Source: Candidatus Cryptobacteroides gallistercoris (GTDB taxonomy: Bacteria > Bacteroidota > Bacteroidia > Bacteroidales > UBA932). Taken from it: a DNA stretch of 64,000 nt. The notes beneath the pieces are model-generated. The model saw only the letters and a list, made by a program, of their open reading frames with translations, was not told the origin of the DNA and did not search any database. A program made the position numbers and the translations under genes. Each line of letters begins with the position of its first letter. The stretch's first letter is position 1. Positions 1 to 64,000 of this stretch are shown here, in pieces. The DNA is taken from assembly GCA_017694835.1 (NCBI GenBank), contig JADIMJ010000065.1, positions 1 to 64,000 on the forward strand, in the 5' to 3' direction.

Positions 1-94
1 CCCTTCTCTGAGGGCAAGCATCCAACGCGCGGGATTTGCTCTTCTCGACGATAACCTCGCGCCCTTTGCGAACTAATTGTTGAATTGTAGGCAT
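1..94 (-). CDS. rpsL: 30S ribosomal protein S12, N-terminal part (runs off the window)
   Basis: The reverse strand starts with ATG at 94 and reads [19 protein letters not shown], continuing [12 protein letters not shown] to the window edge. This is the conserved N-terminus of ribosomal protein S12, a small-subunit protein at the decoding centre. Only 31 codons are present. A Bacteroidota-type promoter lies about 50 bases upstream. The remainder, and probably the usual rpsG/fusA neighbours, lie outside the window. The gene was identified by direct translation, because the fragment is short and open-ended. Confidence 0.95.
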
Positions 95-146
95 AAATGA
101 TTGTAAATCTATAATTTATGTTTCCTCCCCATACATTATGGGGGTG

Positions 147-176
147 CAAAGATAATCATAATATTTTAAATGCCAA
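147..176 (-). promoter_or_regulatory. Promoter of rpsL (TTG-N19-TATCTTTG)
   Basis: Read on the reverse strand, TTG (176-174) is followed after 19 bases by TATCTTTG (154-147), an exact match to the Bacteroidota -7 consensus TAnnTTTG with correct spacing to the -33 TTG. The expected transcription start is near 141-143, about 50 bases before the rpsL ATG. A perfect hairpin, CCCCATA/TATGGGG with a 3-base loop, occupies 127-143, at or just after the start point, and could shape the 5' end of this mRNA. Confidence 0.75.
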
Positions 177-268
177 TAGGATGGGATAAATAATCTTAAC
201 AAAGAAATCCACAGAAATTTTCATACGGCCGTTAATTTGGTTATTTTTGCAAATAAAATTCTTGTAAG

Positions 269-1030
269 ATGAAAAATTTATCATTTATCTCTGCAATGCT
301 GTGTGTGGCAGCACTGTCAGTCTCCTGCTGCGGACAGCCAGAAATTGAAACGACGACTGTCGGGCTGTCGGAAGAAATTGCCCTGGCAGACGGACGGGAC
401 AACAGGCTCTCCGTGGAAATTTCAGCCGAATACCCCGTCTTCAAAACCGGAAATGAAGCGGGAATGACGATTTCCTCTGAAATAACCGGGGCCCTTTTCG
501 GTGAAGAATACATGTCCATGGACCCTGAAGCTGCCGCAATTGCGTACAAGGAAGCTCTGGGGCAGGAGTACAGGGAAGAGAACCTGCAGTTGCTTGAGGA
601 TGAAGTATTTGAAGGCAGCGCCTCACTGAACTGGGATGACATTGTATCCGGATCTGTCGAGGGCAGGAAAGACAACATTATCTCATATGTTGTCGAGCAT
701 TATGTCTTCAGGGGCGGAGCACATGGCATGACAAGCGTAACCGCATATAACTTTGACACCAGAAGCGGAAAAGAAATAAAGGAAACCGACTTCTTCAAGA
801 AAGATTATGAAGAAAAGCTCACCAAGCTCCTCACCGCACGCCTGCCTGAAGCTGTCGGCGGGCCCGAAAATATGGAAATGCTGTTCATCGCTGAAGTTGA
901 GCCGAACGACAACTTCTGTATCACAGAAGACGGCGTCACCTTTATATACAATCATTACGAAATAGCTCCATATGCCATGGGGGTCATCAGGATAACCATT
1001 CCGTGGAATGAGCTCGAAGGTCTATATTGA
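269..1030 (+). CDS. DUF3298-type exported lipoprotein
   Basis: The 253-residue protein starts with a lipoprotein signal peptide whose lipobox cysteine is near residue 20 (LSVSCC). Residues about 45-160 resemble the DUF4163-type half, with a GGAHG motif at 149-153. Residues about 165-250 match DUF3298, including the phrase FIYNHYEIAPYAMG and a final IPW. In other bacteria this pair of domains is found in the extracellular parts of RsiV-like anti-sigma factors and PdaC-like proteins. Here it stands alone as an envelope lipoprotein with no catalytic partner visible, so its role is unknown. A REP-like hairpin follows 19 bases after the stop and may end transcription. Confidence 0.8.
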   Translation: MKNLSFISAMLCVAALSVSCCGQPEIETTTVGLSEEIALADGRDNRLSVEISAEYPVFKTGNEAGMTISSEITGALFGEEYMSMDPEAAAIAYKEALGQEYREENLQLLEDEVFEGSASLNWDDIVSGSVEGRKDNIISYVVEHYVFRGGAHGMTSVTAYNFDTRSGKEIKETDFFKKDYEEKLTKLLTARLPEAVGGPENMEMLFIAEVEPNDNFCITEDGVTFIYNHYEIAPYAMGVIRITIPWNELEGLY

Positions 1031-1049
1031 TATTGATCTGACATTTGTG

Positions 1050-1095
1050 CATCGCGCCCGTTGGAGTCACTTTGCTCTATCCGACGGGCGCGATG
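1050..1095. repeat. REP-like palindrome, copy 1 (GGGCGCG subtype)
   Basis: CATCGCGCCCGTTGGA (1050-1065) pairs with TCCGACGGGCGCGATG (1080-1095), giving a 16-bp stem with a single G.T mismatch and a 14-base loop. It belongs to the same family as the copies at 15410, 16241, 30095, 45345 and 55302. It lies just after the DUF3298 gene and before the peptidase gene, where it could act as a terminator in either direction. Confidence 0.8.
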
Positions 1096-1221
1096 AAAAT
1101 ATTGTCCAAGCCCTTTCCGTCTATAATGATCGTAGCTCTTGCGAAATTTTGAAACAATTTACAACTTTGCGTATATTGGATGCAGACAGGTGATTTATTG
1201 AAACAACAACATATCCACGGA

Positions 1222-3678
1222 ATGAAAATTTTATCGACTTTATTGGCCCTTGCCCTCATGGCAGGCTACACCGCGGCTGCGGATGCAGAAAATACAGAAG
1301 ATGCAGGACGCAACACTCCAAGGCCGAATTATGAGCTCGCGGAAAGATTCTCCCAGAAGAAGATTTCGCAGATGGTATTCTCCACGAAGGTGACTCCCTA
1401 CTGGTTCAGGGACTCGGACAAGTTCTGGTATGAATGGAAGACTCCGGAAGGCACACAATATTACATAGTGGACGCAAAAAGCGGGAAAAAGCAGGCTGTG
1501 TTCGACATGGAAAAGCTTGCCATGCAGATTACACAAATCGTCAGGGATCCGTTTGACGCTCAGCATCTGCCCATCGCCGCACTTGAGCTGAAGGACGACA
1601 GGACATTTGCGTTCAGAATCAAGAGCTCTGTTCCGGAGACAGACTCCGCCCGCATAGAAAGATTCGGAAAGAAAAAGACATATTCATTTGAATATGACAT
1701 AGCATCAGGCCGGCTGACCGACATTACGGGAAATGAAGAGGAAGACATGTACCCGGCATGGGCGAATGTTTCCCCTGACGGGCAGATAGGGATTTTCGCC
1801 AAAAACGCCGACCTGTACTGGATGGATGCCGAGAATCTGGCAAAGGCGGCAAAGGATGAGAAGGACAGCACGCTTGTCGAGCATAGGATTACTTCCGGCG
1901 GCACTGCCGAATTCGGCTGGGGAGGCGACAGCTACATGGGCTGGACGGAGCAGGACACCACGGCAAGGGTATTCCCCTATTATCTCGTATGGTCTCCGGA
2001 CTCAAGGCATTTTGCAGCGATGAAATACGACATGAGCCCGGTAAAGGAATTCTGGGTCATCAATTCCCTCAGCAATCCGCGCCCTACCCTCGAGACATAC
2101 AAGTACCAGATGCCGGGGGAACCGGGACCGAAGGAATATCTCTATGTCTTTGAGACTGAAGGAATGACAGGGAGTCAGGTAAAGATAAATGCATTCAAGG
2201 ACCAGTCGACGGACTTCGAGACAATGCCGTACATGGACAGGGATGACTATGAGGATTTCATCTCGCGCAAATGGCTCGGAGACAATGACGGCTTCTACAT
2301 CCTCCGCCAGAGCAGGGACCTGAAGCGGCTGGACATCTGCCGCGTGGACATCGGGGCTGACTCTACAAGGACCGTCATCTCAGAAAGGATGAACACCTAT
2401 GTGGAATACAGGCCGCTGAGACTCGTGAACGGGGGACAGCAGATGATCCACTGGTCGGAGCGCAACGGCTGGGCCAATCTATATCTCTACAACGCTGACG
2501 GGACACTGGCCAATCCAATAGCCGAAGGGGCATTCCATGTCGAGGAAATCCTTGCAGTCAACGAAGACGAGAATTATGTGATATTCAGCGCCTGCGGATA
2601 CAACAGGGACGAGAATCCGTATCAGATGCATACATTCCGCGCCGGTCTTGACGGCAGCGGACTCAGGCAGATTGACATGGAAGACATGGATGTGAAGGCC
2701 TATGCAAGAGACAACGGGAAATATATTGTCTGCAACTATTCCCGCGTGGATGCCGTCCCGGCTGCGGCTCTGTACGGAAGCACTGGAAGAAAGATTGCCG
2801 ACCTGGAAAAAGCCGACCTTTCAAAGCTTTTCGAGGCAGGATACAGACTCCCGGAAAGGTTCACAGTAAAGGCAGCCGACGGAGTGACGGACCTCTACGG
2901 AGTGATGTACAAGCCGTTCGACTTCGATTCAACAAAGGTATATCCGATCATCGAATATGTATACCCGGGGCCTCAGATAGAAGCCAACAACATCTCCTGG
3001 AGCGCCGGGATGACCCGTACCGACAGGCTGGCGCAGATGGGATTCATCGTGATTACGGTCGGGAACAGGGGCGGCCATCCGAACCGCTCAAAATGGTATC
3101 ACAACTACGGCTACGGGAATCTCCGCGACTACGGCCTTGAAGACCAGAAGACAGCCGTGCAGAGGCTGGCGGCCAGATATCCTTGGATAGACGGGACCAG
3201 AGTAGGCATCCACGGGCATTCGGGCGGAGGCTTCATGTCCACTGCGGCAATCCTCAAATATCCGGATTTCTACACTGCCGCCGTCTCATGCGCGGGGAAT
3301 CATGACAACAGCATCTACAACCGCTGGTGGAGCGAACAGCACCACGGGATACTGGAGAAAATCACCGAAACGGGAGACACGACATTTGTCTATAAGATAG
3401 ACACCAATCCGGAAATAGCCTCCAACCTCAAGGGACACCTCCTGCTTGTGCACGGGGACATTGACAACAATGTGCATCCGGCAAACACAATCCGGGTCGT
3501 CAATGCCCTTATACGCGCCAACAAGAGGTTTGACCTGCTCCTGCTGCCCGGACAGAGGCACGGGTTCGGGGACATGAACGAATATTTCTTCTGGAGAATG
3601 GCCGACTGGTTCTGCGAGCACCTCCTCGGGGAAAGCCAGTCAGACAGGGTCGACATTATCCAGCTTAACAACGACTGA
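1222..3678 (+). CDS. S9B dipeptidyl-peptidase IV-type serine peptidase
   Basis: This 818-residue exported enzyme (start at 1222, because MKILSTLLALALMAGYTAAA is a signal peptide) has an N-terminal DPP-IV beta-propeller region of about 500 residues, with the motif YYLVWSPDSRHFA, and a C-terminal alpha/beta hydrolase. The catalytic triad is visible: Ser667 in GHSGGG, Asp748 in HGDIDNNVHP and His780 in GQRHGFG. The family removes dipeptides, usually Xaa-Pro, from peptide N-termini in the periplasm or on the cell surface. The nucleophile motif is GHSGGG rather than the GWSYGG of classical DPP-IV, so proline specificity is not certain. The methyltransferase-like gene follows after 2 bases and is probably co-transcribed. 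Confidence 0.88.
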   Translation: MKILSTLLALALMAGYTAAADAENTEDAGRNTPRPNYELAERFSQKKISQMVFSTKVTPYWFRDSDKFWYEWKTPEGTQYYIVDAKSGKKQAVFDMEKLAMQITQIVRDPFDAQHLPIAALELKDDRTFAFRIKSSVPETDSARIERFGKKKTYSFEYDIASGRLTDITGNEEEDMYPAWANVSPDGQIGIFAKNADLYWMDAENLAKAAKDEKDSTLVEHRITSGGTAEFGWGGDSYMGWTEQDTTARVFPYYLVWSPDSRHFAAMKYDMSPVKEFWVINSLSNPRPTLETYKYQMPGEPGPKEYLYVFETEGMTGSQVKINAFKDQSTDFETMPYMDRDDYEDFISRKWLGDNDGFYILRQSRDLKRLDICRVDIGADSTRTVISERMNTYVEYRPLRLVNGGQQMIHWSERNGWANLYLYNADGTLANPIAEGAFHVEEILAVNEDENYVIFSACGYNRDENPYQMHTFRAGLDGSGLRQIDMEDMDVKAYARDNGKYIVCNYSRVDAVPAAALYGSTGRKIADLEKADLSKLFEAGYRLPERFTVKAADGVTDLYGVMYKPFDFDSTKVYPIIEYVYPGPQIEANNISWSAGMTRTDRLAQMGFIVITVGNRGGHPNRSKWYHNYGYGNLRDYGLEDQKTAVQRLAARYPWIDGTRVGIHGHSGGGFMSTAAILKYPDFYTAAVSCAGNHDNSIYNRWWSEQHHGILEKITETGDTTFVYKIDTNPEIASNLKGHLLLVHGDIDNNVHPANTIRVVNALIRANKRFDLLLLPGQRHGFGDMNEYFFWRMADWFCEHLLGESQSDRVDIIQLNND

Positions 3679-3680
3679 CC

Positions 3681-4229
3681 ATGAAAACTTTGCCCGAATG
3701 GATTGTCACACGCGTCGACGGGAAAATCGCAGCCGTCTCGACTGACTACAGGCTTTTTGCTGCAGTGGCCGGGAAAATCGCAAAGATGCCGGCAGGCAGA
3801 ATCAATGAAATCACCTGCACAAAAGTGCCGTCGGAAGAGATTTTCCGGCTCGCGGACACAGCAGCCGCAGATGATTTCCTTCTGTTCGGGACAAAGTTCC
3901 AGAATATGGTATGGGAAAGGCTTTTCAGCCTCAGGTCAGGCAAGAAGCGCCTTATGAGCTATACGGAATTCGCAGAATACTGCGGCTGTCCGGGCGGCGT
4001 ACGGGCTGTGGCCCATGCAGTGGCAATGAATCCGATTCTTGTCATCATCCCGTGCCATCTCATCATCCAGAAAGAAGCCATGGACAGAATCCATGAGACG
4101 GAAAAAGAGGCGGAGTCCTCCCTCTTCGGGACGGACGGACTCCGCCTTGATACTTCTCTGCATTTCGGGGAGTACAGGCTCGGCCCGGAAATGAAAAGGA
4201 TGCTGATAGCAGCCGAATTCAACCAATAG
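3681..4229 (+). CDS. O6-alkylguanine-DNA methyltransferase-like protein (PCHL variant)
   Basis: The protein has 182 residues. The C-terminal domain matches the Ada/Ogt/MGMT family: GTKFQNMVWERL, then RAVAHAVAMNP, then IIPCHLII with the acceptor cysteine at residue 125, and finally GEYRLGPEMKRMLIAAE. Such proteins repair O6-alkylguanine by transferring the alkyl group irreversibly to the cysteine. The usual signature is IPCHRV. Here the Arg after PCH is Leu, and the spacer between PCHL and the GEYRLG motif is longer than usual and acidic. Cys and His are kept, so activity is plausible but altered specificity is possible. The gene starts 2 bases after the peptidase stop. Confidence 0.8.
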   Translation: MKTLPEWIVTRVDGKIAAVSTDYRLFAAVAGKIAKMPAGRINEITCTKVPSEEIFRLADTAAADDFLLFGTKFQNMVWERLFSLRSGKKRLMSYTEFAEYCGCPGGVRAVAHAVAMNPILVIIPCHLIIQKEAMDRIHETEKEAESSLFGTDGLRLDTSLHFGEYRLGPEMKRMLIAAEFNQ

Positions 4230-4253
4230 GCCACGGCCGCCTTTTCAGCCGTT

Positions 4254-5930
4254 CTACTCTTCTTTGTCGGCATTTTGCCCGGATTCATTCTTCTTGTACT
4301 TGAAGCGGCGGATTTTCTGAGTCGCGGTCTTCTCGAAAGGCTCTTTCATCACCTCGACTTCCTTGATTTTCGAGAATTTGTTGACATGCTTGTTGACATA
4401 GTTCAGGATGGCCTGTTTCCTTGCCTCAAGCTTCTCGAAGAACTGGTCCTCACCTTCCTGGTTCCAGTCTATTATATTGTCATTGAGCTGGACAAGAGCC
4501 ACGAGCCGTCCGTCCCGTTCCATGACAAGGGACTCGCTGACATCTTCCATATTGTTGATGACATTCTCTATTTCCTCCGGATATATATTCTCTCCGGACG
4601 GTCCGAGAATCATGTTGTTGAGACGGCCCTTGATATAATACCGGCCCTTGTCGTCGACCGTCGCAAGGTCATTGGTCCGGAACCAGCCGTCATCAGTGAA
4701 TACGGAACGCGTCCTCTCAGGGTCCTTGTAATAGCCAAGCATCACATTGTCGCCTTTCGCCACAATCTCACCTTCGCCTGTCTCCGGATTGACATTGATG
4801 AGCTTGACGGACACGCCGTATGCGGCAACTCCCGTAGAGCCCGGTTTAGTATACTTCACTCCCGCATTGCAGATGAGCGGGGCAGTCTCGGTAAGGCCAT
4901 AGCCGATGGCATACGGGAATTTGGCTTTCTTGAGGAACTCTTCCACATGAGTGTCAAGCTTTGACCCTCCGATGCCGAAGAACTTCAGCCTGCCGCCGAA
5001 CGTAGACCGGAGCTTGATGCCTATTATCCTGTAGAGCAGCCACGGCATTTTCCTCTGCATCCAGCGGAGGACACGGCTTCTCCTGATGGTAGGCACGATG
5101 CTGTTCCGGAAAATCTTCTCGATGATGAGAGGCACTGACAGCATTATCGTCGGCCGGGTTTCCTTCAGGGCCTTGGTCAGAATAGACGGTGTAGGCGGCT
5201 TCTGTATGTAATACACGCAGGCCCCGCAGAATATCGGATAAAGCACGCCTATGCTGAGTTCGTAAGTATGCGCCATCGGAAGAATGGAAAGCCACACATC
5301 CTTCTCGCCGCATTTCTGTGCATGCAGTGATGCGATTATATTGGCACATAAATTCCTGTGGCTCAGCATCACGCCCTTGGCATTCCCGGTCGTTCCGGAA
5401 GTATAGATGATTGTAGCCAGGTCATCGGGCTGAGGCTGGCGAACACGGCCGTCGCAAGTAAACGAAGAATCGTCCCTCTTTATCAGAGAGAAATCCTCGA
5501 TGTCGATGACAAGAACCATCTTGTCCATGCATTCCCGGCTGAGCTTCGGCAGCATGCGGCGGGAAATGAAAATGGCCTTGCTTCCCGAATGCTTCAGGAT
5601 ATTGGTGACCTCGTTTTCCGAAGAATCCGGAAGTATGGGCACCGAAACCCGTCCGAACGGCACAAGAGAGAACATGGCGACAGTCCAGTTGGGCATATTC
5701 TGGGAAAGTATCGCCACCCTGTCCCCCGCCCCTATGCCATACCGGGACAGCCGCGCAGAAATCTCGTCGCATTTTTTCCGGAATTCGCCGTATGTATAAC
5801 GCATGTCGGAATCAAGCATGATTGACATGGTATTGCGCTCATACATCGCGGTGGAATATTCATACAACTTGCCGAGAGTGTCGATGTAACGCTCCCTGAG
5901 CTTCATCAGTTTCTTGTAGATAAAATTCAT
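4254..5930 (-). CDS. AMP-binding long-chain acyl-CoA ligase-type enzyme
   Basis: This 558-residue adenylate-forming enzyme carries the P-loop YTSGTTGNAKG at 176-186, the A5 motif GYGLTETAP at 343-351, the ATP-binding aspartate in WFRTNDLA (Asp421), the hinge region YYIKGR and the adenylation lysine in TQKIRR (Lys539). Together these indicate activation of a carboxylic acid, most likely a long-chain fatty acid, to an acyl-CoA through an acyl-AMP. No transmembrane segment is evident. The gene converges on the methyltransferase gene with only 24 bases between the stops. A -7 element TAACTTTG lies at 5957-5950, 20 bases upstream of the ATG, but a good -33 is not seen. Confidence 0.88.
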   Translation of the reverse strand: MNFIYKKLMKLRERYIDTLGKLYEYSTAMYERNTMSIMLDSDMRYTYGEFRKKCDEISARLSRYGIGAGDRVAILSQNMPNWTVAMFSLVPFGRVSVPILPDSSENEVTNILKHSGSKAIFISRRMLPKLSRECMDKMVLVIDIEDFSLIKRDDSSFTCDGRVRQPQPDDLATIIYTSGTTGNAKGVMLSHRNLCANIIASLHAQKCGEKDVWLSILPMAHTYELSIGVLYPIFCGACVYYIQKPPTPSILTKALKETRPTIMLSVPLIIEKIFRNSIVPTIRRSRVLRWMQRKMPWLLYRIIGIKLRSTFGGRLKFFGIGGSKLDTHVEEFLKKAKFPYAIGYGLTETAPLICNAGVKYTKPGSTGVAAYGVSVKLINVNPETGEGEIVAKGDNVMLGYYKDPERTRSVFTDDGWFRTNDLATVDDKGRYYIKGRLNNMILGPSGENIYPEEIENVINNMEDVSESLVMERDGRLVALVQLNDNIIDWNQEGEDQFFEKLEARKQAILNYVNKHVNKFSKIKEVEVMKEPFEKTATQKIRRFKYKKNESGQNADKEE

Positions 5931-6010
5931 ATTTCAAAAAATAACGGTGCAAAGTTAACACATTTTTGCATGGCCTCATTCTGTTCCACCGGGAGTCATA
6001 CGCGGCGGAG

Positions 6011-7417
6011 TCATCTGCAGAGATCCAGATAAGCCCTGAGGGCCACACGGTAATCAATACTCCTGTCGACATATTCGTCGGAAGCCTGCCTGAGCCGGGA
6101 CTGTGCCTGAAGCAGCTCGGAAAGCGGCGACATTCCAGCTTCATGATATGCCGTCAGTTCCGAGACACTGGCCTCGGCCGCACTGACGCTCTCGCGGGCA
6201 ACAAGCATCTGCTCCCAGGAGGACTCCAGGTCAAGCCAAAGTTTCCTGACCTGCAGGACCAGCCGGGCATTCAGATACTCCTGATCATTCCGGGCCTTCT
6301 CAATCTGGGTGTCATACCTCTGCATCTTGCGCGAAGTCTTGCCCCAGTCCGACAGAGGAATCTGTACCATGGCATAGACAGCCCCGTTCATACGGCCGTC
6401 AGTAATCATGCGGTTGTATCCGTACGAGACCCCGACGCCGATTTGCGGAAGGGCCTCCCCCATAGCCATTTCCTTCTCCAGTTCCTTGGCCCTGACAGAA
6501 ATATCCAGCAGCCTGCTTTCTTCCATGCCCGCGGCTATCTCCTCCTCCGGACGGTAATATGCCTGAGGAGGAGAAAGTGAGTCAAGCCTGTCCGTAAGGA
6601 CAATGTCGTCAATATATGGTATCGAGTCATTGCGGACAGTACTGTAAGGATTATACTGGAGTCCGACGGAATTGAACAGATTCATCTTTGCAAGCCGGAT
6701 TCCGTTCCTGACCTGGATTTTTCCGGACTTCAGTTCATTCTGCCGCAGGCTGACCTGAAGAAGTTCATTCCTGGTGACAAGGCCTGCCGCATATGCCGAG
6801 GATACATCTTTATACAAGGTGTCCACAAGAGACTGGAGCTGGTCAAGAGTCTTTCTCTTTTCCTCAAGGGAAATCACCTGCCAGTAGCTTTTCTCTATTT
6901 CCTCCTCTGTCCTGCGCCGCGTCATGTTCTGCTGCAGCCCGGCAGCCTCCACGCCAAGGGAGGCAAGCCTGTTCCCGTTCACGATGCGTCCGCCTGCAAA
7001 TACAGGCTGCATCACTGAAACCGTGGCGGAAACTCCATGCCTCAAGGTAGAATACACAGGGTCAAACCCGTACGACGCTGCAAGCGACGACAATACATTC
7101 TGGAGATTCTGGCTGAAATCAGACTTCCCGAATATGTCCGTGACACCGATTTCAAGCATGGGGTCAAAGGCATAGAAAGCGAACGCATTGACGGACACTT
7201 TCGGGAAATACTCGGCAAAAGCCTCCTGTTTCTGCGCACGGGCGGCATATACGTCCAGTCCCGCATTGCGGACCGCGGCACTGTTCTCAAGGGCAAGTGC
7301 CTTGCAGTCTTCAAGCGACAGCATATACCGGGGCTTTTCCGAGGCAGCTGTCCGGAACGACAGACTTGAGAATATGGTAAAGACGGCAACAAAAGCCGGA
7401 ATGACACTATTTTTCAT
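6011..7417 (-). CDS. TolC-family outer-membrane efflux protein
   Basis: The product is 468 residues from the ATG at 7417. That start is preferred because MKNSVIPAFVAVFTIFSS forms a signal peptide and the longer reading frame only adds residues overlapping the RND gene. The body shows the two outer-efflux-protein repeats, helical and rich in Glu/Arg/Leu, each opening a hairpin typical of TolC channels (LSLEDCKALALENSAAVRNAG near the N-terminus). It should form the trimeric outer-membrane duct for the RND pump. The start codon lies inside the last codons of the RND gene (11-base overlap), so translation is likely coupled. Confidence 0.9.
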   Translation of the reverse strand: MKNSVIPAFVAVFTIFSSLSFRTAASEKPRYMLSLEDCKALALENSAAVRNAGLDVYAARAQKQEAFAEYFPKVSVNAFAFYAFDPMLEIGVTDIFGKSDFSQNLQNVLSSLAASYGFDPVYSTLRHGVSATVSVMQPVFAGGRIVNGNRLASLGVEAAGLQQNMTRRRTEEEIEKSYWQVISLEEKRKTLDQLQSLVDTLYKDVSSAYAAGLVTRNELLQVSLRQNELKSGKIQVRNGIRLAKMNLFNSVGLQYNPYSTVRNDSIPYIDDIVLTDRLDSLSPPQAYYRPEEEIAAGMEESRLLDISVRAKELEKEMAMGEALPQIGVGVSYGYNRMITDGRMNGAVYAMVQIPLSDWGKTSRKMQRYDTQIEKARNDQEYLNARLVLQVRKLWLDLESSWEQMLVARESVSAAEASVSELTAYHEAGMSPLSELLQAQSRLRQASDEYVDRSIDYRVALRAYLDLCR

Positions 7418-10400
7418 TGGCCACAGCCTCCTTTTCATTGGATGAAGACACATTGTCGGCATTTTTGAATATCTGCCAGTATGAAACCGGCATTATGAGA
7501 GTAATCAGTATGATGGATAGCATTGTGCCGAAACAAATGACAACGCCCATCGGCATCCACAGGGCGTCCCCGCTGATTATCATCGGAAGCACTCCGAGGG
7601 CTGTCGTGCATGAGGTAAGGAAAATCGGACGCATCCGTCTCTTTCCCGCCTCAACCGAAGCAGACTTCACGTCCCAGCCTTTTTCAAAACGGAGTTCCTC
7701 CGCATATTCGAACATGAGGATCCCGTTGCGCACGATGATGCCGACAAGGCTTATGAGCCCGAGCACTGAAGTCAGCCCGAAGTCAAGGCCGAAGAGCCAC
7801 AGTCCGAAAAAGGCGCCGAACAGGCACAGGGAGCTCAGCACAAGCGTAAGGACGGCAATGGACACTTTCTTGAAATGCACAAGCAGGAAAAGGAACAGTA
7901 TGGCGACGGCACAGAAGAAGGTCACAAGAATCTCAGGCCCGACCTGTCCGTTCATCGAAGACAGCCCCCCGTATGAAATCGTGATTCCCTCCGGAAGCCC
8001 CGGCTCTATCTTTTCTTCTACATATCTTTTGATTTCCCTCATGGCTTCCGGCTGGCTGTAGCTGTATTTCATGTCCGCGGCTACAGTTATGGTCTCCACG
8101 CCTCCCGTCCTCAGATAAGTGTCCGGCCTCCACTGCGGCACTATGTCCGCAATCTGCCGGAGAGGGACCGACACGCCCGGAACATTCGTGGCCACCATCT
8201 GATTGGCAATCACATCATAGGACATGGTGTCCGACACTGCCTCGCTGTAGAGGTTGACCGGTATTTTCGCATCCCCTTCCCATACCGAAGCGATGGGAAT
8301 TGAATTGAATGCGCCCGCAAGGGCCAGGGAGAGCATGGAACGGCTTACTCCGAGACGGGACGCCTCGTCCGGATCGAGGGAGACATCGACAAAAGAAGAT
8401 GTTCCGTCGGCACTGCTGTGGATCCACTGCAGCCTGTCGTCAAGGCTGGCATACATGAAATGCCTGATTGTATCGGCCACAGACTGAAGCGCATAATAGT
8501 CATCCCCCTTTATCCTGACTTCGACAGGAGCCGATACTGCCTGGTAGTCCATCTGCTTGAAACGGACGACCGCGTCAGTAAAATAATGCTGATAGTCGGC
8601 CTCATAGTCGCGGAGGACGGATTCGGTGGCTTTCACTGAAGTCGTGTTGACTATGAACTGGGCAAAATCCGGGGACGGCGTCTGCGGGGCATAAGTGGCA
8701 TGGAACCGTGGGGAACTCGTGCCGACAAATGATGTGACAGATGTTATTCTCTTGTCTTTCAGCAATATTTTTTCAAGGGAATCGCTCACTTCCTTTGTCC
8801 GGTCGATTCCGGAACCGCTTTCAAGATAAATCTCCACCACAAAGCACTCCCTCGCCGCCTTGGGCATGAGCTGGATATTCACATTGAAGAACATGAGGAT
8901 ACCGAGAGCCACGGCTGCAGCTCCGGCCAAAATCGTCAGCTTCGGATGCCGGAAACACAAGGTCTCCATCTTTTCGTAGCCGTTCTGCATGGCATTGAAA
9001 AAGAAAGTCTGCCCTCTGGATATGATGCCTTTGTCAGTATTCTTCGCAGATTTTATGTACCTGACCTCAAGCGACGGCACGACAAGGACGGCATACGCGA
9101 GTGATGCACCGAGTGCAATGGCGATGACCCATGGGAAATTCGTCACGAAATCGCCCAGATAGCCCGTAATGAGCACCTTGGCCGGGAAAAACATCACGCT
9201 GATTGCAAATGTTGCGGTGAACATCGGCATGAAGAGTTCCTTGGCGCTTGCACAGGCAGCCTCAATCCTGCCCATTCCGCGCCCGAGCTTGTCCATATAT
9301 CCGTCCATGTTGATAATCGAGTCGTCCACAATCATTCCCAGCACTACAATAAGGGCGGCAAGAGAGACGGTATTCAGGTCTATGCCTGTCAGGAACATGA
9401 TGGCAATGGCCACAGCCGTGCAGACAGGGACTCCTGAACTTGCAATCAGCGCCGACTTCATCGGGAAGAGCATCAGCATCACCAGTATGACGACAATCAT
9501 TGAAATGACAAGGTCCCTGAGAAAAGAAAGGACAGACGAGCCCACGACATGCGGCTGGTCAGTAATCTTGCTGACATGCACGCTGTCAGGCAGTGTCTTA
9601 CCGAATTCCGACAGTACCTCGTCCACATCCCGCCCGAAAGCTACGATATTGTTGTCCGGACGCATCTCGACAGAAATGATGACCGCCGTATTCCCGTTGT
9701 GCGAAACAAGCGAAGACGGTTTCTTCCACCGCCTTTCGACAGTGGCAATGTCCTTCAGCCGGAGTATATTGCCCTGCGGGTCAGAATAGACGATTTTTTC
9801 GGCTATCTCCCTTTCGGAGGCGACGGTATTTTCAATCCGGATCGGCGACGACGCATACCCGGTGCTGAAATTGCCGCTTCCCAGCTGCAGCCCGGAAGCC
9901 TGACATGCCAGCATTATCGATGAAGGACTGATGCCGTACGCGGAAAGGCGTTCCATGTCGAGGGTTACAGCAATCTCATCGTTCTGGCCCCCGATTATCC
10001 TTGCGTTGGCCAGTTCGGGAATCGTCTGAAGCCGGAGACTGAGCTCCTCGGCATATCCCTTCATCTCGGAATAGCCTTTGTCGTCAGACTCAAGCGCTAT
10101 CAGAAGCGACGACACGGCACTGAAATCGTCCATCACCGCCACGGCAAGCACACCCGGAGGCAATGTCTGCCTTACGGCATCCAGCTTCAGCTTTATCTTT
10201 GACCACACTTCATTCTTGGTCGACGCCGGTGTTGTCAGGTCAGTGTATATATAGCACATCCCGTTGCGGGAATAAGAAGAAGTATTGTCCCTGCTTATTT
10301 CCGAAAATGAGAACAGAACGTCTTCCAGCGGTTCCGTGAGCTGCTTCTCAACTTCTTCCGCATCAGCCCCGGGATAGATTCCTGCAATCAGTCCGTTTTT

Positions 10401-10535
10401 TATTTCAAAGGTCGGGAATTCATCCTTGTTCATGTAGACGAGGCCGGTGATGCCGAGCGCAATCAGGATTGCCACGGCAAAATAGACCATTTTCTTATGA
10501 TGTATCGCCCCCTTGACGATATCAGAAACATCCAT
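7407..10535 (-). CDS. RND efflux transporter, inner-membrane pump
   Basis: The 1042-residue protein has the AcrB-type layout: a first transmembrane helix near residues 17-35, a large periplasmic loop, a cluster of helices from about 335, a second large periplasmic loop and a final helix cluster. The proton-relay pair is Asp404-Asp405 in GMIVDDSI. Hydrophobic segments and length fit the RND family. It exports small molecules using the proton gradient. The order fusion protein, pump, TolC on one strand shows a complete tripartite system. The substrate cannot be told from sequence. It starts 18 bases after the fusion-protein stop. Confidence 0.92.
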   Translation of the reverse strand: MDVSDIVKGAIHHKKMVYFAVAILIALGITGLVYMNKDEFPTFEIKNGLIAGIYPGADAEEVEKQLTEPLEDVLFSFSEISRDNTSSYSRNGMCYIYTDLTTPASTKNEVWSKIKLKLDAVRQTLPPGVLAVAVMDDFSAVSSLLIALESDDKGYSEMKGYAEELSLRLQTIPELANARIIGGQNDEIAVTLDMERLSAYGISPSSIMLACQASGLQLGSGNFSTGYASSPIRIENTVASEREIAEKIVYSDPQGNILRLKDIATVERRWKKPSSLVSHNGNTAVIISVEMRPDNNIVAFGRDVDEVLSEFGKTLPDSVHVSKITDQPHVVGSSVLSFLRDLVISMIVVILVMLMLFPMKSALIASSGVPVCTAVAIAIMFLTGIDLNTVSLAALIVVLGMIVDDSIINMDGYMDKLGRGMGRIEAACASAKELFMPMFTATFAISVMFFPAKVLITGYLGDFVTNFPWVIAIALGASLAYAVLVVPSLEVRYIKSAKNTDKGIISRGQTFFFNAMQNGYEKMETLCFRHPKLTILAGAAAVALGILMFFNVNIQLMPKAARECFVVEIYLESGSGIDRTKEVSDSLEKILLKDKRITSVTSFVGTSSPRFHATYAPQTPSPDFAQFIVNTTSVKATESVLRDYEADYQHYFTDAVVRFKQMDYQAVSAPVEVRIKGDDYYALQSVADTIRHFMYASLDDRLQWIHSSADGTSSFVDVSLDPDEASRLGVSRSMLSLALAGAFNSIPIASVWEGDAKIPVNLYSEAVSDTMSYDVIANQMVATNVPGVSVPLRQIADIVPQWRPDTYLRTGGVETITVAADMKYSYSQPEAMREIKRYVEEKIEPGLPEGITISYGGLSSMNGQVGPEILVTFFCAVAILFLFLLVHFKKVSIAVLTLVLSSLCLFGAFFGLWLFGLDFGLTSVLGLISLVGIIVRNGILMFEYAEELRFEKGWDVKSASVEAGKRRMRPIFLTSCTTALGVLPMIISGDALWMPMGVVICFGTMLSIILITLIMPVSYWQIFKNADNVSSSNEKEAVANEK

Positions 10536-10553
10536 AGCCTTCTCCTCCGTACA

Positions 10554-11573
10554 TCATTCCACAACAGTGACGGACATTCCCCCGCTGACCTTCTGGACAC
10601 CTTCCGTTATCAGAAGGTCTCCTTCGGAAAGCCCCGAGGCCACAAGCACTCCTCTGCCGGAAAAGCCTCCGACAGTAATGTATTTCTTCAGGACCAGGTT
10701 CTCCGACACTGTCCAGACATACCTTCCGGACTCATCGGTCCTTACAGCCGAGGCCGGCACAACAATACCTTCTTCTCCTTCAGGAAACGAAACTTTGCAT
10801 ACCATTCCCGGCATCAGTCCCGGAACTGCCGATACCGGATCAAGCCTGCACATATAGCTGTGCGAGACAGGAGACGCCACCAGGCCTTTGGTAACAAGGG
10901 ACGCGTCAAAACCCAAGCCGGAAAGGGCAGGCACGGAAACACGGGCAATCTGTCCGGAATACAGTGAGCCGACCTCGCCTTCAGGGACAGGAATCTCAAT
11001 TTCAACGGCCGATATGTCCAACAGACGCACGAGAGGTTCCGCTGGAGACAAATCTACGCCTTCCTCGGCAAAGACATCGCCCAGAACTCCGTCAAACGGG
11101 GCCCTGACGGTACATCCGGCAAGGGCACTGTCCGCGGCTTCGGCTGAGGCCCTTGCCCTGTCAAGCTGAGTCTTTACCTCAACAGCCTTCACGTCGGGCA
11201 CACTGCCGCTTTCATGCACCTGCATAAGTCTTGAATAACCGTCCTCTGCCTGCTCCAGCGCAGCATGAGCCATTTTCCAGGTGCTTCTGACAGCAGGAGA
11301 CTCGACAACGGCTATCGTATCCCCTTTCTTTACCTCCTCGCCTTCACAAGCCAGGAGAGACACCAGCGTTCCTGAATACGGGCATGAAAGGACAGCGGAC
11401 TTTGCCGGCCGGACAGTCCCGACATAATTGCGGGATGCCGCATCAGTAATTTTTTCAACTGGGACAACACGCACAGGGACAGGATTATGATGCTCTGTAC
11501 CGGATCTCCCCGCACAGGCAGACAAGAGCAGGACCGGAAGGAAAATTGCCGGAGACAATAATTTACTTTTCAT
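10554..11573 (-). CDS. RND membrane-fusion (periplasmic adaptor) lipoprotein
   Basis: The protein is 339 residues with a lipobox at LLSAC (Cys20), so it is anchored in the inner membrane. The hemi-lipoyl halves (SCPYSGTLVSLLACEGEEVKKGDTIAVVES and CTVRAPFDGVLGDVFAEEGVDLSP) flank a short helical hairpin. A beta-barrel and a membrane-proximal domain (VPASAVRTDESGRYVWTV) follow. This is the HlyD/AcrA adaptor architecture, linking the RND pump to the TolC duct. It is preceded by a small lipoprotein gene with an 18-base gap. Confidence 0.9.
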   Translation of the reverse strand: MKSKLLSPAIFLPVLLLSACAGRSGTEHHNPVPVRVVPVEKITDAASRNYVGTVRPAKSAVLSCPYSGTLVSLLACEGEEVKKGDTIAVVESPAVRSTWKMAHAALEQAEDGYSRLMQVHESGSVPDVKAVEVKTQLDRARASAEAADSALAGCTVRAPFDGVLGDVFAEEGVDLSPAEPLVRLLDISAVEIEIPVPEGEVGSLYSGQIARVSVPALSGLGFDASLVTKGLVASPVSHSYMCRLDPVSAVPGLMPGMVCKVSFPEGEEGIVVPASAVRTDESGRYVWTVSENLVLKKYITVGGFSGRGVLVASGLSEGDLLITEGVQKVSGGMSVTVVE

Positions 11574-11591
11574 AGCAGCCTGAAGTCAAAT

Positions 11592-12101
11592 TTATCTGTT
11601 CTCCTTTGCCACACAGTCCACGGAACTTTCAGTTATCCTGTAGGTTATCCCCTCATGGACACAGGTTCCGGCATATTCAAGCCTGAATATTATGACATCC
11701 GAATACCGTTCTCCGTACCCGGACACATCGACATCCATTTCAACCGCATCTGCCGCAAGCACTCCGTTGCCGAAGTTCACCTGAAGCCGCCTCGCTGCCG
11801 GAGAAAGCCTCAGAAGCCTGCCGTCCGCATTGGCATCAAAAACAACTGCCCCTCCGGTCACCGGACGCATCGTCAGAATCATGTCCCCCGAGGACTTGTC
11901 CGCCGTCACGATGTCAAGCTGGCCGGCCTCCGCCGGTACAGAAACTGTCAATGTATCATCCGATGATGCAAGAACGACCGTCCCGCTTGTCGAATAAGAA
12001 TAATTGCCTCTGAATCTTGACGGACCTTCCTTGGAGCATCCCGTCATCAGAACCAGCGCCACAGCAGCTGCGGCGGCCGGCATCCAACCTGAAATTTTCA
12101 T
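11592..12101 (-). CDS. Small lipoprotein inside the efflux operon, function unknown
   Basis: The 169-residue product (ATG at 12101) has a clear lipoprotein signal peptide with Cys22 in VLMTGC. After it comes a beta-rich domain (SYSTSGTVVLASSDDTLTVSVP) and two Cys near the C-terminus that could form a disulfide. I do not recognise the family. Its position between the TetR gene and the adaptor gene, on the same strand, suggests it is co-regulated with the pump. An accessory or substrate-binding role is only inference. A tandem 16-bp repeat lies just upstream. Confidence 0.6.
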   Translation of the reverse strand: MKISGWMPAAAAAVALVLMTGCSKEGPSRFRGNYSYSTSGTVVLASSDDTLTVSVPAEAGQLDIVTADKSSGDMILTMRPVTGGAVVFDANADGRLLRLSPAARRLQVNFGNGVLAADAVEMDVDVSGYGERYSDVIIFRLEYAGTCVHEGITYRITESSVDCVAKENR

Positions 12102-12120
12102 ATTCCTATATTTTAATTGT

Positions 12121-12152
12121 CTCATCATACAGTTGCCTCATTATACAGTTGT
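12121..12152. repeat. Tandem 16-bp duplication between TetR and lipoprotein genes
   Basis: CTCATCATACAGTTGC (12121-12136) is followed directly by CTCATTATACAGTTGT (12137-12152), with 14 of 16 positions identical. It lies about 20 bases upstream of the lipoprotein start. It could be an operator for the TetR protein or simply a slippage duplication like the others at gene junctions in this window. Confidence 0.7.
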
Positions 12153-12207
12153 CATATTCTTCATGAAGATTATGGGACCTGATATAATCCTGTCCGTCAT
12201 GAAGTTT

Positions 12208-12807
12208 CTATCTGACATTCTTGGATACAAGAAGCTCTACCATGGTCTCGTAAGTAGCCTTCATGGTCTCATAGTCACCTGAATGAAAGAATTGCATTTC
12301 AATGCCTTTCAGCAATATGGACAGCAATTTCGCAAAGGCTTCGGGATTGACGGCATCAGAAAGAGCACCGGCCCTGTGTCCCTCGTCGCACAGATATCTG
12401 AAATACTCCGTTTCCCACCGGTCAAAATCCTCCCGCGCGGCATCAACGACTTCAGAAATCTCGTTCTGTCCGTAGGTATATGCGGAATTCATATATTGTA
12501 TGTAGACTTTCGCTGAATGAAGCAAAGCCATTCTGGTCGTCAGATATGAGACAAGCTGAGTCTTCATGTCTTCTGAATATCTGTTCCTTACTTCCTGGAG
12601 GCCATCCCGCACTATGCTGAACTCCTTCTGAAGAACGGCCTGGAAAATTGACAGCTTCCCGTCAAAATAATAATATACCGATGTCTTCGCCCTATGTGCC
12701 CTTCGGGCGATTTCGTCAACTGATGTCTTTTCGTATCCGAATCTGCCAAAAAGCCAGAGAGCCGAATCGACTATTGATTCCCTTACTTTTTCTGAATTCT
12801 TCATCAT
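12208..12807 (-). CDS. TetR-family transcriptional regulator
   Basis: The protein is about 199 residues. An upstream TTG at 12825 would add six residues, but the tandem ATGs at 12807 and 12804 are better starts. The N-terminal 55 residues form the TetR helix-turn-helix (SALWLFGRFGYEKTSVDEIA, then KTSVYYYFDGK). The remainder is an all-helical ligand-binding domain. The family represses neighbouring efflux genes until a ligand binds, and the tripartite pump lies directly downstream on the same strand, so it is the probable local regulator. Direct repeats overlap its start region. Confidence 0.85.
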   Translation of the reverse strand: MMKNSEKVRESIVDSALWLFGRFGYEKTSVDEIARRAHRAKTSVYYYFDGKLSIFQAVLQKEFSIVRDGLQEVRNRYSEDMKTQLVSYLTTRMALLHSAKVYIQYMNSAYTYGQNEISEVVDAAREDFDRWETEYFRYLCDEGHRAGALSDAVNPEAFAKLLSILLKGIEMQFFHSGDYETMKATYETMVELLVSKNVR

Positions 12808-12841
12808 CCTGTCAATTTTACGCAATTATCCTGTCAATTTT
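12806..12841. repeat. Direct repeat at the TetR start (possible operator)
   Basis: On the reverse strand the 14-mer AAAATTGACAGGAT occurs twice (12841-12828 and 12819-12806), start to start 22 bases, about two helical turns. The second copy ends at the first ATG of the TetR gene. Autoregulatory binding by the TetR protein would fit the spacing, but TetR operators are usually inverted repeats, so a duplication without function is equally possible. Confidence 0.55.
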
Positions 12842-12910
12842 GCACAGAAAAATTTTTCCTGCAAATTTTCGACCAAAACAGTTTTTCAGTACAAAATAAA
12901 GCGAAAGAAA

Positions 12911-12954
12911 AGAGGTTGCCCCAAAAGAAATCCTCCTCTTTTGAGCCAACCTCT
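12911..12954 (-). terminator. Terminator-like hairpin after the small lipoprotein gene
   Basis: AGAGGTTG (12911-12918) pairs with CAACCTCT (12947-12954), and inside it CAAAAGA (12922-12928) pairs with TCTTTTG (12937-12943). On the reverse strand the stem is followed by a T-rich stretch. It lies 23 bases beyond the stop of the lipoprotein gene at 12978, and faces the start of the TetR gene. Confidence 0.7.
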
Positions 12955-12977
12955 CCTTCTCCTGTCTGTACCGAACG

Positions 12978-13358
12978 CTACTGAAGTGAATCCAGAGGCA
13001 TGCCAACGCCTTCCATAAAGCCGTCTATGAATCCCGGCAGCCGTTCCATGAATTCCTGGACACCTCTTTTGGTCTGCTCGATGCCTTCTCTCATCTGAGC
13101 TCCATAATACCTCCCGAGCGCCTTGTCTATGGCTTCCTGCTCCTCGGGAGTATAGGATTCCTGGTCAGATTCATATTCAAGGAGATATTCCTCAAGAAGA
13201 CTGTCTCTCTGAGCCCATTCTTCCGGCGTCAGGTTCCCAGAATTCTCCACCGCCTCATCGACAAGGCTGTTGATTTTGTCCGTAGTCGTGGCACATCCTG
13301 CCGACATAAGGATACATGCGGCCGCAGACAGCAGCCTGAACAAAACATTCTTTTTCAT
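12978..13358 (-). CDS. Small acidic lipoprotein of a Bacteroidota family
   Basis: The start at 13358 gives 126 residues with a signal peptide and lipobox MSAGC (Cys22). The mature part is helical and highly acidic, with the phrase LTPEEWAQRDSLLEEY and a second SYTPEEQEAIDKALGRYYG. This 'T-x-E-E-W/Q' pattern resembles small Bacteroidota lipoproteins such as DUF6565, but I am not certain. It stands alone with its own terminator. A periplasmic or outer-membrane location is expected and the function is unknown. Confidence 0.6.
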   Translation of the reverse strand: MKKNVLFRLLSAAACILMSAGCATTTDKINSLVDEAVENSGNLTPEEWAQRDSLLEEYLLEYESDQESYTPEEQEAIDKALGRYYGAQMREGIEQTKRGVQEFMERLPGFIDGFMEGVGMPLDSLQ

Positions 13359-13479
13359 GATAATACCTGTATTCATATTCATTGAATAGTCTCGGCCGTA
13401 AGCGTCAGGCCTTTGAGGTCCACATATTTATTCGGGTTGCTTGTAGAAAATATCCTGCCGAACATGCAGTGCAGTAATA

Positions 13480-15261
13480 TTACAGGACCCCGAAATCCGC
13501 CACGCCGTAAGTTCCGTCTGCGCTGGTTCGCAGCGGAATAATCCGGATATGCCTCAATTCAACCGGATTGTCGAATCTCACTTCCTGGCGCACCGGATTA
13601 TTCACAATATTCTCAAACATCTTGTCCGAATAAATCCGGGTCCAGGTCTCTCCGTCACGGCTCACCTCCAGGTCATAGCTGATGATGCATCCGCCCTTGC
13701 CTTTCTTTCTCGGGGTATAATAGAACCCTTCTGCAGCCTTCATTTCCTCCAGGTCAATGACAAGGGCTTCCGAAGATTCCTTGACCAGACCGGAATCATC
13801 AGGCTCGTCCCATGCCTGCGTCTCCCCCATTATTTCATCCAGATACAGGCCGAAACCGTTCAGCACAGGGCATGCATACGATTTCTCAATATTTATGCGC
13901 ACCGCATCTGTCGTAAGCCTGTCTGTCAGAAGTATCCGCTTGTACCCTATGGTCGTGCCCTCGGCAGCCCTTGTCCAACCGCCGGAGAGGTCTCGGACAT
14001 CCACGCTGAACCGTGCCACCCTCTGCCCGAGAGGAATGTACTCCTGAAGCATTATCCTGTTGAAGGTCTTCTGTGCGCCAAGGTCCACGACGAGCGAAGC
14101 CCCGGTCACTCCGTCGTCCGTCGTCCAGTATGAATCATAGTTGTCATCAAGGATATTGGATGCGGCAAACCTCGGGCTGTCCCCTCTCACTGCTGTCGCT
14201 TCCGCCGCTGCTCCGTCCGACATGTCAGTCGCGAAGATTTTGTCAAGGGCCGCCCGGAATTCCATCAGCCTGAGAGAATCCGTACTGTGTATGAGCCCCC
14301 TCTTGTCCGGAGGGACATTCAGAAGAAGCAGCGAGTTCCTCCCCACGCTGGCATAATATATACCGAGCAGGTCGGAGAGTGACTTCACCTTGTCATTCTC
14401 TGAATCCTTGTAGAACCACCCCGGCCTTATGGACACATCGGCCTCTCCCGGAATCCAGGCCTTTCCATGCACATTTCCGCAGTTGAGGGTATCCCTGTGA
14501 GGGGATTTGCCTGGAGCAAAGCCTGCAGTATCCAGTCCTGACCAGCATGTCCGTCCCGCATATCCGGCTTCATTGCCAATCCATCGGCATCCCGGGCCGG
14601 TGTCACTGAAAATAATGGCATCAGGCTGATACTCATACACCGTCCTGTGGTAAAGGTCCCAGTCATACACCTGTACCTTCCCGTTCGGACCCTCTCCGCA
14701 TGCACCGTCAAACCATTGCTCGAACACCGGGCCATAGTCTCCGAGTGCGCTTGCCAAGGTCTGCCTGAAGACTTCATTATATTCATCCGTACCATAAGCA
14801 GGGTCATTCCGGTCCCACGGGGAAATATAAACTCCGAACTCAAGCCCATATTCGCGGCAGGCATCCGACAATTCCCTCAGCACATCGCCCTTGCCGTCCC
14901 TCCAGGAGCTCTGCGCCACAGTATGGCGACTCACAGGGTTCGGCCATAGACAGAATCCGTCATGATGCTTGGCCGTAATGATGATGCCCTTCATCCCGGC
15001 CGCCTTCGCTATGGAAGCCCACTGCCGGCAGTCCATTGCGGAAGGATTGAAGATGTCGGCATCCTCCTGCCCGGTGCCCCATTCGGCACTTGTAAATGTA
15101 TTCGGTCCGAAATGACAGAACATATTCATCTCCATCTTCTGCCATTCCACCTGCTGAGGGGAAGGCACAGCCCCGTATGGAGCAGGAGCATCAGGTCCGC
15201 AGGAAGAAAGCACCGCGTATCCTGTCAGAAGGCACAAAGCCTTGAAGAAATTTCCTTTCAT
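13480..15261 (-). CDS. GH29 alpha-L-fucosidase (B-type) with C-terminal F5/8-type domain
   Basis: This 593-residue lipoprotein (lipobox LSSC, Cys21) has a GH29 barrel in the first 340 residues, with MFCHFGPNTF, ITAKHHDGFCLWP and the catalytic nucleophile Asp185 in EQWFDGACGEG. Residues about 350-470 form a discoidin/F5-8 type C (CBM32-like) module, with a further beta domain to the C-terminus. The sequence pattern, with a longer loop after WFDG and the DWDLYHRTVYEYQP segment, is that of GH29 subfamily B, which prefers alpha-1,3/1,4-linked fucose on Lewis-type glycans. The assignment to subfamily B is from memory of the pattern. The gene is monocistronic. It may act on the same glycoproteins as the PUL further on. 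Confidence 0.85.
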   Translation of the reverse strand: MKGNFFKALCLLTGYAVLSSCGPDAPAPYGAVPSPQQVEWQKMEMNMFCHFGPNTFTSAEWGTGQEDADIFNPSAMDCRQWASIAKAAGMKGIIITAKHHDGFCLWPNPVSRHTVAQSSWRDGKGDVLRELSDACREYGLEFGVYISPWDRNDPAYGTDEYNEVFRQTLASALGDYGPVFEQWFDGACGEGPNGKVQVYDWDLYHRTVYEYQPDAIIFSDTGPGCRWIGNEAGYAGRTCWSGLDTAGFAPGKSPHRDTLNCGNVHGKAWIPGEADVSIRPGWFYKDSENDKVKSLSDLLGIYYASVGRNSLLLLNVPPDKRGLIHSTDSLRLMEFRAALDKIFATDMSDGAAAEATAVRGDSPRFAASNILDDNYDSYWTTDDGVTGASLVVDLGAQKTFNRIMLQEYIPLGQRVARFSVDVRDLSGGWTRAAEGTTIGYKRILLTDRLTTDAVRINIEKSYACPVLNGFGLYLDEIMGETQAWDEPDDSGLVKESSEALVIDLEEMKAAEGFYYTPRKKGKGGCIISYDLEVSRDGETWTRIYSDKMFENIVNNPVRQEVRFDNPVELRHIRIIPLRTSADGTYGVADFGVL

Positions 15262-15409
15262 AAAAGGGGGTCGGTTAGTTGTTATTTTTCATACACATCC
15301 ATAAAGATAGGCATTTGATTGGAAACAGACAAAACTCCGGCAGGGAATTTATTCGGAATTTTATCGGCTGACATGTTTCCTGCCCGGACCGGTACTGTCA
15401 CTGGATGCC

Positions 15410-15449
15410 CGCGGCCGTTGGGAGGCATTTTGTATGTCCACCGGCCGCG
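15410..15449. repeat. REP-like palindrome, copy 2
   Basis: CGCGGCCGTTGG (15410-15421) pairs with CCACCGGCCGCG (15438-15449) with one G.T mismatch. The 16-base loop carries the GGCATTTTG core also found in the copies at 45345 and 55302. It lies in the divergent gap between the fucosidase and antitoxin genes. Confidence 0.8.
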
Positions 15450-15559
15450 ATATGGACAAAAATAGATATACACACCGCAGGACCTGCCAGCATAGCATAT
15501 AATCACCCTGGATTTTCTGTTATGGAGGATTTCTGTTGATACAAATGTTTGATGCAAAG

Positions 15560-15591
15560 TTTGGCCGTTTAGAGAACCGTTATTATATTTG
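15560..15591 (+). promoter_or_regulatory. Promoter of the toxin-antitoxin operon
   Basis: TTTG (15560-15563), 20 bases, then TATATTTG (15584-15591): an exact Bacteroidota -33/-7 pair. Transcription should begin about 30 bases before the antitoxin ATG at 15631, within the palindrome described next. Confidence 0.75.
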
Positions 15592-15613
15592 TGTACCGAT
15601 TTTGGTACGCAAA
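15588..15613. promoter_or_regulatory. Palindromic operator overlapping the -7 element of the TA promoter
   Basis: The dyad is TTTG-t-GTACC (15588-15597), a 6-base centre, then GGTAC-g-CAAA (15604-15613). All nine paired positions on each arm match. Its left arm is the TTTG of the -7 box, so a bound protein would block RNA polymerase. YefM-type antitoxins and their toxin complexes are known to repress their own operons through such palindromes. Confidence 0.65.
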
Positions 15614-15630
15614 TATAAATTATAAAAGTT

Positions 15631-15891
15631 ATGGCAGTCATTCAGATTACATCAAGAGAATTCAGGGAAAAGCAGGCATCTATGTTTGCTCTCGCAGACA
15701 AAGGGGAACTGGTGGTAATCAGGCGCAGGGGGAAGGTCTCCTATATGCTGACCCCTGTTTACGAAGAGGATTTTGTCCTTTCACCGGAACTTGAGAAGAG
15801 GCTCGAAGAGGGTCGCAGACAATACAGAGAGGGCAATGTCACAACCTGCACGACAAAGGAGGAACTTAATAAATTCTTGGAATCGCTATGA
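15631..15891 (+). CDS. Phd/YefM-family antitoxin
   Basis: The 86-residue protein opens with the typical Phd/YefM fold (AVIQITSREFREKQASMFALADKGELVVIRRRGKVSYMLTPV), a DNA-binding dimerisation domain, followed by an acidic, helical C-terminal tail (residues about 50-86) of the kind that wraps around the toxin. The gene overlaps the toxin gene by four bases (ATGA), giving coupled translation. A palindrome over the promoter suits autorepression by this protein. Confidence 0.88.
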   Translation: MAVIQITSREFREKQASMFALADKGELVVIRRRGKVSYMLTPVYEEDFVLSPELEKRLEEGRRQYREGNVTTCTTKEELNKFLESL

Positions 15892-16166
15892 GTCTGTATA
15901 AAATAGAATTTACCCAAATAGCGATAAAGACTGTATCAAAATACAAGAAATCCAATCCCGTGCAATACAAGAAGCTCGTCAAGCTGCTTAATGAGTTGAT
16001 GGAGCATCCGAGGACAGGGACGGGACACCCGGAACCTCTTAAATCAGGCAATTCGATAACATATTGCAGAAGAATATCAAAAAACGACCGCCTGATTTAT
16101 GATATATATGAGGAGAAAGTCACCGTGTTGGTCCTGACCATAGAGGGGCATTACGACGACAAATGA
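15888..16166 (+). CDS. YoeB-family mRNA-interferase toxin
   Basis: The 92-residue protein matches the Txe/YoeB family: GTGHPEPLKSGNS at 44-56 with the catalytic-type Glu49, RRI at 61-63, DRLIYDI at 67-73 (Arg68) and the C-terminal His88-Tyr89 pair in EGHYDD. YoeB toxins cut mRNA on the ribosome during translation. Glu, Arg, His and Tyr are all present, so the toxin looks intact. Its start overlaps the antitoxin stop by four bases. A composite repeat follows the operon. Confidence 0.88.
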   Translation: MSLYKIEFTQIAIKTVSKYKKSNPVQYKKLVKLLNELMEHPRTGTGHPEPLKSGNSITYCRRISKNDRLIYDIYEEKVTVLVLTIEGHYDDK

Positions 16167-16240
16167 CTGATGCTATGGGCGGAACTAATCGAAAGCGGCA
16201 AATGATATGTCAAGACAAAGACAGCGGAACAGGCAATCAC

Positions 16241-16387
16241 CGCGGCCGGTGGACACCCGTTTGCCCCTCCACCGGGCGCGTTTTTGCGGAGTTTTCGCGC
16301 CCGTCGGTATTTTCAAAATGCCATCGGCCACACTTTTGCGGGAAAATCACGGCCGTCGGAGGCTCTTTTTACTGTCCAACGGGCGCG
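16241..16387. repeat. Composite three-hairpin REP-like element, copy A (147 bp)
   Basis: Left hairpin: CGCGGCCGGTGG (16241-16252) with CCACCGGGCGCG (16269-16280). Middle hairpin: CCGTCGGTATTTT (16301-16313) with AAAATGCCATCGG (16315-16327), three mismatches. Right hairpin: CGGCCGTCGG (16350-16359) with CCAACGGGCG (16376-16385). The spacers TTTTTGCGGAGTTTTCGCG and CACTTTTGCGGGAAAATC recur almost unchanged in the copy at 55302-55448, which has exactly the same length. Both copies lie a short distance beyond the 3' end of a tRNA gene. Confidence 0.85.
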
Positions 16388-16510
16388 CCAAGAAATCAAG
16401 ACGAATTTTCCTTTTATGCCATAAAATGCTCCTGACGCAGGCTTAAGCCAAGAACAGACCGGAACGGCAGCACAGCTGTGCCAGAGCGACATAACACGCT
16501 GATATATACA

Positions 16511-16536
16511 AAAATAGCCCCACCGAAGTGAGGCTA
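16511..16536 (-). terminator. Intrinsic terminator of tRNA-Gly
   Basis: TAGCCCCAC (16515-16523) pairs with GTGAGGCTA (16528-16536) around a CGAA loop with one mismatch. On the reverse strand it is followed by a T run (16514-16511). It sits 8 bases past the tRNA 3' end. Confidence 0.85.
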
Positions 16537-16544
16537 AAAGCAGA

Positions 16545-16616
<72 letters not shown>

Positions 16617-16677
16617 ATTTTATGCAAATTTTATTGCAAAATCTTTTAAAGAACTCTCATTCCTGTGAATGGGATTG

Positions 16678-16709
16678 CAAAGATATGTCAATTCTTTGAT
16701 ACCTGCAAA
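16678..16709 (-). promoter_or_regulatory. Promoter of tRNA-Gly
   Basis: On the reverse strand TTTG (16709-16706), 20 bases, then TATCTTTG (16685-16678). This matches the Bacteroidota consensus and lies about 60 bases upstream of the mature tRNA. Confidence 0.75.
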
Positions 16710-16722
16710 TTTTTTATCAATA

Positions 16723-16818
16723 ATTGATTGATTTAATCAAATTAATTGAATTCATTCATTGAATGCATTAATGGTATTAATTCATTGAATGGCATTGATT
16801 GAATCAATCAAATTAATT
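16723..16818. repeat. AT-rich repeat cluster between tRNA-Gly and the cupin gene
   Basis: Two 25-bp copies starting ATTGATTGA and ending AATCAAATTAATT (16723-16747 and 16794-16818) agree at 23 of 25 positions and are 71 bases apart. Between them ATTCATTGAATG occurs twice. The second long copy ends 6 bases before the cupin stop codon. Each copy is also partly self-complementary. The function is unknown. Confidence 0.7.
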
Positions 16819-16823
16819 TAATT

Positions 16824-17153
16824 TTACTGTTTCGGGACGACGGCGATGAAGTCAAGGTCGGAATCAGAGTCATTTATCAGGCTGTGGGTGTGGCCCTTGG
16901 GGCAATAGTGGCAGAGGCCGGCATGAACCGGGGATTTCTCCCCGTCCATAATTACCGAGCCGTGGCCGGATGTGATGAATATGACTTCGCAGCTGTCCCC
17001 GTGGGTGTGCATTCCGATGGAGGCGCCAGGAATCAGGGTTGACTTCATTATGCGGTTGGTGCCGTCAAAGAACATCCTGGCGCGGAGTTCCTTATCTCCG
17101 CCCTTGAAATTGGGGATGACGGAAAGTTCCGTCTTGTCAAAATCTATATTCAT
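16824..17153 (-). CDS. Small single-domain cupin
   Basis: The 109-residue protein is one cupin barrel. Motif 1 supplies His49, His51 and Glu56 (GMHTHGDSCEVIFITSGHG), and motif 2 supplies His90 (PKGHTHSLIN), the four usual metal ligands. No signal peptide is present, so it is cytoplasmic. Cupins of this size include isomerases, dioxygenases and sugar or metabolite-binding proteins, and the reaction cannot be told. It lies downstream of pheS on the same strand with a 171-base gap containing degenerate repeats. Confidence 0.8.
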   Translation of the reverse strand: MNIDFDKTELSVIPNFKGGDKELRARMFFDGTNRIMKSTLIPGASIGMHTHGDSCEVIFITSGHGSVIMDGEKSPVHAGLCHYCPKGHTHSLINDSDSDLDFIAVVPKQ

Positions 17154-17178
17154 GACCTTATGGAATTGATATGCTGCT

Positions 17179-17275
17179 GATGTCTGGAAACTGTATTATT
17201 TATACTTTATACTATGGATGTCCGGAAACTGTATTGTCGGTACATTGTTGATATCCGGACACCGCATTGTTGATA
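17179..17275. repeat. Degenerate tandem repeat upstream of the cupin gene
   Basis: Three copies of a unit beginning GATGTCTGGAAACTGTATT start at 17179, 17217 and 17250 (the third reads GATATCCGGACACCGCATT). The spacing is 38 and 33 bases. A looser fourth copy may begin near 17270. They fill the gap between pheS and the cupin gene, close to the cupin start. Confidence 0.65.
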
Positions 17276-17324
17276 TACTGTGGAGCCCGGATAATGCATG
17301 TTGATTCACTGCTGATGCCGAAAA

Positions 17325-18350
17325 TTATATTGACGTCTCGAATTCCTTCAGGAAACGCATGTCGTTTTCAAAGTAATTGCGGAGGTCCTTGACCTGCCAT
17401 TTGAGCATGGCGATTCTCTCGACACCCATGCCGAATGCGAATCCGCTGTATTTGCTGCTGTCGATTCCGGATGCCTCGAGGACATTAGGGTCTACCATGC
17501 CGCAGCCGAGGATTTCAAGCCAGCCTGTTCCCTTGCAGATGTTGCAGCCCTTGCCGTGGCAGATGTTGCAGCTCACATCGACTTCTGCGGACGGTTCGGT
17601 GAACGGGAAATAAGACGGACGCATCCTTATCTTTGCGTCAGGGCCGAACATTTCGCGGGCGAAGAGCAGAATCGCCTGCTTCAGATCCGCGAAAGTGACA
17701 TTCTCGTCGATATACAGCCCCTCCACCTGATGAAATATGCAGTGGGCGCGGGCAGAAATGGCCTCATTCCGGAAGACTCGCCCCGGACATACGATGCGGA
17801 TCGGGAGAGGAAGTGTCTCCATGGCCCTTACCTGAACTGACGAGGTATGCGTCCTGAGCAAAATCGGGTCATGTCCGGATGTCACGAAAAATGTGTCCTG
17901 CATATCCCTGGCGGGATGTTCGGGAGGGAAATTCAGGGCCTCGAACACATGCCAGTCGTCTTCAATCTCCGGGCCTTCCGCGACATTATAGCCGAACTTG
18001 CGGAATATCTCTATGATTTCTTCCCTTACAATCGATACCGGATGCCTGGAGCCAAGCGGGAAAGGCTCCCCAGGCTTCGTGAGGTCAAAAGACGCCGAAG
18101 ATGCCGACGGGTTTTCGGAAACGGAAGTCCTGAGGGCTTCAATCTTTGCCGCAGCAGCATTCTTGAGCTGATTGAGTTTCTGCCCGTACTCCCGCTTCAA
18201 GTCAGGGGCTACAGTCCTGAATTCCTCGAACAGCCTCGTTATCTCTCCCTTCTTGCCGAGCAGACGTACGCGCGCCTCCTCTATCTCTTTGTCTGTCTTG
18301 CATGCGAGCGCATCAATGGCCGCAAGAAGTTCCTCAATTTTCTCTTTCAT
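17325..18350 (-). CDS. pheS: Phenylalanyl-tRNA synthetase alpha subunit
   Basis: This 341-residue class II synthetase subunit has the N-terminal coiled-coil (residues 1-80), motif 2 (RIVCPGRVFRNEAISARAH, about 185-203) and motif 3 (FGMGVERIAML). It charges tRNA-Phe as an alpha2beta2 enzyme; the beta subunit gene is not in the window. An insertion at about 259-278 carries Cys261, Cys264, Cys269 and Cys272 in CNICHGKGCNICKG, a probable zinc site also found, as I recall, in other Bacteroidota PheS. The upstream nitroreductase gene is 21 bases away and is probably in the same transcript. Confidence 0.95.
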   Translation of the reverse strand: MKEKIEELLAAIDALACKTDKEIEEARVRLLGKKGEITRLFEEFRTVAPDLKREYGQKLNQLKNAAAAKIEALRTSVSENPSASSASFDLTKPGEPFPLGSRHPVSIVREEIIEIFRKFGYNVAEGPEIEDDWHVFEALNFPPEHPARDMQDTFFVTSGHDPILLRTHTSSVQVRAMETLPLPIRIVCPGRVFRNEAISARAHCIFHQVEGLYIDENVTFADLKQAILLFAREMFGPDAKIRMRPSYFPFTEPSAEVDVSCNICHGKGCNICKGTGWLEILGCGMVDPNVLEASGIDSSKYSGFAFGMGVERIAMLKWQVKDLRNYFENDMRFLKEFETSI

Positions 18351-18371
18351 ATTCTAACTCCTGAAATTCCG

Positions 18372-18860
18372 TTATTTTTCATTCTGCGTTTCCGGATATC
18401 CTACGGCAATCACGCAGAGTATGCGCATGTTGTCCTTTATCCCGAGAAGATTCTTCAGATATGTCTCAGCATCCCCGGCAGAAGCATCCGACTTGCTGCG
18501 GGGACGGCCGTTGACATGCACCCAGCAGCTTCCGAGGTCCATCGCCGTGGCTGCAAGCTGGACGAATGTGGCGGAAATGGCGCAGTTGTCCACCCACAGG
18601 TCGGTCTTTGACTCGTCGCCCAGCACCACAATGGCTGCGGGGGCATCCTTGACAAATGCCGAACCGAAATCTCTCATCTCAGATATCGCAGCAAGGGTAT
18701 CCTTGTCCTCAATCACCATGAAAGCAGAACTTTTGCAATTCCTGGATGACGGAGCAGTCTCCGCAGCATGTATGAGGGCGTCCAGCACTTCCCTTTCAAC
18801 AGGACGGGAGTCATACTTCCGTACGCTGTGCCTCTTGGCTATAACTTCAAAAAAATCCAT
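18372..18860 (-). CDS. Nitroreductase-family flavoprotein
   Basis: The 162-residue protein has the FMN-binding nitroreductase fold: an N-terminal RHSVRKYDSRPV motif, then APSSRNCKS and a C-terminal CVIAVGYPE. It would reduce nitro or quinone compounds, or another oxidised substrate, with NAD(P)H. The physiological substrate is unknown. It follows the small periplasmic protein by 11 bases and precedes pheS, as the second gene in the run led by the promoter at 19326. Confidence 0.88.
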   Translation of the reverse strand: MDFFEVIAKRHSVRKYDSRPVEREVLDALIHAAETAPSSRNCKSSAFMVIEDKDTLAAISEMRDFGSAFVKDAPAAIVVLGDESKTDLWVDNCAISATFVQLAATAMDLGSCWVHVNGRPRSKSDASAGDAETYLKNLLGIKDNMRILCVIAVGYPETQNEK

Positions 18861-18871
18861 ATCAACAACAG

Positions 18872-19303
18872 TTACTCAAGAGCCTTCCTGAGCCTGGCCT
18901 CGGCCGCCTCGGCCTTCGCACGCCGCTTGTCCCTGGCTTTCTGCTGCTTTGCAGCGCCGCCCTTGAGATATTCATCCCACTGGTCCGGGGTAAAAATCTT
19001 CCTGAACGACTGGTCTATCGCCTCCATCCATTTGTCCTGCACTGCAATATAAATTGAAGTGTTTGAGACCTTCGACTCCCGGAGTGCCTTCATCTCATCA
19101 TCCATGGCACGATAGTCATGCTTCAGCGTGGAATCGACATAGAAGACCTGCCCTCCGTCAAGTTCCAGCAATGACTGAAGCCGGTCGGCCTCCTGCTCTG
19201 CAATGGCTTCAATATCCGGAGGTTCCGGTTCCTGGGCGGCTGCACGGAATGACACCGAGGCGGCAATAAGCGCCAACGGCAGTATTTTAAGCACCTTGTT
19301 CAT
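18872..19303 (-). CDS. Small exported helical protein, function unknown
   Basis: The product is 143 residues from the ATG at 19303, starting with a signal peptide (KVLKILPLALIAASVSFRAAAQ). The mature protein is helical and charged, with FYVDSTLKHDYRAMDDEMKALRESK and FTPDQWDEYLKGGAAKQQ. The pattern recalls small periplasmic LTxxQ/Spy-like helical proteins, but I cannot make a firm family call. A run of Lys, Arg and Ala ends it. It heads the operon with the nitroreductase and pheS genes. Confidence 0.6.
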   Translation of the reverse strand: MNKVLKILPLALIAASVSFRAAAQEPEPPDIEAIAEQEADRLQSLLELDGGQVFYVDSTLKHDYRAMDDEMKALRESKVSNTSIYIAVQDKWMEAIDQSFRKIFTPDQWDEYLKGGAAKQQKARDKRRAKAEAAEARLRKALE

Positions 19304-19325
19304 TTCACATCTGTTTCGCAAACTG

Positions 19326-19356
19326 CAAATTTACCAAATAATCGGGAAATGTCCAA
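19326..19356 (-). promoter_or_regulatory. Promoter of the periplasmic protein / nitroreductase / pheS unit
   Basis: On the reverse strand TTG (19356-19354), 20 bases, then TAAATTTG (19333-19326). The ATG is at 19303, so the leader is short. It supports separate transcription from the C69 dipeptidase gene upstream. Confidence 0.75.
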
Positions 19357-19365
19357 TGCATTTTT

Positions 19366-21105
19366 CTAATCTACCACTTCTATGACCTTGCCATGCTCCC
19401 TGGCGACGGATTCTTTCCATTTTCCGGTGTAGCCCGGATTGGAGATGACACCAGGAATGCCGTCATCATAACCGTTGGTAATGAACGAGCCGTCCGGATT
19501 CTGGCCCTTCACATTTCCGTCAATATATTTCAGCAGCAGGAAAATCTCCAGTTCGGTCCAGTCCCGGAACATCTTCTGTGCAGTTTCGACAGAATATCCG
19601 GTCAGAATGTCCCGGACTTCGGCCTCCGCTCCCGCTGTACCGGATGCCAGCACATCAAGGGCCTTGCGGTCAACCTCCCTGACGGCCTCCATCTGGGCTG
19701 TCTCAAATGCATCCGCCTTTGCCCTGACCTCAGGAGCCATTACATTGTACATGCGGTAGCAAGCATTTGCCACCCTGTTGCACACCCAGAATGCTGAAGT
19801 TGCGGAATACTCGAGCATGCTCCCGTTGTCTTCGGCAAAGCATTCCGGCACTTCAGTAATGCTGGTATACACAGGAGAGAGCCATGATGTGGCCGCATCG
19901 TCAGTGCCGAACCAGATTATGCCTCCGACCACATCGGGCAGCCATCCCCTTGACTGGCCGACAAACCAGAAGCCGGTCTGCTGTGTGGCGATAGCCCTCT
20001 CATTGGTATAGGTCTTCCCTCCGTATTCAAAATCCATCGGCCTCCACCTGTATGGAAGGGCATTTCCGCCTGCTCCGATGTCCTGCGTCATGTCCATCGG
20101 AGTCCCTTCGAAATGGTCGCGCATCACATCCGCCACATCCTTCATTGTGATTTTTTTGGACGGCTTCACAAATAGAGGGAATCTCTTGGTCTTGTCATAG
20201 CCCATGGCATAGCCGATATAATCATACGCACTGCGCTCGACAAGATTGCCGGACTCGTCCTCAAACACAAAACGACCGTCGCAGAGAATGTTGAATGCAG
20301 ACCATGCACGGGCTTCGCAGCCTCTCATGCCCCCGAAATTAAGCGGATTGTATGTGTCACAGAAGCTGAAGTCCTCGTCCGGACCGTCATACCAGCCCTT
20401 CTCCCGGGCAAAGGATATCACATCGGGAGCATACATGCAGTTCTCGGGGTCATCGAGAGGGAATGTACTGATGCGTGCCTGATTGGCATGGGCACAGATG
20501 TAGCCGTCGGGCACGCGCCTCGCCACCCAGACTATCCCCTTGTTGACATTCCTGCCGTTTTTCATCTTCATTCCCTTGCCGATGAGGTCCATCACCCAGA
20601 CCTCGTCCTTGTCTGCTATCGAGAACGACTCTCCGCTTGAGTAATATCCGTATGTATTTGCCAGGTCAACAATGACTTCAATTGCCTCCCTCGCGGTCTT
20701 TGCCCTCTGCAGGGCCACATATATGAGAGAACCGTAGTCCATTATGCCGGTGCTGTCGAAGAGTTCAGGACGCCCGCCGTATGTCGTTTCGGCGATTATC
20801 AGCTGATGCTCGTTCATGTTCCCGACTGTCTGGAAAGTATGACGGACCTGAGGGATCTCACCGAGATATTTACCTGTATCCCATTCATATATCTTCAGCA
20901 TCTCCCCTTTCTTCCAGTCCGCCGCCGGACGATAATACAACTCCCCGTAAAGCTGATGAGAATCAGCCGCATATGATACCATGCACGAGCCGTCTGCACT
21001 TGCCCCCTTTGTAACCAGCACATTGGTGCAGGCCTCCGATTCCACTGACGGCAGCATCAGGGCCGCAGGAATGAGAGCCAGCCCCAAAATCATTCTTTTC
21101 TTCAT
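19366..21105 (-). CDS. C69-family dipeptidase (PepD type)
   Basis: The start at 21105 gives 579 residues with a signal peptide ending before EACTNVLV. Cys26 there becomes the N-terminal nucleophile of an Ntn-hydrolase after processing. Downstream phrases GASADGSCMVSYAADSH, ETTYGGRPEL and NTYGYYSSGESFSIADKDEVWVMDL are typical of peptidase family C69. These enzymes cleave dipeptides. The location is probably periplasmic. A -7 element TACTTTTG at 21137-21130 is present, but no matching -33. It is divergent from the TonB receptor gene. Confidence 0.9.
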   Translation of the reverse strand: MKKRMILGLALIPAALMLPSVESEACTNVLVTKGASADGSCMVSYAADSHQLYGELYYRPAADWKKGEMLKIYEWDTGKYLGEIPQVRHTFQTVGNMNEHQLIIAETTYGGRPELFDSTGIMDYGSLIYVALQRAKTAREAIEVIVDLANTYGYYSSGESFSIADKDEVWVMDLIGKGMKMKNGRNVNKGIVWVARRVPDGYICAHANQARISTFPLDDPENCMYAPDVISFAREKGWYDGPDEDFSFCDTYNPLNFGGMRGCEARAWSAFNILCDGRFVFEDESGNLVERSAYDYIGYAMGYDKTKRFPLFVKPSKKITMKDVADVMRDHFEGTPMDMTQDIGAGGNALPYRWRPMDFEYGGKTYTNERAIATQQTGFWFVGQSRGWLPDVVGGIIWFGTDDAATSWLSPVYTSITEVPECFAEDNGSMLEYSATSAFWVCNRVANACYRMYNVMAPEVRAKADAFETAQMEAVREVDRKALDVLASGTAGAEAEVRDILTGYSVETAQKMFRDWTELEIFLLLKYIDGNVKGQNPDGSFITNGYDDGIPGVISNPGYTGKWKESVAREHGKVIEVVD

Positions 21106-21236
21106 CTTATTGTCATTTAATATGGACAGCAAAAGTAGACAATTTTCTCAAAATACCTAAATATGGCTATGCCGGTGAAAATAATACCAACATATTGCTA
21201 TGGACAAGGGAGAGTTTACGGAATACTTTTGCAGCG

Positions 21237-24203
21237 ATGAAAAAAATGATACTGACATATATGGCTGTCTTCCTTATGCCTCTGGCAGGCATAGCCCGTA
21301 CATATACTTTCTCCGGCATGGTTCTGGACAGGAGAAGCGGGGAGCCGGTGGAATTCGCCACAATAGTCCTGAAAGTATCCGGACAATGGGCTGTAGCCGG
21401 AGAAGACGGCAGATTCAGCATCAGCAATATCCCGGAAGGGAAAAATATCCTGTCGATATCATGTCTCGGCTATGCGGAATCCGCTGAGGAAATCACCCTT
21501 ACAAAAGACATCAGCGGCTACACCGCATATCTTGACGAAGACAATCTCGCCCTTGAAAGCGTCGTCGTCACGGCACAGTCAAACGAGAGCAGCGCAACCA
21601 CGAGCCGGATAATAGACAGGACAGCCCTCGACCATGTGCAGGCCATGAATGTGGCCGACATTTCCGCCCTTCTGCCAGGAGGAGTCACGACCAATCCGTC
21701 ACTGGTGTCAGAGCAGAGATTCAGCATCAGGACAGGGGGAGCGGCGGAAGCCGGCAACCCGACCTTCGGGACGGCCGTGGAAGTGGACGGGGTCAGACTG
21801 TCCAACAACGGCAGTTTCGAAGACCCTGCCGGAGTCGCCACCAACAATATATCATCCAGCGACATAGAATCCGTGGAAGTCATTTCGGGAGTACCCTCGG
21901 CAGAATACGGGGACATCAATTCCGGAATAGTGAAAATCAATACCCGCAAAGGAGTCACTCCCTATATGGTAACTCTCGCGAGCAATCCCAGGACAAAACA
22001 GATTTCCGCAAGCAAAGGATTTTCACTCGGGACAGACAGGCGGGGAAGGACAAGAGGAACCGTAAACGCAAACATTGAATATACCAGAGCCATCTCCGAC
22101 CAGATGTCCCCATATACTTCATATGACAGAAAACAGCTGTCGCTGACATGGAGCAACACATTTTCATCCGGAGCACTGGCGACAACCCCGCTGAGGGTTT
22201 CAGTCTCGGCTGCCGGCAATCTCGGAGGCTATGACTCCAAGGCCGACCCGGATGCATTCATCGGCACATACACAAAACGGCATGACAACATGCTCCGGGG
22301 AAATTTCACCCTGGACTGGCTGCTGAACAAGGCATGGATAACCAATCTGGAAATAAAAGGCTCTGCAGTATACAATGACAGGCAGACGGAGGAAAGGAAA
22401 AACTACTCCAGCGCAGCCGCCACAGTGGCCCTCCACGGAAGAGAGGAAGGGTATTTCGTGGCACAGAAATACGATACGAATCCCGATGCGGAGGCAATAC
22501 TGATTCCGGCAGGATACAGGTACAATACAATGTGCGTGGACGACAGGCCCATGAACTACAGCCTTTCCGTCAAGGCCGGATGGAACAGGACATTCGGGAA
22601 TGTCAACAACAAGGTAAAGCTCGGGGCAGAATGGACCGGAGACAAAAATTTCGGGAAAGGCCAGTATTCAGAAGACATGTCCACGGCCCCGGATTTCAGG
22701 GAATGGGACTACAGTCTGATTCCGTTCATGAACAACCTTGCCGTATATCTTGAAGAGAACATCCATATCCCTATCGGCGGCACTCTGCTCAACCTCAGGG
22801 CCGGAATCAGAGGAGAAGCCACCTTCATAAAAGGGTCTGCCTACGGAAGCACTTCAAGCTGGTCTCCGCGCCTCAATGCCAAATATGACATCATCCGGGA
22901 AGAGAATGCCGGGGATTCGTTCCTCAGAAGACTGTCGGTGCGCGCCGGATGGGGAACGGCGGTCAAGCTCCCGTCCTTCTCTATCCTTTATCCGACCCCC
23001 TCCTACAGGGACATCAGGGTATTCAACCCGACGACCTCCTCCGACGGAGAGGCATATTATGCATATTATATCAAGCCGAGAATCATTGAATACAACGGAG
23101 ACCTCCGCTGGCAGAAAAGCAGGCAGGCGGAAATAGGCATCGACGCAGACCTCGGCATCGTCAAGGTCTCGCTGTCCGGATATTACAGCAGGATTCTTGA
23201 CTCGTACTACACTGCCTCGGACTATGAACGGTTCAGCTACAACTATACCGACCAGAAAGATCTCGCATCCTGCACTATTCCCGAAGAAGACAGGGTGTTC
23301 TCGATTGACAGGGTGACAGGTGTTGTCACCGTACATGATGCGACCGGCACGATGGAGGCGCAGGAGCTCGGGCACAGTGTCCGGAACTCATTCATCACAA
23401 GCTATTACGCAGCCAACAGCATCTCCCCTGTCACAAGGTACGGAGTGGAATGGGTCCTTGACTTCAAGAAAATCCGGGCAATAAACACGACTGTGCGCAT
23501 TGACGGAAATTTCTACGTATACAAAGCCACGGACATGAATCTCATGCCGTCATATCCGTCAAATACACTGTCGGCAGACGGCAGCCCGTTCAAATATGTG
23601 GGATATTACATCGGGGGAGACAATATATCCAACGGGCGCGAGACCCGGACAGTGAACACCAACCTTACTGTCACCACACACATCCCGAAAATCAGGCTGG
23701 TCCTCTCCCTGAGGCTTGAAGCCACCCTGCACGACTACAGCAGGTATCTGAGCGACTCAGACGGAATGGTCCGCTCGTATGTCAGGGAAGGACAGCAGGA
23801 CTATTTCCCCCTTGAAGGAGCAGGCGACATCTATTCAGGACGGTACTACACAGTGATGTACCCCAAATATTATGTCAGCTTTGACAATCCGGAGCCGAGG
23901 GATTTCCTTGAAGATTTCAGGTGGGCTGCAGAAAACGACCCGCAGATGTACACGGACCTGTCCAGGCTTGTGGTCCGCTCCAACCTCCTGTACTTCTTCG
24001 CCAAGGACTACATTTCACCGCATTTTTCCGCGAACTTCAGCGTCACGAAGGAAATCGGGGACATAGCTTCCCTATCGGTCTATGTCAACAATTTCTTCAA
24101 CAATTACGGACAAGTATATTCGACGAGGTCAGGACAGTATTCTTCAGTACGGGGCTTCATCCCGTCCTTCTTCTACGGGCTGACAGTCAGGCTGAAATTC
24201 TGA
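21237..24203 (+). CDS. TonB-dependent outer-membrane receptor with carboxypeptidase-like domain
   Basis: The product is 988 residues from the ATG at 21237, which begins a signal peptide (KKMILTYMAVFLMPLAGIA). Residues about 20-105 form the CarboxypepD-reg-like domain (FSGMVLDRRSGEPVEFATIVL). A plug follows with a TonB-receptor pattern (VADISALLPGGVTTNPS, SVEVISGVPSAEYGDINSGIVKINTRKG). The rest is a 22-strand-type barrel ending in a C-terminal Phe (GLTVRLKF). There is no SusD partner; instead DUF4876 and DUF6850 genes follow. It should import a ligand with TonB energy, and the ligand is unknown. Confidence 0.9.
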   Translation: MKKMILTYMAVFLMPLAGIARTYTFSGMVLDRRSGEPVEFATIVLKVSGQWAVAGEDGRFSISNIPEGKNILSISCLGYAESAEEITLTKDISGYTAYLDEDNLALESVVVTAQSNESSATTSRIIDRTALDHVQAMNVADISALLPGGVTTNPSLVSEQRFSIRTGGAAEAGNPTFGTAVEVDGVRLSNNGSFEDPAGVATNNISSSDIESVEVISGVPSAEYGDINSGIVKINTRKGVTPYMVTLASNPRTKQISASKGFSLGTDRRGRTRGTVNANIEYTRAISDQMSPYTSYDRKQLSLTWSNTFSSGALATTPLRVSVSAAGNLGGYDSKADPDAFIGTYTKRHDNMLRGNFTLDWLLNKAWITNLEIKGSAVYNDRQTEERKNYSSAAATVALHGREEGYFVAQKYDTNPDAEAILIPAGYRYNTMCVDDRPMNYSLSVKAGWNRTFGNVNNKVKLGAEWTGDKNFGKGQYSEDMSTAPDFREWDYSLIPFMNNLAVYLEENIHIPIGGTLLNLRAGIRGEATFIKGSAYGSTSSWSPRLNAKYDIIREENAGDSFLRRLSVRAGWGTAVKLPSFSILYPTPSYRDIRVFNPTTSSDGEAYYAYYIKPRIIEYNGDLRWQKSRQAEIGIDADLGIVKVSLSGYYSRILDSYYTASDYERFSYNYTDQKDLASCTIPEEDRVFSIDRVTGVVTVHDATGTMEAQELGHSVRNSFITSYYAANSISPVTRYGVEWVLDFKKIRAINTTVRIDGNFYVYKATDMNLMPSYPSNTLSADGSPFKYVGYYIGGDNISNGRETRTVNTNLTVTTHIPKIRLVLSLRLEATLHDYSRYLSDSDGMVRSYVREGQQDYFPLEGAGDIYSGRYYTVMYPKYYVSFDNPEPRDFLEDFRWAAENDPQMYTDLSRLVVRSNLLYFFAKDYISPHFSANFSVTKEIGDIASLSVYVNNFFNNYGQVYSTRSGQYSSVRGFIPSFFYGLTVRLKF

Positions 24204-24258
24204 GGGGATGACACAAAGAGAAAGGAATGAAATTATAACAGATAAAACCAGTGATATC

Positions 24259-25572
24259 ATGAAAAAATTCATCATCATCGCGCTTGCGGCCGCCTTTGCC
24301 GCCGCTGCATGCGAAAAGACACCGACCCGGGACCTGCCTGTCCAGGTATCGGTCAGTCTGACTTATGAAAACGGGCCGTTTGCGACCGAAGGCATTACAG
24401 TAAGTCTTGCAGACCTCAACGGAAGCGCAAGCTACCAGGCGCAGACCGATGCTTCCGGCACAGCCTTATTTTCAGTGCTCCCGGGCATCTATTCGGCATC
24501 GGCGACATATTCTGTCAGCGAAGGCTCGGACCTTTTTGTCTACAACGGAGTCAATTCAAATGTAGCGGTATCCGCAACAGGGGAGAACTCATTTGAACTC
24601 AACCTTGTGAAATCGGAGTCAAACCAGATTATCATCAAGGAACTCTATATCGGAGGATGCCCAAAGGACGACGGCAGCGGATATTATCATTATGACAAGT
24701 ATGTCATTCTCTATAACAATTCAGCCGAAGAAGCAACTCTGACGACAGACTTCTGCATCGGAATGTGCAGTCCGGCCAACTCAAATGCCACAAACAAATA
24801 CTATGTGGGAGGAGTCCTCTCCTATACTGACTGGATTCCGGCATACTGCTCGGTATGGTGGTTCCAGGAGCCGGTGGCAATCGCCCCTTATTCACAGGTA
24901 GTCGTAGCCCTCAACGGGGCCATCGACCACACACAGACCTACAGCCAGTCGGTAGACCTGTCCAGCCCGGAATATTATGTGACTTACGCTCCGGAAATCT
25001 ACACCAATGTCAACTATCATCCGGCTCCGTCAGCAGGCATACCGACATCCCACTATCTCCAGACATACAAATACAATGCTTTCGGAAATGCCTGGGTGCT
25101 GTCCAACTCATCGCCTGCATTCTTCGTGTTCTCGACCGAGGGCAGGACTCCGTCCGATTTCTCCCAGGACCCGGACGTAATATCGGAGGTCAATGCTGCG
25201 GCAACTGACGCAATGGTCCCTGTCGAGTGGGTAATCGACGGCATCGAAGTGTTCCGTGCCACATACGACGCCCAGAACCAGAAGAGGCTTCTGCCTTCCG
25301 TGGACGCCGGCCATGCTACATTCACCTCAGAGCTCGGATACACCCTGTACCGGAATGTAGACAAGGAGGCCACCGAGGCTCTGCCTGAAAATGAAGGTCT
25401 TCTCGTATACAACTATGCAGGAGGCACCGAAAGCGAGGCAGAAGGGTCTACCGACCCGTCCGGAATCGACGCCGAGGCATCCATCGCCAACGGGGCGCAC
25501 ATCATCTACAAGGACACCAACAATTCCTCAAACGACTTCCACCAGAGAAGGACGGCCTCGCTGAGAAAATGA
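24259..25572 (+). CDS. DUF4876 surface lipoprotein
   Basis: The start at 24259 gives 437 residues with a lipobox AAAAC (Cys18). An N-terminal immunoglobulin/CNA-B-like segment (about 28-130) is followed by the DUF4876 body, opening IIIKELYIGGCPKDDGSGYYHYDKYVILYNNS and ending SNDFHQRRTASLRK. The family occurs in Bacteroidota next to TonB receptors, and I infer it is a surface ligand-binding partner of the receptor, taking the place SusD has elsewhere. It overlaps the DUF6850 gene by four bases. Confidence 0.8.
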   Translation: MKKFIIIALAAAFAAAACEKTPTRDLPVQVSVSLTYENGPFATEGITVSLADLNGSASYQAQTDASGTALFSVLPGIYSASATYSVSEGSDLFVYNGVNSNVAVSATGENSFELNLVKSESNQIIIKELYIGGCPKDDGSGYYHYDKYVILYNNSAEEATLTTDFCIGMCSPANSNATNKYYVGGVLSYTDWIPAYCSVWWFQEPVAIAPYSQVVVALNGAIDHTQTYSQSVDLSSPEYYVTYAPEIYTNVNYHPAPSAGIPTSHYLQTYKYNAFGNAWVLSNSSPAFFVFSTEGRTPSDFSQDPDVISEVNAAATDAMVPVEWVIDGIEVFRATYDAQNQKRLLPSVDAGHATFTSELGYTLYRNVDKEATEALPENEGLLVYNYAGGTESEAEGSTDPSGIDAEASIANGAHIIYKDTNNSSNDFHQRRTASLRK

Positions 25573-27179
25573 GGGCCCCGACTGTAATTAATCTAATCTT
25601 TCCTGTCCTGATTCTGATGCTGCTTCAGCACTCTGCATCGGGACAGGAATGGCGCGTGTATGACTTCAGGTTTGTCAGGGACATTTCGCCATGGCTCACA
25701 TCAGAGAACTATGCCGGACTCGGGACTCTTCCGACAGACAGGATTGCTGCAGCCGAAGTATTCTTCAACAAATCCGACGGCGGGCTCGCTGGAATTGAGG
25801 AATCCGATGACTCCTGGCAGGCCGGAGCATACACAGAATCAACTATCCGGCTTTCCGACAGGATTGCCTTCTGCGGCAAGCTTTCATACACCAATTTCAG
25901 GGGGAAGGACATGGGCGGACCGGTGCTGATGGACCCCTCATACAATCCTGTCAATTTCCTTGAAAGCACGGATACTACCGCCGGAATGAAGACAAAGGAA
26001 CTGTATCTGCTTCGGGGCGGGATATCATATTCATTCTCTGAAAAATGGAGCATCGGAGCAGGCATAAGCTACGAAGCCGGGAACTATGCAAAGCGCAAGG
26101 ACCCGCGGTTCCTGAATTCATGGATGGACATGGATGTCTCGGCCGGTGTCCGGTTCGCTCCTTCAGACAGATTTGCAGCGGGACTTGACCTCGAATACAG
26201 GAAAACCGTGGAATCTGTCTACGGAGACATCTACGGGACAAGCAACAACATGTATTACATCCTTGTGGACTACGGGGGATATTTCGGATACAGGGAACAG
26301 TTTGACGGTGACAACGGAATGGTGTCGACATCAGGCGCCAGGCCGATGTTCAATTCATTCATGGGAGGCTCTCTCCAGCTGGATTTCAAAGGCAGGGGCG
26401 GACTGAGGTTCTTCAATGAATTCACATACCTCCGGAGAAGCGGCTACTATGGCAACAGAGGCAGCGGGAGTGTAGTGCGTACGGAGCATTCCGGCAATAC
26501 AGTCTCCTGGAGAGGCATTATCCTGTTCGGAGGCAACGCCGCCATGCACAGGCTCACTCTCTCGGGAGACTTCAGCACCCTCGACAATTTCCGGAACAAC
26601 TATTCCGAATCCACAGTGCCGGGGGAAAGCACCGAGGTAGTCTATCACGGCCGGACCCGGACTCTTGACAGATCCGATTTTTCGGCAGAGGCAATCTACC
26701 ATGGATACTTCGGCGTCAGGGACAATTATCCTGAATGGGAGGCCGGGGCCGGAATACATGCCGAAGGCCGATACTTTACGGCTTCGTCCTACCCGTTCTT
26801 CCGCAGACAGGATGTGACAGCCTTCAGATGTGGGATTTTCATCAAAAAGAATTTCCTCAAAGGAAAAAACATCATCTCCGCAGGAGCAGAAGCCGGATTC
26901 ATGAAAGGCTTCGGCACAGCGGCAGAAGACGGGGAATATGTGTCCAGCACATCCGCTTCACCGTGGTCAGGCGACTCTTATCTCTTGCGGGACTTTGAAT
27001 TCCGCACGGCCGCAAGGCTCGGAGGCGGGCTTTCGCTCAGATACACACGGATTCTGAGGAACAACCTCGGAATCTACGCCGGCGTCAGGGACAGGCTGGA
27101 CCATACGCTGGCACCGGCCGCAGCCCTGCAGTCCGGATTCCGGAATGTGCTGGAAATCTCGGCTGGATGTACATTCTGA
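25569..27179 (+). CDS. DUF6850-type outer-membrane beta-barrel protein
   Basis: The 536-residue protein has a signal peptide (LIFPVLILMLLQHSASG) and is rich in alternating beta-strand patterns, ending in the aromatic C-terminus ISAGCTF. The family (recalled as DUF6850) accompanies DUF4876 lipoproteins and TonB receptors. The start ATGA overlaps the stop of the DUF4876 gene, and the M16 peptidase gene follows. It is presumably an outer-membrane part of the same uptake complex. I cannot say whether it is a second channel or a structural partner. Confidence 0.75.
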   Translation: MRAPTVINLIFPVLILMLLQHSASGQEWRVYDFRFVRDISPWLTSENYAGLGTLPTDRIAAAEVFFNKSDGGLAGIEESDDSWQAGAYTESTIRLSDRIAFCGKLSYTNFRGKDMGGPVLMDPSYNPVNFLESTDTTAGMKTKELYLLRGGISYSFSEKWSIGAGISYEAGNYAKRKDPRFLNSWMDMDVSAGVRFAPSDRFAAGLDLEYRKTVESVYGDIYGTSNNMYYILVDYGGYFGYREQFDGDNGMVSTSGARPMFNSFMGGSLQLDFKGRGGLRFFNEFTYLRRSGYYGNRGSGSVVRTEHSGNTVSWRGIILFGGNAAMHRLTLSGDFSTLDNFRNNYSESTVPGESTEVVYHGRTRTLDRSDFSAEAIYHGYFGVRDNYPEWEAGAGIHAEGRYFTASSYPFFRRQDVTAFRCGIFIKKNFLKGKNIISAGAEAGFMKGFGTAAEDGEYVSSTSASPWSGDSYLLRDFEFRTAARLGGGLSLRYTRILRNNLGIYAGVRDRLDHTLAPAAALQSGFRNVLEISAGCTF

Positions 27180-27205
27180 ACATTATAACAATATCGACCA
27201 AATAT

Positions 27206-30088
27206 ATGAAAAATCATTTAAGAAGAATTTGCAGGACAATGCTTGTCCTGCTGACAATGGGAATAACAAGCCTGGCGGCGGAGAGCCGGACACAGACAAG
27301 GTATCTGCATACGGAGGAAGCCGGGAAAATCTGCACGGCAGACACCATAGCCTGCGACCCCCAGGTCATAAAGGGCCGGCTTGACAACGGGCTGACATAC
27401 TATATCAGACACAACGCCAATCCGGCAGGATGTGCGGATTTCTACATTGTGCACAATGTGGGGGCCCTTCAGGAAGAGGATTCTCAGAACGGCCTGGCGC
27501 ATTTCCTCGAACACATGGCCTTCAACGGCACGAAACATTTCCCGGACAAGGGGATTCTTGAATTTCTCGCCCGCGAGGGTGTGCGGTTCGGCTACAATGT
27601 GAACGCGTACACTACCCGAACAGAGACGGTGTACAACCTCTCAAGCGTACCTCTGGTCCGGGAAAGCTTCGTAGACTCAGTACTGCTCGTTCTGCACGAC
27701 TGGTCGGGAGATATCTCCTGCGACCAGGATGCCATTGATGCGGAAAGAGGCGTCATCCGGGAAGAATGGAGAAGGCGGGACAATTCCAAGACCCGGATGT
27801 TCGAAAGCCAGTCCGCCCTTATCTACAGCGGGGCAAAACAGGCTGAAAGGAATGTGATAGGCACCCTTGAGGTAATCGACGGTTTTGAAAGGCATGAAAT
27901 CCTTGACTTCTACCACAAATGGTACCGTCCTGACCTGCAAGCCATAATCATCGTCGGAGACTTCGATGCCGGGGAAATGGAAAAGAAAGTAATCAGCCGA
28001 TTCTCAGACATCCCGTCGGCAGTAAATCCCGTCCCGAAAGAAGAGTGCCACATTCCGGCACTGGATAATCCGATATTCACTCATGTCACCGACCCGGACA
28101 TCCGCTTCCTTGCCTTCAAGGCGATGCACAGGCAGCCTTATCCATCCGTTGAGGTCCGCCGCACAGAAGGATTCATAAAGGACAGGCTCATCAGGTCCAT
28201 TATAACCGAGGCATTTTCCGCAAGGCTCAGTGAGGCGGTCAAGGCTGCCGGCTGTCCGGTAAAGCGGGCGGTGCTTGTCACCTATCCGTCCGGAACCGAC
28301 TTCTATGTCTCACAGTTCACCTTCCTTCCGAAAGAAGAAGACGGGCTGGATGAAGTCATCGGATTCTACCGCAATGAGATGGAACGATTCCTCAGATACG
28401 GCATTTCGGAAGAGGAGTTTGAGAACGCGAGATTCAAGGTATTCAAAAAGGAGCATCTGGGAATGCCGGTATTTGAACAGAATGTCACCCACAGGCAGCT
28501 TGTCACCTCTTATGTGGCCAATTTCCTGACAGGAATGCCGTATGCGCATCCTGCCGAAATGCAGGAACTCACCGGAGAAATCCTTTCAGGCATCTCATAC
28601 GGGGAAATCCCTGCTTATATCGGCAGGATGTTCGCCGACAGCGAAAAGATATATTTCTGCAATTCCGAAACAGGGAAAGAAGACATGCTTCCAACCGTGG
28701 AAAGGATGGAGGAACTCCTGCTCAGCCCGCTGCCTTCGGCGCCGGAGCCGCATTTCCTTGACTTTGACGACATAGACACTTCGGCGGCCGTCACTCCGGG
28801 GACAATAGTGAAAGTCTCCCGGGAAAAGGGAGGAGAGACATGGATACTCAGCAACGGGGCCAGAGTCTGCTGGACTCCGTCGGCACCGGTCAAGGCTTAC
28901 AGGCATCTTGACGCCGTACTGGACTTCGGGACAGGATACGGGGTATTCCCTGCCGGACAGGAAAAGATGTCAAAGATAGCCCTGTCATATATTTCCCGGA
29001 ATGCGGGATTCAGAGATTCGGATTTCGCCGATATCCGCAACAGTCCAGCCTGCTTCGGTGCAAATGTTTCATTCAGGGCATCCCAGGAACACGGATATGT
29101 GCTGATGAATTCGGACAGCGCCCATGTTGAGAACGGTTTCCGCCAACTGTATCTGCATCTCACAGAGCCGTACTTTTCCGACTGCGCGAAGCTCGAGGAC
29201 TTCAAGGACGGCAGCATAGACAACCTCAGAAAGGCTGACCCTGACAAAAGAAGGTTCAACCGGGCCATGCGGGAAGCCCGATACGGGGGACATCCGTGGA
29301 TGGAGACGGCTGATTCCGGTGACTTCAGGGCGCTTGACATGGCTTTCATAGAAGAGACATTCCGCAGGGAATACACGGACTTCAGCAACATGACGGCTTA
29401 TATTGCCAGCGACCTGGACAAGGAGACAATAATGAAACTCGTCTGCCGCTACCTGGCCTCACTGGGCAACGGAAGCAGCAGCCCGCAGTCCGGAATCCGT
29501 CCGGCAGAAGCCTGCTACAAAGGCAATGTTGTCATTGACAGCACATATTCGCTCAAGACCGTACCAAAGTCTTCTGTTGAAATCTCTTTCCGCGGCAAAG
29601 CAGCAATGTCCCCGGAAAACATGGCAGCATTTGACATCGTTGACTACATAATGTCCGCCCGTTGTCTTGACAAAGTAAGGGAAGAGCGCGGAGGGACCTA
29701 CTCGATCTCGTTCAGTACGGAATTCGAACCTGAAGACCGCGGCAGATATGAATCTTCTGTGGCGTTCGAGACCCGTCCTGAACTCTCCGAAATGCTCATC
29801 TCCGACATCCTGACCGAACTTGAGTCCATGGCAGCCTCCGGCCCGACAACCGAAGAGATGGACAACGCCGGGAAATACCTCGTCAAGGCCCGCGCCGAAA
29901 GGGCCAAGGCCCGGGAAAATTCACTTTCCTCCAAGAACCGCGACAGGATGACCCTTGCGGAAAGCGGCTTCGACCCGAACTTTGACTACGGCTCCGCTGT
30001 CGGAAAAGTCAGCGCCGGAGACATAAGGAAACTTGTCAGGAAGATACTCCGGGGGGACAGGATGACTGTAATCTACAGTGAAGACTGA
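27206..30088 (+). CDS. M16-family zinc metallopeptidase (PqqL/insulinase type)
   Basis: The start at 27206 gives 960 residues with a signal peptide. The zinc motif HxxEH is His99-Phe-Leu-Glu102-His103, with the third ligand Glu180 in DAERGVIREEW, 77 residues on, as in pitrilysin. A second, inactive M16 half occupies the C-terminal part (about 480-955), as in full-length family members. The enzyme would be periplasmic and cut peptides of limited size. Lying last in the TonB receptor operon, it may process an imported peptide. A REP-like hairpin starts 6 bases after the stop. Confidence 0.9.
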   Translation: MKNHLRRICRTMLVLLTMGITSLAAESRTQTRYLHTEEAGKICTADTIACDPQVIKGRLDNGLTYYIRHNANPAGCADFYIVHNVGALQEEDSQNGLAHFLEHMAFNGTKHFPDKGILEFLAREGVRFGYNVNAYTTRTETVYNLSSVPLVRESFVDSVLLVLHDWSGDISCDQDAIDAERGVIREEWRRRDNSKTRMFESQSALIYSGAKQAERNVIGTLEVIDGFERHEILDFYHKWYRPDLQAIIIVGDFDAGEMEKKVISRFSDIPSAVNPVPKEECHIPALDNPIFTHVTDPDIRFLAFKAMHRQPYPSVEVRRTEGFIKDRLIRSIITEAFSARLSEAVKAAGCPVKRAVLVTYPSGTDFYVSQFTFLPKEEDGLDEVIGFYRNEMERFLRYGISEEEFENARFKVFKKEHLGMPVFEQNVTHRQLVTSYVANFLTGMPYAHPAEMQELTGEILSGISYGEIPAYIGRMFADSEKIYFCNSETGKEDMLPTVERMEELLLSPLPSAPEPHFLDFDDIDTSAAVTPGTIVKVSREKGGETWILSNGARVCWTPSAPVKAYRHLDAVLDFGTGYGVFPAGQEKMSKIALSYISRNAGFRDSDFADIRNSPACFGANVSFRASQEHGYVLMNSDSAHVENGFRQLYLHLTEPYFSDCAKLEDFKDGSIDNLRKADPDKRRFNRAMREARYGGHPWMETADSGDFRALDMAFIEETFRREYTDFSNMTAYIASDLDKETIMKLVCRYLASLGNGSSSPQSGIRPAEACYKGNVVIDSTYSLKTVPKSSVEISFRGKAAMSPENMAAFDIVDYIMSARCLDKVREERGGTYSISFSTEFEPEDRGRYESSVAFETRPELSEMLISDILTELESMAASGPTTEEMDNAGKYLVKARAERAKARENSLSSKNRDRMTLAESGFDPNFDYGSAVGKVSAGDIRKLVRKILRGDRMTVIYSED

Positions 30089-30094
30089 CATACA

Positions 30095-30139
30095 CATCGC
30101 GGCCGATGGCAAGATTTTTTATCGCCTACGGCCGCGATG
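30095..30139. repeat. REP-like palindrome, copy 4
   Basis: CATCGCGGCCGATGGC (30095-30110) pairs with GCCTACGGCCGCGATG (30124-30139), 14 of 16 positions matching, around a 13-base T-rich loop. It directly follows the M16 peptidase gene and could end the operon. Confidence 0.8.
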
Positions 30140-30233
30140 TTTCCATTAATCAATGTCTTCCGGAACCGGGTCAGAGCAACAGGACGCACATGTTCTGGCA
30201 ACAACGGGAACTGCATGCAGTCTCTTTACTCTT

Positions 30234-30743
30234 TCAGAACACAAAACCAAGGCTTATACCAACCTGGTTAGTCTGCAGTTTTGAATTTACGGCAATATCA
30301 TTTATTCTATACGAATAGAACTCGTATTTTAATGCAATATTAAGCGCAAAATTCTTATGCATTGCAGTGCATATGCCAAACATTGGCTGCAATAACAGTC
30401 CGCCCGAAGTCTCGTATACATAGTCTATTTTGGTCCCGATATCAACGCCTGCCATCAAGTCCAGATTTTTTGCAACAGGAAAATATCCTTTGGCATTAAA
30501 ATAAATCGGAATATAAAATTCTTCATCACTGAAATTTTGTGATATGCCTATACCGGCACCGGCAAAGAAACATCTCGAGAACCTCACTCCGTTTATAACA
30601 TCTATCTTCACATAATGGAAATCCTCCTCAAGGCCGAAAGAGTACCCGAGCACCGCCTCTCCCTGATAATTGAATTTCTTTTCCTGTGCATTGACGCAGA
30701 CGGCAACAAACGCGCATAAGAGCAATAATAAATATCTTTTCAT
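30234..30743 (-). CDS. Small outer-membrane beta-barrel protein
   Basis: The 169-residue protein has a signal peptide (KRYLLLLLCAFVAVCVNAQ) and about eight amphipathic strands (YQGEAVLGYSFGL, KIDVINGVRFSRCFFAGAGIGI), ending in VGISLGFVF with a C-terminal Phe. It matches the small OmpX/OmpW-like porin fold of Bacteroidota outer-membrane proteins. There are no operon partners: it converges on the M16 gene and is separated from the PUL by a terminator. The gene is AT-richer than its neighbours. Confidence 0.75.
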   Translation of the reverse strand: MKRYLLLLLCAFVAVCVNAQEKKFNYQGEAVLGYSFGLEEDFHYVKIDVINGVRFSRCFFAGAGIGISQNFSDEEFYIPIYFNAKGYFPVAKNLDLMAGVDIGTKIDYVYETSGGLLLQPMFGICTAMHKNFALNIALKYEFYSYRINDIAVNSKLQTNQVGISLGFVF

Positions 30744-30861
30744 GCTTCTGGAACTGTTTTAATCTTTTTAGAAATCCCTTTATGTAATAAAACAATGCAA
30801 TATATTGAAAAAAAAAATCAATCGCAAGAACATTATGGCATTCATGGTTCCCTGATACAGA

Positions 30862-30897
30862 CAAAAAAGTTGCGGCGGTGAAGACAGCCGCCGCAAC
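30862..30897 (-). terminator. Terminator at the end of the PUL
   Basis: GTTGCGGCGG (30869-30878) pairs perfectly with CCGCCGCAAC (30888-30897) around a 9-base loop. On the reverse strand it is followed by a T run (30868-30863). It lies 115 bases after the last PUL gene. Confidence 0.85.
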
Positions 30898-31012
30898 CGA
30901 CATAGGTTAATTCTCAGGCCTTTTGATTATAGGTTGAAAATACATTACGGACAAGATGCCCGCATGTAGGCCAATACTGCCGACAGGCACCGGAATGCCT
31001 GCCCGACAGTCA

Positions 31013-32686
31013 TTATTCGGAATATGGTTTCCAGGACACTTTCAAAATATCTGTCATATCCGTACTATTCCCTGCTCTGCCACTTAAACAATCATTTATA
31101 ATCTGAATTTTAAATTCTCCTGACTCATTAATATTAAATTCTTCAGTATATATTGTGGCTCTCTCTAAATCCTCTTTTGCCACCGTAATCTTATTTGTTT
31201 GCAAAATTTCATCAGTTGAATTTAAAATATTTACTGTCAGAGATAGGCCCTTTGTCAAACTCGCCGGCATTGCTGATATGCCGTAATTTACCATCAACAT
31301 ATCGCAACCACCGGAAAGTATTGGCGATGTCAATTTCCCTACTTGCGAAATATTGCCACTCAAAGTAATGACTGCTGCCGGAATATCTTCAGCATATGTC
31401 TCAGGATCCTTAAATCTGACATTCTCTGCTATCCAACCCGCATCTGATGTTCTTGTCACTGTAGTTGTCGGACTTAAACCTTCATCGTCTGTAAAGGTGC
31501 TAAAATCTGCCTCTTTCCATTCTACTTCAACTCCGCTTGCAGCATTCTGAACGATTACAAATGTCTTGGCCGGGTCTCCGGACTTGTAATTAATGCTGAT
31601 TGTTGAAGACCTCTGCGAAGTCTCGGTATTCTCTGCCACAGAGAATGTAAGCACATCCTGACGGAGAGCCTTTGTTGCAGGAACCAATGAAATCCAGGCC
31701 CTGTCATCTTCAGGAATGACCACATCATATTCAAGGTTGGTATTGACGGTCACTGACACATTTCCACCCTTTGCAGGGACCGGCTGCACATCATAGACCA
31801 CTTCAAGCTGTCCGGCTGCAAAGGAAAGTATCTTTCCTGATGTCACCCCGTCCCCGTTTACTGCAACGACATAGATGTCGGCATCCACGACCGGGTCAGG
31901 GGCCGTGATGTTCAATGTACCTTCAGATGATGAGGTCTTTGTGACTGATACGGAATAGCCGGCCACAGGAATAGCCGTAATCTTGGTGGCATCATCGGCA
32001 GCTGTTATGGTATATGGTATCTGCGCTGTCTCTCCGGCTGCTATGCCGACCTCCGTATTCTCTATATTGAGGGCGAAGCTCTGGACCTTAGGAATAGTAA
32101 TGGTACTGTCATCATAGAGAGTGAACACAACACTGTCTCCTTTGTCCTCAACGCCCTTGATGGTACCGATTCCCTCTGAGGCCACATCCCCGCATTCAAT
32201 CCATTTCTCCCCGTCCGTAGAGAACCAGAACTTACCGTCCTCTATCTTTATCTGAGGCACGCCATACTGTGCAGTGGCAGGTATCTTCTGATTATTCCCG
32301 TCAAGCAGGAACTCCCCGTTGAGAGTCCAGTAATATATTCCGTCCGTGTCTTTCTGGACCCCGATTACCGGGGAATCCCCGTCCTTCCCGTTTGCTCCGT
32401 TATATACCGTGACAGTCCCTGAGTTTGCAAAGACTATCTCCCATCCGGCATCTCCCGGAAGTTTGTTCACGGACACAATCCTGTCCTGATTTTCAAGGGC
32501 ATCGATTGCAGTCACAAGGGTCCCGAGATTGGAGGTAAGTTCATTCACCAGTCTCTCGAGTTCAGCCACCCTGTTCTCCAGGTCATCTACCCTGCCTGTA
32601 ATTCCGGAATCATCATATTTCTGACATCCGACAAAAACAGACAAAGAGAGCAGGAATATTCCTATTATTTTCAGTGTTATTTTCAT
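31013..32686 (-). CDS. DUF4988/BACON-type surface lipoprotein
   Basis: The 557-residue lipoprotein (lipobox FVGC, Cys21) begins with a short coiled coil (GRVDDLENRVAELERLVNEL) and a DUF4988 region (about 25-170) with repeated GDSPVIGVQKDTDGIYYWTL-type strands. A BACON-like module spans about 295-375 (VPAKGGNVSVTVNTNLEYDVVIP...WISLVPA). The C-terminal 180 residues are a separate beta domain. Such proteins are glycan-binding or adhesive surface lipoproteins. It is the last gene of the PUL, after an intercistronic hairpin. The 3' third is AT-richer. Confidence 0.75.
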   Translation of the reverse strand: MKITLKIIGIFLLSLSVFVGCQKYDDSGITGRVDDLENRVAELERLVNELTSNLGTLVTAIDALENQDRIVSVNKLPGDAGWEIVFANSGTVTVYNGANGKDGDSPVIGVQKDTDGIYYWTLNGEFLLDGNNQKIPATAQYGVPQIKIEDGKFWFSTDGEKWIECGDVASEGIGTIKGVEDKGDSVVFTLYDDSTITIPKVQSFALNIENTEVGIAAGETAQIPYTITAADDATKITAIPVAGYSVSVTKTSSSEGTLNITAPDPVVDADIYVVAVNGDGVTSGKILSFAAGQLEVVYDVQPVPAKGGNVSVTVNTNLEYDVVIPEDDRAWISLVPATKALRQDVLTFSVAENTETSQRSSTISINYKSGDPAKTFVIVQNAASGVEVEWKEADFSTFTDDEGLSPTTTVTRTSDAGWIAENVRFKDPETYAEDIPAAVITLSGNISQVGKLTSPILSGGCDMLMVNYGISAMPASLTKGLSLTVNILNSTDEILQTNKITVAKEDLERATIYTEEFNINESGEFKIQIINDCLSGRAGNSTDMTDILKVSWKPYSE

Positions 32687-32699
32687 ATCAGTTAATTTT

Positions 32700-32732
32700 C
32701 CAGATTCCGGCTCCGGACAAGCCGGAGTCTGG
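32700..32732. promoter_or_regulatory. Intercistronic hairpin before the DUF4988 gene
   Basis: CCAGA (32700-32704) pairs with TCTGG (32728-32732), and inside CTCCGG (32711-32716) pairs with CCGGAG (32722-32727), with a six-base bulge on one side. No T run follows on the reverse strand. It may stabilise upstream mRNA ends or partly terminate, reducing expression of the last gene. Confidence 0.55.
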
Positions 32733-32753
32733 AATCATATTACAATAGTTAAA

Positions 32754-33767
32754 CTATTCAGCTGTAGCCATATCGTATGTAATGGTATAGCCTGCTGGAA
32801 CTGAACCTGCATCCCTTGACCTGTTTCCATTGTCGCAAGTAACTTCAGCTTCGAAATATGCCCCGTCAGACAGAGCCTGAAGTTCAGGGAGCGGATCGTT
32901 GTCAGAACGCATTCTGAGATTAAAACACATCATAGCGCCATAGCCTTCCTCTAAGGCTTTTTCAGCCCAATACCTGACTAATGATGACGGATAATCGGTT
33001 CCAAGGTTCAAAGCAACTGGCGCAAATTCATTGGCATTAATACCATTAATATTGCATGATGTATTATACATACCAAATGATCCATGGTAGACATAATCAA
33101 TGCATGCAGCAGCCTCCGAATTTATAGTATGAGTATTCCCCCAATCAAAAACTGTAATAAGTTTGTCGGACGGCATAAGTTCATGCAGTTTTATAATAAT
33201 TCGGCTATATGAAGTATTGTTCACACTACCATACGGATAATCAGCATATTCGTCATCAAAGCCGATGCCGTCAAGACCATATTTTTCAACGGCATAAGCG
33301 AGAATAGTCGCAAACTGATCAGCCTGTGTATTTGTCATATTGGCCACACCTATTTCCTGCCAGTCACCCAGTACGGTAAGTAATACTTTTATGTCTTTTG
33401 CCTGAAGTGGCTTCACATAAGTATCTACTCCTCCATTTTCAAGAACAGGAGTAAGTTTGTCATTGAGGTAGAGCGTTGGACGGACTTCCCCTTCTTCTGT
33501 GGTCTCTTTGTGAATATTCGAGGCAAAAAGTTCAACAATGTCAAAAAATGGCAATCCATCAACTTCATAATCTCCTGCGTTCAATGGGTTTACATCATTA
33601 GTTTCCACATATACAACTGCACAAGGAGATTTATCACCTAATGCTTTAGTTATAGGAGAATTCTGAAGCAGATCTGCTTCTTTGACCTGAGGGTTCTCTA
33701 TCCTGTTGCAGGAGAGAACACCAACGAGAGCGGCAACTAATGCTGCTAATACGAAAACCTTTTTCAT
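32754..33767 (-). CDS. GH18 endo-beta-N-acetylglucosaminidase lipoprotein
   Basis: The 337-residue lipoprotein (lipobox VLSC, Cys20) is a GH18 barrel. The catalytic motif DGxxxDxE is LDGIGFDDEYADYP, with Asp166, Asp171 and the proton donor Glu173. That phrase is very close to the LDGVxFDDEY motif of EndoH and EndoF1 type enzymes, which cut the GlcNAc-GlcNAc core of N-glycans. The SusC/SusD genes upstream on the same strand fit release of glycans at the cell surface. The gene is clearly AT-richer than the upstream part of the PUL (22 of 60 G+C in the sample 33001-33060). Confidence 0.88.
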   Translation of the reverse strand: MKKVFVLAALVAALVGVLSCNRIENPQVKEADLLQNSPITKALGDKSPCAVVYVETNDVNPLNAGDYEVDGLPFFDIVELFASNIHKETTEEGEVRPTLYLNDKLTPVLENGGVDTYVKPLQAKDIKVLLTVLGDWQEIGVANMTNTQADQFATILAYAVEKYGLDGIGFDDEYADYPYGSVNNTSYSRIIIKLHELMPSDKLITVFDWGNTHTINSEAAACIDYVYHGSFGMYNTSCNINGINANEFAPVALNLGTDYPSSLVRYWAEKALEEGYGAMMCFNLRMRSDNDPLPELQALSDGAYFEAEVTCDNGNRSRDAGSVPAGYTITYDMATAE

Positions 33768-33795
33768 GATGTTAAAAATTTAAAATTTAATTAAT

Positions 33796-33813
33796 ATATG
33801 CCAGATGGCATAT
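33796..33813. promoter_or_regulatory. Perfect short palindrome between PUL genes
   Basis: ATATGCCA (33796-33803), GA, TGGCATAT (33806-33813). It lies in the 74-base gap upstream of the GH18 endoglycosidase gene. The loop is too small for a stable hairpin, so it may be a protein-binding dyad. The function is unknown. Confidence 0.5.
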
Positions 33814-33841
33814 TGTTCTATTTCATTTTACTTAAGCTGTT

Positions 33842-35410
33842 TTACCAATCCTTTGTCCATTTGTTATATTGACTGCTTCCCTCTTTATTATCCAATCTGG
33901 CAGGGTAAATTATGCATCCGGGATCATCAAACCATGCAGAAAGAATATATCCGGGATTATTACATGCTCCTGATTCATATTGGTCCTGAATTTTTGAGCG
34001 GATATCGTAATACACCGATATGCCGTTGGGATTATATCCGTTGGCTACCCATTCCGTTACGACATCTGCCTTGGCATAGGTATAATTTGTATAAATGGTG
34101 GCATGGATACAGCCGTACCGCTTCGGTGAAAGCCCGGCGACTGGCTGGCGGGGATGGAGGTCCGACACAGGAGGGATTCCCTGATGCCACGGGTCGACAA
34201 TCTGGACAGGTTCCGCGCCGTCGCAGTAGCCCGACCATGCATAGTCGAGATATTCTCCCGGGGCTATGCCGCCCATGGATTCAGTGTCATGGAAATATTC
34301 AGTCGGCTCCTCATAGTCGGTAAGGGTCAGCAGCTTGTACTCTCCGAGTGCTTCTCGGAGGGCCTTGATGAGTTTCGGATATGATGTCCTGTTCATTTCA
34401 GGGAAACCGTTCTCAACAGCCCTGTCATATCCGGAATTCCTGTCCCAGAGGTTGATGCCGTTGATCCCGTATGTGTCTACGAATCTCTTGACGGAAGACA
34501 CGAAATCGGCTATCTGCTCGTCAGTGAAATTACAGAAGCCTATTCCCTGTCCTCCCCCTTCAATGCAGACACAGACCTTGCGGCCGCTCTCCTGCACAGG
34601 GAGGACTCTTTCGGTCGAGTGCTCCAGGACATATTTCAGGTCTGCACTCGGCTGGATGAAAACCTTTCCGGTCGCACTGTCATAACCTACGGATGCCATC
34701 CTGAGATTCACTATATTTCCCAATCCTTTGTATTCATATACTCCGGACGAAATCCGTTCCTGGAGTATCATGTCGTTCGCCAGCCGGGGGTCAAAAGCCG
34801 AAGTGTTGATATAGAATACGGTGAACATATCCTCTCCGGTGTAGAGTTCGTAGCCGTCCGGGTCCGTATATGGGGTACGGACGGTGACATCAACGAATAC
34901 GGTGCTGTCGGCAAGTTCTCCGAGGACTGATGTCCCGACGACCGGAAGGAGGTAGCGGCCGGGGGCCAGAACATTGTCGAGAGGATTCTTTGCAAAGAGC
35001 CTGAGCTGCTTCGTTGCCGACTGGGCCGTACCCTCGGGAATGTCAACGGTGCTGCCGTTGATGAATTTGTAGAACGGGGCAGGAAGAAGCGTGTACTCCA
35101 CTCCTGTATTCCGGGAGTATTCCTCCACCATTTCCTCATCCCCTGCTTTCAGCTGTATGGTCCGGGAAACGGACAGAGGGGCATTTGAACGGGCGAAAAG
35201 CCCGGCCGTAGTGAAGCCGTCGCCTTCGTTCAGGGTAACAGTCACCATATTGTCCGGAGACTGCTCCGCCCGGAGGGAAACGGCCGGACCGGCATTGACA
35301 GCCGCCATGTCCGGCTGCAGGTCTATGTACTCATGATATTCAAGGTCCGTGCATGAAGCGAGAACTGCGGACATCACAGACAGAAGAATGAATGGATTTC
35401 CTGGTTTCAT
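33842..35410 (-). CDS. DUF1735 plus degenerate GH18-fold glycan-binding lipoprotein
   Basis: The 522-residue lipoprotein (Cys20 in LASC) has an N-terminal DUF1735 domain (about 25-175) and a GH18-like barrel (about 195-510). Aligned to the active neighbour, the catalytic site reads INGINLWDRNSGY: Asp166 becomes Asn317, Asp171 becomes Trp322 and the acid Glu173 becomes Arg324. It therefore cannot hydrolyse by the GH18 mechanism and is most likely a surface glycan-binding protein. Its start is 4 bases after the stop of the LamG lipoprotein gene. Confidence 0.82.
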   Translation of the reverse strand: MKPGNPFILLSVMSAVLASCTDLEYHEYIDLQPDMAAVNAGPAVSLRAEQSPDNMVTVTLNEGDGFTTAGLFARSNAPLSVSRTIQLKAGDEEMVEEYSRNTGVEYTLLPAPFYKFINGSTVDIPEGTAQSATKQLRLFAKNPLDNVLAPGRYLLPVVGTSVLGELADSTVFVDVTVRTPYTDPDGYELYTGEDMFTVFYINTSAFDPRLANDMILQERISSGVYEYKGLGNIVNLRMASVGYDSATGKVFIQPSADLKYVLEHSTERVLPVQESGRKVCVCIEGGGQGIGFCNFTDEQIADFVSSVKRFVDTYGINGINLWDRNSGYDRAVENGFPEMNRTSYPKLIKALREALGEYKLLTLTDYEEPTEYFHDTESMGGIAPGEYLDYAWSGYCDGAEPVQIVDPWHQGIPPVSDLHPRQPVAGLSPKRYGCIHATIYTNYTYAKADVVTEWVANGYNPNGISVYYDIRSKIQDQYESGACNNPGYILSAWFDDPGCIIYPARLDNKEGSSQYNKWTKDW

Positions 35411-35413
35411 GGC

Positions 35414-36751
35414 CTATTCCTCCCCTTTGTTGATTTCTGGTATCTCAATGCCTTCCGGCCACACAAGGTCGGTCTGTGCCTGCCCGTGGTTGCCGTACAT
35501 GGAGTAGTCATGGATGGTGTTGCCCCCGCCTTCGTCGAACTTCCAGTAGCCGATGAGGTCAGGATAATTTTCGGCTTCATAGTCCGGGAGACGGTACATG
35601 TTGTCCCATATCTCCTGCTGTGTCCTCGCGACTCTCCAGACCCGCGCTTCGGCTATTTTCCCCTGAAGCGGGCGATAGTCATTGTAGGACCAGCCTATGC
35701 AGAAGCGGTAGGACTCGGCCATGCCGAGGGCCTGCATCGCAAGTGTAATCCTGTTGTCTTCACCGGAGCCTGTGACACCCACATCCTTGGCCTCATCCGT
35801 CATCTGCCCGTTCACAAAAATGCGGGCTGTGCGTGTTGCCTGGTCATATGTGCATGCCACATGATACCAGACTCCGGACTCAAGTCTCTTGGACGGGTCG
35901 GACTTGGACGGGAGCTTGCCGAACTGGGAGCCGTTTCCGCTGCCGTCGAACTGGAGCTGCTGCCGCTCGAAATTGGCGTCCCCGATACGCAGGAGCAGGT
36001 ATTGTTCCACGCCCATCACCGTAGAGATGTTACATTCGCCGAAGCCGTTGGTCGTGTCGAATTTGTCTATATTGATGAGTGCCTCGTAAGTTACTGCCGT
36101 AAGGTCGTTGTAGACATCGGCAAGCCCGCCGGGCTCGTCAAGCAGCGGGAAGTTGATCCAGTTGTCGGTCAACTGTGCGGCGACAGTGATGGCAGAAGTG
36201 CGCTTGACAAGATAATATGCTATGGAGGAACCGTCCATGGTGTCCATGTCGTCAGAAGTGACTCTGACAGGAAGGAGCCATGTCCGGTCTATCTCAAGAG
36301 CCCCGGTCTGGTCAGCGCCATCTCCGGCAAGCCCCTTGAAACCTATCGTTATCGTCTCGGATACAGTTCTGCCGGCCTCAATGGTCACTGTCCTGGCCGT
36401 AAAGTCGAGATACTGTGACGGCAGGAAGGCGTAGTCTGTGCCGTAGCGGGAGTTATATTCCGCCACAAGGGACTCGTCGACCGACACTGTGGCGGTGACA
36501 TCATTGTCTGCAGGATACGCCAGCACTACCGAAAGCTGACGGGAGGCTGTCTCCACCCGGTTTGAAAAATTGGCTATCTGCTCCTGGTCCGTCTGACTCA
36601 CATCAAGATAAATGGAGTTAGGAAAGACATGGCCGGCCGGGTCAAACCTGCCGCACGAAGCCAGGAAGGCTACAGCCGCCTGAAGCGTAACTATGCCGAT
36701 CAGGAATCCCCGCAGAACAGGACGAAGGTGATATAATATGTTTTGTATCAT
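35414..36751 (-). CDS. DUF1735 plus LamG/concanavalin-like surface glycan-binding lipoprotein
   Basis: This 445-residue lipoprotein has a long signal peptide (lipobox FLASC, Cys33). DUF1735 covers about 45-190, and a LamG/concanavalin-A-like lectin domain covers about 210-435, with WYHVACTYDQATRTARIFVNGQ and IAEARVWRVARTQQEIWDNM. There is no catalytic motif. Between SusD and GH18 genes, it fits the role of a surface glycan-binding protein that feeds the SusC/SusD complex. Confidence 0.82.
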   Translation of the reverse strand: MIQNILYHLRPVLRGFLIGIVTLQAAVAFLASCGRFDPAGHVFPNSIYLDVSQTDQEQIANFSNRVETASRQLSVVLAYPADNDVTATVSVDESLVAEYNSRYGTDYAFLPSQYLDFTARTVTIEAGRTVSETITIGFKGLAGDGADQTGALEIDRTWLLPVRVTSDDMDTMDGSSIAYYLVKRTSAITVAAQLTDNWINFPLLDEPGGLADVYNDLTAVTYEALINIDKFDTTNGFGECNISTVMGVEQYLLLRIGDANFERQQLQFDGSGNGSQFGKLPSKSDPSKRLESGVWYHVACTYDQATRTARIFVNGQMTDEAKDVGVTGSGEDNRITLAMQALGMAESYRFCIGWSYNDYRPLQGKIAEARVWRVARTQQEIWDNMYRLPDYEAENYPDLIGYWKFDEGGGNTIHDYSMYGNHGQAQTDLVWPEGIEIPEINKGEE

Positions 36752-36762
36752 AATTTTCCGTA

Positions 36763-37680
36763 TTAAGGGTTCATTCGGGAGATGATGGAGCGGACTGTGA
36801 GCCAGTCTCCGTCATAGTGGTAATAGTCCGACTCTATGTTGTACAGGGCGAGTCCTGCCATCGGGCCAAGGATTATGGTCTGGTCCGCCATTGATGTCAG
36901 AACATCCGCCGAGGCATTCCCGCTGTCATAGAAGGCCCCGCCAAAGTCGGCGGCGAGGAGCATCTTCTCTTTCGGCACACCCGAGACCTGTGCATCAAGG
37001 ACTATGTTCCTCACTTCATAAGCATCCTCAGCAGCCTCGCTTGCAAGTACGAACAGATCAATTTTTCCGATGTCCTCCGGCGCTATGAAAGCCGGATTGC
37101 CTTCAAATGCGAGGATGCCGTCGGCCCCGGCTGCTGCGGAAAGGCGCTTCACGACAGTCTCCGATGCAGCAGCAGTCACTCCGCCGTCATCTTTCGGAAG
37201 CCCGGTGAAAGAGAAGCCGTCGAGACTGTTGGCCTCCGCTATGGAGACGGCTCTGTCAATGGCGGCAGCAAGCTGTCCGCTGTCATAAAGGAGGTCCGGA
37301 GAACCGGCAAAATCCAGCTGATAGAGGACCTTGGTGCCTACGCTCTTCATCCAGGCCATGTCCTCGGCATCGTACCGAGAGAAATTTTCCGCATTGGTCA
37401 GGGACACTATGTCAAGCGAGTCGGGCAGGCTGCGCATATAGGCCTTCTCGTTCACGGCCCCTTCCGGGGAGTTTTCAAAGCGGACATAGACGAGCCGGTG
37501 GTCACGGCTCTTGTAGTCCCGGATTGCCGCCTTGTATTCTTCCCACAGCTCAGAATCCTGCTCCCACGGCATCACCGTGTCGACCCGGACCGGTTCCGTC
37601 GCCGTCCATTTTGAGCATGACACAAGAGCGGCACACATGATGGCGGCAACTGCCATTATGAATATTCTGTATCTTCCCAT
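36763..37680 (-). CDS. GH18-like lipoprotein without catalytic residues
   Basis: The 305-residue lipoprotein (Cys22 in LVSC) keeps a GH18-like fold: SLPDSLDIVSLTN, then KVLYQLDFAG, then the motif region NSLDGFSFTGLP. Asp154 is kept, but the catalytic Asp and Glu positions are Thr159 and Leu161. It follows the SusD gene by 21 bases. Like the larger DUF1735 protein it is probably an inactive glycan-binding relative of the endoglycosidase. Confidence 0.75.
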   Translation of the reverse strand: MGRYRIFIMAVAAIMCAALVSCSKWTATEPVRVDTVMPWEQDSELWEEYKAAIRDYKSRDHRLVYVRFENSPEGAVNEKAYMRSLPDSLDIVSLTNAENFSRYDAEDMAWMKSVGTKVLYQLDFAGSPDLLYDSGQLAAAIDRAVSIAEANSLDGFSFTGLPKDDGGVTAAASETVVKRLSAAAGADGILAFEGNPAFIAPEDIGKIDLFVLASEAAEDAYEVRNIVLDAQVSGVPKEKMLLAADFGGAFYDSGNASADVLTSMADQTIILGPMAGLALYNIESDYYHYDGDWLTVRSIISRMNP

Positions 37681-37701
37681 TGTCTTATGTTTTGTTTCCG
37701 T

Positions 37702-39312
37702 TTATTCGCTGAGAGAGTAGTCCTTGCAGTCCCACCAGACCCTGGTGGCCATGGAGTCTCCGCTGCCGTCTGCCGACTCGGAGTTGAGGATACCCACAGC
37801 CTCGTTCACATTGGCGCCGTTGCTGCTGTATTCCTCCACAGGATAGGTAAGCCTGCGGGCATGGTGATTCAGGTCCACATTGTCCGGACCGAGATTCTGC
37901 ACGGCAGGAAGGAGTTTCGGATAGCCTGTCCTGCGGTACTCGCACCATGCTTCCGTCCCGAGAGGAAAGATGGCTATCCATTTCTGGGTGATGATCTGCT
38001 CCAGATTGGTCTCCAGGTCACCTGCGGCATCCCATGCTATCCTGCACTCGCTCATACGTCGTGTATATGAGTTGGCGCCGAGCGGGTCGGTATAGATGTC
38101 CGGCATGCTGGTGTTGTCCGCAATGTAGGTTTCCGCCCCCGAGGCCCCGCGCTCCTCAAACGAGAGGCGTATCCCGTCCTCATAGTATTGCCTTGCCAGA
38201 GCATTGTCCCCCGCCATCCTCAGATAGTATTCGGCAAGGAGGAAGTTAACCTCCGCGGCATTCATCCACAGTATCGGGGTGCCGGATTCAACTATCAGGT
38301 TGGAATAATTGTCCACGAAATTGGTCTTGCTTGACACCGTGGACCCTATGCGCACTCCGACATAATTGCCTGAGGCATTCGGGAGGAACATGGTCTCCAG
38401 TCTCGGGTCCTTGTAGCCCGTCATGTAGCACAGGATGTCTGCGCCGACCCTGTGGTCCTGCCAGTCGTTGTAGATGAGGGTCATCCTGTTCTCCGTCGGA
38501 TGCATGTATGCATTGTCCGCATTGGTCAGGATGAGACCTCCGGCTATTGCCTCTGCCGCCCTGACTGCCGCCGTCTCTGGTGCGACATAGCTGATGCGCA
38601 TCGCAAGGCGCAGCTTCAGGGAGTTGGCGTATTTGAGCCACTTGCTGATGTCGCCGTAGTAGACACGGTCATAGTTGCTCCATGCGGAGGCATCAAGTCC
38701 GGCATTGTTGCCGAATGCCTCGATCGCAGCATCAAGTTCCGCGAACATCTGCGCATAGACATCCTCCTGGGAATCGTATTTGACCGTTATGCTCTCATTT
38801 GCGAGAGCGTCGCTGTACGGCATCGGGCCGTAGGAATCTGTCACACGGTTAAGGACCGCGACCCTCAGCAGGTTGGCAAAGGCATTGGCCACCTCGTCGT
38901 CTGTGCCGCCGACTATTCCCCTGTACGGGGCATAGAACTCGGTGATGACATTGGCGAACGGCCATGCCCTCCAGTCTGCCGACGGATTGAAGGTCTCGAA
39001 GCGGGTCAGCCATGTATCCACGGTCGAACCGATGTAGCCGGCGAACGGCCCGCCGGTCAGGCTCTCGTTGAACTGGTACATGTGTTCCTCAACAGGAATC
39101 ACAAGACTCTGCATCAACACGACTTTAGTTCCGACCCTGTAGTTGTTGGCTTCCATCTGCTCCGCCGTGACCTGGTTCGGATTGGTGTTCATCATCTCGA
39201 AGCGTCCGGTACAACCGGCAAAGATCAGCACGGGACAGAGGATGAGGCAGAATCTCCTGCTCCATTCCATGCCGCTGCTTCTGACTGATTTGTGGTATTT
39301 GTTCTGTATCAT
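37702..39312 (-). CDS. SusD/RagB-family nutrient-binding lipoprotein
   Basis: The 536-residue lipoprotein (lipobox FAGC, Cys34; ATG at the alternative Met15 would also give a signal peptide) has the helical TPR-like SusD fold, with NANPN-type NTNPNQVTAEQM after the signal, DSYGPMPYSDAL, KWLKYANSLKLRLAMRI and a C-terminal WCEYRRTGYPKL. It caps the SusC barrel and binds the glycan at the cell surface. It starts 5 bases after the SusC stop. Confidence 0.92.
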   Translation of the reverse strand: MIQNKYHKSVRSSGMEWSRRFCLILCPVLIFAGCTGRFEMMNTNPNQVTAEQMEANNYRVGTKVVLMQSLVIPVEEHMYQFNESLTGGPFAGYIGSTVDTWLTRFETFNPSADWRAWPFANVITEFYAPYRGIVGGTDDEVANAFANLLRVAVLNRVTDSYGPMPYSDALANESITVKYDSQEDVYAQMFAELDAAIEAFGNNAGLDASAWSNYDRVYYGDISKWLKYANSLKLRLAMRISYVAPETAAVRAAEAIAGGLILTNADNAYMHPTENRMTLIYNDWQDHRVGADILCYMTGYKDPRLETMFLPNASGNYVGVRIGSTVSSKTNFVDNYSNLIVESGTPILWMNAAEVNFLLAEYYLRMAGDNALARQYYEDGIRLSFEERGASGAETYIADNTSMPDIYTDPLGANSYTRRMSECRIAWDAAGDLETNLEQIITQKWIAIFPLGTEAWCEYRRTGYPKLLPAVQNLGPDNVDLNHHARRLTYPVEEYSSNGANVNEAVGILNSESADGSGDSMATRVWWDCKDYSLSE

Positions 39313-39317
39313 AATCC

Positions 39318-42300
39318 TTAGAAGTCGAGTTTGATATTGAATCCCATACTGCGCAGAGACGGCATCATGAAATAGTCGATTCCCTGGTAGTTGTTTCCGG
39401 TAGATGCCACGGCCTCAGGGTCAAACGGCGCCTTGCACCATATCATCCAGAGATTATGGCCAACTGCGGAGATGGTCAGACGGCAGACATTCCTGAACCA
39501 TCTTGCCGGAAGAGTATAGCCTACAGACAGTTCCTGCAGACGGAAATTGGTCGCGTCGTAGATATAGTACTGCGGAAGTCCGCTCTGCGCCCCTATGGCC
39601 TGATACCATTTCTGCGCGTCGACCATCTCCCTGCCGTTGACAAGCACACCTCCCGCAAGACGGGCGTCCGCTGTCGCCTTTGATGCCCCGTACAGGTCAA
39701 GGTTAGCCTGCGTGGCAGAGTAGCAGATGCCTCCTATGCGGCCGCTGAACAGTATGCCGAGACGAATGCCCTTCCAGCTGAAGTCATTGCGCCATGCGAG
39801 ATTGTAGTCCGGGAATACCGAGCCCAGATACCGGTCCACTCCGTCGTCCACTATGGAAATCTGCCCGCTGTCGTCAAGTTCGATGTACCCCTTGTCATTG
39901 CGCTTGATGGCGGATGTCGTATACAGGTCCCCGAGTGTACCCCCTTTCTTCAGGACATATTTGGCTCGTCCGAGCCCCTTGATGTCAAGCTTGTCAAGGT
40001 TTAGAGGCTCCCCGGTCAGCGGATTGACAGCGTCGGCGGCCAGTTCCCGTATCTCATTCCTGTTCCATGTGAAAGTGAAATTGCTGTCCCATGTGAACCC
40101 GTTCCATGTATGGCCGTAGCCCACACTCGCCTCTACTCCCGTGTTCCGTACATTTCCGGTCTGGAGGTAGATGGTAGTGTAGGTTGAGGACGGAGGCAGG
40201 GACGGGTCAAAGGTCTGGTTGTAGGTGTCGGCAAGATACCAGGAAAGGTTGATGTTCAGGTCCTGCCACAGGCTTGCCTCCACCCCGACCTCGTATGTAA
40301 GTGTCCTCTCAGGCTTCAGGTCTCCTATAGGATAGTGTGTCTTGTCCTTCCAAATTTTGTTTGTCGCGTCGTATTCGTATGTCGGAATGGTCAGGAAGCG
40401 CGGGAACGGCATTCCGACGGAAGCCACTGACCCCCTGATTTTCATGTAGTCCAGAATCCCCATGTCCCAAAGGGCAGTCGGCACCCACGAGAGTCCGGCC
40501 GACGGGTAGAAGAACGACGGCTGCGACGATCCTGCCAGCTGCGACGCCCAGTCATTTCTGCCCGTCACAGTGATATAGAGCATCTTCTTCCAGCCTACCT
40601 CCACGCTTCCGAAGACAGACTGCGTCTCATCGTTCCATCCGTCCTTTGTGGCACGCTTGGCCACATCATCAAGGTCCATCACATTGAACACATTGGCAAG
40701 TCCGTTGTCCTGGATGGGGCCGCCGTATGTGAAGGTATCCGTCTTTATGTTGTTGATGCTCGCCCCGACATTCGCCACAAGGCTCCAGTCCCTGCCGAAC
40801 TCCTTGTTGATATTGAGCATTATGTCGGCGTATGTCTGTGAATCGAAGCCCCTGGCCTCGGTATAGTGGCCGTTCTTGCCGCCCTCGGTTATGGTCGACT
40901 CCGAAGAAGCGTACAGCTTCTGTGTATAGAGGTTGCTTGAGTTGTCGATGCGCACGCGCCCGGACACATTGAGCCAGTCAAGGATGTCGTACTGCGCGCT
41001 CAGTGTCAGCATGTAGCGCTTCTTGTCGTTGTTCCGCAGGTTACGGTAGTTGATCCAGTACGGGTTCTGCATCCTCAGGTCGCCCACAAGGTCGTCACCC
41101 CAGAACTGCTCCATCAGCTTTGTGGCTTCGTTGTACCGCTCGAAGTTGCGGTAGATGTCAAAGTTGTTCCCCCTCGGGAAAAGGTAGGCCGGCACCAGAG
41201 GATTGGAGTACACGCCCTGGTTCGTCATGTTCTGGTCCTTCTGGATGATATAACTTGCCGAGGCGTCTAACTTCAGCCTGTCTTTCAGGAAATAGGTGGT
41301 GTTGCGGAAAGTGAAGTTGTAGCGGTCGTACCTGTTGTTGGGGATGATGCCGTCCGAGTTCACCGCCGCGGCGGAAAAATAGGTCTGGTTCTTGTCCGTG
41401 CCGCCGCTGACCGAAAACGAATTTGTGTAGGTGTGACCTGTCTCGAAGTAGTCGTTCGGGGTGTAGTTGTACCTCGCGCTCTCCGGAATGTATGCGCCCC
41501 AGCTGAAAATCCCGCCGGAACTGCTGCTCCCGTTCAGTCCCGTCCCGTAGACGGACTGGAACTCCGGGAGGACGAAAGGACTCAAGAATTCCGTATTGCT
41601 GGAGAACGACACCTTCAGCTTCCCTGCCTCCCCGGCCTTGGTCGTAATCATGATGGCCCCGTTGGCAGCCTCGGAGCCGTAGAGGGCAGCCGCAGCCGCT
41701 CCCGTCAGCACTGAAATCGAACTGATGTCTTCCGGGTTCAGGTCCGCTATGGATTCTGTCGCACCCTTGGAATCGAATTCAGTGCCGCCTCTGCCCCCGA
41801 AGTTATACATCGGTATGCCGTCTATCACATACAGGGCGTTGGAAGACTGGCTGATGGACTTGTTTCCCCTCAGCACCACCTTGGACGCTCCACCGACTCC
41901 CGACGAGGAGGTGTTGACGGTCACGCCTGCCACCTTTCCCGCAAGGGCGTTGATGAAGTTGGCGTTCTTCACTTCGGTAAGCATATCGGAGCTGACTTCC
42001 TGCACATTGTAGCTCAGGGCCTTCTCATCCCTCCGGATGCCCAGTGCCGTCACGACAGTACCTTCCAGGGCGACCGCCTCTTCGCGAAGAGTGACATTGA
42101 ATATTGTCCTTGTGCCGACCGGCAGAGTCACGGAATCGTAGCCCAGACTGCTGAAAGTGACTGATGCCGAGGCATCACTGACCGTAAGGGAAAACTTTCC
42201 GTCCAGGTCGGCCGTTGTCCCGTTGGATGTGCCGCTCTCGATTACCGCGGCTCCCGGCACGGGAAAGCCGTCTTCGCCCAGGACTGTTCCGGAAATGTTG

Positions 42301-42641
42301 ACCGGCTCAGGTTCACGCGCGTTCGTGATGATGATGTTTGACATCTGTATGTCGTAGCTGATCCCGACAGGGGTAAACAGAGCTTCGCATACTTCCTTTA
42401 TTGTCGCATCGGAGACATTGATGCTGACGGTCCGTCCCGTATCCACGCCCCTGTTGATGAAAAGATAGCCGGACTGCCCGGTTATTTCATCCATAACCTC
42501 ATTCAATGGCAAATCCCTCATGGTGATGCTGATGAAGCCTTCGTCCTGCGGCCTTGCGGACATCAGGAGAGTCCCGCAGAGCAGCAAAGACATAAAACAG
42601 AGACATCTACAGACGGTTTTGCAGAATGCCGTTTTATTCAT
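39318..42641 (-). CDS. SusC/RagA-family TonB-linked transporter with STN signalling domain
   Basis: The 1107-residue protein has a signal peptide and an N-terminal secretin/TonB (STN) domain (about 33-112; FISITMRDLPLNEVMDEITGQ). Then come a CarboxypepD-like domain (115-195; ISGTVLGEDGFPVPGAAV), a plug with VLRGNKSISQSSNALYVIDGIPM, and a barrel ending in Phe. The STN domain lets the loaded transporter signal to a FecR anti-sigma factor, which lies directly upstream with an ECF sigma factor. It imports the oligosaccharide with TonB energy. Confidence 0.93.
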   Translation of the reverse strand: MNKTAFCKTVCRCLCFMSLLLCGTLLMSARPQDEGFISITMRDLPLNEVMDEITGQSGYLFINRGVDTGRTVSINVSDATIKEVCEALFTPVGISYDIQMSNIIITNAREPEPVNISGTVLGEDGFPVPGAAVIESGTSNGTTADLDGKFSLTVSDASASVTFSSLGYDSVTLPVGTRTIFNVTLREEAVALEGTVVTALGIRRDEKALSYNVQEVSSDMLTEVKNANFINALAGKVAGVTVNTSSSGVGGASKVVLRGNKSISQSSNALYVIDGIPMYNFGGRGGTEFDSKGATESIADLNPEDISSISVLTGAAAAALYGSEAANGAIMITTKAGEAGKLKVSFSSNTEFLSPFVLPEFQSVYGTGLNGSSSSGGIFSWGAYIPESARYNYTPNDYFETGHTYTNSFSVSGGTDKNQTYFSAAAVNSDGIIPNNRYDRYNFTFRNTTYFLKDRLKLDASASYIIQKDQNMTNQGVYSNPLVPAYLFPRGNNFDIYRNFERYNEATKLMEQFWGDDLVGDLRMQNPYWINYRNLRNNDKKRYMLTLSAQYDILDWLNVSGRVRIDNSSNLYTQKLYASSESTITEGGKNGHYTEARGFDSQTYADIMLNINKEFGRDWSLVANVGASINNIKTDTFTYGGPIQDNGLANVFNVMDLDDVAKRATKDGWNDETQSVFGSVEVGWKKMLYITVTGRNDWASQLAGSSQPSFFYPSAGLSWVPTALWDMGILDYMKIRGSVASVGMPFPRFLTIPTYEYDATNKIWKDKTHYPIGDLKPERTLTYEVGVEASLWQDLNINLSWYLADTYNQTFDPSLPPSSTYTTIYLQTGNVRNTGVEASVGYGHTWNGFTWDSNFTFTWNRNEIRELAADAVNPLTGEPLNLDKLDIKGLGRAKYVLKKGGTLGDLYTTSAIKRNDKGYIELDDSGQISIVDDGVDRYLGSVFPDYNLAWRNDFSWKGIRLGILFSGRIGGICYSATQANLDLYGASKATADARLAGGVLVNGREMVDAQKWYQAIGAQSGLPQYYIYDATNFRLQELSVGYTLPARWFRNVCRLTISAVGHNLWMIWCKAPFDPEAVASTGNNYQGIDYFMMPSLRSMGFNIKLDF

Positions 42642-42686
42642 ATTTTTGTGAAATATTGGTAATTAGTTCAGTGCTGTGTCGTTATG

Positions 42687-42747
42687 GCCGGACTTTTTCC
42701 ATCCGCCTGCGGTGCTGGAGACATCGCAGGCTTTATTTTTGTCCGGC
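42687..42747 (-). terminator. Nested hairpin between FecR and SusC genes
   Basis: Outer arms GCCGGAC (42687-42693) and GTCCGGC (42741-42747) enclose inner arms GCCTGCG (42705-42711) and CGCAGGC (42725-42731). T-rich runs separate the arms on both sides. It probably uncouples fecR expression from the susC operon, so that a separate sigma-dependent promoter serves susC. Confidence 0.6.
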
Positions 42748-42825
42748 ATCTTCTGTATGCGGTATCTATGTCATGGCTTCCGGGTTTTAAGTGTTAATAA
42801 TTATGTTGTCTGATTATGGTATTGC

Positions 42826-42885
42826 ATCTGGTGTATTACGCCGGAATCATCTGATGTATTGCGGCCTTAATCATCTGATATAGAT
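42826..42885. repeat. Degenerate tandem repeat over the FecR stop codon
   Basis: Units beginning ATCTGATGTATTGCGGCC start at 42826, 42849 and 42873, 23-24 bases apart. The FecR stop (42871-42873) lies at the edge of the third unit, so the last residues of the protein are encoded by repeat DNA. Confidence 0.65.
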
Positions 42886-43896
42886 TGTACCTGTCCGCGG
42901 ATCCTTGCTGTAACTGAAGTCCGCCAGCAGGCCCAGGACTCTCATGGCGTGGTCTATGCCGTCGGAGATGCGGATCTGTCCGCTTGTACAGTCAATCTCC
43001 GGCATGTCCTGCCGCATGATGACTATGTCTACGCCATACGCCCTCTCCATCCGCCGCATGAGGGCGTCAAAACCAACATCGGCAATGTCAATGATGCCTT
43101 CAGTCCAGAGAACCGAACCGGAGGCCTCCGTCTCCTTCATCTGAAGATTCCCTCCACTGAGAATCACCATATGGTCCGGTACCATGACAATGCTCTGCTG
43201 CGGGTCAATCCTGCTGGTGACAGACACCTTTCCTTTCAGGAGCGTGGTGGAAAACTCTCCAGCCTCCTCATCTGAAAACACATTGAAGTCCGTTCCCAGA
43301 ACTTTTATGTCAGCGGCAAAAGTACTGACGGTAAACGGTTTCTTTTCATTATGGGTCACATGGAACACCGCTTCTCCCTCAAGCGCCACATTCCTTTCCC
43401 TGCCGGAGAACAGGGCCGGATAAGTCAGAGTCGAGCCTGCATTAAGGTCTACAGCCGTCCCGTCAGAGAGAGTCAGCGTCAACCGCTGTCCGCACGGGAC
43501 ACTGACTGACAGCATCTCCCGGGACAATGCATTGTCGGAGCTTCGGTGCGCAGCCCAGATGCCCAGGACAAAGAAAAGCGCAGCAGCCGCCGCTCCCATG
43601 AAAACACCCGCAGCGGTGCCGATTCTCTTTCTCGCCCCGGGCACTTTCTTGCTCCATGCATATGACGGCCGTTCCGTATCAGTCTGCATCACAAGCATTT
43701 CGTACTCTATGCCGGCATCCCTGAAGATTCTTGCGTTTTCATCGCTCTCTCCCACCCATGCATCGAGAGCCTTTTTTCCAGCATCGTCAAGTTCTCCCCT
43801 GAAATACCTGAATATCTGTTCCTTCATGTCATTGTCTTTCCGAATCATCTCCATTTTCTTTTCAACACTTTTATTCAATCTATTCATCTTCTTCAA
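42871..43896 (-). CDS. FecR-family anti-sigma factor
   Basis: The product is up to 341 residues (a later start at 43827, MKEQIFRYFRGEL, is also likely). It has an N-terminal cytoplasmic helical domain, one membrane helix at about 93-115 and a periplasmic FecR domain (about 125-225; VPCGQRLTLTLSDGTAVDLNAGSTLTYP). A C-terminal DUF4974 domain begins at about 265 and meets the STN domain of SusC. It holds the neighbouring ECF sigma factor inactive until the transporter binds its substrate. Confidence 0.92.
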   Translation of the reverse strand: MKKMNRLNKSVEKKMEMIRKDNDMKEQIFRYFRGELDDAGKKALDAWVGESDENARIFRDAGIEYEMLVMQTDTERPSYAWSKKVPGARKRIGTAAGVFMGAAAAALFFVLGIWAAHRSSDNALSREMLSVSVPCGQRLTLTLSDGTAVDLNAGSTLTYPALFSGRERNVALEGEAVFHVTHNEKKPFTVSTFAADIKVLGTDFNVFSDEEAGEFSTTLLKGKVSVTSRIDPQQSIVMVPDHMVILSGGNLQMKETEASGSVLWTEGIIDIADVGFDALMRRMERAYGVDIVIMRQDMPEIDCTSGQIRISDGIDHAMRVLGLLADFSYSKDPRTGTIYIR

Positions 43897-44004
43897 ACCG
43901 ACATCTATATAAGCGTATCAGAAGCAAAAAATTTCCGAAAAATTTAACTTTTTTGAAAATTTCCATACATTTACCTGAATTTTGCGGACCAAGACAAGTG
44001 TGAA

Positions 44005-44550
44005 ATGGGAGAAAAAGGGTTGTCGGATGATATCCTTCTGGGTCTTTACAGAGAACGGGAAAGATATATCGCAGTCGCATTCAGATACCTTCAGGACAGG
44101 GAGAAAGCGAGGGATGTCTTTTCCGACAGCTATGCATATGTCCTTGAACACAGGCACACCTTGACCGGAGACCTCACGAAGATGAAAATCTATCTGATGC
44201 AGACCGTCAAGCACAAATGCCTCGACGCGATGAGGCACGACGACGCTGCCAGAAAAGCCTGCGCCAACCTGTATGAGAACAGCATCAGGATGCTCCCAGG
44301 TGACAATATTACCCAGAATGTAATCAGACAGGACATCTACGCCCTTATCAGGGACACCGGCAACAAAATAAGCCGCAGAACCCTTGACATCTATGTGTCA
44401 AGAAAGTTCCACGGCCTGTCACACAAAGAATTGGCCGGACGGTTCGGCATCACCCGCAGCCGGGTGGCAAAGGAAATCTCAAAGGCCGGCAAAGTCATCG
44501 ACGAAATCATCCGCCGGTATTTTCATTACGGGTCAGAGCAACAGACCTGA
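44005..44550 (+). CDS. ECF RNA polymerase sigma factor
   Basis: The 181-residue protein has sigma region 2 (DILLGLYRERERYIAVAFRYLQDREKARDVFSDSYAYVLEH, about 9-48) and region 4 (ISRRTLDIYVSRKFHGLSHKELAGRFGITRSRVAKEISKAGKVI, about 122-165). It is divergent from the FecR gene, with 108 bases between the starts, and matches the paired sigma/anti-sigma design of PULs controlled by an STN-type SusC. It probably directs transcription of susC and the genes after it. Confidence 0.9.
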   Translation: MGEKGLSDDILLGLYRERERYIAVAFRYLQDREKARDVFSDSYAYVLEHRHTLTGDLTKMKIYLMQTVKHKCLDAMRHDDAARKACANLYENSIRMLPGDNITQNVIRQDIYALIRDTGNKISRRTLDIYVSRKFHGLSHKELAGRFGITRSRVAKEISKAGKVIDEIIRRYFHYGSEQQT

Positions 44551-44607
44551 GACAAGAGGTGCACATTGTGCAGGCGAGGCTGTCAGGCGGGGCCATTACC
44601 CTGGACT

Positions 44608-44676
44608 TTATTTTATGGTGAATGTTATTTCGTAGTTGTCTTCCAGCCTGTGGCCGTTGTTCTTTGCAGTCAGAAA
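44608..44676 (-). pseudogene. Remnant C-terminus of a lost protein
   Basis: Reverse-strand codons read LTAKNNGHRLEDNYEITF, then TIK and stop (44610-44608). The frame is closed by a stop just upstream of 44676. The peptide has the regular strand pattern of a genuine C-terminal end, yet has no start. It lies beside two incomplete-looking ORFs. I interpret it as debris of a deleted gene. Confidence 0.35.
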
Positions 44677-45128
44677 TTATAGGACACTCCGACATGCCAT
44701 CCGGGATTCCCTAATCCGCCATTCTGCCATCTGAACCGATTGTGGTCCCAGCCTGCACTTACTGAGAACCTCCAAATGTCAACCCCTATTGAAGGATACC
44801 TTAACCTTGACCCGAGCTTCTCTCCATTGTATTCTGAATAGCCGTAAAGCGCTACGCTTATCACATCATATCCCAAACTATTGACTACTATATTTCCCAG
44901 TTTGCTTTTGTTTGTAGAGTATCTGATCCCATCGACCTTAGTTACATCAAGTCCGTTTTTTTTGCCCCATGACAATGCGGCATCACATTCCTTCTCAACG
45001 CTCGCCGCCGACATGTTTACAGACATCGGGCCTGTTGTGAGCTTCGTAGCTATCACATAGCTTGCCCCCGAATATGATGTTGTCGTAATATCAACCCAAC
45101 CTGTCGGCAACAAGGCGGTCAAGCTCAT
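44670..45128 (-). CDS. Hypothetical beta-rich protein, possibly a fragment
   Basis: The 152-residue frame starts at 45128 without a signal peptide. Its C-terminal half is beta-rich and ends WHVGVSYNF, like the last strands of an outer-membrane barrel. An N-terminal part (TTTSYSGASYVIATKLTTGPMS) is separate. It overlaps a 77-residue frame upstream by 38 bases in another frame, so the two may once have been one gene split by a frameshift. Composition is AT-rich (22 of 60 G+C in 44881-44940). No family recognised. Confidence 0.4.
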   Translation of the reverse strand: MSLTALLPTGWVDITTTSYSGASYVIATKLTTGPMSVNMSAASVEKECDAALSWGKKNGLDVTKVDGIRYSTNKSKLGNIVVNSLGYDVISVALYGYSEYNGEKLGSRLRYPSIGVDIWRFSVSAGWDHNRFRWQNGGLGNPGWHVGVSYNF

Positions 45129-45324
45129 GACTCGCCTTTAGGTCAAGCTCATTGTTACCGGATATTGCTGCAGTGAAAAACTTGTTCAGAAGTTCAAGTC
45201 TGTCATTCAGCACTATCAATATATGGTATGCCGGCTCATCTTCATATTCCGGATAGGAGTTCCGGTATTGTTCTAATGCTGATGTCAGGCTGAGATTGTC
45301 TCTCTGGTCTCTCTTTATCCTCAT
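45091..45324 (-). CDS. Hypothetical small helical protein, possibly a frameshifted 5' part
   Basis: From the ATG at 45324 there are 77 residues, charged and mainly helical (SALEQYRNSYPEYEDEPAYHILIVLNDRLELLNKFF). A longer frame starting inside the REP-like element at 45345 is less likely. It ends 38 bases into the next reading frame. I recognise no family. It might be a real small gene or the 5' part of a broken one. Confidence 0.4.
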   Translation of the reverse strand: MRIKRDQRDNLSLTSALEQYRNSYPEYEDEPAYHILIVLNDRLELLNKFFTAAISGNNELDLKASHELDRLVADRLG

Positions 45325-45344
45325 TGTCTGTATATAATTACAAT

Positions 45345-45384
45345 CGCGGCCGGTGGAAGCCATTTTGCATATCCACCGGCCGCG
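45345..45384. repeat. REP-like palindrome, copy 5
   Basis: CGCGGCCGGTGGA (45345-45357) pairs perfectly with TCCACCGGCCGCG (45372-45384). The loop carries CATTTTGCATA, the shared core. It lies between clpB and the hypothetical genes. Confidence 0.85.
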
Positions 45385-45420
45385 CTTTACTTTAATCGGC
45401 TAAAATGTCTTACTCTGCCA

Positions 45421-47613
45421 TCATTTCCTGTCCCTCACAACTATCTGGCCGTCCTTCACATCGACTTCTATTACGGAATCCCTGTGCACGCGGCCGTCGA
45501 GAATCTCCTTGGCGAGCAGGTTGACAAGCTCACGCTGCATGAGCCTCTTGATAGGACGGGCACCATATGCAGGTTCATAGCCTTTGGTGCTCATATAGTC
45601 AGTGAACCCTTCCGTGAATGTGATTGAGACACCGTTCTGGGAAAGCTTCTTCTTCAGGTCGTTCATCTGGAGATGAAGGATGTCACGGATGTCTTTCTGG
45701 GACAGGGGCTCGAACATGATGATTTCGTCAATCCTGTTGAGGAATTCAGGACGCACGGTTTTCTTAAGGATGTCTATGACATCTTTCTTGCACTCAAGCA
45801 GCATTTCGTCCCTTTTTTCCCTTGCGGCCTTCTCGGCAGACGGGTCAGCATCCTTGATGCCGATGACCGGAAGCCGGTCCATATAGCCCTGGATGATTTC
45901 AGCGCCGACATTCGAGGTCATGATAAGAATCGTGTTCTTGAAGTCAACTGTCCTTCCCTTGTTGTCGGTAAGCCGTCCGTCATCAAGCACCTGAAGCAGG
46001 ATATTGAATACATCCGGATGCGCTTTCTCTATCTCGTCGAGCAGAATGACAGAATACGGCTTGCGTCTCACGGCTTCCGTAAGCTGTCCGCCCTCGTCAT
46101 ATCCGACATATCCCGGAGGCGCACCGACAAGGCGGCTCACCGAATGACGCTCCTGATACTCGCTCATGTCTATTCGGGTAATCATGTTCTCGTCATTGAA
46201 CAGGAATTCTGCCAGGGCCTTGGCCAGTTCAGTCTTTCCGACACCTGTGGTACCCATGAACAGGAATGAGCCTATCGGCCTCTTCTCGTTCTGCAGCCCG
46301 GCACGGCTTCTCCTCACTGCATCGGACACGGCAGCTATCGCCTGGTCCTGGCCCACCACTCTCTTGTGAAGTTCATCCTCCATGCGGAGCAGCTTCTCCC
46401 TCTCGCTCTCAAGCATCCTTTTCACCGGTATGCCCGTCCACTTGGCCACGACTTCGGCTATGTCTTCAGGCGTGACGGACTCGGTGATGATAGGGTCCTT
46501 TATTGCCGCCTGCCTTGCGGTCAGGTCGTCTATCTTCTTTTTCGTCTCTGCCATCTTGCCGTAGCGGATTTCGGCTACCTTGCCGTAGTCCCCCGCCCTT
46601 TCGGCATTCTGGGCCTGAATCTTATAGTCCTCTATCTTCTGGCGGGCGTCCTGAAGTCCGGAAAGTATGCCTTTCTCCTCGTCCCATTTCTTCATCAGCT
46701 CCTCGCGCTGACTGTTCAGGGAAGCGAGGTCTTCCTTGATTTTGTCCATCTTCATCGAGACTCCCTCCCGCTTGATGGCCTCCTTCTCGATTTCAAGCTG
46801 GCGGATCTTGCTGTTGAGGTCATCTATAGGCTCCGGCACGGAATTCATTTCCAGCCTCAGCTTTGACGCAGCCTCATCCACAAGGTCAATGGCCTTGTCC
46901 GGAAGAAACCTGTTGGTAATGTACCTGTGTGAAAGTTCCACGGCCGCAATGAGGGCATCATCCTCTATCCGGACCTTATGGTGGTTCTCATATCTTTCCT
47001 TCAGTCCCCTCAGGATAGATATGGACTCGGCCGGAGTAGGCTCGTCCACCATGACCATCTGGAATCTTCTCTCAAGGGCCTTGTCTGTCTCGAAATACTT
47101 CTGGTATTCATCCAGGGTAGTCGATCCGATTGTCCTCAGCTCGCCCCTTGCAAGGGCAGGCTTCAGGATATTTGATGCGTCCATGGCTCCGGAAGTCCTT
47201 CCTGCACCGACCAGAGTATGTATCTCATCTATGAAAAGAATGATTTCTCCGTCGCTGTCAACGACTTCCTTGACCACTCCCTTCAGCCTTTCCTCAAATT
47301 CTCCCTGATACTTTGCACCCGCAATCAATGCTCCCAGGTCAAGAGAATATATCTTCTTGCTCTTAAGGTTCTCCGGGACCTGACCGTCGACAATCTTCTG
47401 GGCAATGCCCTCTGAGATGGCCGTCTTTCCCACACCAGGCTCGCCCACCAGTATAGGGTTGTTCTTGGTCCTTCGGCTCAGAATCTGGAGCACCCGGCGG
47501 ATTTCCTCGTCCCTGCCGATGACAGGGTCAAGTTTTCCCTGCGCCGCCTTCTCGTTGAGATTGACGGCGAACTTGCTCAAATTTTCAAACTTGCTGTTGG
47601 TATTGTTCTCCAT
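45421..47613 (-). CDS. clpB: ClpB disaggregase lacking the N-terminal domain
   Basis: The 730-residue AAA+ chaperone has the D1 module (Walker A GEPGVGKT at 57-64, Walker B LFIDEIHT), the ClpB-specific coiled-coil M domain (about 255-375) and the D2 module (Walker A GTTGVGKT at 454-461, sensor region and C-terminal D2 small domain). It works with DnaK to pull proteins from aggregates. The usual N-domain of about 150 residues is absent: the protein starts 16 residues before [15 protein letters not shown]. The ATG has a good GGAG ribosome-binding site, so this is the natural start. A palindrome lies upstream. Confidence 0.92.
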
Positions 47614-47693
47614 AATTTTTCTCCTTTTGTTCTGTCCGTACGCTGCATGACTTCAATTGCTGCATCTTCATGACGGGGAAATACCATACAGGA

Positions 47694-47725
47694 ATAGCCG
47701 TCTGCCCGAACGGACAAACGGCTAT
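47694..47725. promoter_or_regulatory. Hairpin between secG and clpB
   Basis: ATAGCCGT (47694-47701) pairs with ACGGCTAT (47718-47725), with a partial inner stem TGCCCG/CGGACA. It could be the terminator of secG, though no clear T run follows, or part of the clpB leader RNA. Confidence 0.5.
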
Positions 47726-47753
47726 AATCAAAATATATTCCAACGCCCCGCAG

Positions 47754-47770
47754 ACTGACATTTTGTCAGT
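47754..47770. promoter_or_regulatory. Perfect palindrome upstream of clpB
   Basis: ACTGACA-TTT-TGTCAGT, 7 plus 7 bases with a 3-base centre. It lies about 140 bases upstream of the clpB start and 35 bases beyond the secG stop. No TAnnTTTG element is visible in this gap, so clpB may use another sigma factor or this dyad may bind a stress regulator. Confidence 0.5.
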
Positions 47771-47804
47771 TCTACAAAGCTTTATTCTTCTGTTTCAAAA
47801 AGTT

Positions 47805-48185
47805 CTATTCGGCATCTGCAGCCGGAGCTTCCTGGGCCGGAACTTCCTGGGCCGGGATTTCAGAAGCCGGGGCATCCTGAGGAAGCGGTGCGAAATCAGG
47901 AGTCCTGCCTGCTTCATTCTGCTCCACATTGTCGAAGAAATCATCCCCGCCGCGGTTTCCGGTGGTGAAAGTTGTCACTATTGAAAGAACAAATATGAAT
48001 GCTACAAGTCCCCAGGTGACTTTCTCGAGGATATCGGCTGTCTTGCGCACACCGAAAGTCTGGTTACCGACAGCAAAGTTGCTGGCAAGTCCACCCCCCT
48101 TGCTGTTCTGAAGCAGCACAACTACAGTCATAAGCACGCTTGCCAGAATGACCAGCACTGTAAGAATAGTAAATACGACACCCAT
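47805..48185 (-). CDS. secG: Protein translocase subunit SecG
   Basis: The 126-residue protein has the SecG pattern: a membrane helix at 4-27, the cytoplasmic loop LLQNSKGGGLASNFAVGNQTFGVRKTADILEKVTW and a second helix at about 58-76. A Pro/Glu/Ala-rich tail follows (LPQDAPASEIPAQEVPAQEAP), common in Bacteroidota SecG. It assists SecYE during protein export. It is the last gene of a run with the TPR and LptE genes. Confidence 0.93.
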   Translation of the reverse strand: MGVVFTILTVLVILASVLMTVVVLLQNSKGGGLASNFAVGNQTFGVRKTADILEKVTWGLVAFIFVLSIVTTFTTGNRGGDDFFDNVEQNEAGRTPDFAPLPQDAPASEIPAQEVPAQEAPAADAE

Positions 48186-48190
48186 AATCG

Positions 48191-48769
48191 CTATTTTTTA
48201 ATTTCTTGGTCCAATTTTTCAATAAGGGCTGCAAAGTAAGCATTTTTTTCCGGATATGCCAAAATTAGTTTTGAATAAATGTCCTTTGCCTGTTCATAAT
48301 AGCCCTGATCGGCATATATCTGCGCCAGAGTCTCCGTATAGAAAGCCAGGCTCTCGCCTGCGGCCCCCCCTTTCTCTCCTGCATAGTCTCCTGCATGCGG
48401 ATGGAAGCTGCCGAATACCGGATCCTCCTGTTTCCTCACCATGTCATATTCTTCCTGAGAAAAATAATCTCCGCCGGCCACATGCACCCTGCGGGAATTC
48501 ATGCCGCTGCTCATTTTCCTGAGCAGGCCGGCCAAATCCCCGTCAGAACAATCCCTGCCTGACGGGTCACGGAGAATACCGGCAATGATTTTTCTGGAAG
48601 GCACATACATGGCGGCATCCGAATACTGGGACAGCCCCCAGCCTTCACCTCCGGCAGAATACATTCTCCGGCAAAGTTCTTTCCTTGCGGCCCCGAACCA
48701 GGGATAGAGGCTGACGACTCCGGCCAGCTCTTCCATGGACAACTTTTTCAGCTCAATGAATCCTTCCAT
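48191..48769 (-). CDS. TPR-like protein of the lptE-secG cluster
   Basis: The 192-residue protein has no signal peptide. A C-terminal tetratricopeptide-like pair of helices (SLAFYTETLAQIYADQGYYEQAKDIYSKLILAYPEKNAYFAALIEKLDQE) is clear, while the N-terminal half is unfamiliar. It lies 5 bases from secG, and proteins of this shape occur, as I recall, at the same place in other Bacteroidales. The function is unknown; a link to export or LPS assembly is only suggested by position. Confidence 0.7.
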   Translation of the reverse strand: MEGFIELKKLSMEELAGVVSLYPWFGAARKELCRRMYSAGGEGWGLSQYSDAAMYVPSRKIIAGILRDPSGRDCSDGDLAGLLRKMSSGMNSRRVHVAGGDYFSQEEYDMVRKQEDPVFGSFHPHAGDYAGEKGGAAGESLAFYTETLAQIYADQGYYEQAKDIYSKLILAYPEKNAYFAALIEKLDQEIKK

Positions 48770-48790
48770 AACCTCAGCCTCCGATGCCGT

Positions 48791-49372
48791 TTACCAGTTG
48801 GCAACAGTCGCATTGAATATGTCCTCGACAAGTGTCTCTATTATATCCGTGCACAAAGTCGACTCCACCGCATCCAGCGACTGCATGGAATCATAGTCCG
48901 CATATGCGGAGAAGGACTTTTCAAAATCATCCTCGGGATACTTCCTGTTCATGAAATATATCTTCACCGTCACGGTCAGCCTGTTCTGGGCGGCGACCTC
49001 GTCCGCCGTCACTGCCGTTGCGCGGACATCATATCCTGTTATCTCCCCCGTTATCTCAAGGTCTCCCTCCATGTCCACTTCCTCAAGTCTGGTAAGGCGC
49101 CTGAACTGGTCCCTGAGCGCCTCGGTAAGCTCGTTGCTCAATGTCGGATTGACCCGGAGCGCCTTATATTCAAAATAATTGATTGTAACAGTATAGACAT
49201 CCGGCTGGATGGATGTGCCGGAAAAAGAATATATGCCGCACGAGTGGAAAACCGGGACGGAGACCGCAAGCACGATGACCGCCGAAAGCAGCGGAAGCCA
49301 CCTCCTGAATCTGTTTCCCGTTATCTCTTTGCTGCTGATTTTCTCCTTGTTGTTTCTGATTATCTTTCTCAT
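48791..49372 (-). CDS. LptE-family outer-membrane assembly lipoprotein
   Basis: The 193-residue lipoprotein has an unusually long N-terminal extension before the lipobox (HSC, Cys45), followed by GIYSFSGTSIQPDVYTVTINYF, the signature of the Bacteroidota LptE family. It plugs LptD and helps insert LPS into the outer membrane. Its ATG is inside a 21-bp tandem duplication shared with the end of the upstream sigma-54 activator gene. Confidence 0.85.
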   Translation of the reverse strand: MRKIIRNNKEKISSKEITGNRFRRWLPLLSAVIVLAVSVPVFHSCGIYSFSGTSIQPDVYTVTINYFEYKALRVNPTLSNELTEALRDQFRRLTRLEEVDMEGDLEITGEITGYDVRATAVTADEVAAQNRLTVTVKIYFMNRKYPEDDFEKSFSAYADYDSMQSLDAVESTLCTDIIETLVEDIFNATVANW

Positions 49373-49412
49373 TGGTCTGCCGTTGTCTTTAATTGGTCTG
49401 CCGTCGTCATTA
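49371..49412. repeat. Tandem 21-bp duplication at the lptE start
   Basis: Two direct copies, 49371-49391 and 49392-49412, differ at only a few positions (shared core ATTGGTCTGCCGT). Copy one covers the second and third bases of the lptE start codon; copy two reaches the stop of the sigma-54 activator gene. The unit is therefore an exact duplicate of the gene junction. Confidence 0.75.
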
Positions 49413-50687
49413 TTCGGCTATGTTCTTGAGTTTCCGGTAAAGGGTCCTTTCTGAAATGCCGAGCTCGGCGGCAGCAAGTTTCCGGTTACCGTTATATTTT
49501 TCCAACGCTTTTCTGATAAGGCCCTCCCCCGCCTTCTCAAGGGAAAGGCTGTCCGGCTCCTCATGATGTTCTCCTGACGGACGCACGGACCCGTCTCTGA
49601 GATTTATGACCGCCGCAGGCGTTATATCCGGGGCATCAGGCTGTTCAGGATCCTGCCAATCGGCATCTTCCGGGTCTCCGGGAGCAACGGGTACATCCGC
49701 CGTATGGGCGGAAAGCCTGCCTGCCGGCATGCCGGAACTGCCGCCAAGCACCACTTCCTTAAGATAGTCCACTTCCTGCCGCAGCTGGTATATCATTCTT
49801 ATGACAGCCTCCCTTTCCGACGGACTGACCGTCTCCTCTGCCATCCTTGACTTGACAGGCAGCATGCTGTGGTCATCCTTGGGTATATACATGGAGAGCA
49901 CGTCCGCATTTATCTCAAGGCGCTCTGCCTTTGAAGTCAGTTTCACGGACTCAAGGGCAGAGACGGTCTCTGCCACATTCTTGAGCTGACGGATATTGCC
50001 CGGCCACCTGTAACTTCTGAGCAGCGCGACCGCATCCGGAGACAGCGACACTTTCGCCATTCCGTATTTTTCAGAAAAATCCGAAGCGAACTTTCTGAAC
50101 AGCAGATGAATATCTTCCTTGCGCTCTCTCAGGGCAGGCATTGTTATCACCACGGCAGCAAGCCTGTAATACAGGTCTTCCCTGAATTTGCCGCGGGAAA
50201 CCGCATGCATGAGATTGACATTTGTGGCAGCCACAACCCGGACATCCGTCTTGAGCACTTTCGACGAGCCGACTCTGATGAACTCGCCGGACTGCAGCAC
50301 CCTCAGGAGCTTTGCCTGCGAAGCCAGAGGAAGTTCCCCGATTTCGTCAAGGAAAAGCGTACCGCCGTCCGCCTCTTCAAAATACCCCCTCCGCATCTCC
50401 GCGGCTCCGGTAAAGGCGCCTTTCTCATGTCCGAAAAGCTCCGAATCAATCGTTCCTTCAGGAATCGCCCCGCAGTTGACGGCAAAATACTTTCCTGTCC
50501 TGCGGCGGCTGAACTGATGGATGATTTTCGGTATGTTCTCTTTTCCCACCCCGCTTTCTCCGCTGATGAGCACAGTAAGGTCAGTAGGGGCGACAGCGAC
50601 AGCAATCTCAAGGGCCCGGTTAAGCCCCGGATCATTGCCGATGATATCAAATTTATTCTTAAGAGTCTGGAGTTCCTGATTTGTCAT
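49410..50687 (-). CDS. Sigma-54-dependent response-type transcriptional activator
   Basis: From the ATG at 50687 there are 425 residues. An AAA+ domain (about 17-245) carries Walker A GESGVGKE at 43-50, the sigma-54 contact loop GAFTGA at 90-95 and Walker B LFLDEI at 111-116. A Fis-type helix-turn-helix (GNRKLAAAELGISERTLYRKLK) ends the protein. There is no receiver domain. The linker at about 300-370 is low in complexity. It is the first gene of a cluster with LptE and SecG. Its -7 element lies only 7 bases before the ATG. Confidence 0.92.
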   Translation of the reverse strand: MTNQELQTLKNKFDIIGNDPGLNRALEIAVAVAPTDLTVLISGESGVGKENIPKIIHQFSRRRTGKYFAVNCGAIPEGTIDSELFGHEKGAFTGAAEMRRGYFEEADGGTLFLDEIGELPLASQAKLLRVLQSGEFIRVGSSKVLKTDVRVVAATNVNLMHAVSRGKFREDLYYRLAAVVITMPALRERKEDIHLLFRKFASDFSEKYGMAKVSLSPDAVALLRSYRWPGNIRQLKNVAETVSALESVKLTSKAERLEINADVLSMYIPKDDHSMLPVKSRMAEETVSPSEREAVIRMIYQLRQEVDYLKEVVLGGSSGMPAGRLSAHTADVPVAPGDPEDADWQDPEQPDAPDITPAAVINLRDGSVRPSGEHHEEPDSLSLEKAGEGLIRKALEKYNGNRKLAAAELGISERTLYRKLKNIAE

Positions 50688-50752
50688 AATGCGCAAAGTT
50701 AAGAAAAGGCATGAAAAATAGCGCAGGAATACCGAAAATTTAAAATAATGAT

Positions 50753-50760
50753 TATATTTG
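50753..50760 (+). promoter_or_regulatory. -7 element TATATTTG for the OmpA/TPR lipoprotein
   Basis: An exact TAnnTTTG lies 67 bases upstream of the ATG at 50828. I see no TTG at the right distance, so the -33 is weak. Confidence 0.45.
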
Positions 50761-50827
50761 CAATGATTACGCGCCGGAAAAAGCGTGCAGTCGTTTATGA
50801 AAAACAAACCATTAATTTATATTTGAA

Positions 50828-52474
50828 ATGAAAAAAGGTATCAAACTTTTGTCATCTGTCGTCCTCGGACTGGCAGCAGTTGCCTGCAGCTCCCCGGAAA
50901 AAATGGCAGACATGGCGGAGAACGTGACTGTTAAGTGCGACCCTGCCGTACTTGAAGTTGTAGCCGGAGAAATCGATGCTACTGTTTCCGTTACTTATCC
51001 TGCTGACTATTTCCATCCTAAGGCTATTCTGGAAGTGACTCCGGTACTGGTCTATGAAGGAGGAGAGGCAGCCATGGAACCATTCATGTATAAGGGAGAA
51101 AAGGTCCTCGACAACTACAAGTCCATCTCTTCCGAAGGCCAGACCGTAACTGAAAAAGTACATTTTACATATGTACCTGGCATGGAAAAGGGCTATCTTG
51201 AGCTCCGCGGCGTCGTAATACACAAGAAGAAATCAGTCAACCTTCCGGTGAAGAAAGTCGCTGACGGCACCAACACCACATACATGCTCGTAAACAAAGA
51301 AGGCAAGCTTGACTACATTCCTGACAGCTATCAGGAAATCATCAAGCAGACGGCTGAAGGCCAGATTCTCTATACCATCAACAGCTCAACTGTCAGAAAC
51401 AGCCAGCTCAAGTCAGAGTCTATCAAGAGCTTCCAGGAGGCACTTGATGAAATCAACGCCAACGAGCGCAAAGAAATCGTAAGCACTGACATCATCGCCT
51501 ACGCTTCACCTGACGGAGGAGAGGAACTCAACGCCAAGCTTTCCGACAAGCGTTCCACTTCAGCGGAAAAGGCTTACGGCAAGGTTACAAAAGGCCATGA
51601 GGTAGAGGCTCCGGTAAACGTGAAGAGCATCGGACAGGACTGGGAAGGCTTCCAGGAACTCGTCGCCCAGTCTGACATCGCAGACAAGGACCTTATCATC
51701 CGCGTGCTTTCAATGTACAGCGACCCGGCTGTCCGCGAAAAGGAAATCAAGAACATGTCTGCAGTATACCAGACACTTGCAAAGGAAATCCTTCCTGAAC
51801 TCCGCCGCGCAAGATTCATCGCAAACGTAGAGTTCACCAACTACTCCAACGAGGAACTCCTCCAGCTCATCGAAGAAAACATTGACGTGCTTGACGAAGA
51901 GGCTCTGCTCCGCGCAGCATCAGTAGCCAAGGAAAATTCCGCAAAGGCTGACATCTACAAGAAAGCCATCAATAAATACGGCAGCGACCGCGCACAGTAT
52001 AATCTCGCTGTAGTATATCTCAAGGAGAACAAGCTTGATGCAGCCAAGTCTGCCCTTGCGGAAGTCAAGGACCAGAACGCATACTGGCAGAACGCCATGG
52101 GCGTCGTAGCCCTGAGGGAAGGCAATGCGGCTGAAGCTGCCAAATACTTCAATGCCGCAGGCACCCAGACAGCAAAGGAAAACCTTGCAGTGCTTGACAT
52201 CCTCAACGGCAACTATGCTGCCGCTGCCGAGAAACTCGCAGATGCACAGGGATGCTGCCACAACAAGACTCTTGCATACATCCTTACCGGACAGCTTGAC
52301 AAGGCCGCAGCATCGGCAAAATGCGCAAGCCCGAGCGTTTCTTACCTGAAGGCAATCATCGCCGCACGCCAGGGCAATGCAGAAGAAGTCAAGGCTAACC
52401 TTGAGGCTGCAGGCAAAGTCGAGGCTCTCGCAGAAAGGGCAGCAAAAGACATTGAATTCGCACAGTACAGGTAA
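50828..52474 (+). CDS. OmpA-like and TPR-containing lipoprotein
   Basis: The 548-residue lipoprotein (Cys20 in AVACSS) has an N-terminal beta domain, an OmpA-like peptidoglycan-binding segment (about 195-290, DIIAYASPDGGEELNAKLSDKRSTSAEKAYGKV) and a C-terminal run of TPR helices (about 365-545) rich in Ala and Lys. It probably tethers the outer membrane to peptidoglycan and scaffolds partners. The codon use is more regular than in neighbours, suggesting high expression. A strong terminator follows 26 bases after the stop. Confidence 0.78.
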   Translation: MKKGIKLLSSVVLGLAAVACSSPEKMADMAENVTVKCDPAVLEVVAGEIDATVSVTYPADYFHPKAILEVTPVLVYEGGEAAMEPFMYKGEKVLDNYKSISSEGQTVTEKVHFTYVPGMEKGYLELRGVVIHKKKSVNLPVKKVADGTNTTYMLVNKEGKLDYIPDSYQEIIKQTAEGQILYTINSSTVRNSQLKSESIKSFQEALDEINANERKEIVSTDIIAYASPDGGEELNAKLSDKRSTSAEKAYGKVTKGHEVEAPVNVKSIGQDWEGFQELVAQSDIADKDLIIRVLSMYSDPAVREKEIKNMSAVYQTLAKEILPELRRARFIANVEFTNYSNEELLQLIEENIDVLDEEALLRAASVAKENSAKADIYKKAINKYGSDRAQYNLAVVYLKENKLDAAKSALAEVKDQNAYWQNAMGVVALREGNAAEAAKYFNAAGTQTAKENLAVLDILNGNYAAAAEKLADAQGCCHNKTLAYILTGQLDKAAASAKCASPSVSYLKAIIAARQGNAEEVKANLEAAGKVEALAERAAKDIEFAQYR

Positions 52475-52500
52475 TCTGACGCTGCAGTTCACGAAAAAAG

Positions 52501-52532
52501 GAAGTGGTCCGGAAGGATCACTTCTTTTTTTT
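52501..52532 (+). terminator. Intrinsic terminator after the OmpA/TPR gene
   Basis: GAAGTGGTCC (52501-52510) pairs with GGATCACTTC (52515-52524), with one G.T pair, a GGAA loop and eight T residues (52525-52532). Confidence 0.92.
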
Positions 52533-52609
52533 CGTATTCCCTATTTTAACATGGCCTACAATATATGATTTACCTGAATTAATGCCTATATTTGAAACAA
52601 AAACAAAGC

Positions 52610-53944
52610 ATGAACAAGACACTGGTAACAGCTTGCCTGTCCATGGCCGTCATGGCCGTAGCAGCATCTTTCAGCGAAAGAGAAATTTATGCCGCGGATT
52701 ACACTCCTGCCCCGGAAAACCTTGCATCACGGGAAGCATTCAGAGAAGACAGATTCGGAATATTCATCCATTGGGGCGTATACTCCATGCTTGCCACCGG
52801 TGAATGGACCATGACCAACAGGGACCTGAACTACAAAGAATACGCAAAGCTTGCCGGAGGCTTCTTTCCGGCATCATTCAATGCAGAAGAATGGGTGTCG
52901 GCAATCAAAGACGCCGGAGCAAAATACATCTGTTTTACCACAAGGCATCATGACGGTTTCTCCATGTTTGACAGCGGCGTCACAGGATATGACATCATGG
53001 ATGCATCTCCGTTCAGGCGAGATATTGTGAAGGAACTTGCAGACGAATGCCACAGACAGGGCATTGAAGTACATTTCTACTATTCGCTGATTGACTGGGG
53101 ACGGGAAGATGCCCCGAGGGGAAGGACCGGACTCGGTACTGGACGCCCGCTTGACACTGTGGACAAGGACTCATACTACGATTTCATGAAAGCCCAGCTC
53201 ACCGAATTGCTGACAAACTACGGACCTGTCAGGGCAATCTGGTTCGACGGGCACTGGGACCAGGACCAGAATCCGGACTTTGACTGGCGATATGATGAGC
53301 TGTACGGACTTATACATTCCCTGCAGCCCGGCTGTCTCGTGGGCAACAATCACCATCTTGCTCCGTTCTATGGAGAAGACATCCAGATTTTCGAAAGGGA
53401 CCTGCCCGGAGAAAACACCGCAGGCCTGTCCGGACAGGAAGTCAGCGACGCCCTGCCCCTGGAGACCTGCCAGACAATGAACGGCATGTGGGGATACAAG
53501 ATAACCGACCTTGACTACAAATCCGTCGGGAATCTTGTCCAGTATCTTGCCGGAGCAGCAGGCAGAGATGCCAATCTGCTCCTCAATGTCGGGCCTCAGC
53601 CGGACGGCAGACTTCCGGAGCAGGCCCTTGACAGGATGAAAGGCATGGGAGAATGGCTCCGGGAATTCGGACATACCATATATGGCACGAGAGGAGGAGA
53701 AATGACTCCCCGCGACTGGGGCGTCATGACCCGCAGGGACAACATCCGCTATGTACACATCATGAACTGTCATGACAATACTCTATTCGTCCCGTTCACA
53801 TCCGGGAAAGTCCGCAAGGCAGTATGCCTCAACGACGGCAGGACACTTGAATTCCGCCAGGACAAGGACGGAGTTCTCCTGAAGCTCGGACGCATCCCGA
53901 CAGAAACGGACATGATTGTGGAACTGACGCTCAACACCATTTAA
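52610..53944 (+). CDS. GH29 alpha-L-fucosidase (A-type)
   Basis: The start at 52610 gives 444 residues with a signal peptide. The GH29 barrel is complete: FGIFIHWGVYSM, TTRHHDGFSMFDS, FYYSLIDWGREDAP, and the nucleophile Asp213 in AIWFDGHWDQD. The pattern, with FIHWG and YSLIDW, is that of the broad-specificity A group, which hydrolyses alpha-1,2, 1,3, 1,4 and 1,6 fucosides. It differs from the B-type gene at 13480. A -7 element TATATTTG (52587-52594) lies just before the ATG. The unknown gene starting at 53949 follows after four bases. Confidence 0.88.
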   Translation: MNKTLVTACLSMAVMAVAASFSEREIYAADYTPAPENLASREAFREDRFGIFIHWGVYSMLATGEWTMTNRDLNYKEYAKLAGGFFPASFNAEEWVSAIKDAGAKYICFTTRHHDGFSMFDSGVTGYDIMDASPFRRDIVKELADECHRQGIEVHFYYSLIDWGREDAPRGRTGLGTGRPLDTVDKDSYYDFMKAQLTELLTNYGPVRAIWFDGHWDQDQNPDFDWRYDELYGLIHSLQPGCLVGNNHHLAPFYGEDIQIFERDLPGENTAGLSGQEVSDALPLETCQTMNGMWGYKITDLDYKSVGNLVQYLAGAAGRDANLLLNVGPQPDGRLPEQALDRMKGMGEWLREFGHTIYGTRGGEMTPRDWGVMTRRDNIRYVHIMNCHDNTLFVPFTSGKVRKAVCLNDGRTLEFRQDKDGVLLKLGRIPTETDMIVELTLNTI

Positions 53945-53948
53945 TGCC

Positions 53949-55196
53949 ATGGACGACAACAACTACATCCCGACCGCACAATACAATTATGTCATCGGCA
54001 AACACTATTTAAGCACTGATGACCCCAATCTGGCGACAGTATTCTATGAAATAAAGCATCTTGAAGCACGAATGGCTGACCCTGAGGGATTTTTCTTCAA
54101 TACCCTCACAATTATGGTGGAACTGAACAGATTCGCAGCCTCTGCAGGGCTCTCTGACGAACCTCTCCTGGAAGACATTCTGGAACGCCTGAGGACATCA
54201 GTAAAAGGACCTGCGGAAGACCCGATGTGCTACGCGGAGATGGACAATGCCATTATCAGGATACATGATTGCATTCCGGACATCTGCCGCCTCGCAGAAA
54301 TGGCAAAAGGCGGAAACAGAGAATCTGCCGCCCCGGAGCCAAATGACACAAAAGAGTCAGAAGAGACAAAGAGGTCAAATGCGACAAAGGACACAAAAGA
54401 CCAGGAAAGTCCCTGCACAATTGACGAGACAGAAGGTGATCCGGGAAAAGAATTGAGGGTCCGGGCTACGGAGCGCACCATGGACATGTCCGTCAGCAAC
54501 ACCGAATATGGAGACATGGATATTCCTGAGAAGGACCTCAGGAAAGGATTCCGGTTTGAAGTTCCGCACTTCCCTGATTCAGCCTTCGAAATACTTGAGG
54601 CCTCAGAGGACAAAGTCAGAGTACAATGGTGCTCGCACGAATATGAGATACCGTTGGGCAACACCGTCACGACCCAGAATATCCTGCTCGACAATCCGTA
54701 TTTGAGTGTGGATGAAATGCGTATGCGATTCGAATATCGGGAAATCCCGCTTTACGCAAGAACCATAAGACTGTTGAACAAAATCATGGATTTGCACAAA
54801 GCCATGGACCCGAGAAAAGCAGACACTACCAAAGCCGAACAAAAAGTGCTCGATATGCTGGACGAACTCATATATAAAAACGGCAGGACAGACCTGTATC
54901 CGCTCAAAGCCCTGCTTGATGCATCCAACAACTGGAGCACCGGCCAAATCGTCCGCATAAGCCACTTCAGGCACATTCTTCTGGAAGGCATCGACAAAGG
55001 ATGCCTTGCCCCGGACCAGGAGGAAGCTTGGGACTGGATAGAGAACGCCGCCAAGAACAATGACCCGGCTGAATTCATGGATGACACCGAACGCTGGTAC
55101 GATATACTGATGACTGCCACTGAAGAAGGCAACACAATTGCCAGAGACATCATGGACCGGATATGGGAACCGGAACAGACTATTGACGAGGACTGA
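53949..55196 (+). CDS. Unrecognised acidic protein with Lys/Glu/Thr-rich linker
   Basis: The 415-residue protein has no signal peptide or membrane segment. The N-terminal 120 residues are helical, with three regularly spaced Leu-rich segments. Residues about 125-180 are a low-complexity linker (EPNDTKESEETKRSNATKD). A C-terminal domain of about 230 residues follows, opening FRFEVPHFPDSAFEILEASEDKVRVQWCSHEYEIPLG, and ends as a helical bundle. I recognise no family. It begins 4 bases after the fucosidase stop, so they are co-transcribed, but a functional link is not clear. Tandem repeats cover its 3' end. Confidence 0.6.
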   Translation: MDDNNYIPTAQYNYVIGKHYLSTDDPNLATVFYEIKHLEARMADPEGFFFNTLTIMVELNRFAASAGLSDEPLLEDILERLRTSVKGPAEDPMCYAEMDNAIIRIHDCIPDICRLAEMAKGGNRESAAPEPNDTKESEETKRSNATKDTKDQESPCTIDETEGDPGKELRVRATERTMDMSVSNTEYGDMDIPEKDLRKGFRFEVPHFPDSAFEILEASEDKVRVQWCSHEYEIPLGNTVTTQNILLDNPYLSVDEMRMRFEYREIPLYARTIRLLNKIMDLHKAMDPRKADTTKAEQKVLDMLDELIYKNGRTDLYPLKALLDASNNWSTGQIVRISHFRHILLEGIDKGCLAPDQEEAWDWIENAAKNNDPAEFMDDTERWYDILMTATEEGNTIARDIMDRIWEPEQTIDED

Positions 55197-55258
55197 TGAG
55201 GACTGACGAGAACTGATAAGAACTAATGAGGACTAATGAGAACTGACGAAGACTGAAC
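55189..55258. repeat. Ten-bp tandem repeat over the 3' end of the acidic-protein gene
   Basis: Seven copies of a unit like AGGACTGATG run from 55189 to 55258 without gaps (AGGACTGATG, AGGACTGACG, AGAACTGATA, AGAACTAATG, AGGACTAATG, AGAACTGACG, AAGACTGAAC). The gene's stop codon lies in the first copy. Further TGA and TAA triplets recur in the next copies. Confidence 0.8.
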
Positions 55259-55301
55259 CAAATTTTCGGCACATATTTTATGTCGCAAGGTCATTCTTGT
55301 G

Positions 55302-55448
55302 CGCGGCCGTTGGGAGGCATTTTTGCTGTCCAACGGCCGCGGTTTTGCGGGGTTTTCGCGCCCGTCGGCATTTTGAAAATGCCAACGGCCACACTTTCGC
55401 GGGAAAATCGCGGCCGTCGGACACTGTTTTATATATCCACCGGCCGCG
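55302..55448. repeat. Composite three-hairpin REP-like element, copy B (147 bp)
   Basis: Left hairpin: CGCGGCCGTTGG (55302-55313) with CCAACGGCCGCG (55330-55341), perfect. Middle: CCGTCGGCATTTT (55362-55374) with AAAATGCCAACGG (55376-55388), one mismatch. Right: CGCGGCCGTCGG (55409-55420) with CCACCGGCCGCG (55437-55448), one mismatch. Same length, order and spacers as the copy at 16241-16387. It also follows a tRNA gene on the opposite strand. Confidence 0.88.
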
Positions 55449-55453
55449 GCCAC

Positions 55454-55497
55454 AAAAAGAGGTGCAAGAAATTGATTTTTAATTTCTTACACCTCTT
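55454..55497 (-). terminator. Terminator of tRNA-Ser
   Basis: AAGAGGTG-C-AAGAAATT (55457-55473) pairs with AATTTCTT-A-CACCTCTT (55481-55497), 16 matching pairs with one mismatch. A T run (58-54 on the reverse strand) follows. It lies 9 bases past the tRNA 3' end. Confidence 0.9.
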
Positions 55498-55505
55498 GTC
55501 CTTTG

Positions 55506-55593
55506 CGGTGAGAGGGGGATTCGAACCCCCGGTACGGTAATCCCGTACGGCAGTTTAGCAAACTGCTGGTTTAAGCCACTCACCCATCTCACC
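55506..55593 (-). tRNA. tRNA-Ser (anticodon GCT)
   Basis: The 88-nt reverse-strand gene has the acceptor GGTGAGA/TCTCACC with discriminator G, an anticodon arm GCAGT-TTGCTAA-ACTGC with GCT anticodon, a long variable arm (GTACGGGATTACCGTAC) and T-arm GGGGG-TTCGAAT-CCCCC. The long variable arm and G73 are typical for tRNA-Ser. The CCA is not encoded. Confidence 0.96.
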
Positions 55594-55607
55594 TTTGAAA
55601 GGGATGA

Positions 55608-55638
55608 CAAAGTTATATCAAAAGTTCCTTTCTGCCAA
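55608..55638 (-). promoter_or_regulatory. Promoter of tRNA-Ser
   Basis: On the reverse strand TTG (55638-55636), 20 bases, then TAACTTTG (55615-55608), 15 bases upstream of the mature tRNA. Confidence 0.75.
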
Positions 55639-55679
55639 ATAAAATTATGAAAACCGCCTGAAGGAAGAAAGCCGGGGGC

Positions 55680-55788
55680 GACCCAAAAGGAGGAATTTCA
55701 GGGCTTGCGAAGATAAGAAAACCGCAGTGCACTGATGTACATGAGGATTTTCGCATCAAACATAACGCAGAAAATACCCTTTTGAGTC
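55680..55788 (-). terminator. Long nested hairpin after floA
   Basis: Three nested pairings: GACCCAAAAGG (55680-55690) with CCTTTTGAGTC (55778-55788); TGCGA (55706-55710) with TCGCA (55751-55755); and the core AAAACCGCAGTGCA (55718-55731) with TGTACATGAGGATTTT (55736-55751) around CTGA, with small bulges. It starts 12 bases past the floA stop and is a likely terminator. The CCAAAAG/CTTTTG arms also resemble the hairpin at 12911. Confidence 0.6.
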
Positions 55789-55799
55789 ATGCTCCGGAA

Positions 55800-56759
55800 T
55801 TACTGCTTGGCGATGTTTTCCCGCATGTCGGTGTCGGCCTGGATATTCTTGATGCGGTAATAATCCATGATGCCGAGATTTCCGGTACGGAAGGCTTCCG
55901 CCATGGCAAGAGGAATCTGTGTCTCCGCCTCTATGACTTTTGCCCTGGCTTCCTGAGCCTTTGCCTTCATTTCCTGTTCAAGAGCGACGGCCATTGCCCT
56001 GCGCTCTTCGGCCCTGGCTTGCGCGATGTTCTTGTCAGCTTCAGCCTGGTCCATCTGGAGGACGGCGCCGATGTTCTTTCCGATGTCGATGTCGGCTATG
56101 TCTATCGAGAGGATTTCGAAGGCTGTGCCGGAATCAAGTCCCTTGTTGAGGACGACCTTTGATATTGAATCAGGATTCTCAAGCACCACCTTATGGCTTT
56201 GTGCCGAACCGATGCTGGACACGATGCCTTCGCCGACTCTTGCAAGTACTGTCTCTTCTCCGGCGCCGCCGACAAGCTGGCGTATATTGGCACGGACCGT
56301 CACTCTGGCCTTAGTGATAAGCTGGATGCCGTCCTTGGCCACGGCGGTCACAGGCGGGGTATTGATGACCTTCGGGTTGACGGACATCTGTACAGCCTCG
56401 AACACATCGCGTCCGGCGAGGTCAATTGCCGCAGCCATCTTGAAGTCAAGGGAGATATTGGCCTTGTCAGCCGATATCAGGGCATTGACGACATTCGGAA
56501 CATTGCCTTTTGCAAGATAATGTGCTTCAAGCTCATTCGCATCAAGCTTAAGCCCGGCCTTGGTCCCTGTGACCATTGCCATAACTATTGTGCTTGGCGG
56601 TACTTTTCTCCAGCGCATAAGAACCAGCTGGATGAGAGAGATGCGGACTCCGGAAATGAGCGCCTGGAACCAGAGCGTCACCGGGAAAAACCAGAGGAAA
56701 ATAATCAGGCCGACTATCGCTATAGCGACCCATACTGCAATCATTGCCATGTCAAACAT
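55800..56759 (-). CDS. floA: Flotillin-like protein FloA
   Basis: The 319-residue protein has an N-terminal membrane helix (about 5-30), a membrane-associated stretch ([29 protein letters not shown]), a PHB domain and a coiled Glu/Ala-rich tail ([55 protein letters not shown]). This is the FloA/YqfA type of bacterial flotillin, which organises membrane microdomains. The NfeD gene lies upstream on the same strand, the usual partner. The two are separated by 169 bases containing tandem repeats. Confidence 0.93.
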
Positions 56760-56791
56760 AACTTTTATCTTTAATTTTAATCAGGAATATC

Positions 56792-56876
56792 CATTGTCTC
56801 TATCATAAATATCAATGCTTCTATCAGAAAAACACATTGCTTCTATCAGAAAACCCGTTACCGTTATCGGAAATAC
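56792..56876. repeat. Tandem 21-22 bp repeats between nfeD and floA
   Basis: Four degenerate copies start at 56792, 56813, 56835 and 56856; copies two and three share the core TTCTATCAGAAAA and copy four reads CGTTACCGTTATCGGAAATAC. The 21-22 base period equals two helical turns. The block lies 32 bases upstream of the floA ATG. Confidence 0.7.
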
Positions 56877-56928
56877 CTGTGGCGTCAGTCTGGACTATCC
56901 GTTGCCGCACAGGACAGGGGCCAGGGCG

Positions 56929-57399
56929 TCAGAAATCTTTCTCCACCGGCTTCACATATATTTTCTTGTCCTCAATCATCACTACTTCTATGTCAATCCC
57001 CGGGTCAATGATTCCTTCGAGGGACTTGACTTCATATACTGTCCCGTCAATCCTTGCCATCCCCATAGGAGCCAGTCTTGTCATGGTCACTCCGACATCA
57101 CCGGCAGCAAGCTTGTGCTCATCGAAAAACTGAATCTTGGAGTCGATGTTGGTGTTCAATGCAAGTTTCTTCCATGTCTTGGCCCGGAGGACATAGATGG
57201 TGAGCCCGAGGAGCAGCACGGCATTGACGACAGTCACAACTGTGCCTCCGGTCGGACCGAATTCATGAAAAGCATAGAAACAAGACCCGCCCAATGAGAC
57301 AAGGCCCAGGATTCCGGCAACACCTATTCCGGGAATCAGAAGGATTTCCGCAAGGATAAGGACCAGACCTACCGCAATAAGAATAATTACAAATGCCAT
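56929..57399 (-). CDS. NfeD-family membrane protein
   Basis: The 156-residue protein has hydrophobic segments at about 3-22, 25-47 and 52-72, with the family phrase ILLIPGIGVAGILGLVSL. A C-terminal OB-fold domain (about 95-150) carries GDVGVTMTRLAPMGMARIDGTVYEVKSLEGIIDPG. NfeD proteins pair with flotillins or stomatins, and floA follows on the same strand. There is no ClpP-like protease domain, so it is the short type. Confidence 0.9.
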   Translation of the reverse strand: MAFVIILIAVGLVLILAEILLIPGIGVAGILGLVSLGGSCFYAFHEFGPTGGTVVTVVNAVLLLGLTIYVLRAKTWKKLALNTNIDSKIQFFDEHKLAAGDVGVTMTRLAPMGMARIDGTVYEVKSLEGIIDPGIDIEVVMIEDKKIYVKPVEKDF

Positions 57400-57435
57400 A
57401 AGACTTATTTTACTTTCATTTTTACATCTGCCGGA

Positions 57436-57467
57436 AAAATGTCAGTTGACTGAAAATGTCAGTTGAC
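57436..57467. repeat. Direct 15-bp repeat over the stop of the PD40/SPOR gene
   Basis: AAAATGTCAGTTGAC occurs at 57436-57450 and 57453-57467, 17 bases apart. The stop codon (57461-57459) of the PD40/SPOR gene is inside the second copy. Confidence 0.7.
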
Positions 57468-59345
57468 GGGCAGAGTGACAACTGAAACCTCCCGGACTCC
57501 TGCCGCCCTGACCGCAGCGGCGGCTTCTTCTGCTTTCCGTTGCCCCGACAACGGCCCGGCGACATATTCAACCGCTTCACCGTCTTCTACCCTGGCTATA
57601 TCCCGTGCCCCGAACTGCTCCAGCACCGACACGGCCGTCTCCGGAAGAACGCCTTCGGCAGGAACCATCCTCAGCTGAAAGACATTGCTGTCCTCCTGTT
57701 CTTTTTCAAGAGTCCTGGCCTCCGACATCCTGATGACCTGACCGTCCTTGAACGGAACGATATAGGCCGTCTTGAAACCGGCTTTCTTCACTGTATTCAG
57801 CTTGGAGAGGACATCATTGTAAGTCCTGAATACACCGACCCTGTAAATGTATTTCCCTGTCGCCGTCCTGGATTCGAATACAGGGGACAGGCCGTTGAGC
57901 TGGCGTACCGTCGCCTTCCGGGCCAATGAAAATATCTGTATCTGATACACCAGACCCGGGGGAAGGGCATTGTCCTCGGCGAATCTTCCTTCCGGAAGAA
58001 CCATGAAGGAATAGTCGAACTTTTTTTCAGGCTTGCGGAATTCCATTGGAGGCATTGTGCCTGCATTCATCCTTGTGAATACGAACCCTGTCGAAGCCCC
58101 GACTACCTCCCTGTCCGATTCAGCCTGTATTTTGTCAGGGTCTATCACAACTCCATTGAAGAGAAATTCCATTTCAATTTTCTGCAGGTCTTCCATTGCC
58201 TTGTCAAGCAATGCCTGTAGCCTCGGCATGCTCCCGCTGTTGGAAGCTATTCTGTCCGACAGGGCCTTTTGCACATCTTCCTGCTCACTGGCGGCAAGCT
58301 CCTGCCTGTCTTTGTCTATGGCGGACATGCAGCTGTACAGGGAATCCCTGCACGACCGGACCTCCTCAACTTTCTGCATATATCTCCTTATGTCCAGATT
58401 GTCCGGCATGGTATCAGCGGCGGATGAAGCCCCGGGAGCGGCAGAGACCAGGTCTTCATCCGGATCAAGGGCGCAGATCCGCCTCAATTCGGTAATGTCC
58501 CTGACCTCCTTTCTGACTGGCATGGGGTCATATTCAAGGACATAGACAGAGACACTGTCCAGCCCGCAGTCCCTGTTCGACGCAAAAATCGAATATCTGC
58601 CGTCGGCCGTGTTCATATACAGAAAATCATCCGCAGGCGATGAATACGGGAAGCCGAGATTGACCGGTTCCCCCCACTCTGATGAAGCCTCGTCCCAGAC
58701 TGTCATATAGATGTCAAATCCGCCGGCCCCGTAAAGTCCGGATGACGCAAAATACATGGTCCTGCCGTCCGGTGACAGCATAGGATATATCTCATCGGAA
58801 GAAGATGTCATGGACTCGGTAAGCAGGGACGGAAGACTCCACAACGAATCCGCGAATTCCGTCATATAGACATTCATTGCCCCGGAAGCGTCAGGCGCGG
58901 AATAGTAGATTCTGTTCCCGGGTTCTTCCCGCAATGCGGACTTCGGAAGATATGTGGCCCTGCTGAAACGGCTCGTCCCGGCAGTGTCAAGCTGATTTGG
59001 CACCGGGACCCAACTGCTGTCTTCAAGAGGATAGAACAGATAAAAGTCTTCAAGAGAAAAAGTATGACGGGCAATCACTTTGGGTTCGCTTACAAACCCG
59101 GTCATGCTCATGCAGTTTTCTGCAAGAAGAAGCTTTTCCTCCGCGGCAATCTTTTCAAGAGAATCGGTGGCCGCGGCTGATGCTTTCCTGTATGCCGCGG
59201 CTGATTGTTCAAACTCGTATTCCATGCGGAGAGAATCGGCAAGCTCCGTCAGACGCACGGCACTGCTGTCTCTGGCCTGAAGTGCAGCGACATTCAGAAC
59301 CATTGCGGCCACAGCCGCGGGAATACAGGTCAAATACAGTTTCAT
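57459..59345 (-). CDS. PD40-propeller and SPOR-domain envelope protein
   Basis: The start at 59345 gives 628 residues with a signal peptide. A short TPR-like region near the N-terminus is followed by PD40/WD40-like repeats (about 140-270; DEIYPMLSPDGRTMYFASSGLYGAGGFDIYMT). A coiled-coil segment covers about 325-400, and a SPOR-like peptidoglycan-binding domain about 440-520 (VYQIQIFSLARKATVRQLNGL, YIYRVGVFRTYNDVLSKLNTVKKAGFKTAYIVPF). A second SPOR-like half ends the protein. It probably binds peptidoglycan in the periplasm. It is divergent from secDF. Confidence 0.8.
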   Translation of the reverse strand: MKLYLTCIPAAVAAMVLNVAALQARDSSAVRLTELADSLRMEYEFEQSAAAYRKASAAATDSLEKIAAEEKLLLAENCMSMTGFVSEPKVIARHTFSLEDFYLFYPLEDSSWVPVPNQLDTAGTSRFSRATYLPKSALREEPGNRIYYSAPDASGAMNVYMTEFADSLWSLPSLLTESMTSSSDEIYPMLSPDGRTMYFASSGLYGAGGFDIYMTVWDEASSEWGEPVNLGFPYSSPADDFLYMNTADGRYSIFASNRDCGLDSVSVYVLEYDPMPVRKEVRDITELRRICALDPDEDLVSAAPGASSAADTMPDNLDIRRYMQKVEEVRSCRDSLYSCMSAIDKDRQELAASEQEDVQKALSDRIASNSGSMPRLQALLDKAMEDLQKIEMEFLFNGVVIDPDKIQAESDREVVGASTGFVFTRMNAGTMPPMEFRKPEKKFDYSFMVLPEGRFAEDNALPPGLVYQIQIFSLARKATVRQLNGLSPVFESRTATGKYIYRVGVFRTYNDVLSKLNTVKKAGFKTAYIVPFKDGQVIRMSEARTLEKEQEDSNVFQLRMVPAEGVLPETAVSVLEQFGARDIARVEDGEAVEYVAGPLSGQRKAEEAAAAVRAAGVREVSVVTLPVN

Positions 59346-59411
59346 TTTCCTCTCACAGCTCATTTACAGCCAACAAAAATAAGAAATACTTTATTTATAA
59401 GAAAAAAATAG

Positions 59412-59451
59412 TAAATTTGTGCCCTATTTTGCGGTTGGCAAGCGCCTTGCC
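59412..59451 (+). promoter_or_regulatory. Candidate -7 element and leader hairpin of secDF
   Basis: TAAATTTG (59412-59419) matches the -7 consensus, though no -33 is seen. The leader then holds GGCAAG-CGC-CTTGCC (59437-59451), a small perfect hairpin, about 60 bases before the ATG. Confidence 0.45.
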
Positions 59452-59513
59452 GGCCGATGACGACCTGATAAACCCGGTTAAGAATAAAACAAATAATCAA
59501 ATTATAGAACATT

Positions 59514-62500
59514 ATGCAAAGTAAAGGTGCTATCAGATTTGTGGCTATCGTTCTTGCCATCGTATGTCTCTGGCAGCTTTCGTTCACCCTTGTGACCAAG
59601 ATTCAGGAAAACAAGGCTGCGAAATATGCTGAAAAGGCAGTGGCAGAATACCAGAAATCAGCAGAATTCAGCAATGTGCCGGCTGAAGACCAGGCCTACT
59701 GCCTTGATTCCATCAGAAAGGAACAGAACAGGAGATACATTGATTCCGTATCCACTGAGAAGGTCTACCTCGGCTACACTTACAAAGATGTGAAGGAGAA
59801 AGAGATCAATCTTGGTCTGGACCTCAAGGGCGGTATGAACGTCATGCTGCAGGTCCAGCTTGAGGATCTTGTGCGCGCTCTGGCAGGCAACAATGACTCT
59901 CCTGAATTTTCACAGGCCCTCGCCCTCGCAAACGAGCGCAGCGTCAACTCCAGGGCCGATTTCATCACCCTGTTCCAGGAAGCATGGAATGAAGTCGGCA
60001 AAGGACAGAGGCTTGCCCAGATTTTCGGCACATACGAAATGAGGGACAAGATAGGTCCGGAGTCCTCCGACGATGATGTAATAGCAATCATCAGGGAAGA
60101 AGCGGAGAGCGCCATCTCAAATTCATTCAATGTATTGAGAAACCGTATCGACCGTTTCGGAGTGACACAGCCGAGCATACAGAAGCTCGGGAACAGCGGA
60201 AGGATTCTCGTGGAGCTCCCTGGTGTCAAGGAGCCTGAGCGTGTAAGAAAACTCCTCCAGGGAACAGCGTCCCTTGAATTCTGGGCAACTTATGACAACA
60301 GCGAAATATATCCTTTCCTGCAGCAGGCAAATACGACATTGGCCCAGATTCTGGCCGAAAGCGCTCCAGCCGAAGTGCAGGACAATGGTGAAAGTGTCCG
60401 GGACAATGCCGAAGAGTCAGCACCGCAGTCTGTCGCCGATTCACTGATTTCCGCAGGACTCCAGAGCCAGAGCACTGAGGCAGCGGAATATGAACAGTTC
60501 AAGAAGAACAATCCTCTTTTTGCCGCCCTCAATCCGGCAATGTTCAACGGCAGGCTTGCTTCAGGTGCCTGCATAGGATATGCAAACTATGCGGATACCG
60601 CCAAAATCAACCGCTGGCTGAAGATGCCTCAGATCGAGGCCCTTTTCCCGCCTGAGTTCAAGGCATACTGGACAGTCAAGCCGTCTTCCTACATCGAGGG
60701 AGGAAACACTTTCGAGCTTGTTGCAATCAAGGCCACTTCCCGCGACGGCGAGGCTCCCCTTGACGGAGGGGCAGTGACCGATGCCCGCGTGCAGTACGGA
60801 AGCAACGGGGGTAATCCGAATGTATCCATGACAATGAACGCCGAAGGCGCGAATGTATGGGCAAGGATGACAAAGGACAACATCGGCCGTCAGATAGCCA
60901 TTGTCCTTGACGGGATGGTATATTCCTATCCTGTCGTAAACACTGAAATCACGGGAGGAAGTTCCGAAATCACCGGAAACTTCACACTTGAAGAGGCAGA
61001 AGACCTCGCCAATGTGCTCAAGTCAGGTAAACTTCCTGCCCCGGCAACCATCATACAGGAGCAGGTCGTGGGCCCGTCTCTCGGAGCCGAATCCATCAAC
61101 GCAGGTCTCATATCCTTCGTGATAGCCTTCCTACTCGTGCTGGCATACATGGCATTCTTCTACCATGGCGCAGGACTCGTGGCCGATGTGGCATTGCTCT
61201 GCAATGTGCTTCTGCTTCTCGGCTCCCTCGTGTCATTCGGTGCAGTGCTCACTCTCCCTGGCATCGCAGGTCTCGTCCTGACTCTGGGTATGGCAGTGGA
61301 CGCCAATGTCATCATATATGAACGCATCAAGGAGGAACTCCGTTCAGGCAAGGGCCTGAGCAAGGCAGTTGCCGACGGATATTCCAATGCATATTCAGCC
61401 ATCATCGACGGACAGCTGACCACCATCATCACCGGTATCGTGCTCTTCATTTTCGGTTCCGGTCCTGTCCAGGGCTTTGCAACAACCCTCATCATCGGTA
61501 TCATCACATCAATCCTGACATCGATATTCATCTCAAGGCTTATTTTCGAAGACAGGCTCGCAAAGGGCAAGAACATCACATTTGACAACAAATTTACCCG
61601 AAACCTGCTTCAGAATACCCACTTCAATTTCCTCAACAAGAGAAAATACACCTATACTATCTCGGGAATTGTCATAGTAATCTGCATTGTGTCAATGTTC
61701 ACAAAAGGATTCACCTATGGCGTGGACTTCACCGGAGGCCGTACTTTCGTGGTAAGGTTTGACCAGCCGGTAGAGGCAGAGGAAGTTAGGGAAGCAGCAA
61801 TTGAAGCCTTCAGCGCCGCTGACGCAGCCGACGAGAGCCAGAGCTACGGTTCTGCAGTCGAGGTGAAGCAGTTCGGAGGCGAAAGCCAGATGAAGATCAC
61901 CACCCAGTACAAGGTTGACCAGGAATCCACCGAAGTGGATGCGGAAGTGGAGCAGATTCTCTACAACGCATTGAAAGGTTTCTTCGCTGAAGACCTGACA
62001 ATAGATGAATTCACTTCAACCCTTGAGAATCCGAACGGTATCATCAGTTCAGACAAGGTGGGACCTACAATTGCGAATGACATGAAGAGCGATGCAATCA
62101 TAGCCGTAGTAATCGCGCTGTTTGCCATCTTCGTCTACATCGCATTCAGGTTCAAGAAATGGACATGGGGATTCGGCGGTGTCATGGGACTTGCCCACAC
62201 GGCTATAATAGTAATCGGTTTCTTCTCCCTCTTCTCGGGAGTCCTTCCGTTCAGCCTTGACGTGGACCAGACCTTCATCGCGGCCATCCTGACCATCATC
62301 GGATATGCAATCAACGACACCGTGGTCATCTTCGACCGTATCCGTGAGTACAAGACCCTGCATCCTAAGATGCCTCTTGACATCAATGCGAATGAGGCCC
62401 TCAACAGTACGCTCTCCCGTACGATGAATACCTCCCTGACTACCCTCGTGGTAATGGTGGCAATCGCCATCTTCGGAGGTGAAGTCATCAGAGGTCTTGC

Positions 62501-62633
62501 AGTCGCCCTCATCCTCGGTATCGCCATCGGAACATATGCATCCCTCTTCATCGCCACACCGCTCATGTACGACGTGACAATGTGGGCTGAAAGGAGAAAG
62601 GCAGCCAAGGAAGAAGCCAAGGCAAGGAAATAA
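59514..62633 (+). CDS. secDF: Fused protein-export subunits SecD-SecF
   Basis: The 1039-residue protein joins both export factors: a SecD part (about 1-690) with GLDLKGGMNVMLQV, the first periplasmic domain P1 and helices LVTL-like LVLTLGMAVDANVIIYERIKEELR, and a SecF part (about 700-1039) with YGVDFTGGRTFVVRF and YAINDTVVIFDRIREY. SecDF uses the proton gradient to help complete protein export after SecYEG. The fusion is standard in Bacteroidota. The gene is monocistronic with a strong terminator. Confidence 0.95.
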   Translation: MQSKGAIRFVAIVLAIVCLWQLSFTLVTKIQENKAAKYAEKAVAEYQKSAEFSNVPAEDQAYCLDSIRKEQNRRYIDSVSTEKVYLGYTYKDVKEKEINLGLDLKGGMNVMLQVQLEDLVRALAGNNDSPEFSQALALANERSVNSRADFITLFQEAWNEVGKGQRLAQIFGTYEMRDKIGPESSDDDVIAIIREEAESAISNSFNVLRNRIDRFGVTQPSIQKLGNSGRILVELPGVKEPERVRKLLQGTASLEFWATYDNSEIYPFLQQANTTLAQILAESAPAEVQDNGESVRDNAEESAPQSVADSLISAGLQSQSTEAAEYEQFKKNNPLFAALNPAMFNGRLASGACIGYANYADTAKINRWLKMPQIEALFPPEFKAYWTVKPSSYIEGGNTFELVAIKATSRDGEAPLDGGAVTDARVQYGSNGGNPNVSMTMNAEGANVWARMTKDNIGRQIAIVLDGMVYSYPVVNTEITGGSSEITGNFTLEEAEDLANVLKSGKLPAPATIIQEQVVGPSLGAESINAGLISFVIAFLLVLAYMAFFYHGAGLVADVALLCNVLLLLGSLVSFGAVLTLPGIAGLVLTLGMAVDANVIIYERIKEELRSGKGLSKAVADGYSNAYSAIIDGQLTTIITGIVLFIFGSGPVQGFATTLIIGIITSILTSIFISRLIFEDRLAKGKNITFDNKFTRNLLQNTHFNFLNKRKYTYTISGIVIVICIVSMFTKGFTYGVDFTGGRTFVVRFDQPVEAEEVREAAIEAFSAADAADESQSYGSAVEVKQFGGESQMKITTQYKVDQESTEVDAEVEQILYNALKGFFAEDLTIDEFTSTLENPNGIISSDKVGPTIANDMKSDAIIAVVIALFAIFVYIAFRFKKWTWGFGGVMGLAHTAIIVIGFFSLFSGVLPFSLDVDQTFIAAILTIIGYAINDTVVIFDRIREYKTLHPKMPLDINANEALNSTLSRTMNTSLTTLVVMVAIAIFGGEVIRGLAVALILGIAIGTYASLFIATPLMYDVTMWAERRKAAKEEAKARK

Positions 62634-62652
62634 ATGACTTGACATACCATAG

Positions 62653-62687
62653 AACAGGCGGGCCTGATGACCCGCCTGTTTTTTTTT
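62653..62687 (+). terminator. Intrinsic terminator of secDF
   Basis: AACAGGCGGG (62653-62662) pairs perfectly with CCCGCCTGTT (62671-62680) around an 8-base loop, followed by a run of T (62679-62687). It starts 20 bases after the stop. Confidence 0.93.
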
Positions 62688-62817
62688 ATTCGGACCCATG
62701 ACATCTCCGCATTCCGTTTCATGAGATGTCATTATGCCGTTCTGCTGCATGACATCACATGGCATGTCCTCTGCACGGGGCGGCATCCTGTCGGCGCATC
62801 CTGTTGAAAACTTTATG

Positions 62818-62847
62818 TTGACCGCCCGTCTATTTTCAGTATCTTTG
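62818..62847 (+). promoter_or_regulatory. Promoter of dnaE
   Basis: TTG (62818-62820), 19 bases, then TATCTTTG (62840-62847). It matches the Bacteroidota consensus and leads to a transcript of about 50 bases before the dnaE ATG. Confidence 0.75.
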
Positions 62848-62905
62848 TCTTTCCCCGGAACTCCGGAAGCAAGTGAAATCACCCGAAAAAAAATACCGCA
62901 CAGCC

Positions 62906-64000
62906 ATGTCGTTCGTCCACCTTCATGTCCATACGCAATACTCCATCCTCGACGGCCAGTCATCAATCGAGAATCTCTTCAACAGGGCCGAAGAGCTCGG
63001 GATGCCGGGTCTCGCCATCACAGACCACGGAAACATGTACGGAGTCAAGGAATTTTTCAAATTCGCGAAAAAGCATCCTTCCGTAAAGCCCATCATCGGA
63101 TGCGAGATATATGTGACAAGACATTATGACCACAGGCTGAAGGACAAGGACCACAAGGAATATTACCATCTCATCCTTCTAGCCAAGAATTACAACGGCT
63201 ACAGGAATCTCATGAAAATTGTGTCTGCGGGACACATTGAGGGCATGTACTATAAGCCTAGGGTCAGCCACGAGGTGATTGAAAAATACTCCAAGGACCT
63301 GATATGCTGCTCCGCCTGCATCGCCGGAGAAGTGCCGAGGAATATAATTGACGGAGACCTTGCGGCAGCAGAAAAGGCCATAGAATGGCATAAGAAAGTA
63401 TTCGGGGACGACTACTACCTTGAAGTGCAGCTGCATCGCACTGAAGTGCCGAACCAGTCACAGGAAGTATGGGAAAGGCAGAAAATCGCGCTTGCCGGCA
63501 TCATTGAACTGGCGAAGAAGACCGGTGTCAAGATTGTGGCCACCAATGACGCCCACTTTGTCCGCAAGGAGGACGGCCCGGCGCACGACAGGCTCATCTG
63601 CCTGACCACAAACGCATATCTTTCAGACGAAAAAAGGCTCAGATATACACAGCAGGAATACCTCAAGAGCGAAGAGGAGATGGCCGCCCTGTTCCCTGAC
63701 CATCCTGAATTCCTGTCAAACACCCTTGAAGTCTGCGACAAGATTGAAACGTATTCCATTGACAGGGGACATGTCCTGCCTGTATTCAAGATTGACCCTG
63801 AATTCATGAACGACATTGACAGTCATCTTGAAAAATACAAGGATGTAATAGATGCGGGAAGATGCGACAAAGACGGGAACGACAGGGGCGAAGGCTTCAC
63901 GCATTCCGTCGCCTATCTGTGCCACCTGTGCTATGAAGGGGCAGCCCGGAGATATGGGGAGCTCAACGCCGAACAGGCAGAACGAATTGACTTTGAACTG
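62906..64000 (+). CDS. dnaE: DNA polymerase III alpha subunit, N-terminal part (runs off the window)
   Basis: From the ATG at 62906 the frame is open for 365 codons to the window edge. The N-terminus is a PHP domain: FVHLHVHTQYSILDG, AITDHGNMYGVKEF, IIGCEIYVT and IVATNDAHFVRKED. The following stretch is DnaE-like (YTQQEYLKSEEEMAALFPDHPEFLSNTLEV). It is the replicative polymerase subunit. The gene was found by direct translation since it has no stop in the window. Palm and finger domains lie beyond the edge. Confidence 0.95.
   Translation, partial: MSFVHLHVHTQYSILDGQSSIENLFNRAEELGMPGLAITDHGNMYGVKEFFKFAKKHPSVKPIIGCEIYVTRHYDHRLKDKDHKEYYHLILLAKNYNGYRNLMKIVSAGHIEGMYYKPRVSHEVIEKYSKDLICCSACIAGEVPRNIIDGDLAAAEKAIEWHKKVFGDDYYLEVQLHRTEVPNQSQEVWERQKIALAGIIELAKKTGVKIVATNDAHFVRKEDGPAHDRLICLTTNAYLSDEKRLRYTQQEYLKSEEEMAALFPDHPEFLSNTLEVCDKIETYSIDRGHVLPVFKIDPEFMNDIDSHLEKYKDVIDAGRCDKDGNDRGEGFTHSVAYLCHLCYEGAARRYGELNAEQAERIDFEL

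Follow-up and report, generated by a model that had tools for sequence, protein, structure and literature searches.

What does a TonB-dependent receptor without a SusD partner bring into the cell when its operon ends in a zinc protease? The question is raised by four co-oriented plus-strand genes in the window, the 64,000-nucleotide stretch of DNA analysed here. It comes from a Candidatus Cryptobacteroides (Bacteroidales) and forms the start of contig 41 of a genome that measures 2.02 Mb and is 89% complete. A sequence-only reading had proposed uptake of peptides, with the M16 enzyme processing them as FusC processes ferredoxin. Open reading frames and Pfam matches define the following genes:

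19366 to ~21105, minus strand: peptidase C69 (dipeptidase family) with a signal peptide (Pfam PF03577, 4.5e-79)
21237-24203, plus strand: TonB-dependent receptor with an N-terminal CarbopepD_reg_2 domain and without a SusD partner (ORF, Pfam)
24259-25572, plus strand: DUF4876 lipoprotein, which may bind substrate at the surface or act as a lid (Pfam 8.9e-21; lipobox)
25569-27179, plus strand: DUF6850, predicted outer-membrane beta-barrel of about 18 strands (Pfam 7.4e-50; AlphaFold2 model)
27167-30088, plus strand: two-halved M16 zinc metallopeptidase with a signal peptide and complete catalytic residues (Pfam)

The layout is the one that the sequence-only reading had described. ORF coordinates and Pfam matches for all four products place the receptor, DUF4876, DUF6850 and M16 genes in a one-strand operon with small gaps or overlaps, the DUF4876 and DUF6850 genes overlapping by 4 bp and the DUF6850 and M16 genes by 13 bp. 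The C69 gene is indeed divergent from the operon, on the minus strand, its start (~21105) and that of the receptor lying 131 bp apart. The absence of SusD was likewise confirmed, both beside the operon and, as a SusD/RagB match in Pfam, among the operon proteins. The nearest named relative at the locus is Candidatus Cryptobacteroides avicola, with a DUF4876 identity of 97%. Directly after C69 lies a gene for a 149-aa protein with no Pfam match (18872-19321, minus strand), a homologue of which stays beside C69 in several relatives, for example at loci L034, L038, L048 and L085.

The M16 product matches the Pfam families M16_C (5.6e-30) and M16 (2.2e-21). The catalytically complete site that had been claimed for it (HxxEH and Glu180) holds: the motif reads H112-F-L-E115-H116, and E193 in long-ORF numbering provides the third zinc ligand, its number becoming Glu180 on a count from the ATG at 27206. 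H112, E115, H116, E193 and the C-half residues R838/Y845 are identical in 30/30 related M16 proteins examined. Its PDB matches are headed by 9ldy (6.5e-100), then PqqL (2.9e-63) and FusC (7e-35), the last two ranking ahead of pitrilysin and insulin-degrading enzyme (IDE). Judged by these sequence matches, the enzyme would be of the FusC/PqqL kind with all catalytic residues kept. PqqL is an iron-regulated periplasmic protease and FusC cleaves ferredoxin (PMC6793856).

In Pfam the receptor shows a TonB barrel (3.6e-17), a Plug (3.7e-10) and CarbopepD_reg_2 (PF13715, 5e-16). In a profile comparison XusA (9gbc, 3.8e-16) is its closest relative of known structure, the match covering the N-terminal domain and plug only. 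Neither FusA nor YddB was among the PDB matches to the receptor profile at E <= 0.01, and on this negative search we rejected the receptor as a member of the FusA family. The DUF4876 ORF opens at 24208 and the lipobox start is at 24259. The lipobox Cys is invariant in 49 relatives and is directly followed in most of them by acidic residues, a feature of Bacteroidetes lipoprotein surface-export signals; the proposal of a lipoprotein is thereby borne out. Its model (pLDDT 92.5) is matched in Foldseek by BT_1938 (4q1z, E 1.5e-21), whereas XusB is absent among the listed fold matches, and DUF4876 is not XusB by sequence either. From its place in the operon, DUF4876 would occupy the position of XusB/BtuG-type lids and is probably exposed at the surface. 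The AlphaFold2 model of DUF6850, made from a 66-sequence alignment (pLDDT 92.2), agrees with the barrel that had been suggested, with about 18 long strands and a short N-terminal helical part. Foldseek returned generic outer-membrane barrels only (TonB receptors, FadL and AlgE, at a query-normalised TM of ~0.3-0.4), and for the modelled barrel we found neither a solved relative by sequence nor a close solved fold.

To place the operon among its relatives, 150 genomes of the same family were searched for DUF4876 and DUF6850 and 80 loci were fetched; a second set of 80 loci from named records was obtained by scanning public genomes with an alignment of window-type DUF4876. DUF4876 was present in 82/150 and DUF6850 in 86/150 of the same-family genomes, almost always adjacent. 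The order receptor-DUF4876-DUF6850, with which the window agrees in having the three genes in the same order on one strand, was seen in ~72/80 same-family loci and in nearly all of the 80 named-record loci. M16 lies immediately downstream of DUF6850 in 30 of the 80 named-record loci, across several genera, and 14 of the 80 continue from M16 to a polyferredoxin-like (4Fe-4S/HMA) membrane protein and then to an S46 (DPP7-like) dipeptidyl-peptidase. C69 often heads the operon in relatives, co-directional with the receptor and directly upstream of it. About 25 of the 80 named-record loci, in Bacteroides, Tannerella, Dysgonomonas, Phocaeicola and others, have an alternative ABC-type cassette made up of an ABC ATPase, a small protein (a possible permease), DUF4857, a weakly CcmE/OB-like protein and PepSY-TM. 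The two cassettes are alternatives that almost never occur together: among 150 loci, 68 had M16/S46 only, 32 DUF4857 only, one both and 49 neither.

The claimed linkage of M16 to this module is real in the sense that M16 and other peptidases recur at related loci, far more often than by chance. Among 133 dereplicated loci, 40 had M16 no more than a few genes away from DUF4876 (4.0 expected from copy number) and 42 had S46 near it (1.9 expected), these being counts of related loci, each counted apart, and not of independent events. On the receptor tree the window belongs to a clade with good support, most of whose loci are of the peptidase type; the state of M16 changes 16 times and that of S46 20 times, with a tendency to change in step (6.4 same-way pairs vs 0.1 opposite, median p 0.03). 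In three Prevotella loci (L169, L181 and L184) the M16 gene is divergent, and since these loci sit inside the ABC-type clade of the tree, an independent recruitment of M16 is suggested there. The neighbourhood survey, which the sequence-only reading had proposed with peptidase-free loci as the outcome that would count against it, gave a divided answer: such loci are a feature of the wider family and not of the window's own clade. We rejected the idea that every DUF4876 locus includes a peptidase, as ABC/DUF4857, HEAT-repeat and bare loci exist.

Two further observations concern the neighbouring genes. The membrane protein between M16 and S46 (L123:15781-17799, L119:11908-13920 and 15 related ORFs) is ~670 aa long and combines NapH-like 4Fe-4S motifs, a 2[4Fe-4S] ferredoxin part, an HMA-like domain and an invariant CxGSS motif; the HMA domain exceeds the Pfam cut-off in the L123 copy. 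Another receptor-DUF4876-DUF6850 clade (L058-L077 and others) is flanked by pairs of HEAT-repeat proteins (~733 aa), as in B. theta BT1933-39.

A control element common to these promoters was sought next. The 8-mer AATACCTA occurs upstream of ABC-type receptors in 19/35 loci (0.7 expected) and is half of a palindrome, AATACC-N8-GGTATT, for which a spacing of 8 is strongly preferred. At least 10 of the 12 palindrome positions are present in 21/35 ABC-type receptor promoters as against 6/350 shuffles and 26/452 other intergenic regions, some of the latter being these promoters over again, taken from the side of the divergent gene. Many relatives of the window genome have the same box ahead of feoAB, at a distance of 56 to 90 bp. 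A matrix built from receptor promoters only recovered the box above the 99.9% null in 12/18 feoAB promoters (0.02 expected), and a matrix built from feoAB only placed 21180-21205 first and 21149-21174 second among the 127,950 window positions on both strands; both matrices were seeded with the palindrome, and what counts as independent evidence is that a matrix from one gene set works on the other. The scores of both window sites were reached in 0/3000 dinucleotide shuffles of the C69/receptor promoter region, and 0/3000 shuffles yielded a second site as good as operator 1 (21152-21171). AATACC-N8-GGTATT thus recurs as a putative operator in feoAB promoters (among loci L193-L212) and upstream of receptors at L131, L153, L168, L179, L187 and others. 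The elements of the window promoter region are:

21130..21137, minus strand: -7-like element TACTTTTG of the C69 promoter (read from the sequence)
21152..21171, plus strand: predicted iron operator 1, AATACCTAAATATGGCTATG, with a perfect left and a degenerate right half (feoAB-only matrix, rank 2)
21183..21202, plus strand: predicted iron operator 2, AATACCAACATATTGCTATG (feoAB-only matrix, rank 1)
21224..21231, plus strand: -7-like element TACTTTTG of the receptor promoter (read from the sequence)

Each operator site falls roughly where one of the two divergent promoters would have its -33 region, upstream of the TACTTTTG elements, which we take to be of the Bacteroidales TAnnTTTG -7 type. 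Iron control of the window operon is predicted from these operators and is likely; we do not put it higher because, among 54 receptor promoters of the peptidase type, only 7 to 8 have a box above the 99.9% null, most Cryptobacteroides orthologs of the window promoter keep the sites only partly, the right half-sites in the window are off consensus (GCTATG vs GGTATT), and the window genome's own feoAB promoter (L201, contig 12) has no clear box, unlike those of many relatives. Where C69 heads the operon, a box upstream of it was not convincing, and in the HEAT-repeat clade a good operator match (10 of 12 positions) was found in 0/20 loci. In Prevotella L169, L181 and L184 the box is located between the divergent M16 and receptor genes, and the copy at L184 (Prevotella sp. 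tc2-28) is perfect. Expression of the peptidase independently of the receptor, which the sequence-only reading had named as an outcome against it, is argued against by this arrangement of the three loci and by the gene overlap in the window. A genome-wide search with a degenerate IUPAC pattern of the box proved too unspecific (17 matches vs 5 for the reversed pattern) and was abandoned. A better match to the ABC-type matrix, at 3246-3271, sits inside an S9 peptidase gene and was taken as chance. The S9 gene itself (1180-3678, plus strand) is prolyl-oligopeptidase-like, of DPP-IV type by our reading of the sequence, and S9 peptidases recur near DUF4876 loci of other genomes (9 cases).

Fur-family genes were detected in 20/21 genomes tested, the window genome included, and DtxR-type repressors in none of the 21. 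We rejected a DtxR-family repressor as the reader of the box, and because no match to that family occurs in the 21 genomes a Fur-family protein is the more likely reader. In the literature searched we found no description of an AATACC-N8-GGTATT box for Bacteroidetes, and such an operator could serve as a guide in predicting which genes of gut Bacteroidales belong to the iron regulon. Two loci (L192:2868-6404 and a 1179-aa gene at L054) have a divergent gene for pyruvate:ferredoxin oxidoreductase on the other side of the receptor's box, so that this Fe-S enzyme, too, may be under iron control.

Published transcriptomes also connect these loci to iron. B. theta BT3625-33, which the ABC/PepSY-TM/DUF4857 cassette matches in gene content, is induced 37- to 128-fold without iron, and P. 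gingivalis PG1019-22, compared there with BT_1938-39, rises 21- to 215-fold under iron starvation (PMC10434189); a P. gingivalis DUF4876 gene changes strongly with hemin availability (PMC10470040). For the relatives in which iron induction was measured, no M16 cassette has been described. Together with the many loci that carry ABC/PepSY-TM/DUF4857 or HEAT-repeat genes instead, and with about half of the loci having neither M16 nor S46, these iron and heme responses speak against DUF4876/DUF6850 as a general mark of peptide uptake, as the sequence-only reading would have had it. That reading is partly supported, and we move it from peptides in general to iron; its analogy with ferredoxin import by Fus gains strength from the iron-type operator and from an M16 enzyme nearer to PqqL/FusC than to IDE or pitrilysin.

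How far does the analogy go? With FusA-FusC of Pectobacterium and YddB-PqqL of E. coli the operon has in common a TonB-dependent receptor encoded together with a two-halved periplasmic-type M16 protease, a link of the protease gene to the receptor gene (here in the same operon), and the relationship of the protease to PqqL/FusC with an intact active site; expression under iron limitation would be a further likeness, predicted here from the operator shared with feoAB. It differs in a receptor that is not detectably of the FusA family and in the added DUF4876 lipoprotein and DUF6850 barrel; genes for a TonB-like FusB or an inner-membrane FusD-like protein were not found next to the operon in the window, and Fus was described in Proteobacteria (PMC6793856), the window system being from Bacteroidales. 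XusABC of Bacteroides (BT_2063-2065) likewise joins a receptor with an N-terminal carboxypeptidase-like domain to a surface lipoprotein and is induced by iron starvation, and PepSY reductase-type genes occur in the sister cassette of the window type; the window operon, however, has DUF4876 as its lipoprotein (not XusB by sequence or among the listed fold matches), has DUF6850 and a protease in addition, and has no PepSY gene. The iron-starvation loci PG1019-22, BT3625-33 and BT1933-39 share the receptor and DUF4876, of which BT_1938 (4q1z) is the solved example, but an M16/S46 cassette has not been described for them. SusCD systems resemble the operon as lipoprotein-assisted TonB receptors of Bacteroidales and differ in having SusD. 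Because its M16 is of the FusC/PqqL kind but its receptor is not FusA-like and has XusA as nearest solved structure, the window system is Fus-like at the protease and Xus-like at the surface and, by the features tested, a member of neither. It would be an analogue of Fus/PqqL built on unrelated outer-membrane parts.

The reading we favour, at a little short of even confidence, is an outer-membrane uptake system controlled by iron starvation, in which an imported iron- or heme-bearing protein or peptide is cut by the periplasmic M16 enzyme. We prefer it because it joins the iron-type promoter, the surface lipoprotein with its TonB receptor and the periplasmic-type protease of the FusC/PqqL kind. 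The DUF4876 lipoprotein would capture the ligand, presumably a small protein or peptide carrying iron or heme, at the cell surface and hand it to the receptor, with the DUF6850 barrel assisting in the outer membrane. M16 would then cleave it in the periplasm and so release the metal, C69 (S46 in relatives) would trim the leftover peptides, and the 4Fe-4S/HMA protein of relatives may deal with electrons or metal. At sister loci the cargo would be a chelate, served by PepSY-TM and ABC proteins. Neither the 4Fe-4S/HMA protein nor DUF4857 has a credible match in the window genome (89% complete), which leaves the scheme without a step for bringing iron into the cytoplasm.

The main rival holds that the cargo is a chelate or heme at all loci and that the peptidases act elsewhere: receptor, DUF4876 and DUF6850 would take up a small xenosiderophore or heme in the manner of Xus, and the peptidases would clear peptides and envelope debris or cut a carrier protein, not the imported ligand. 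XusA as the nearest solved receptor, likewise with an N-terminal carboxypeptidase-like domain (PMC13142918), the PepSY-TM, ABC and DUF4857 genes that replace the peptidases in sister loci, and the predicted iron operator all suit it. We nevertheless consider it rather unlikely, as it leaves unexplained why three unrelated peptidase families (M16, S46 and C69) recur by the same core and why loci with M16/S46 almost never have the ABC set as well. Uptake of peptides as a source of amino acids, with iron incidental, would account for those three peptidases, one of them DPP7-like, as the needs of peptide catabolism; it is improbable in view of the promoter element common with feoAB, the induction of DUF4876 loci in two other genera when iron or heme is limiting, and the many same-core loci without a peptidase. 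Least probable by far is that M16 lies beside the conserved receptor module by chance. M16 genes are indeed common in the family, at about five per genome, and the window genome has others, but the coding overlap with DUF6850, the directly downstream position in several genera and the repeated changes of M16 and S46 on the receptor tree, which tend to go together, oppose it, and we rejected it on the locus survey and the counts against copy-number expectation.

If the favoured reading of iron-bearing polypeptide import is extended beyond the window, a wider proposal follows, which we advance more tentatively. Bacteroidota may have a route for importing proteins or peptides for iron that was assembled independently of Fus, in which a common iron-regulated module (receptor, DUF4876 lid and DUF6850 barrel) is fitted by cargo with an ABC/PepSY-TM cassette for chelates or a peptidase cassette (M16, S46 and C69 with the 4Fe-4S/HMA membrane protein) for polypeptides. 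No protease-associated DUF4876 system was found in the literature searched, and of the genes reported as iron-induced in Porphyromonas and Bacteroides, those of DUF4876 loci belong to the strongest responders. The alternation of cassettes behind one receptor module, together with the operator shared with feoAB, gives these loci a concrete cargo hypothesis and suggests that iron piracy through protein import and digestion, so far known from Proteobacteria, also occurs in Bacteroidales of the gut and rumen. Animal-gut MAGs contribute many of the related loci, and in such guts plant and host iron proteins are plentiful.

Downstream of the operon, on the minus strand, three genes (31013-35410) encode a DUF4988/BACON lipoprotein and two GH18/EndoS-like TIM-barrel proteins, one of them with a BT_3987-type N-terminal domain; this looks like an endo-beta-N-acetylglucosaminidase locus for N-glycans.
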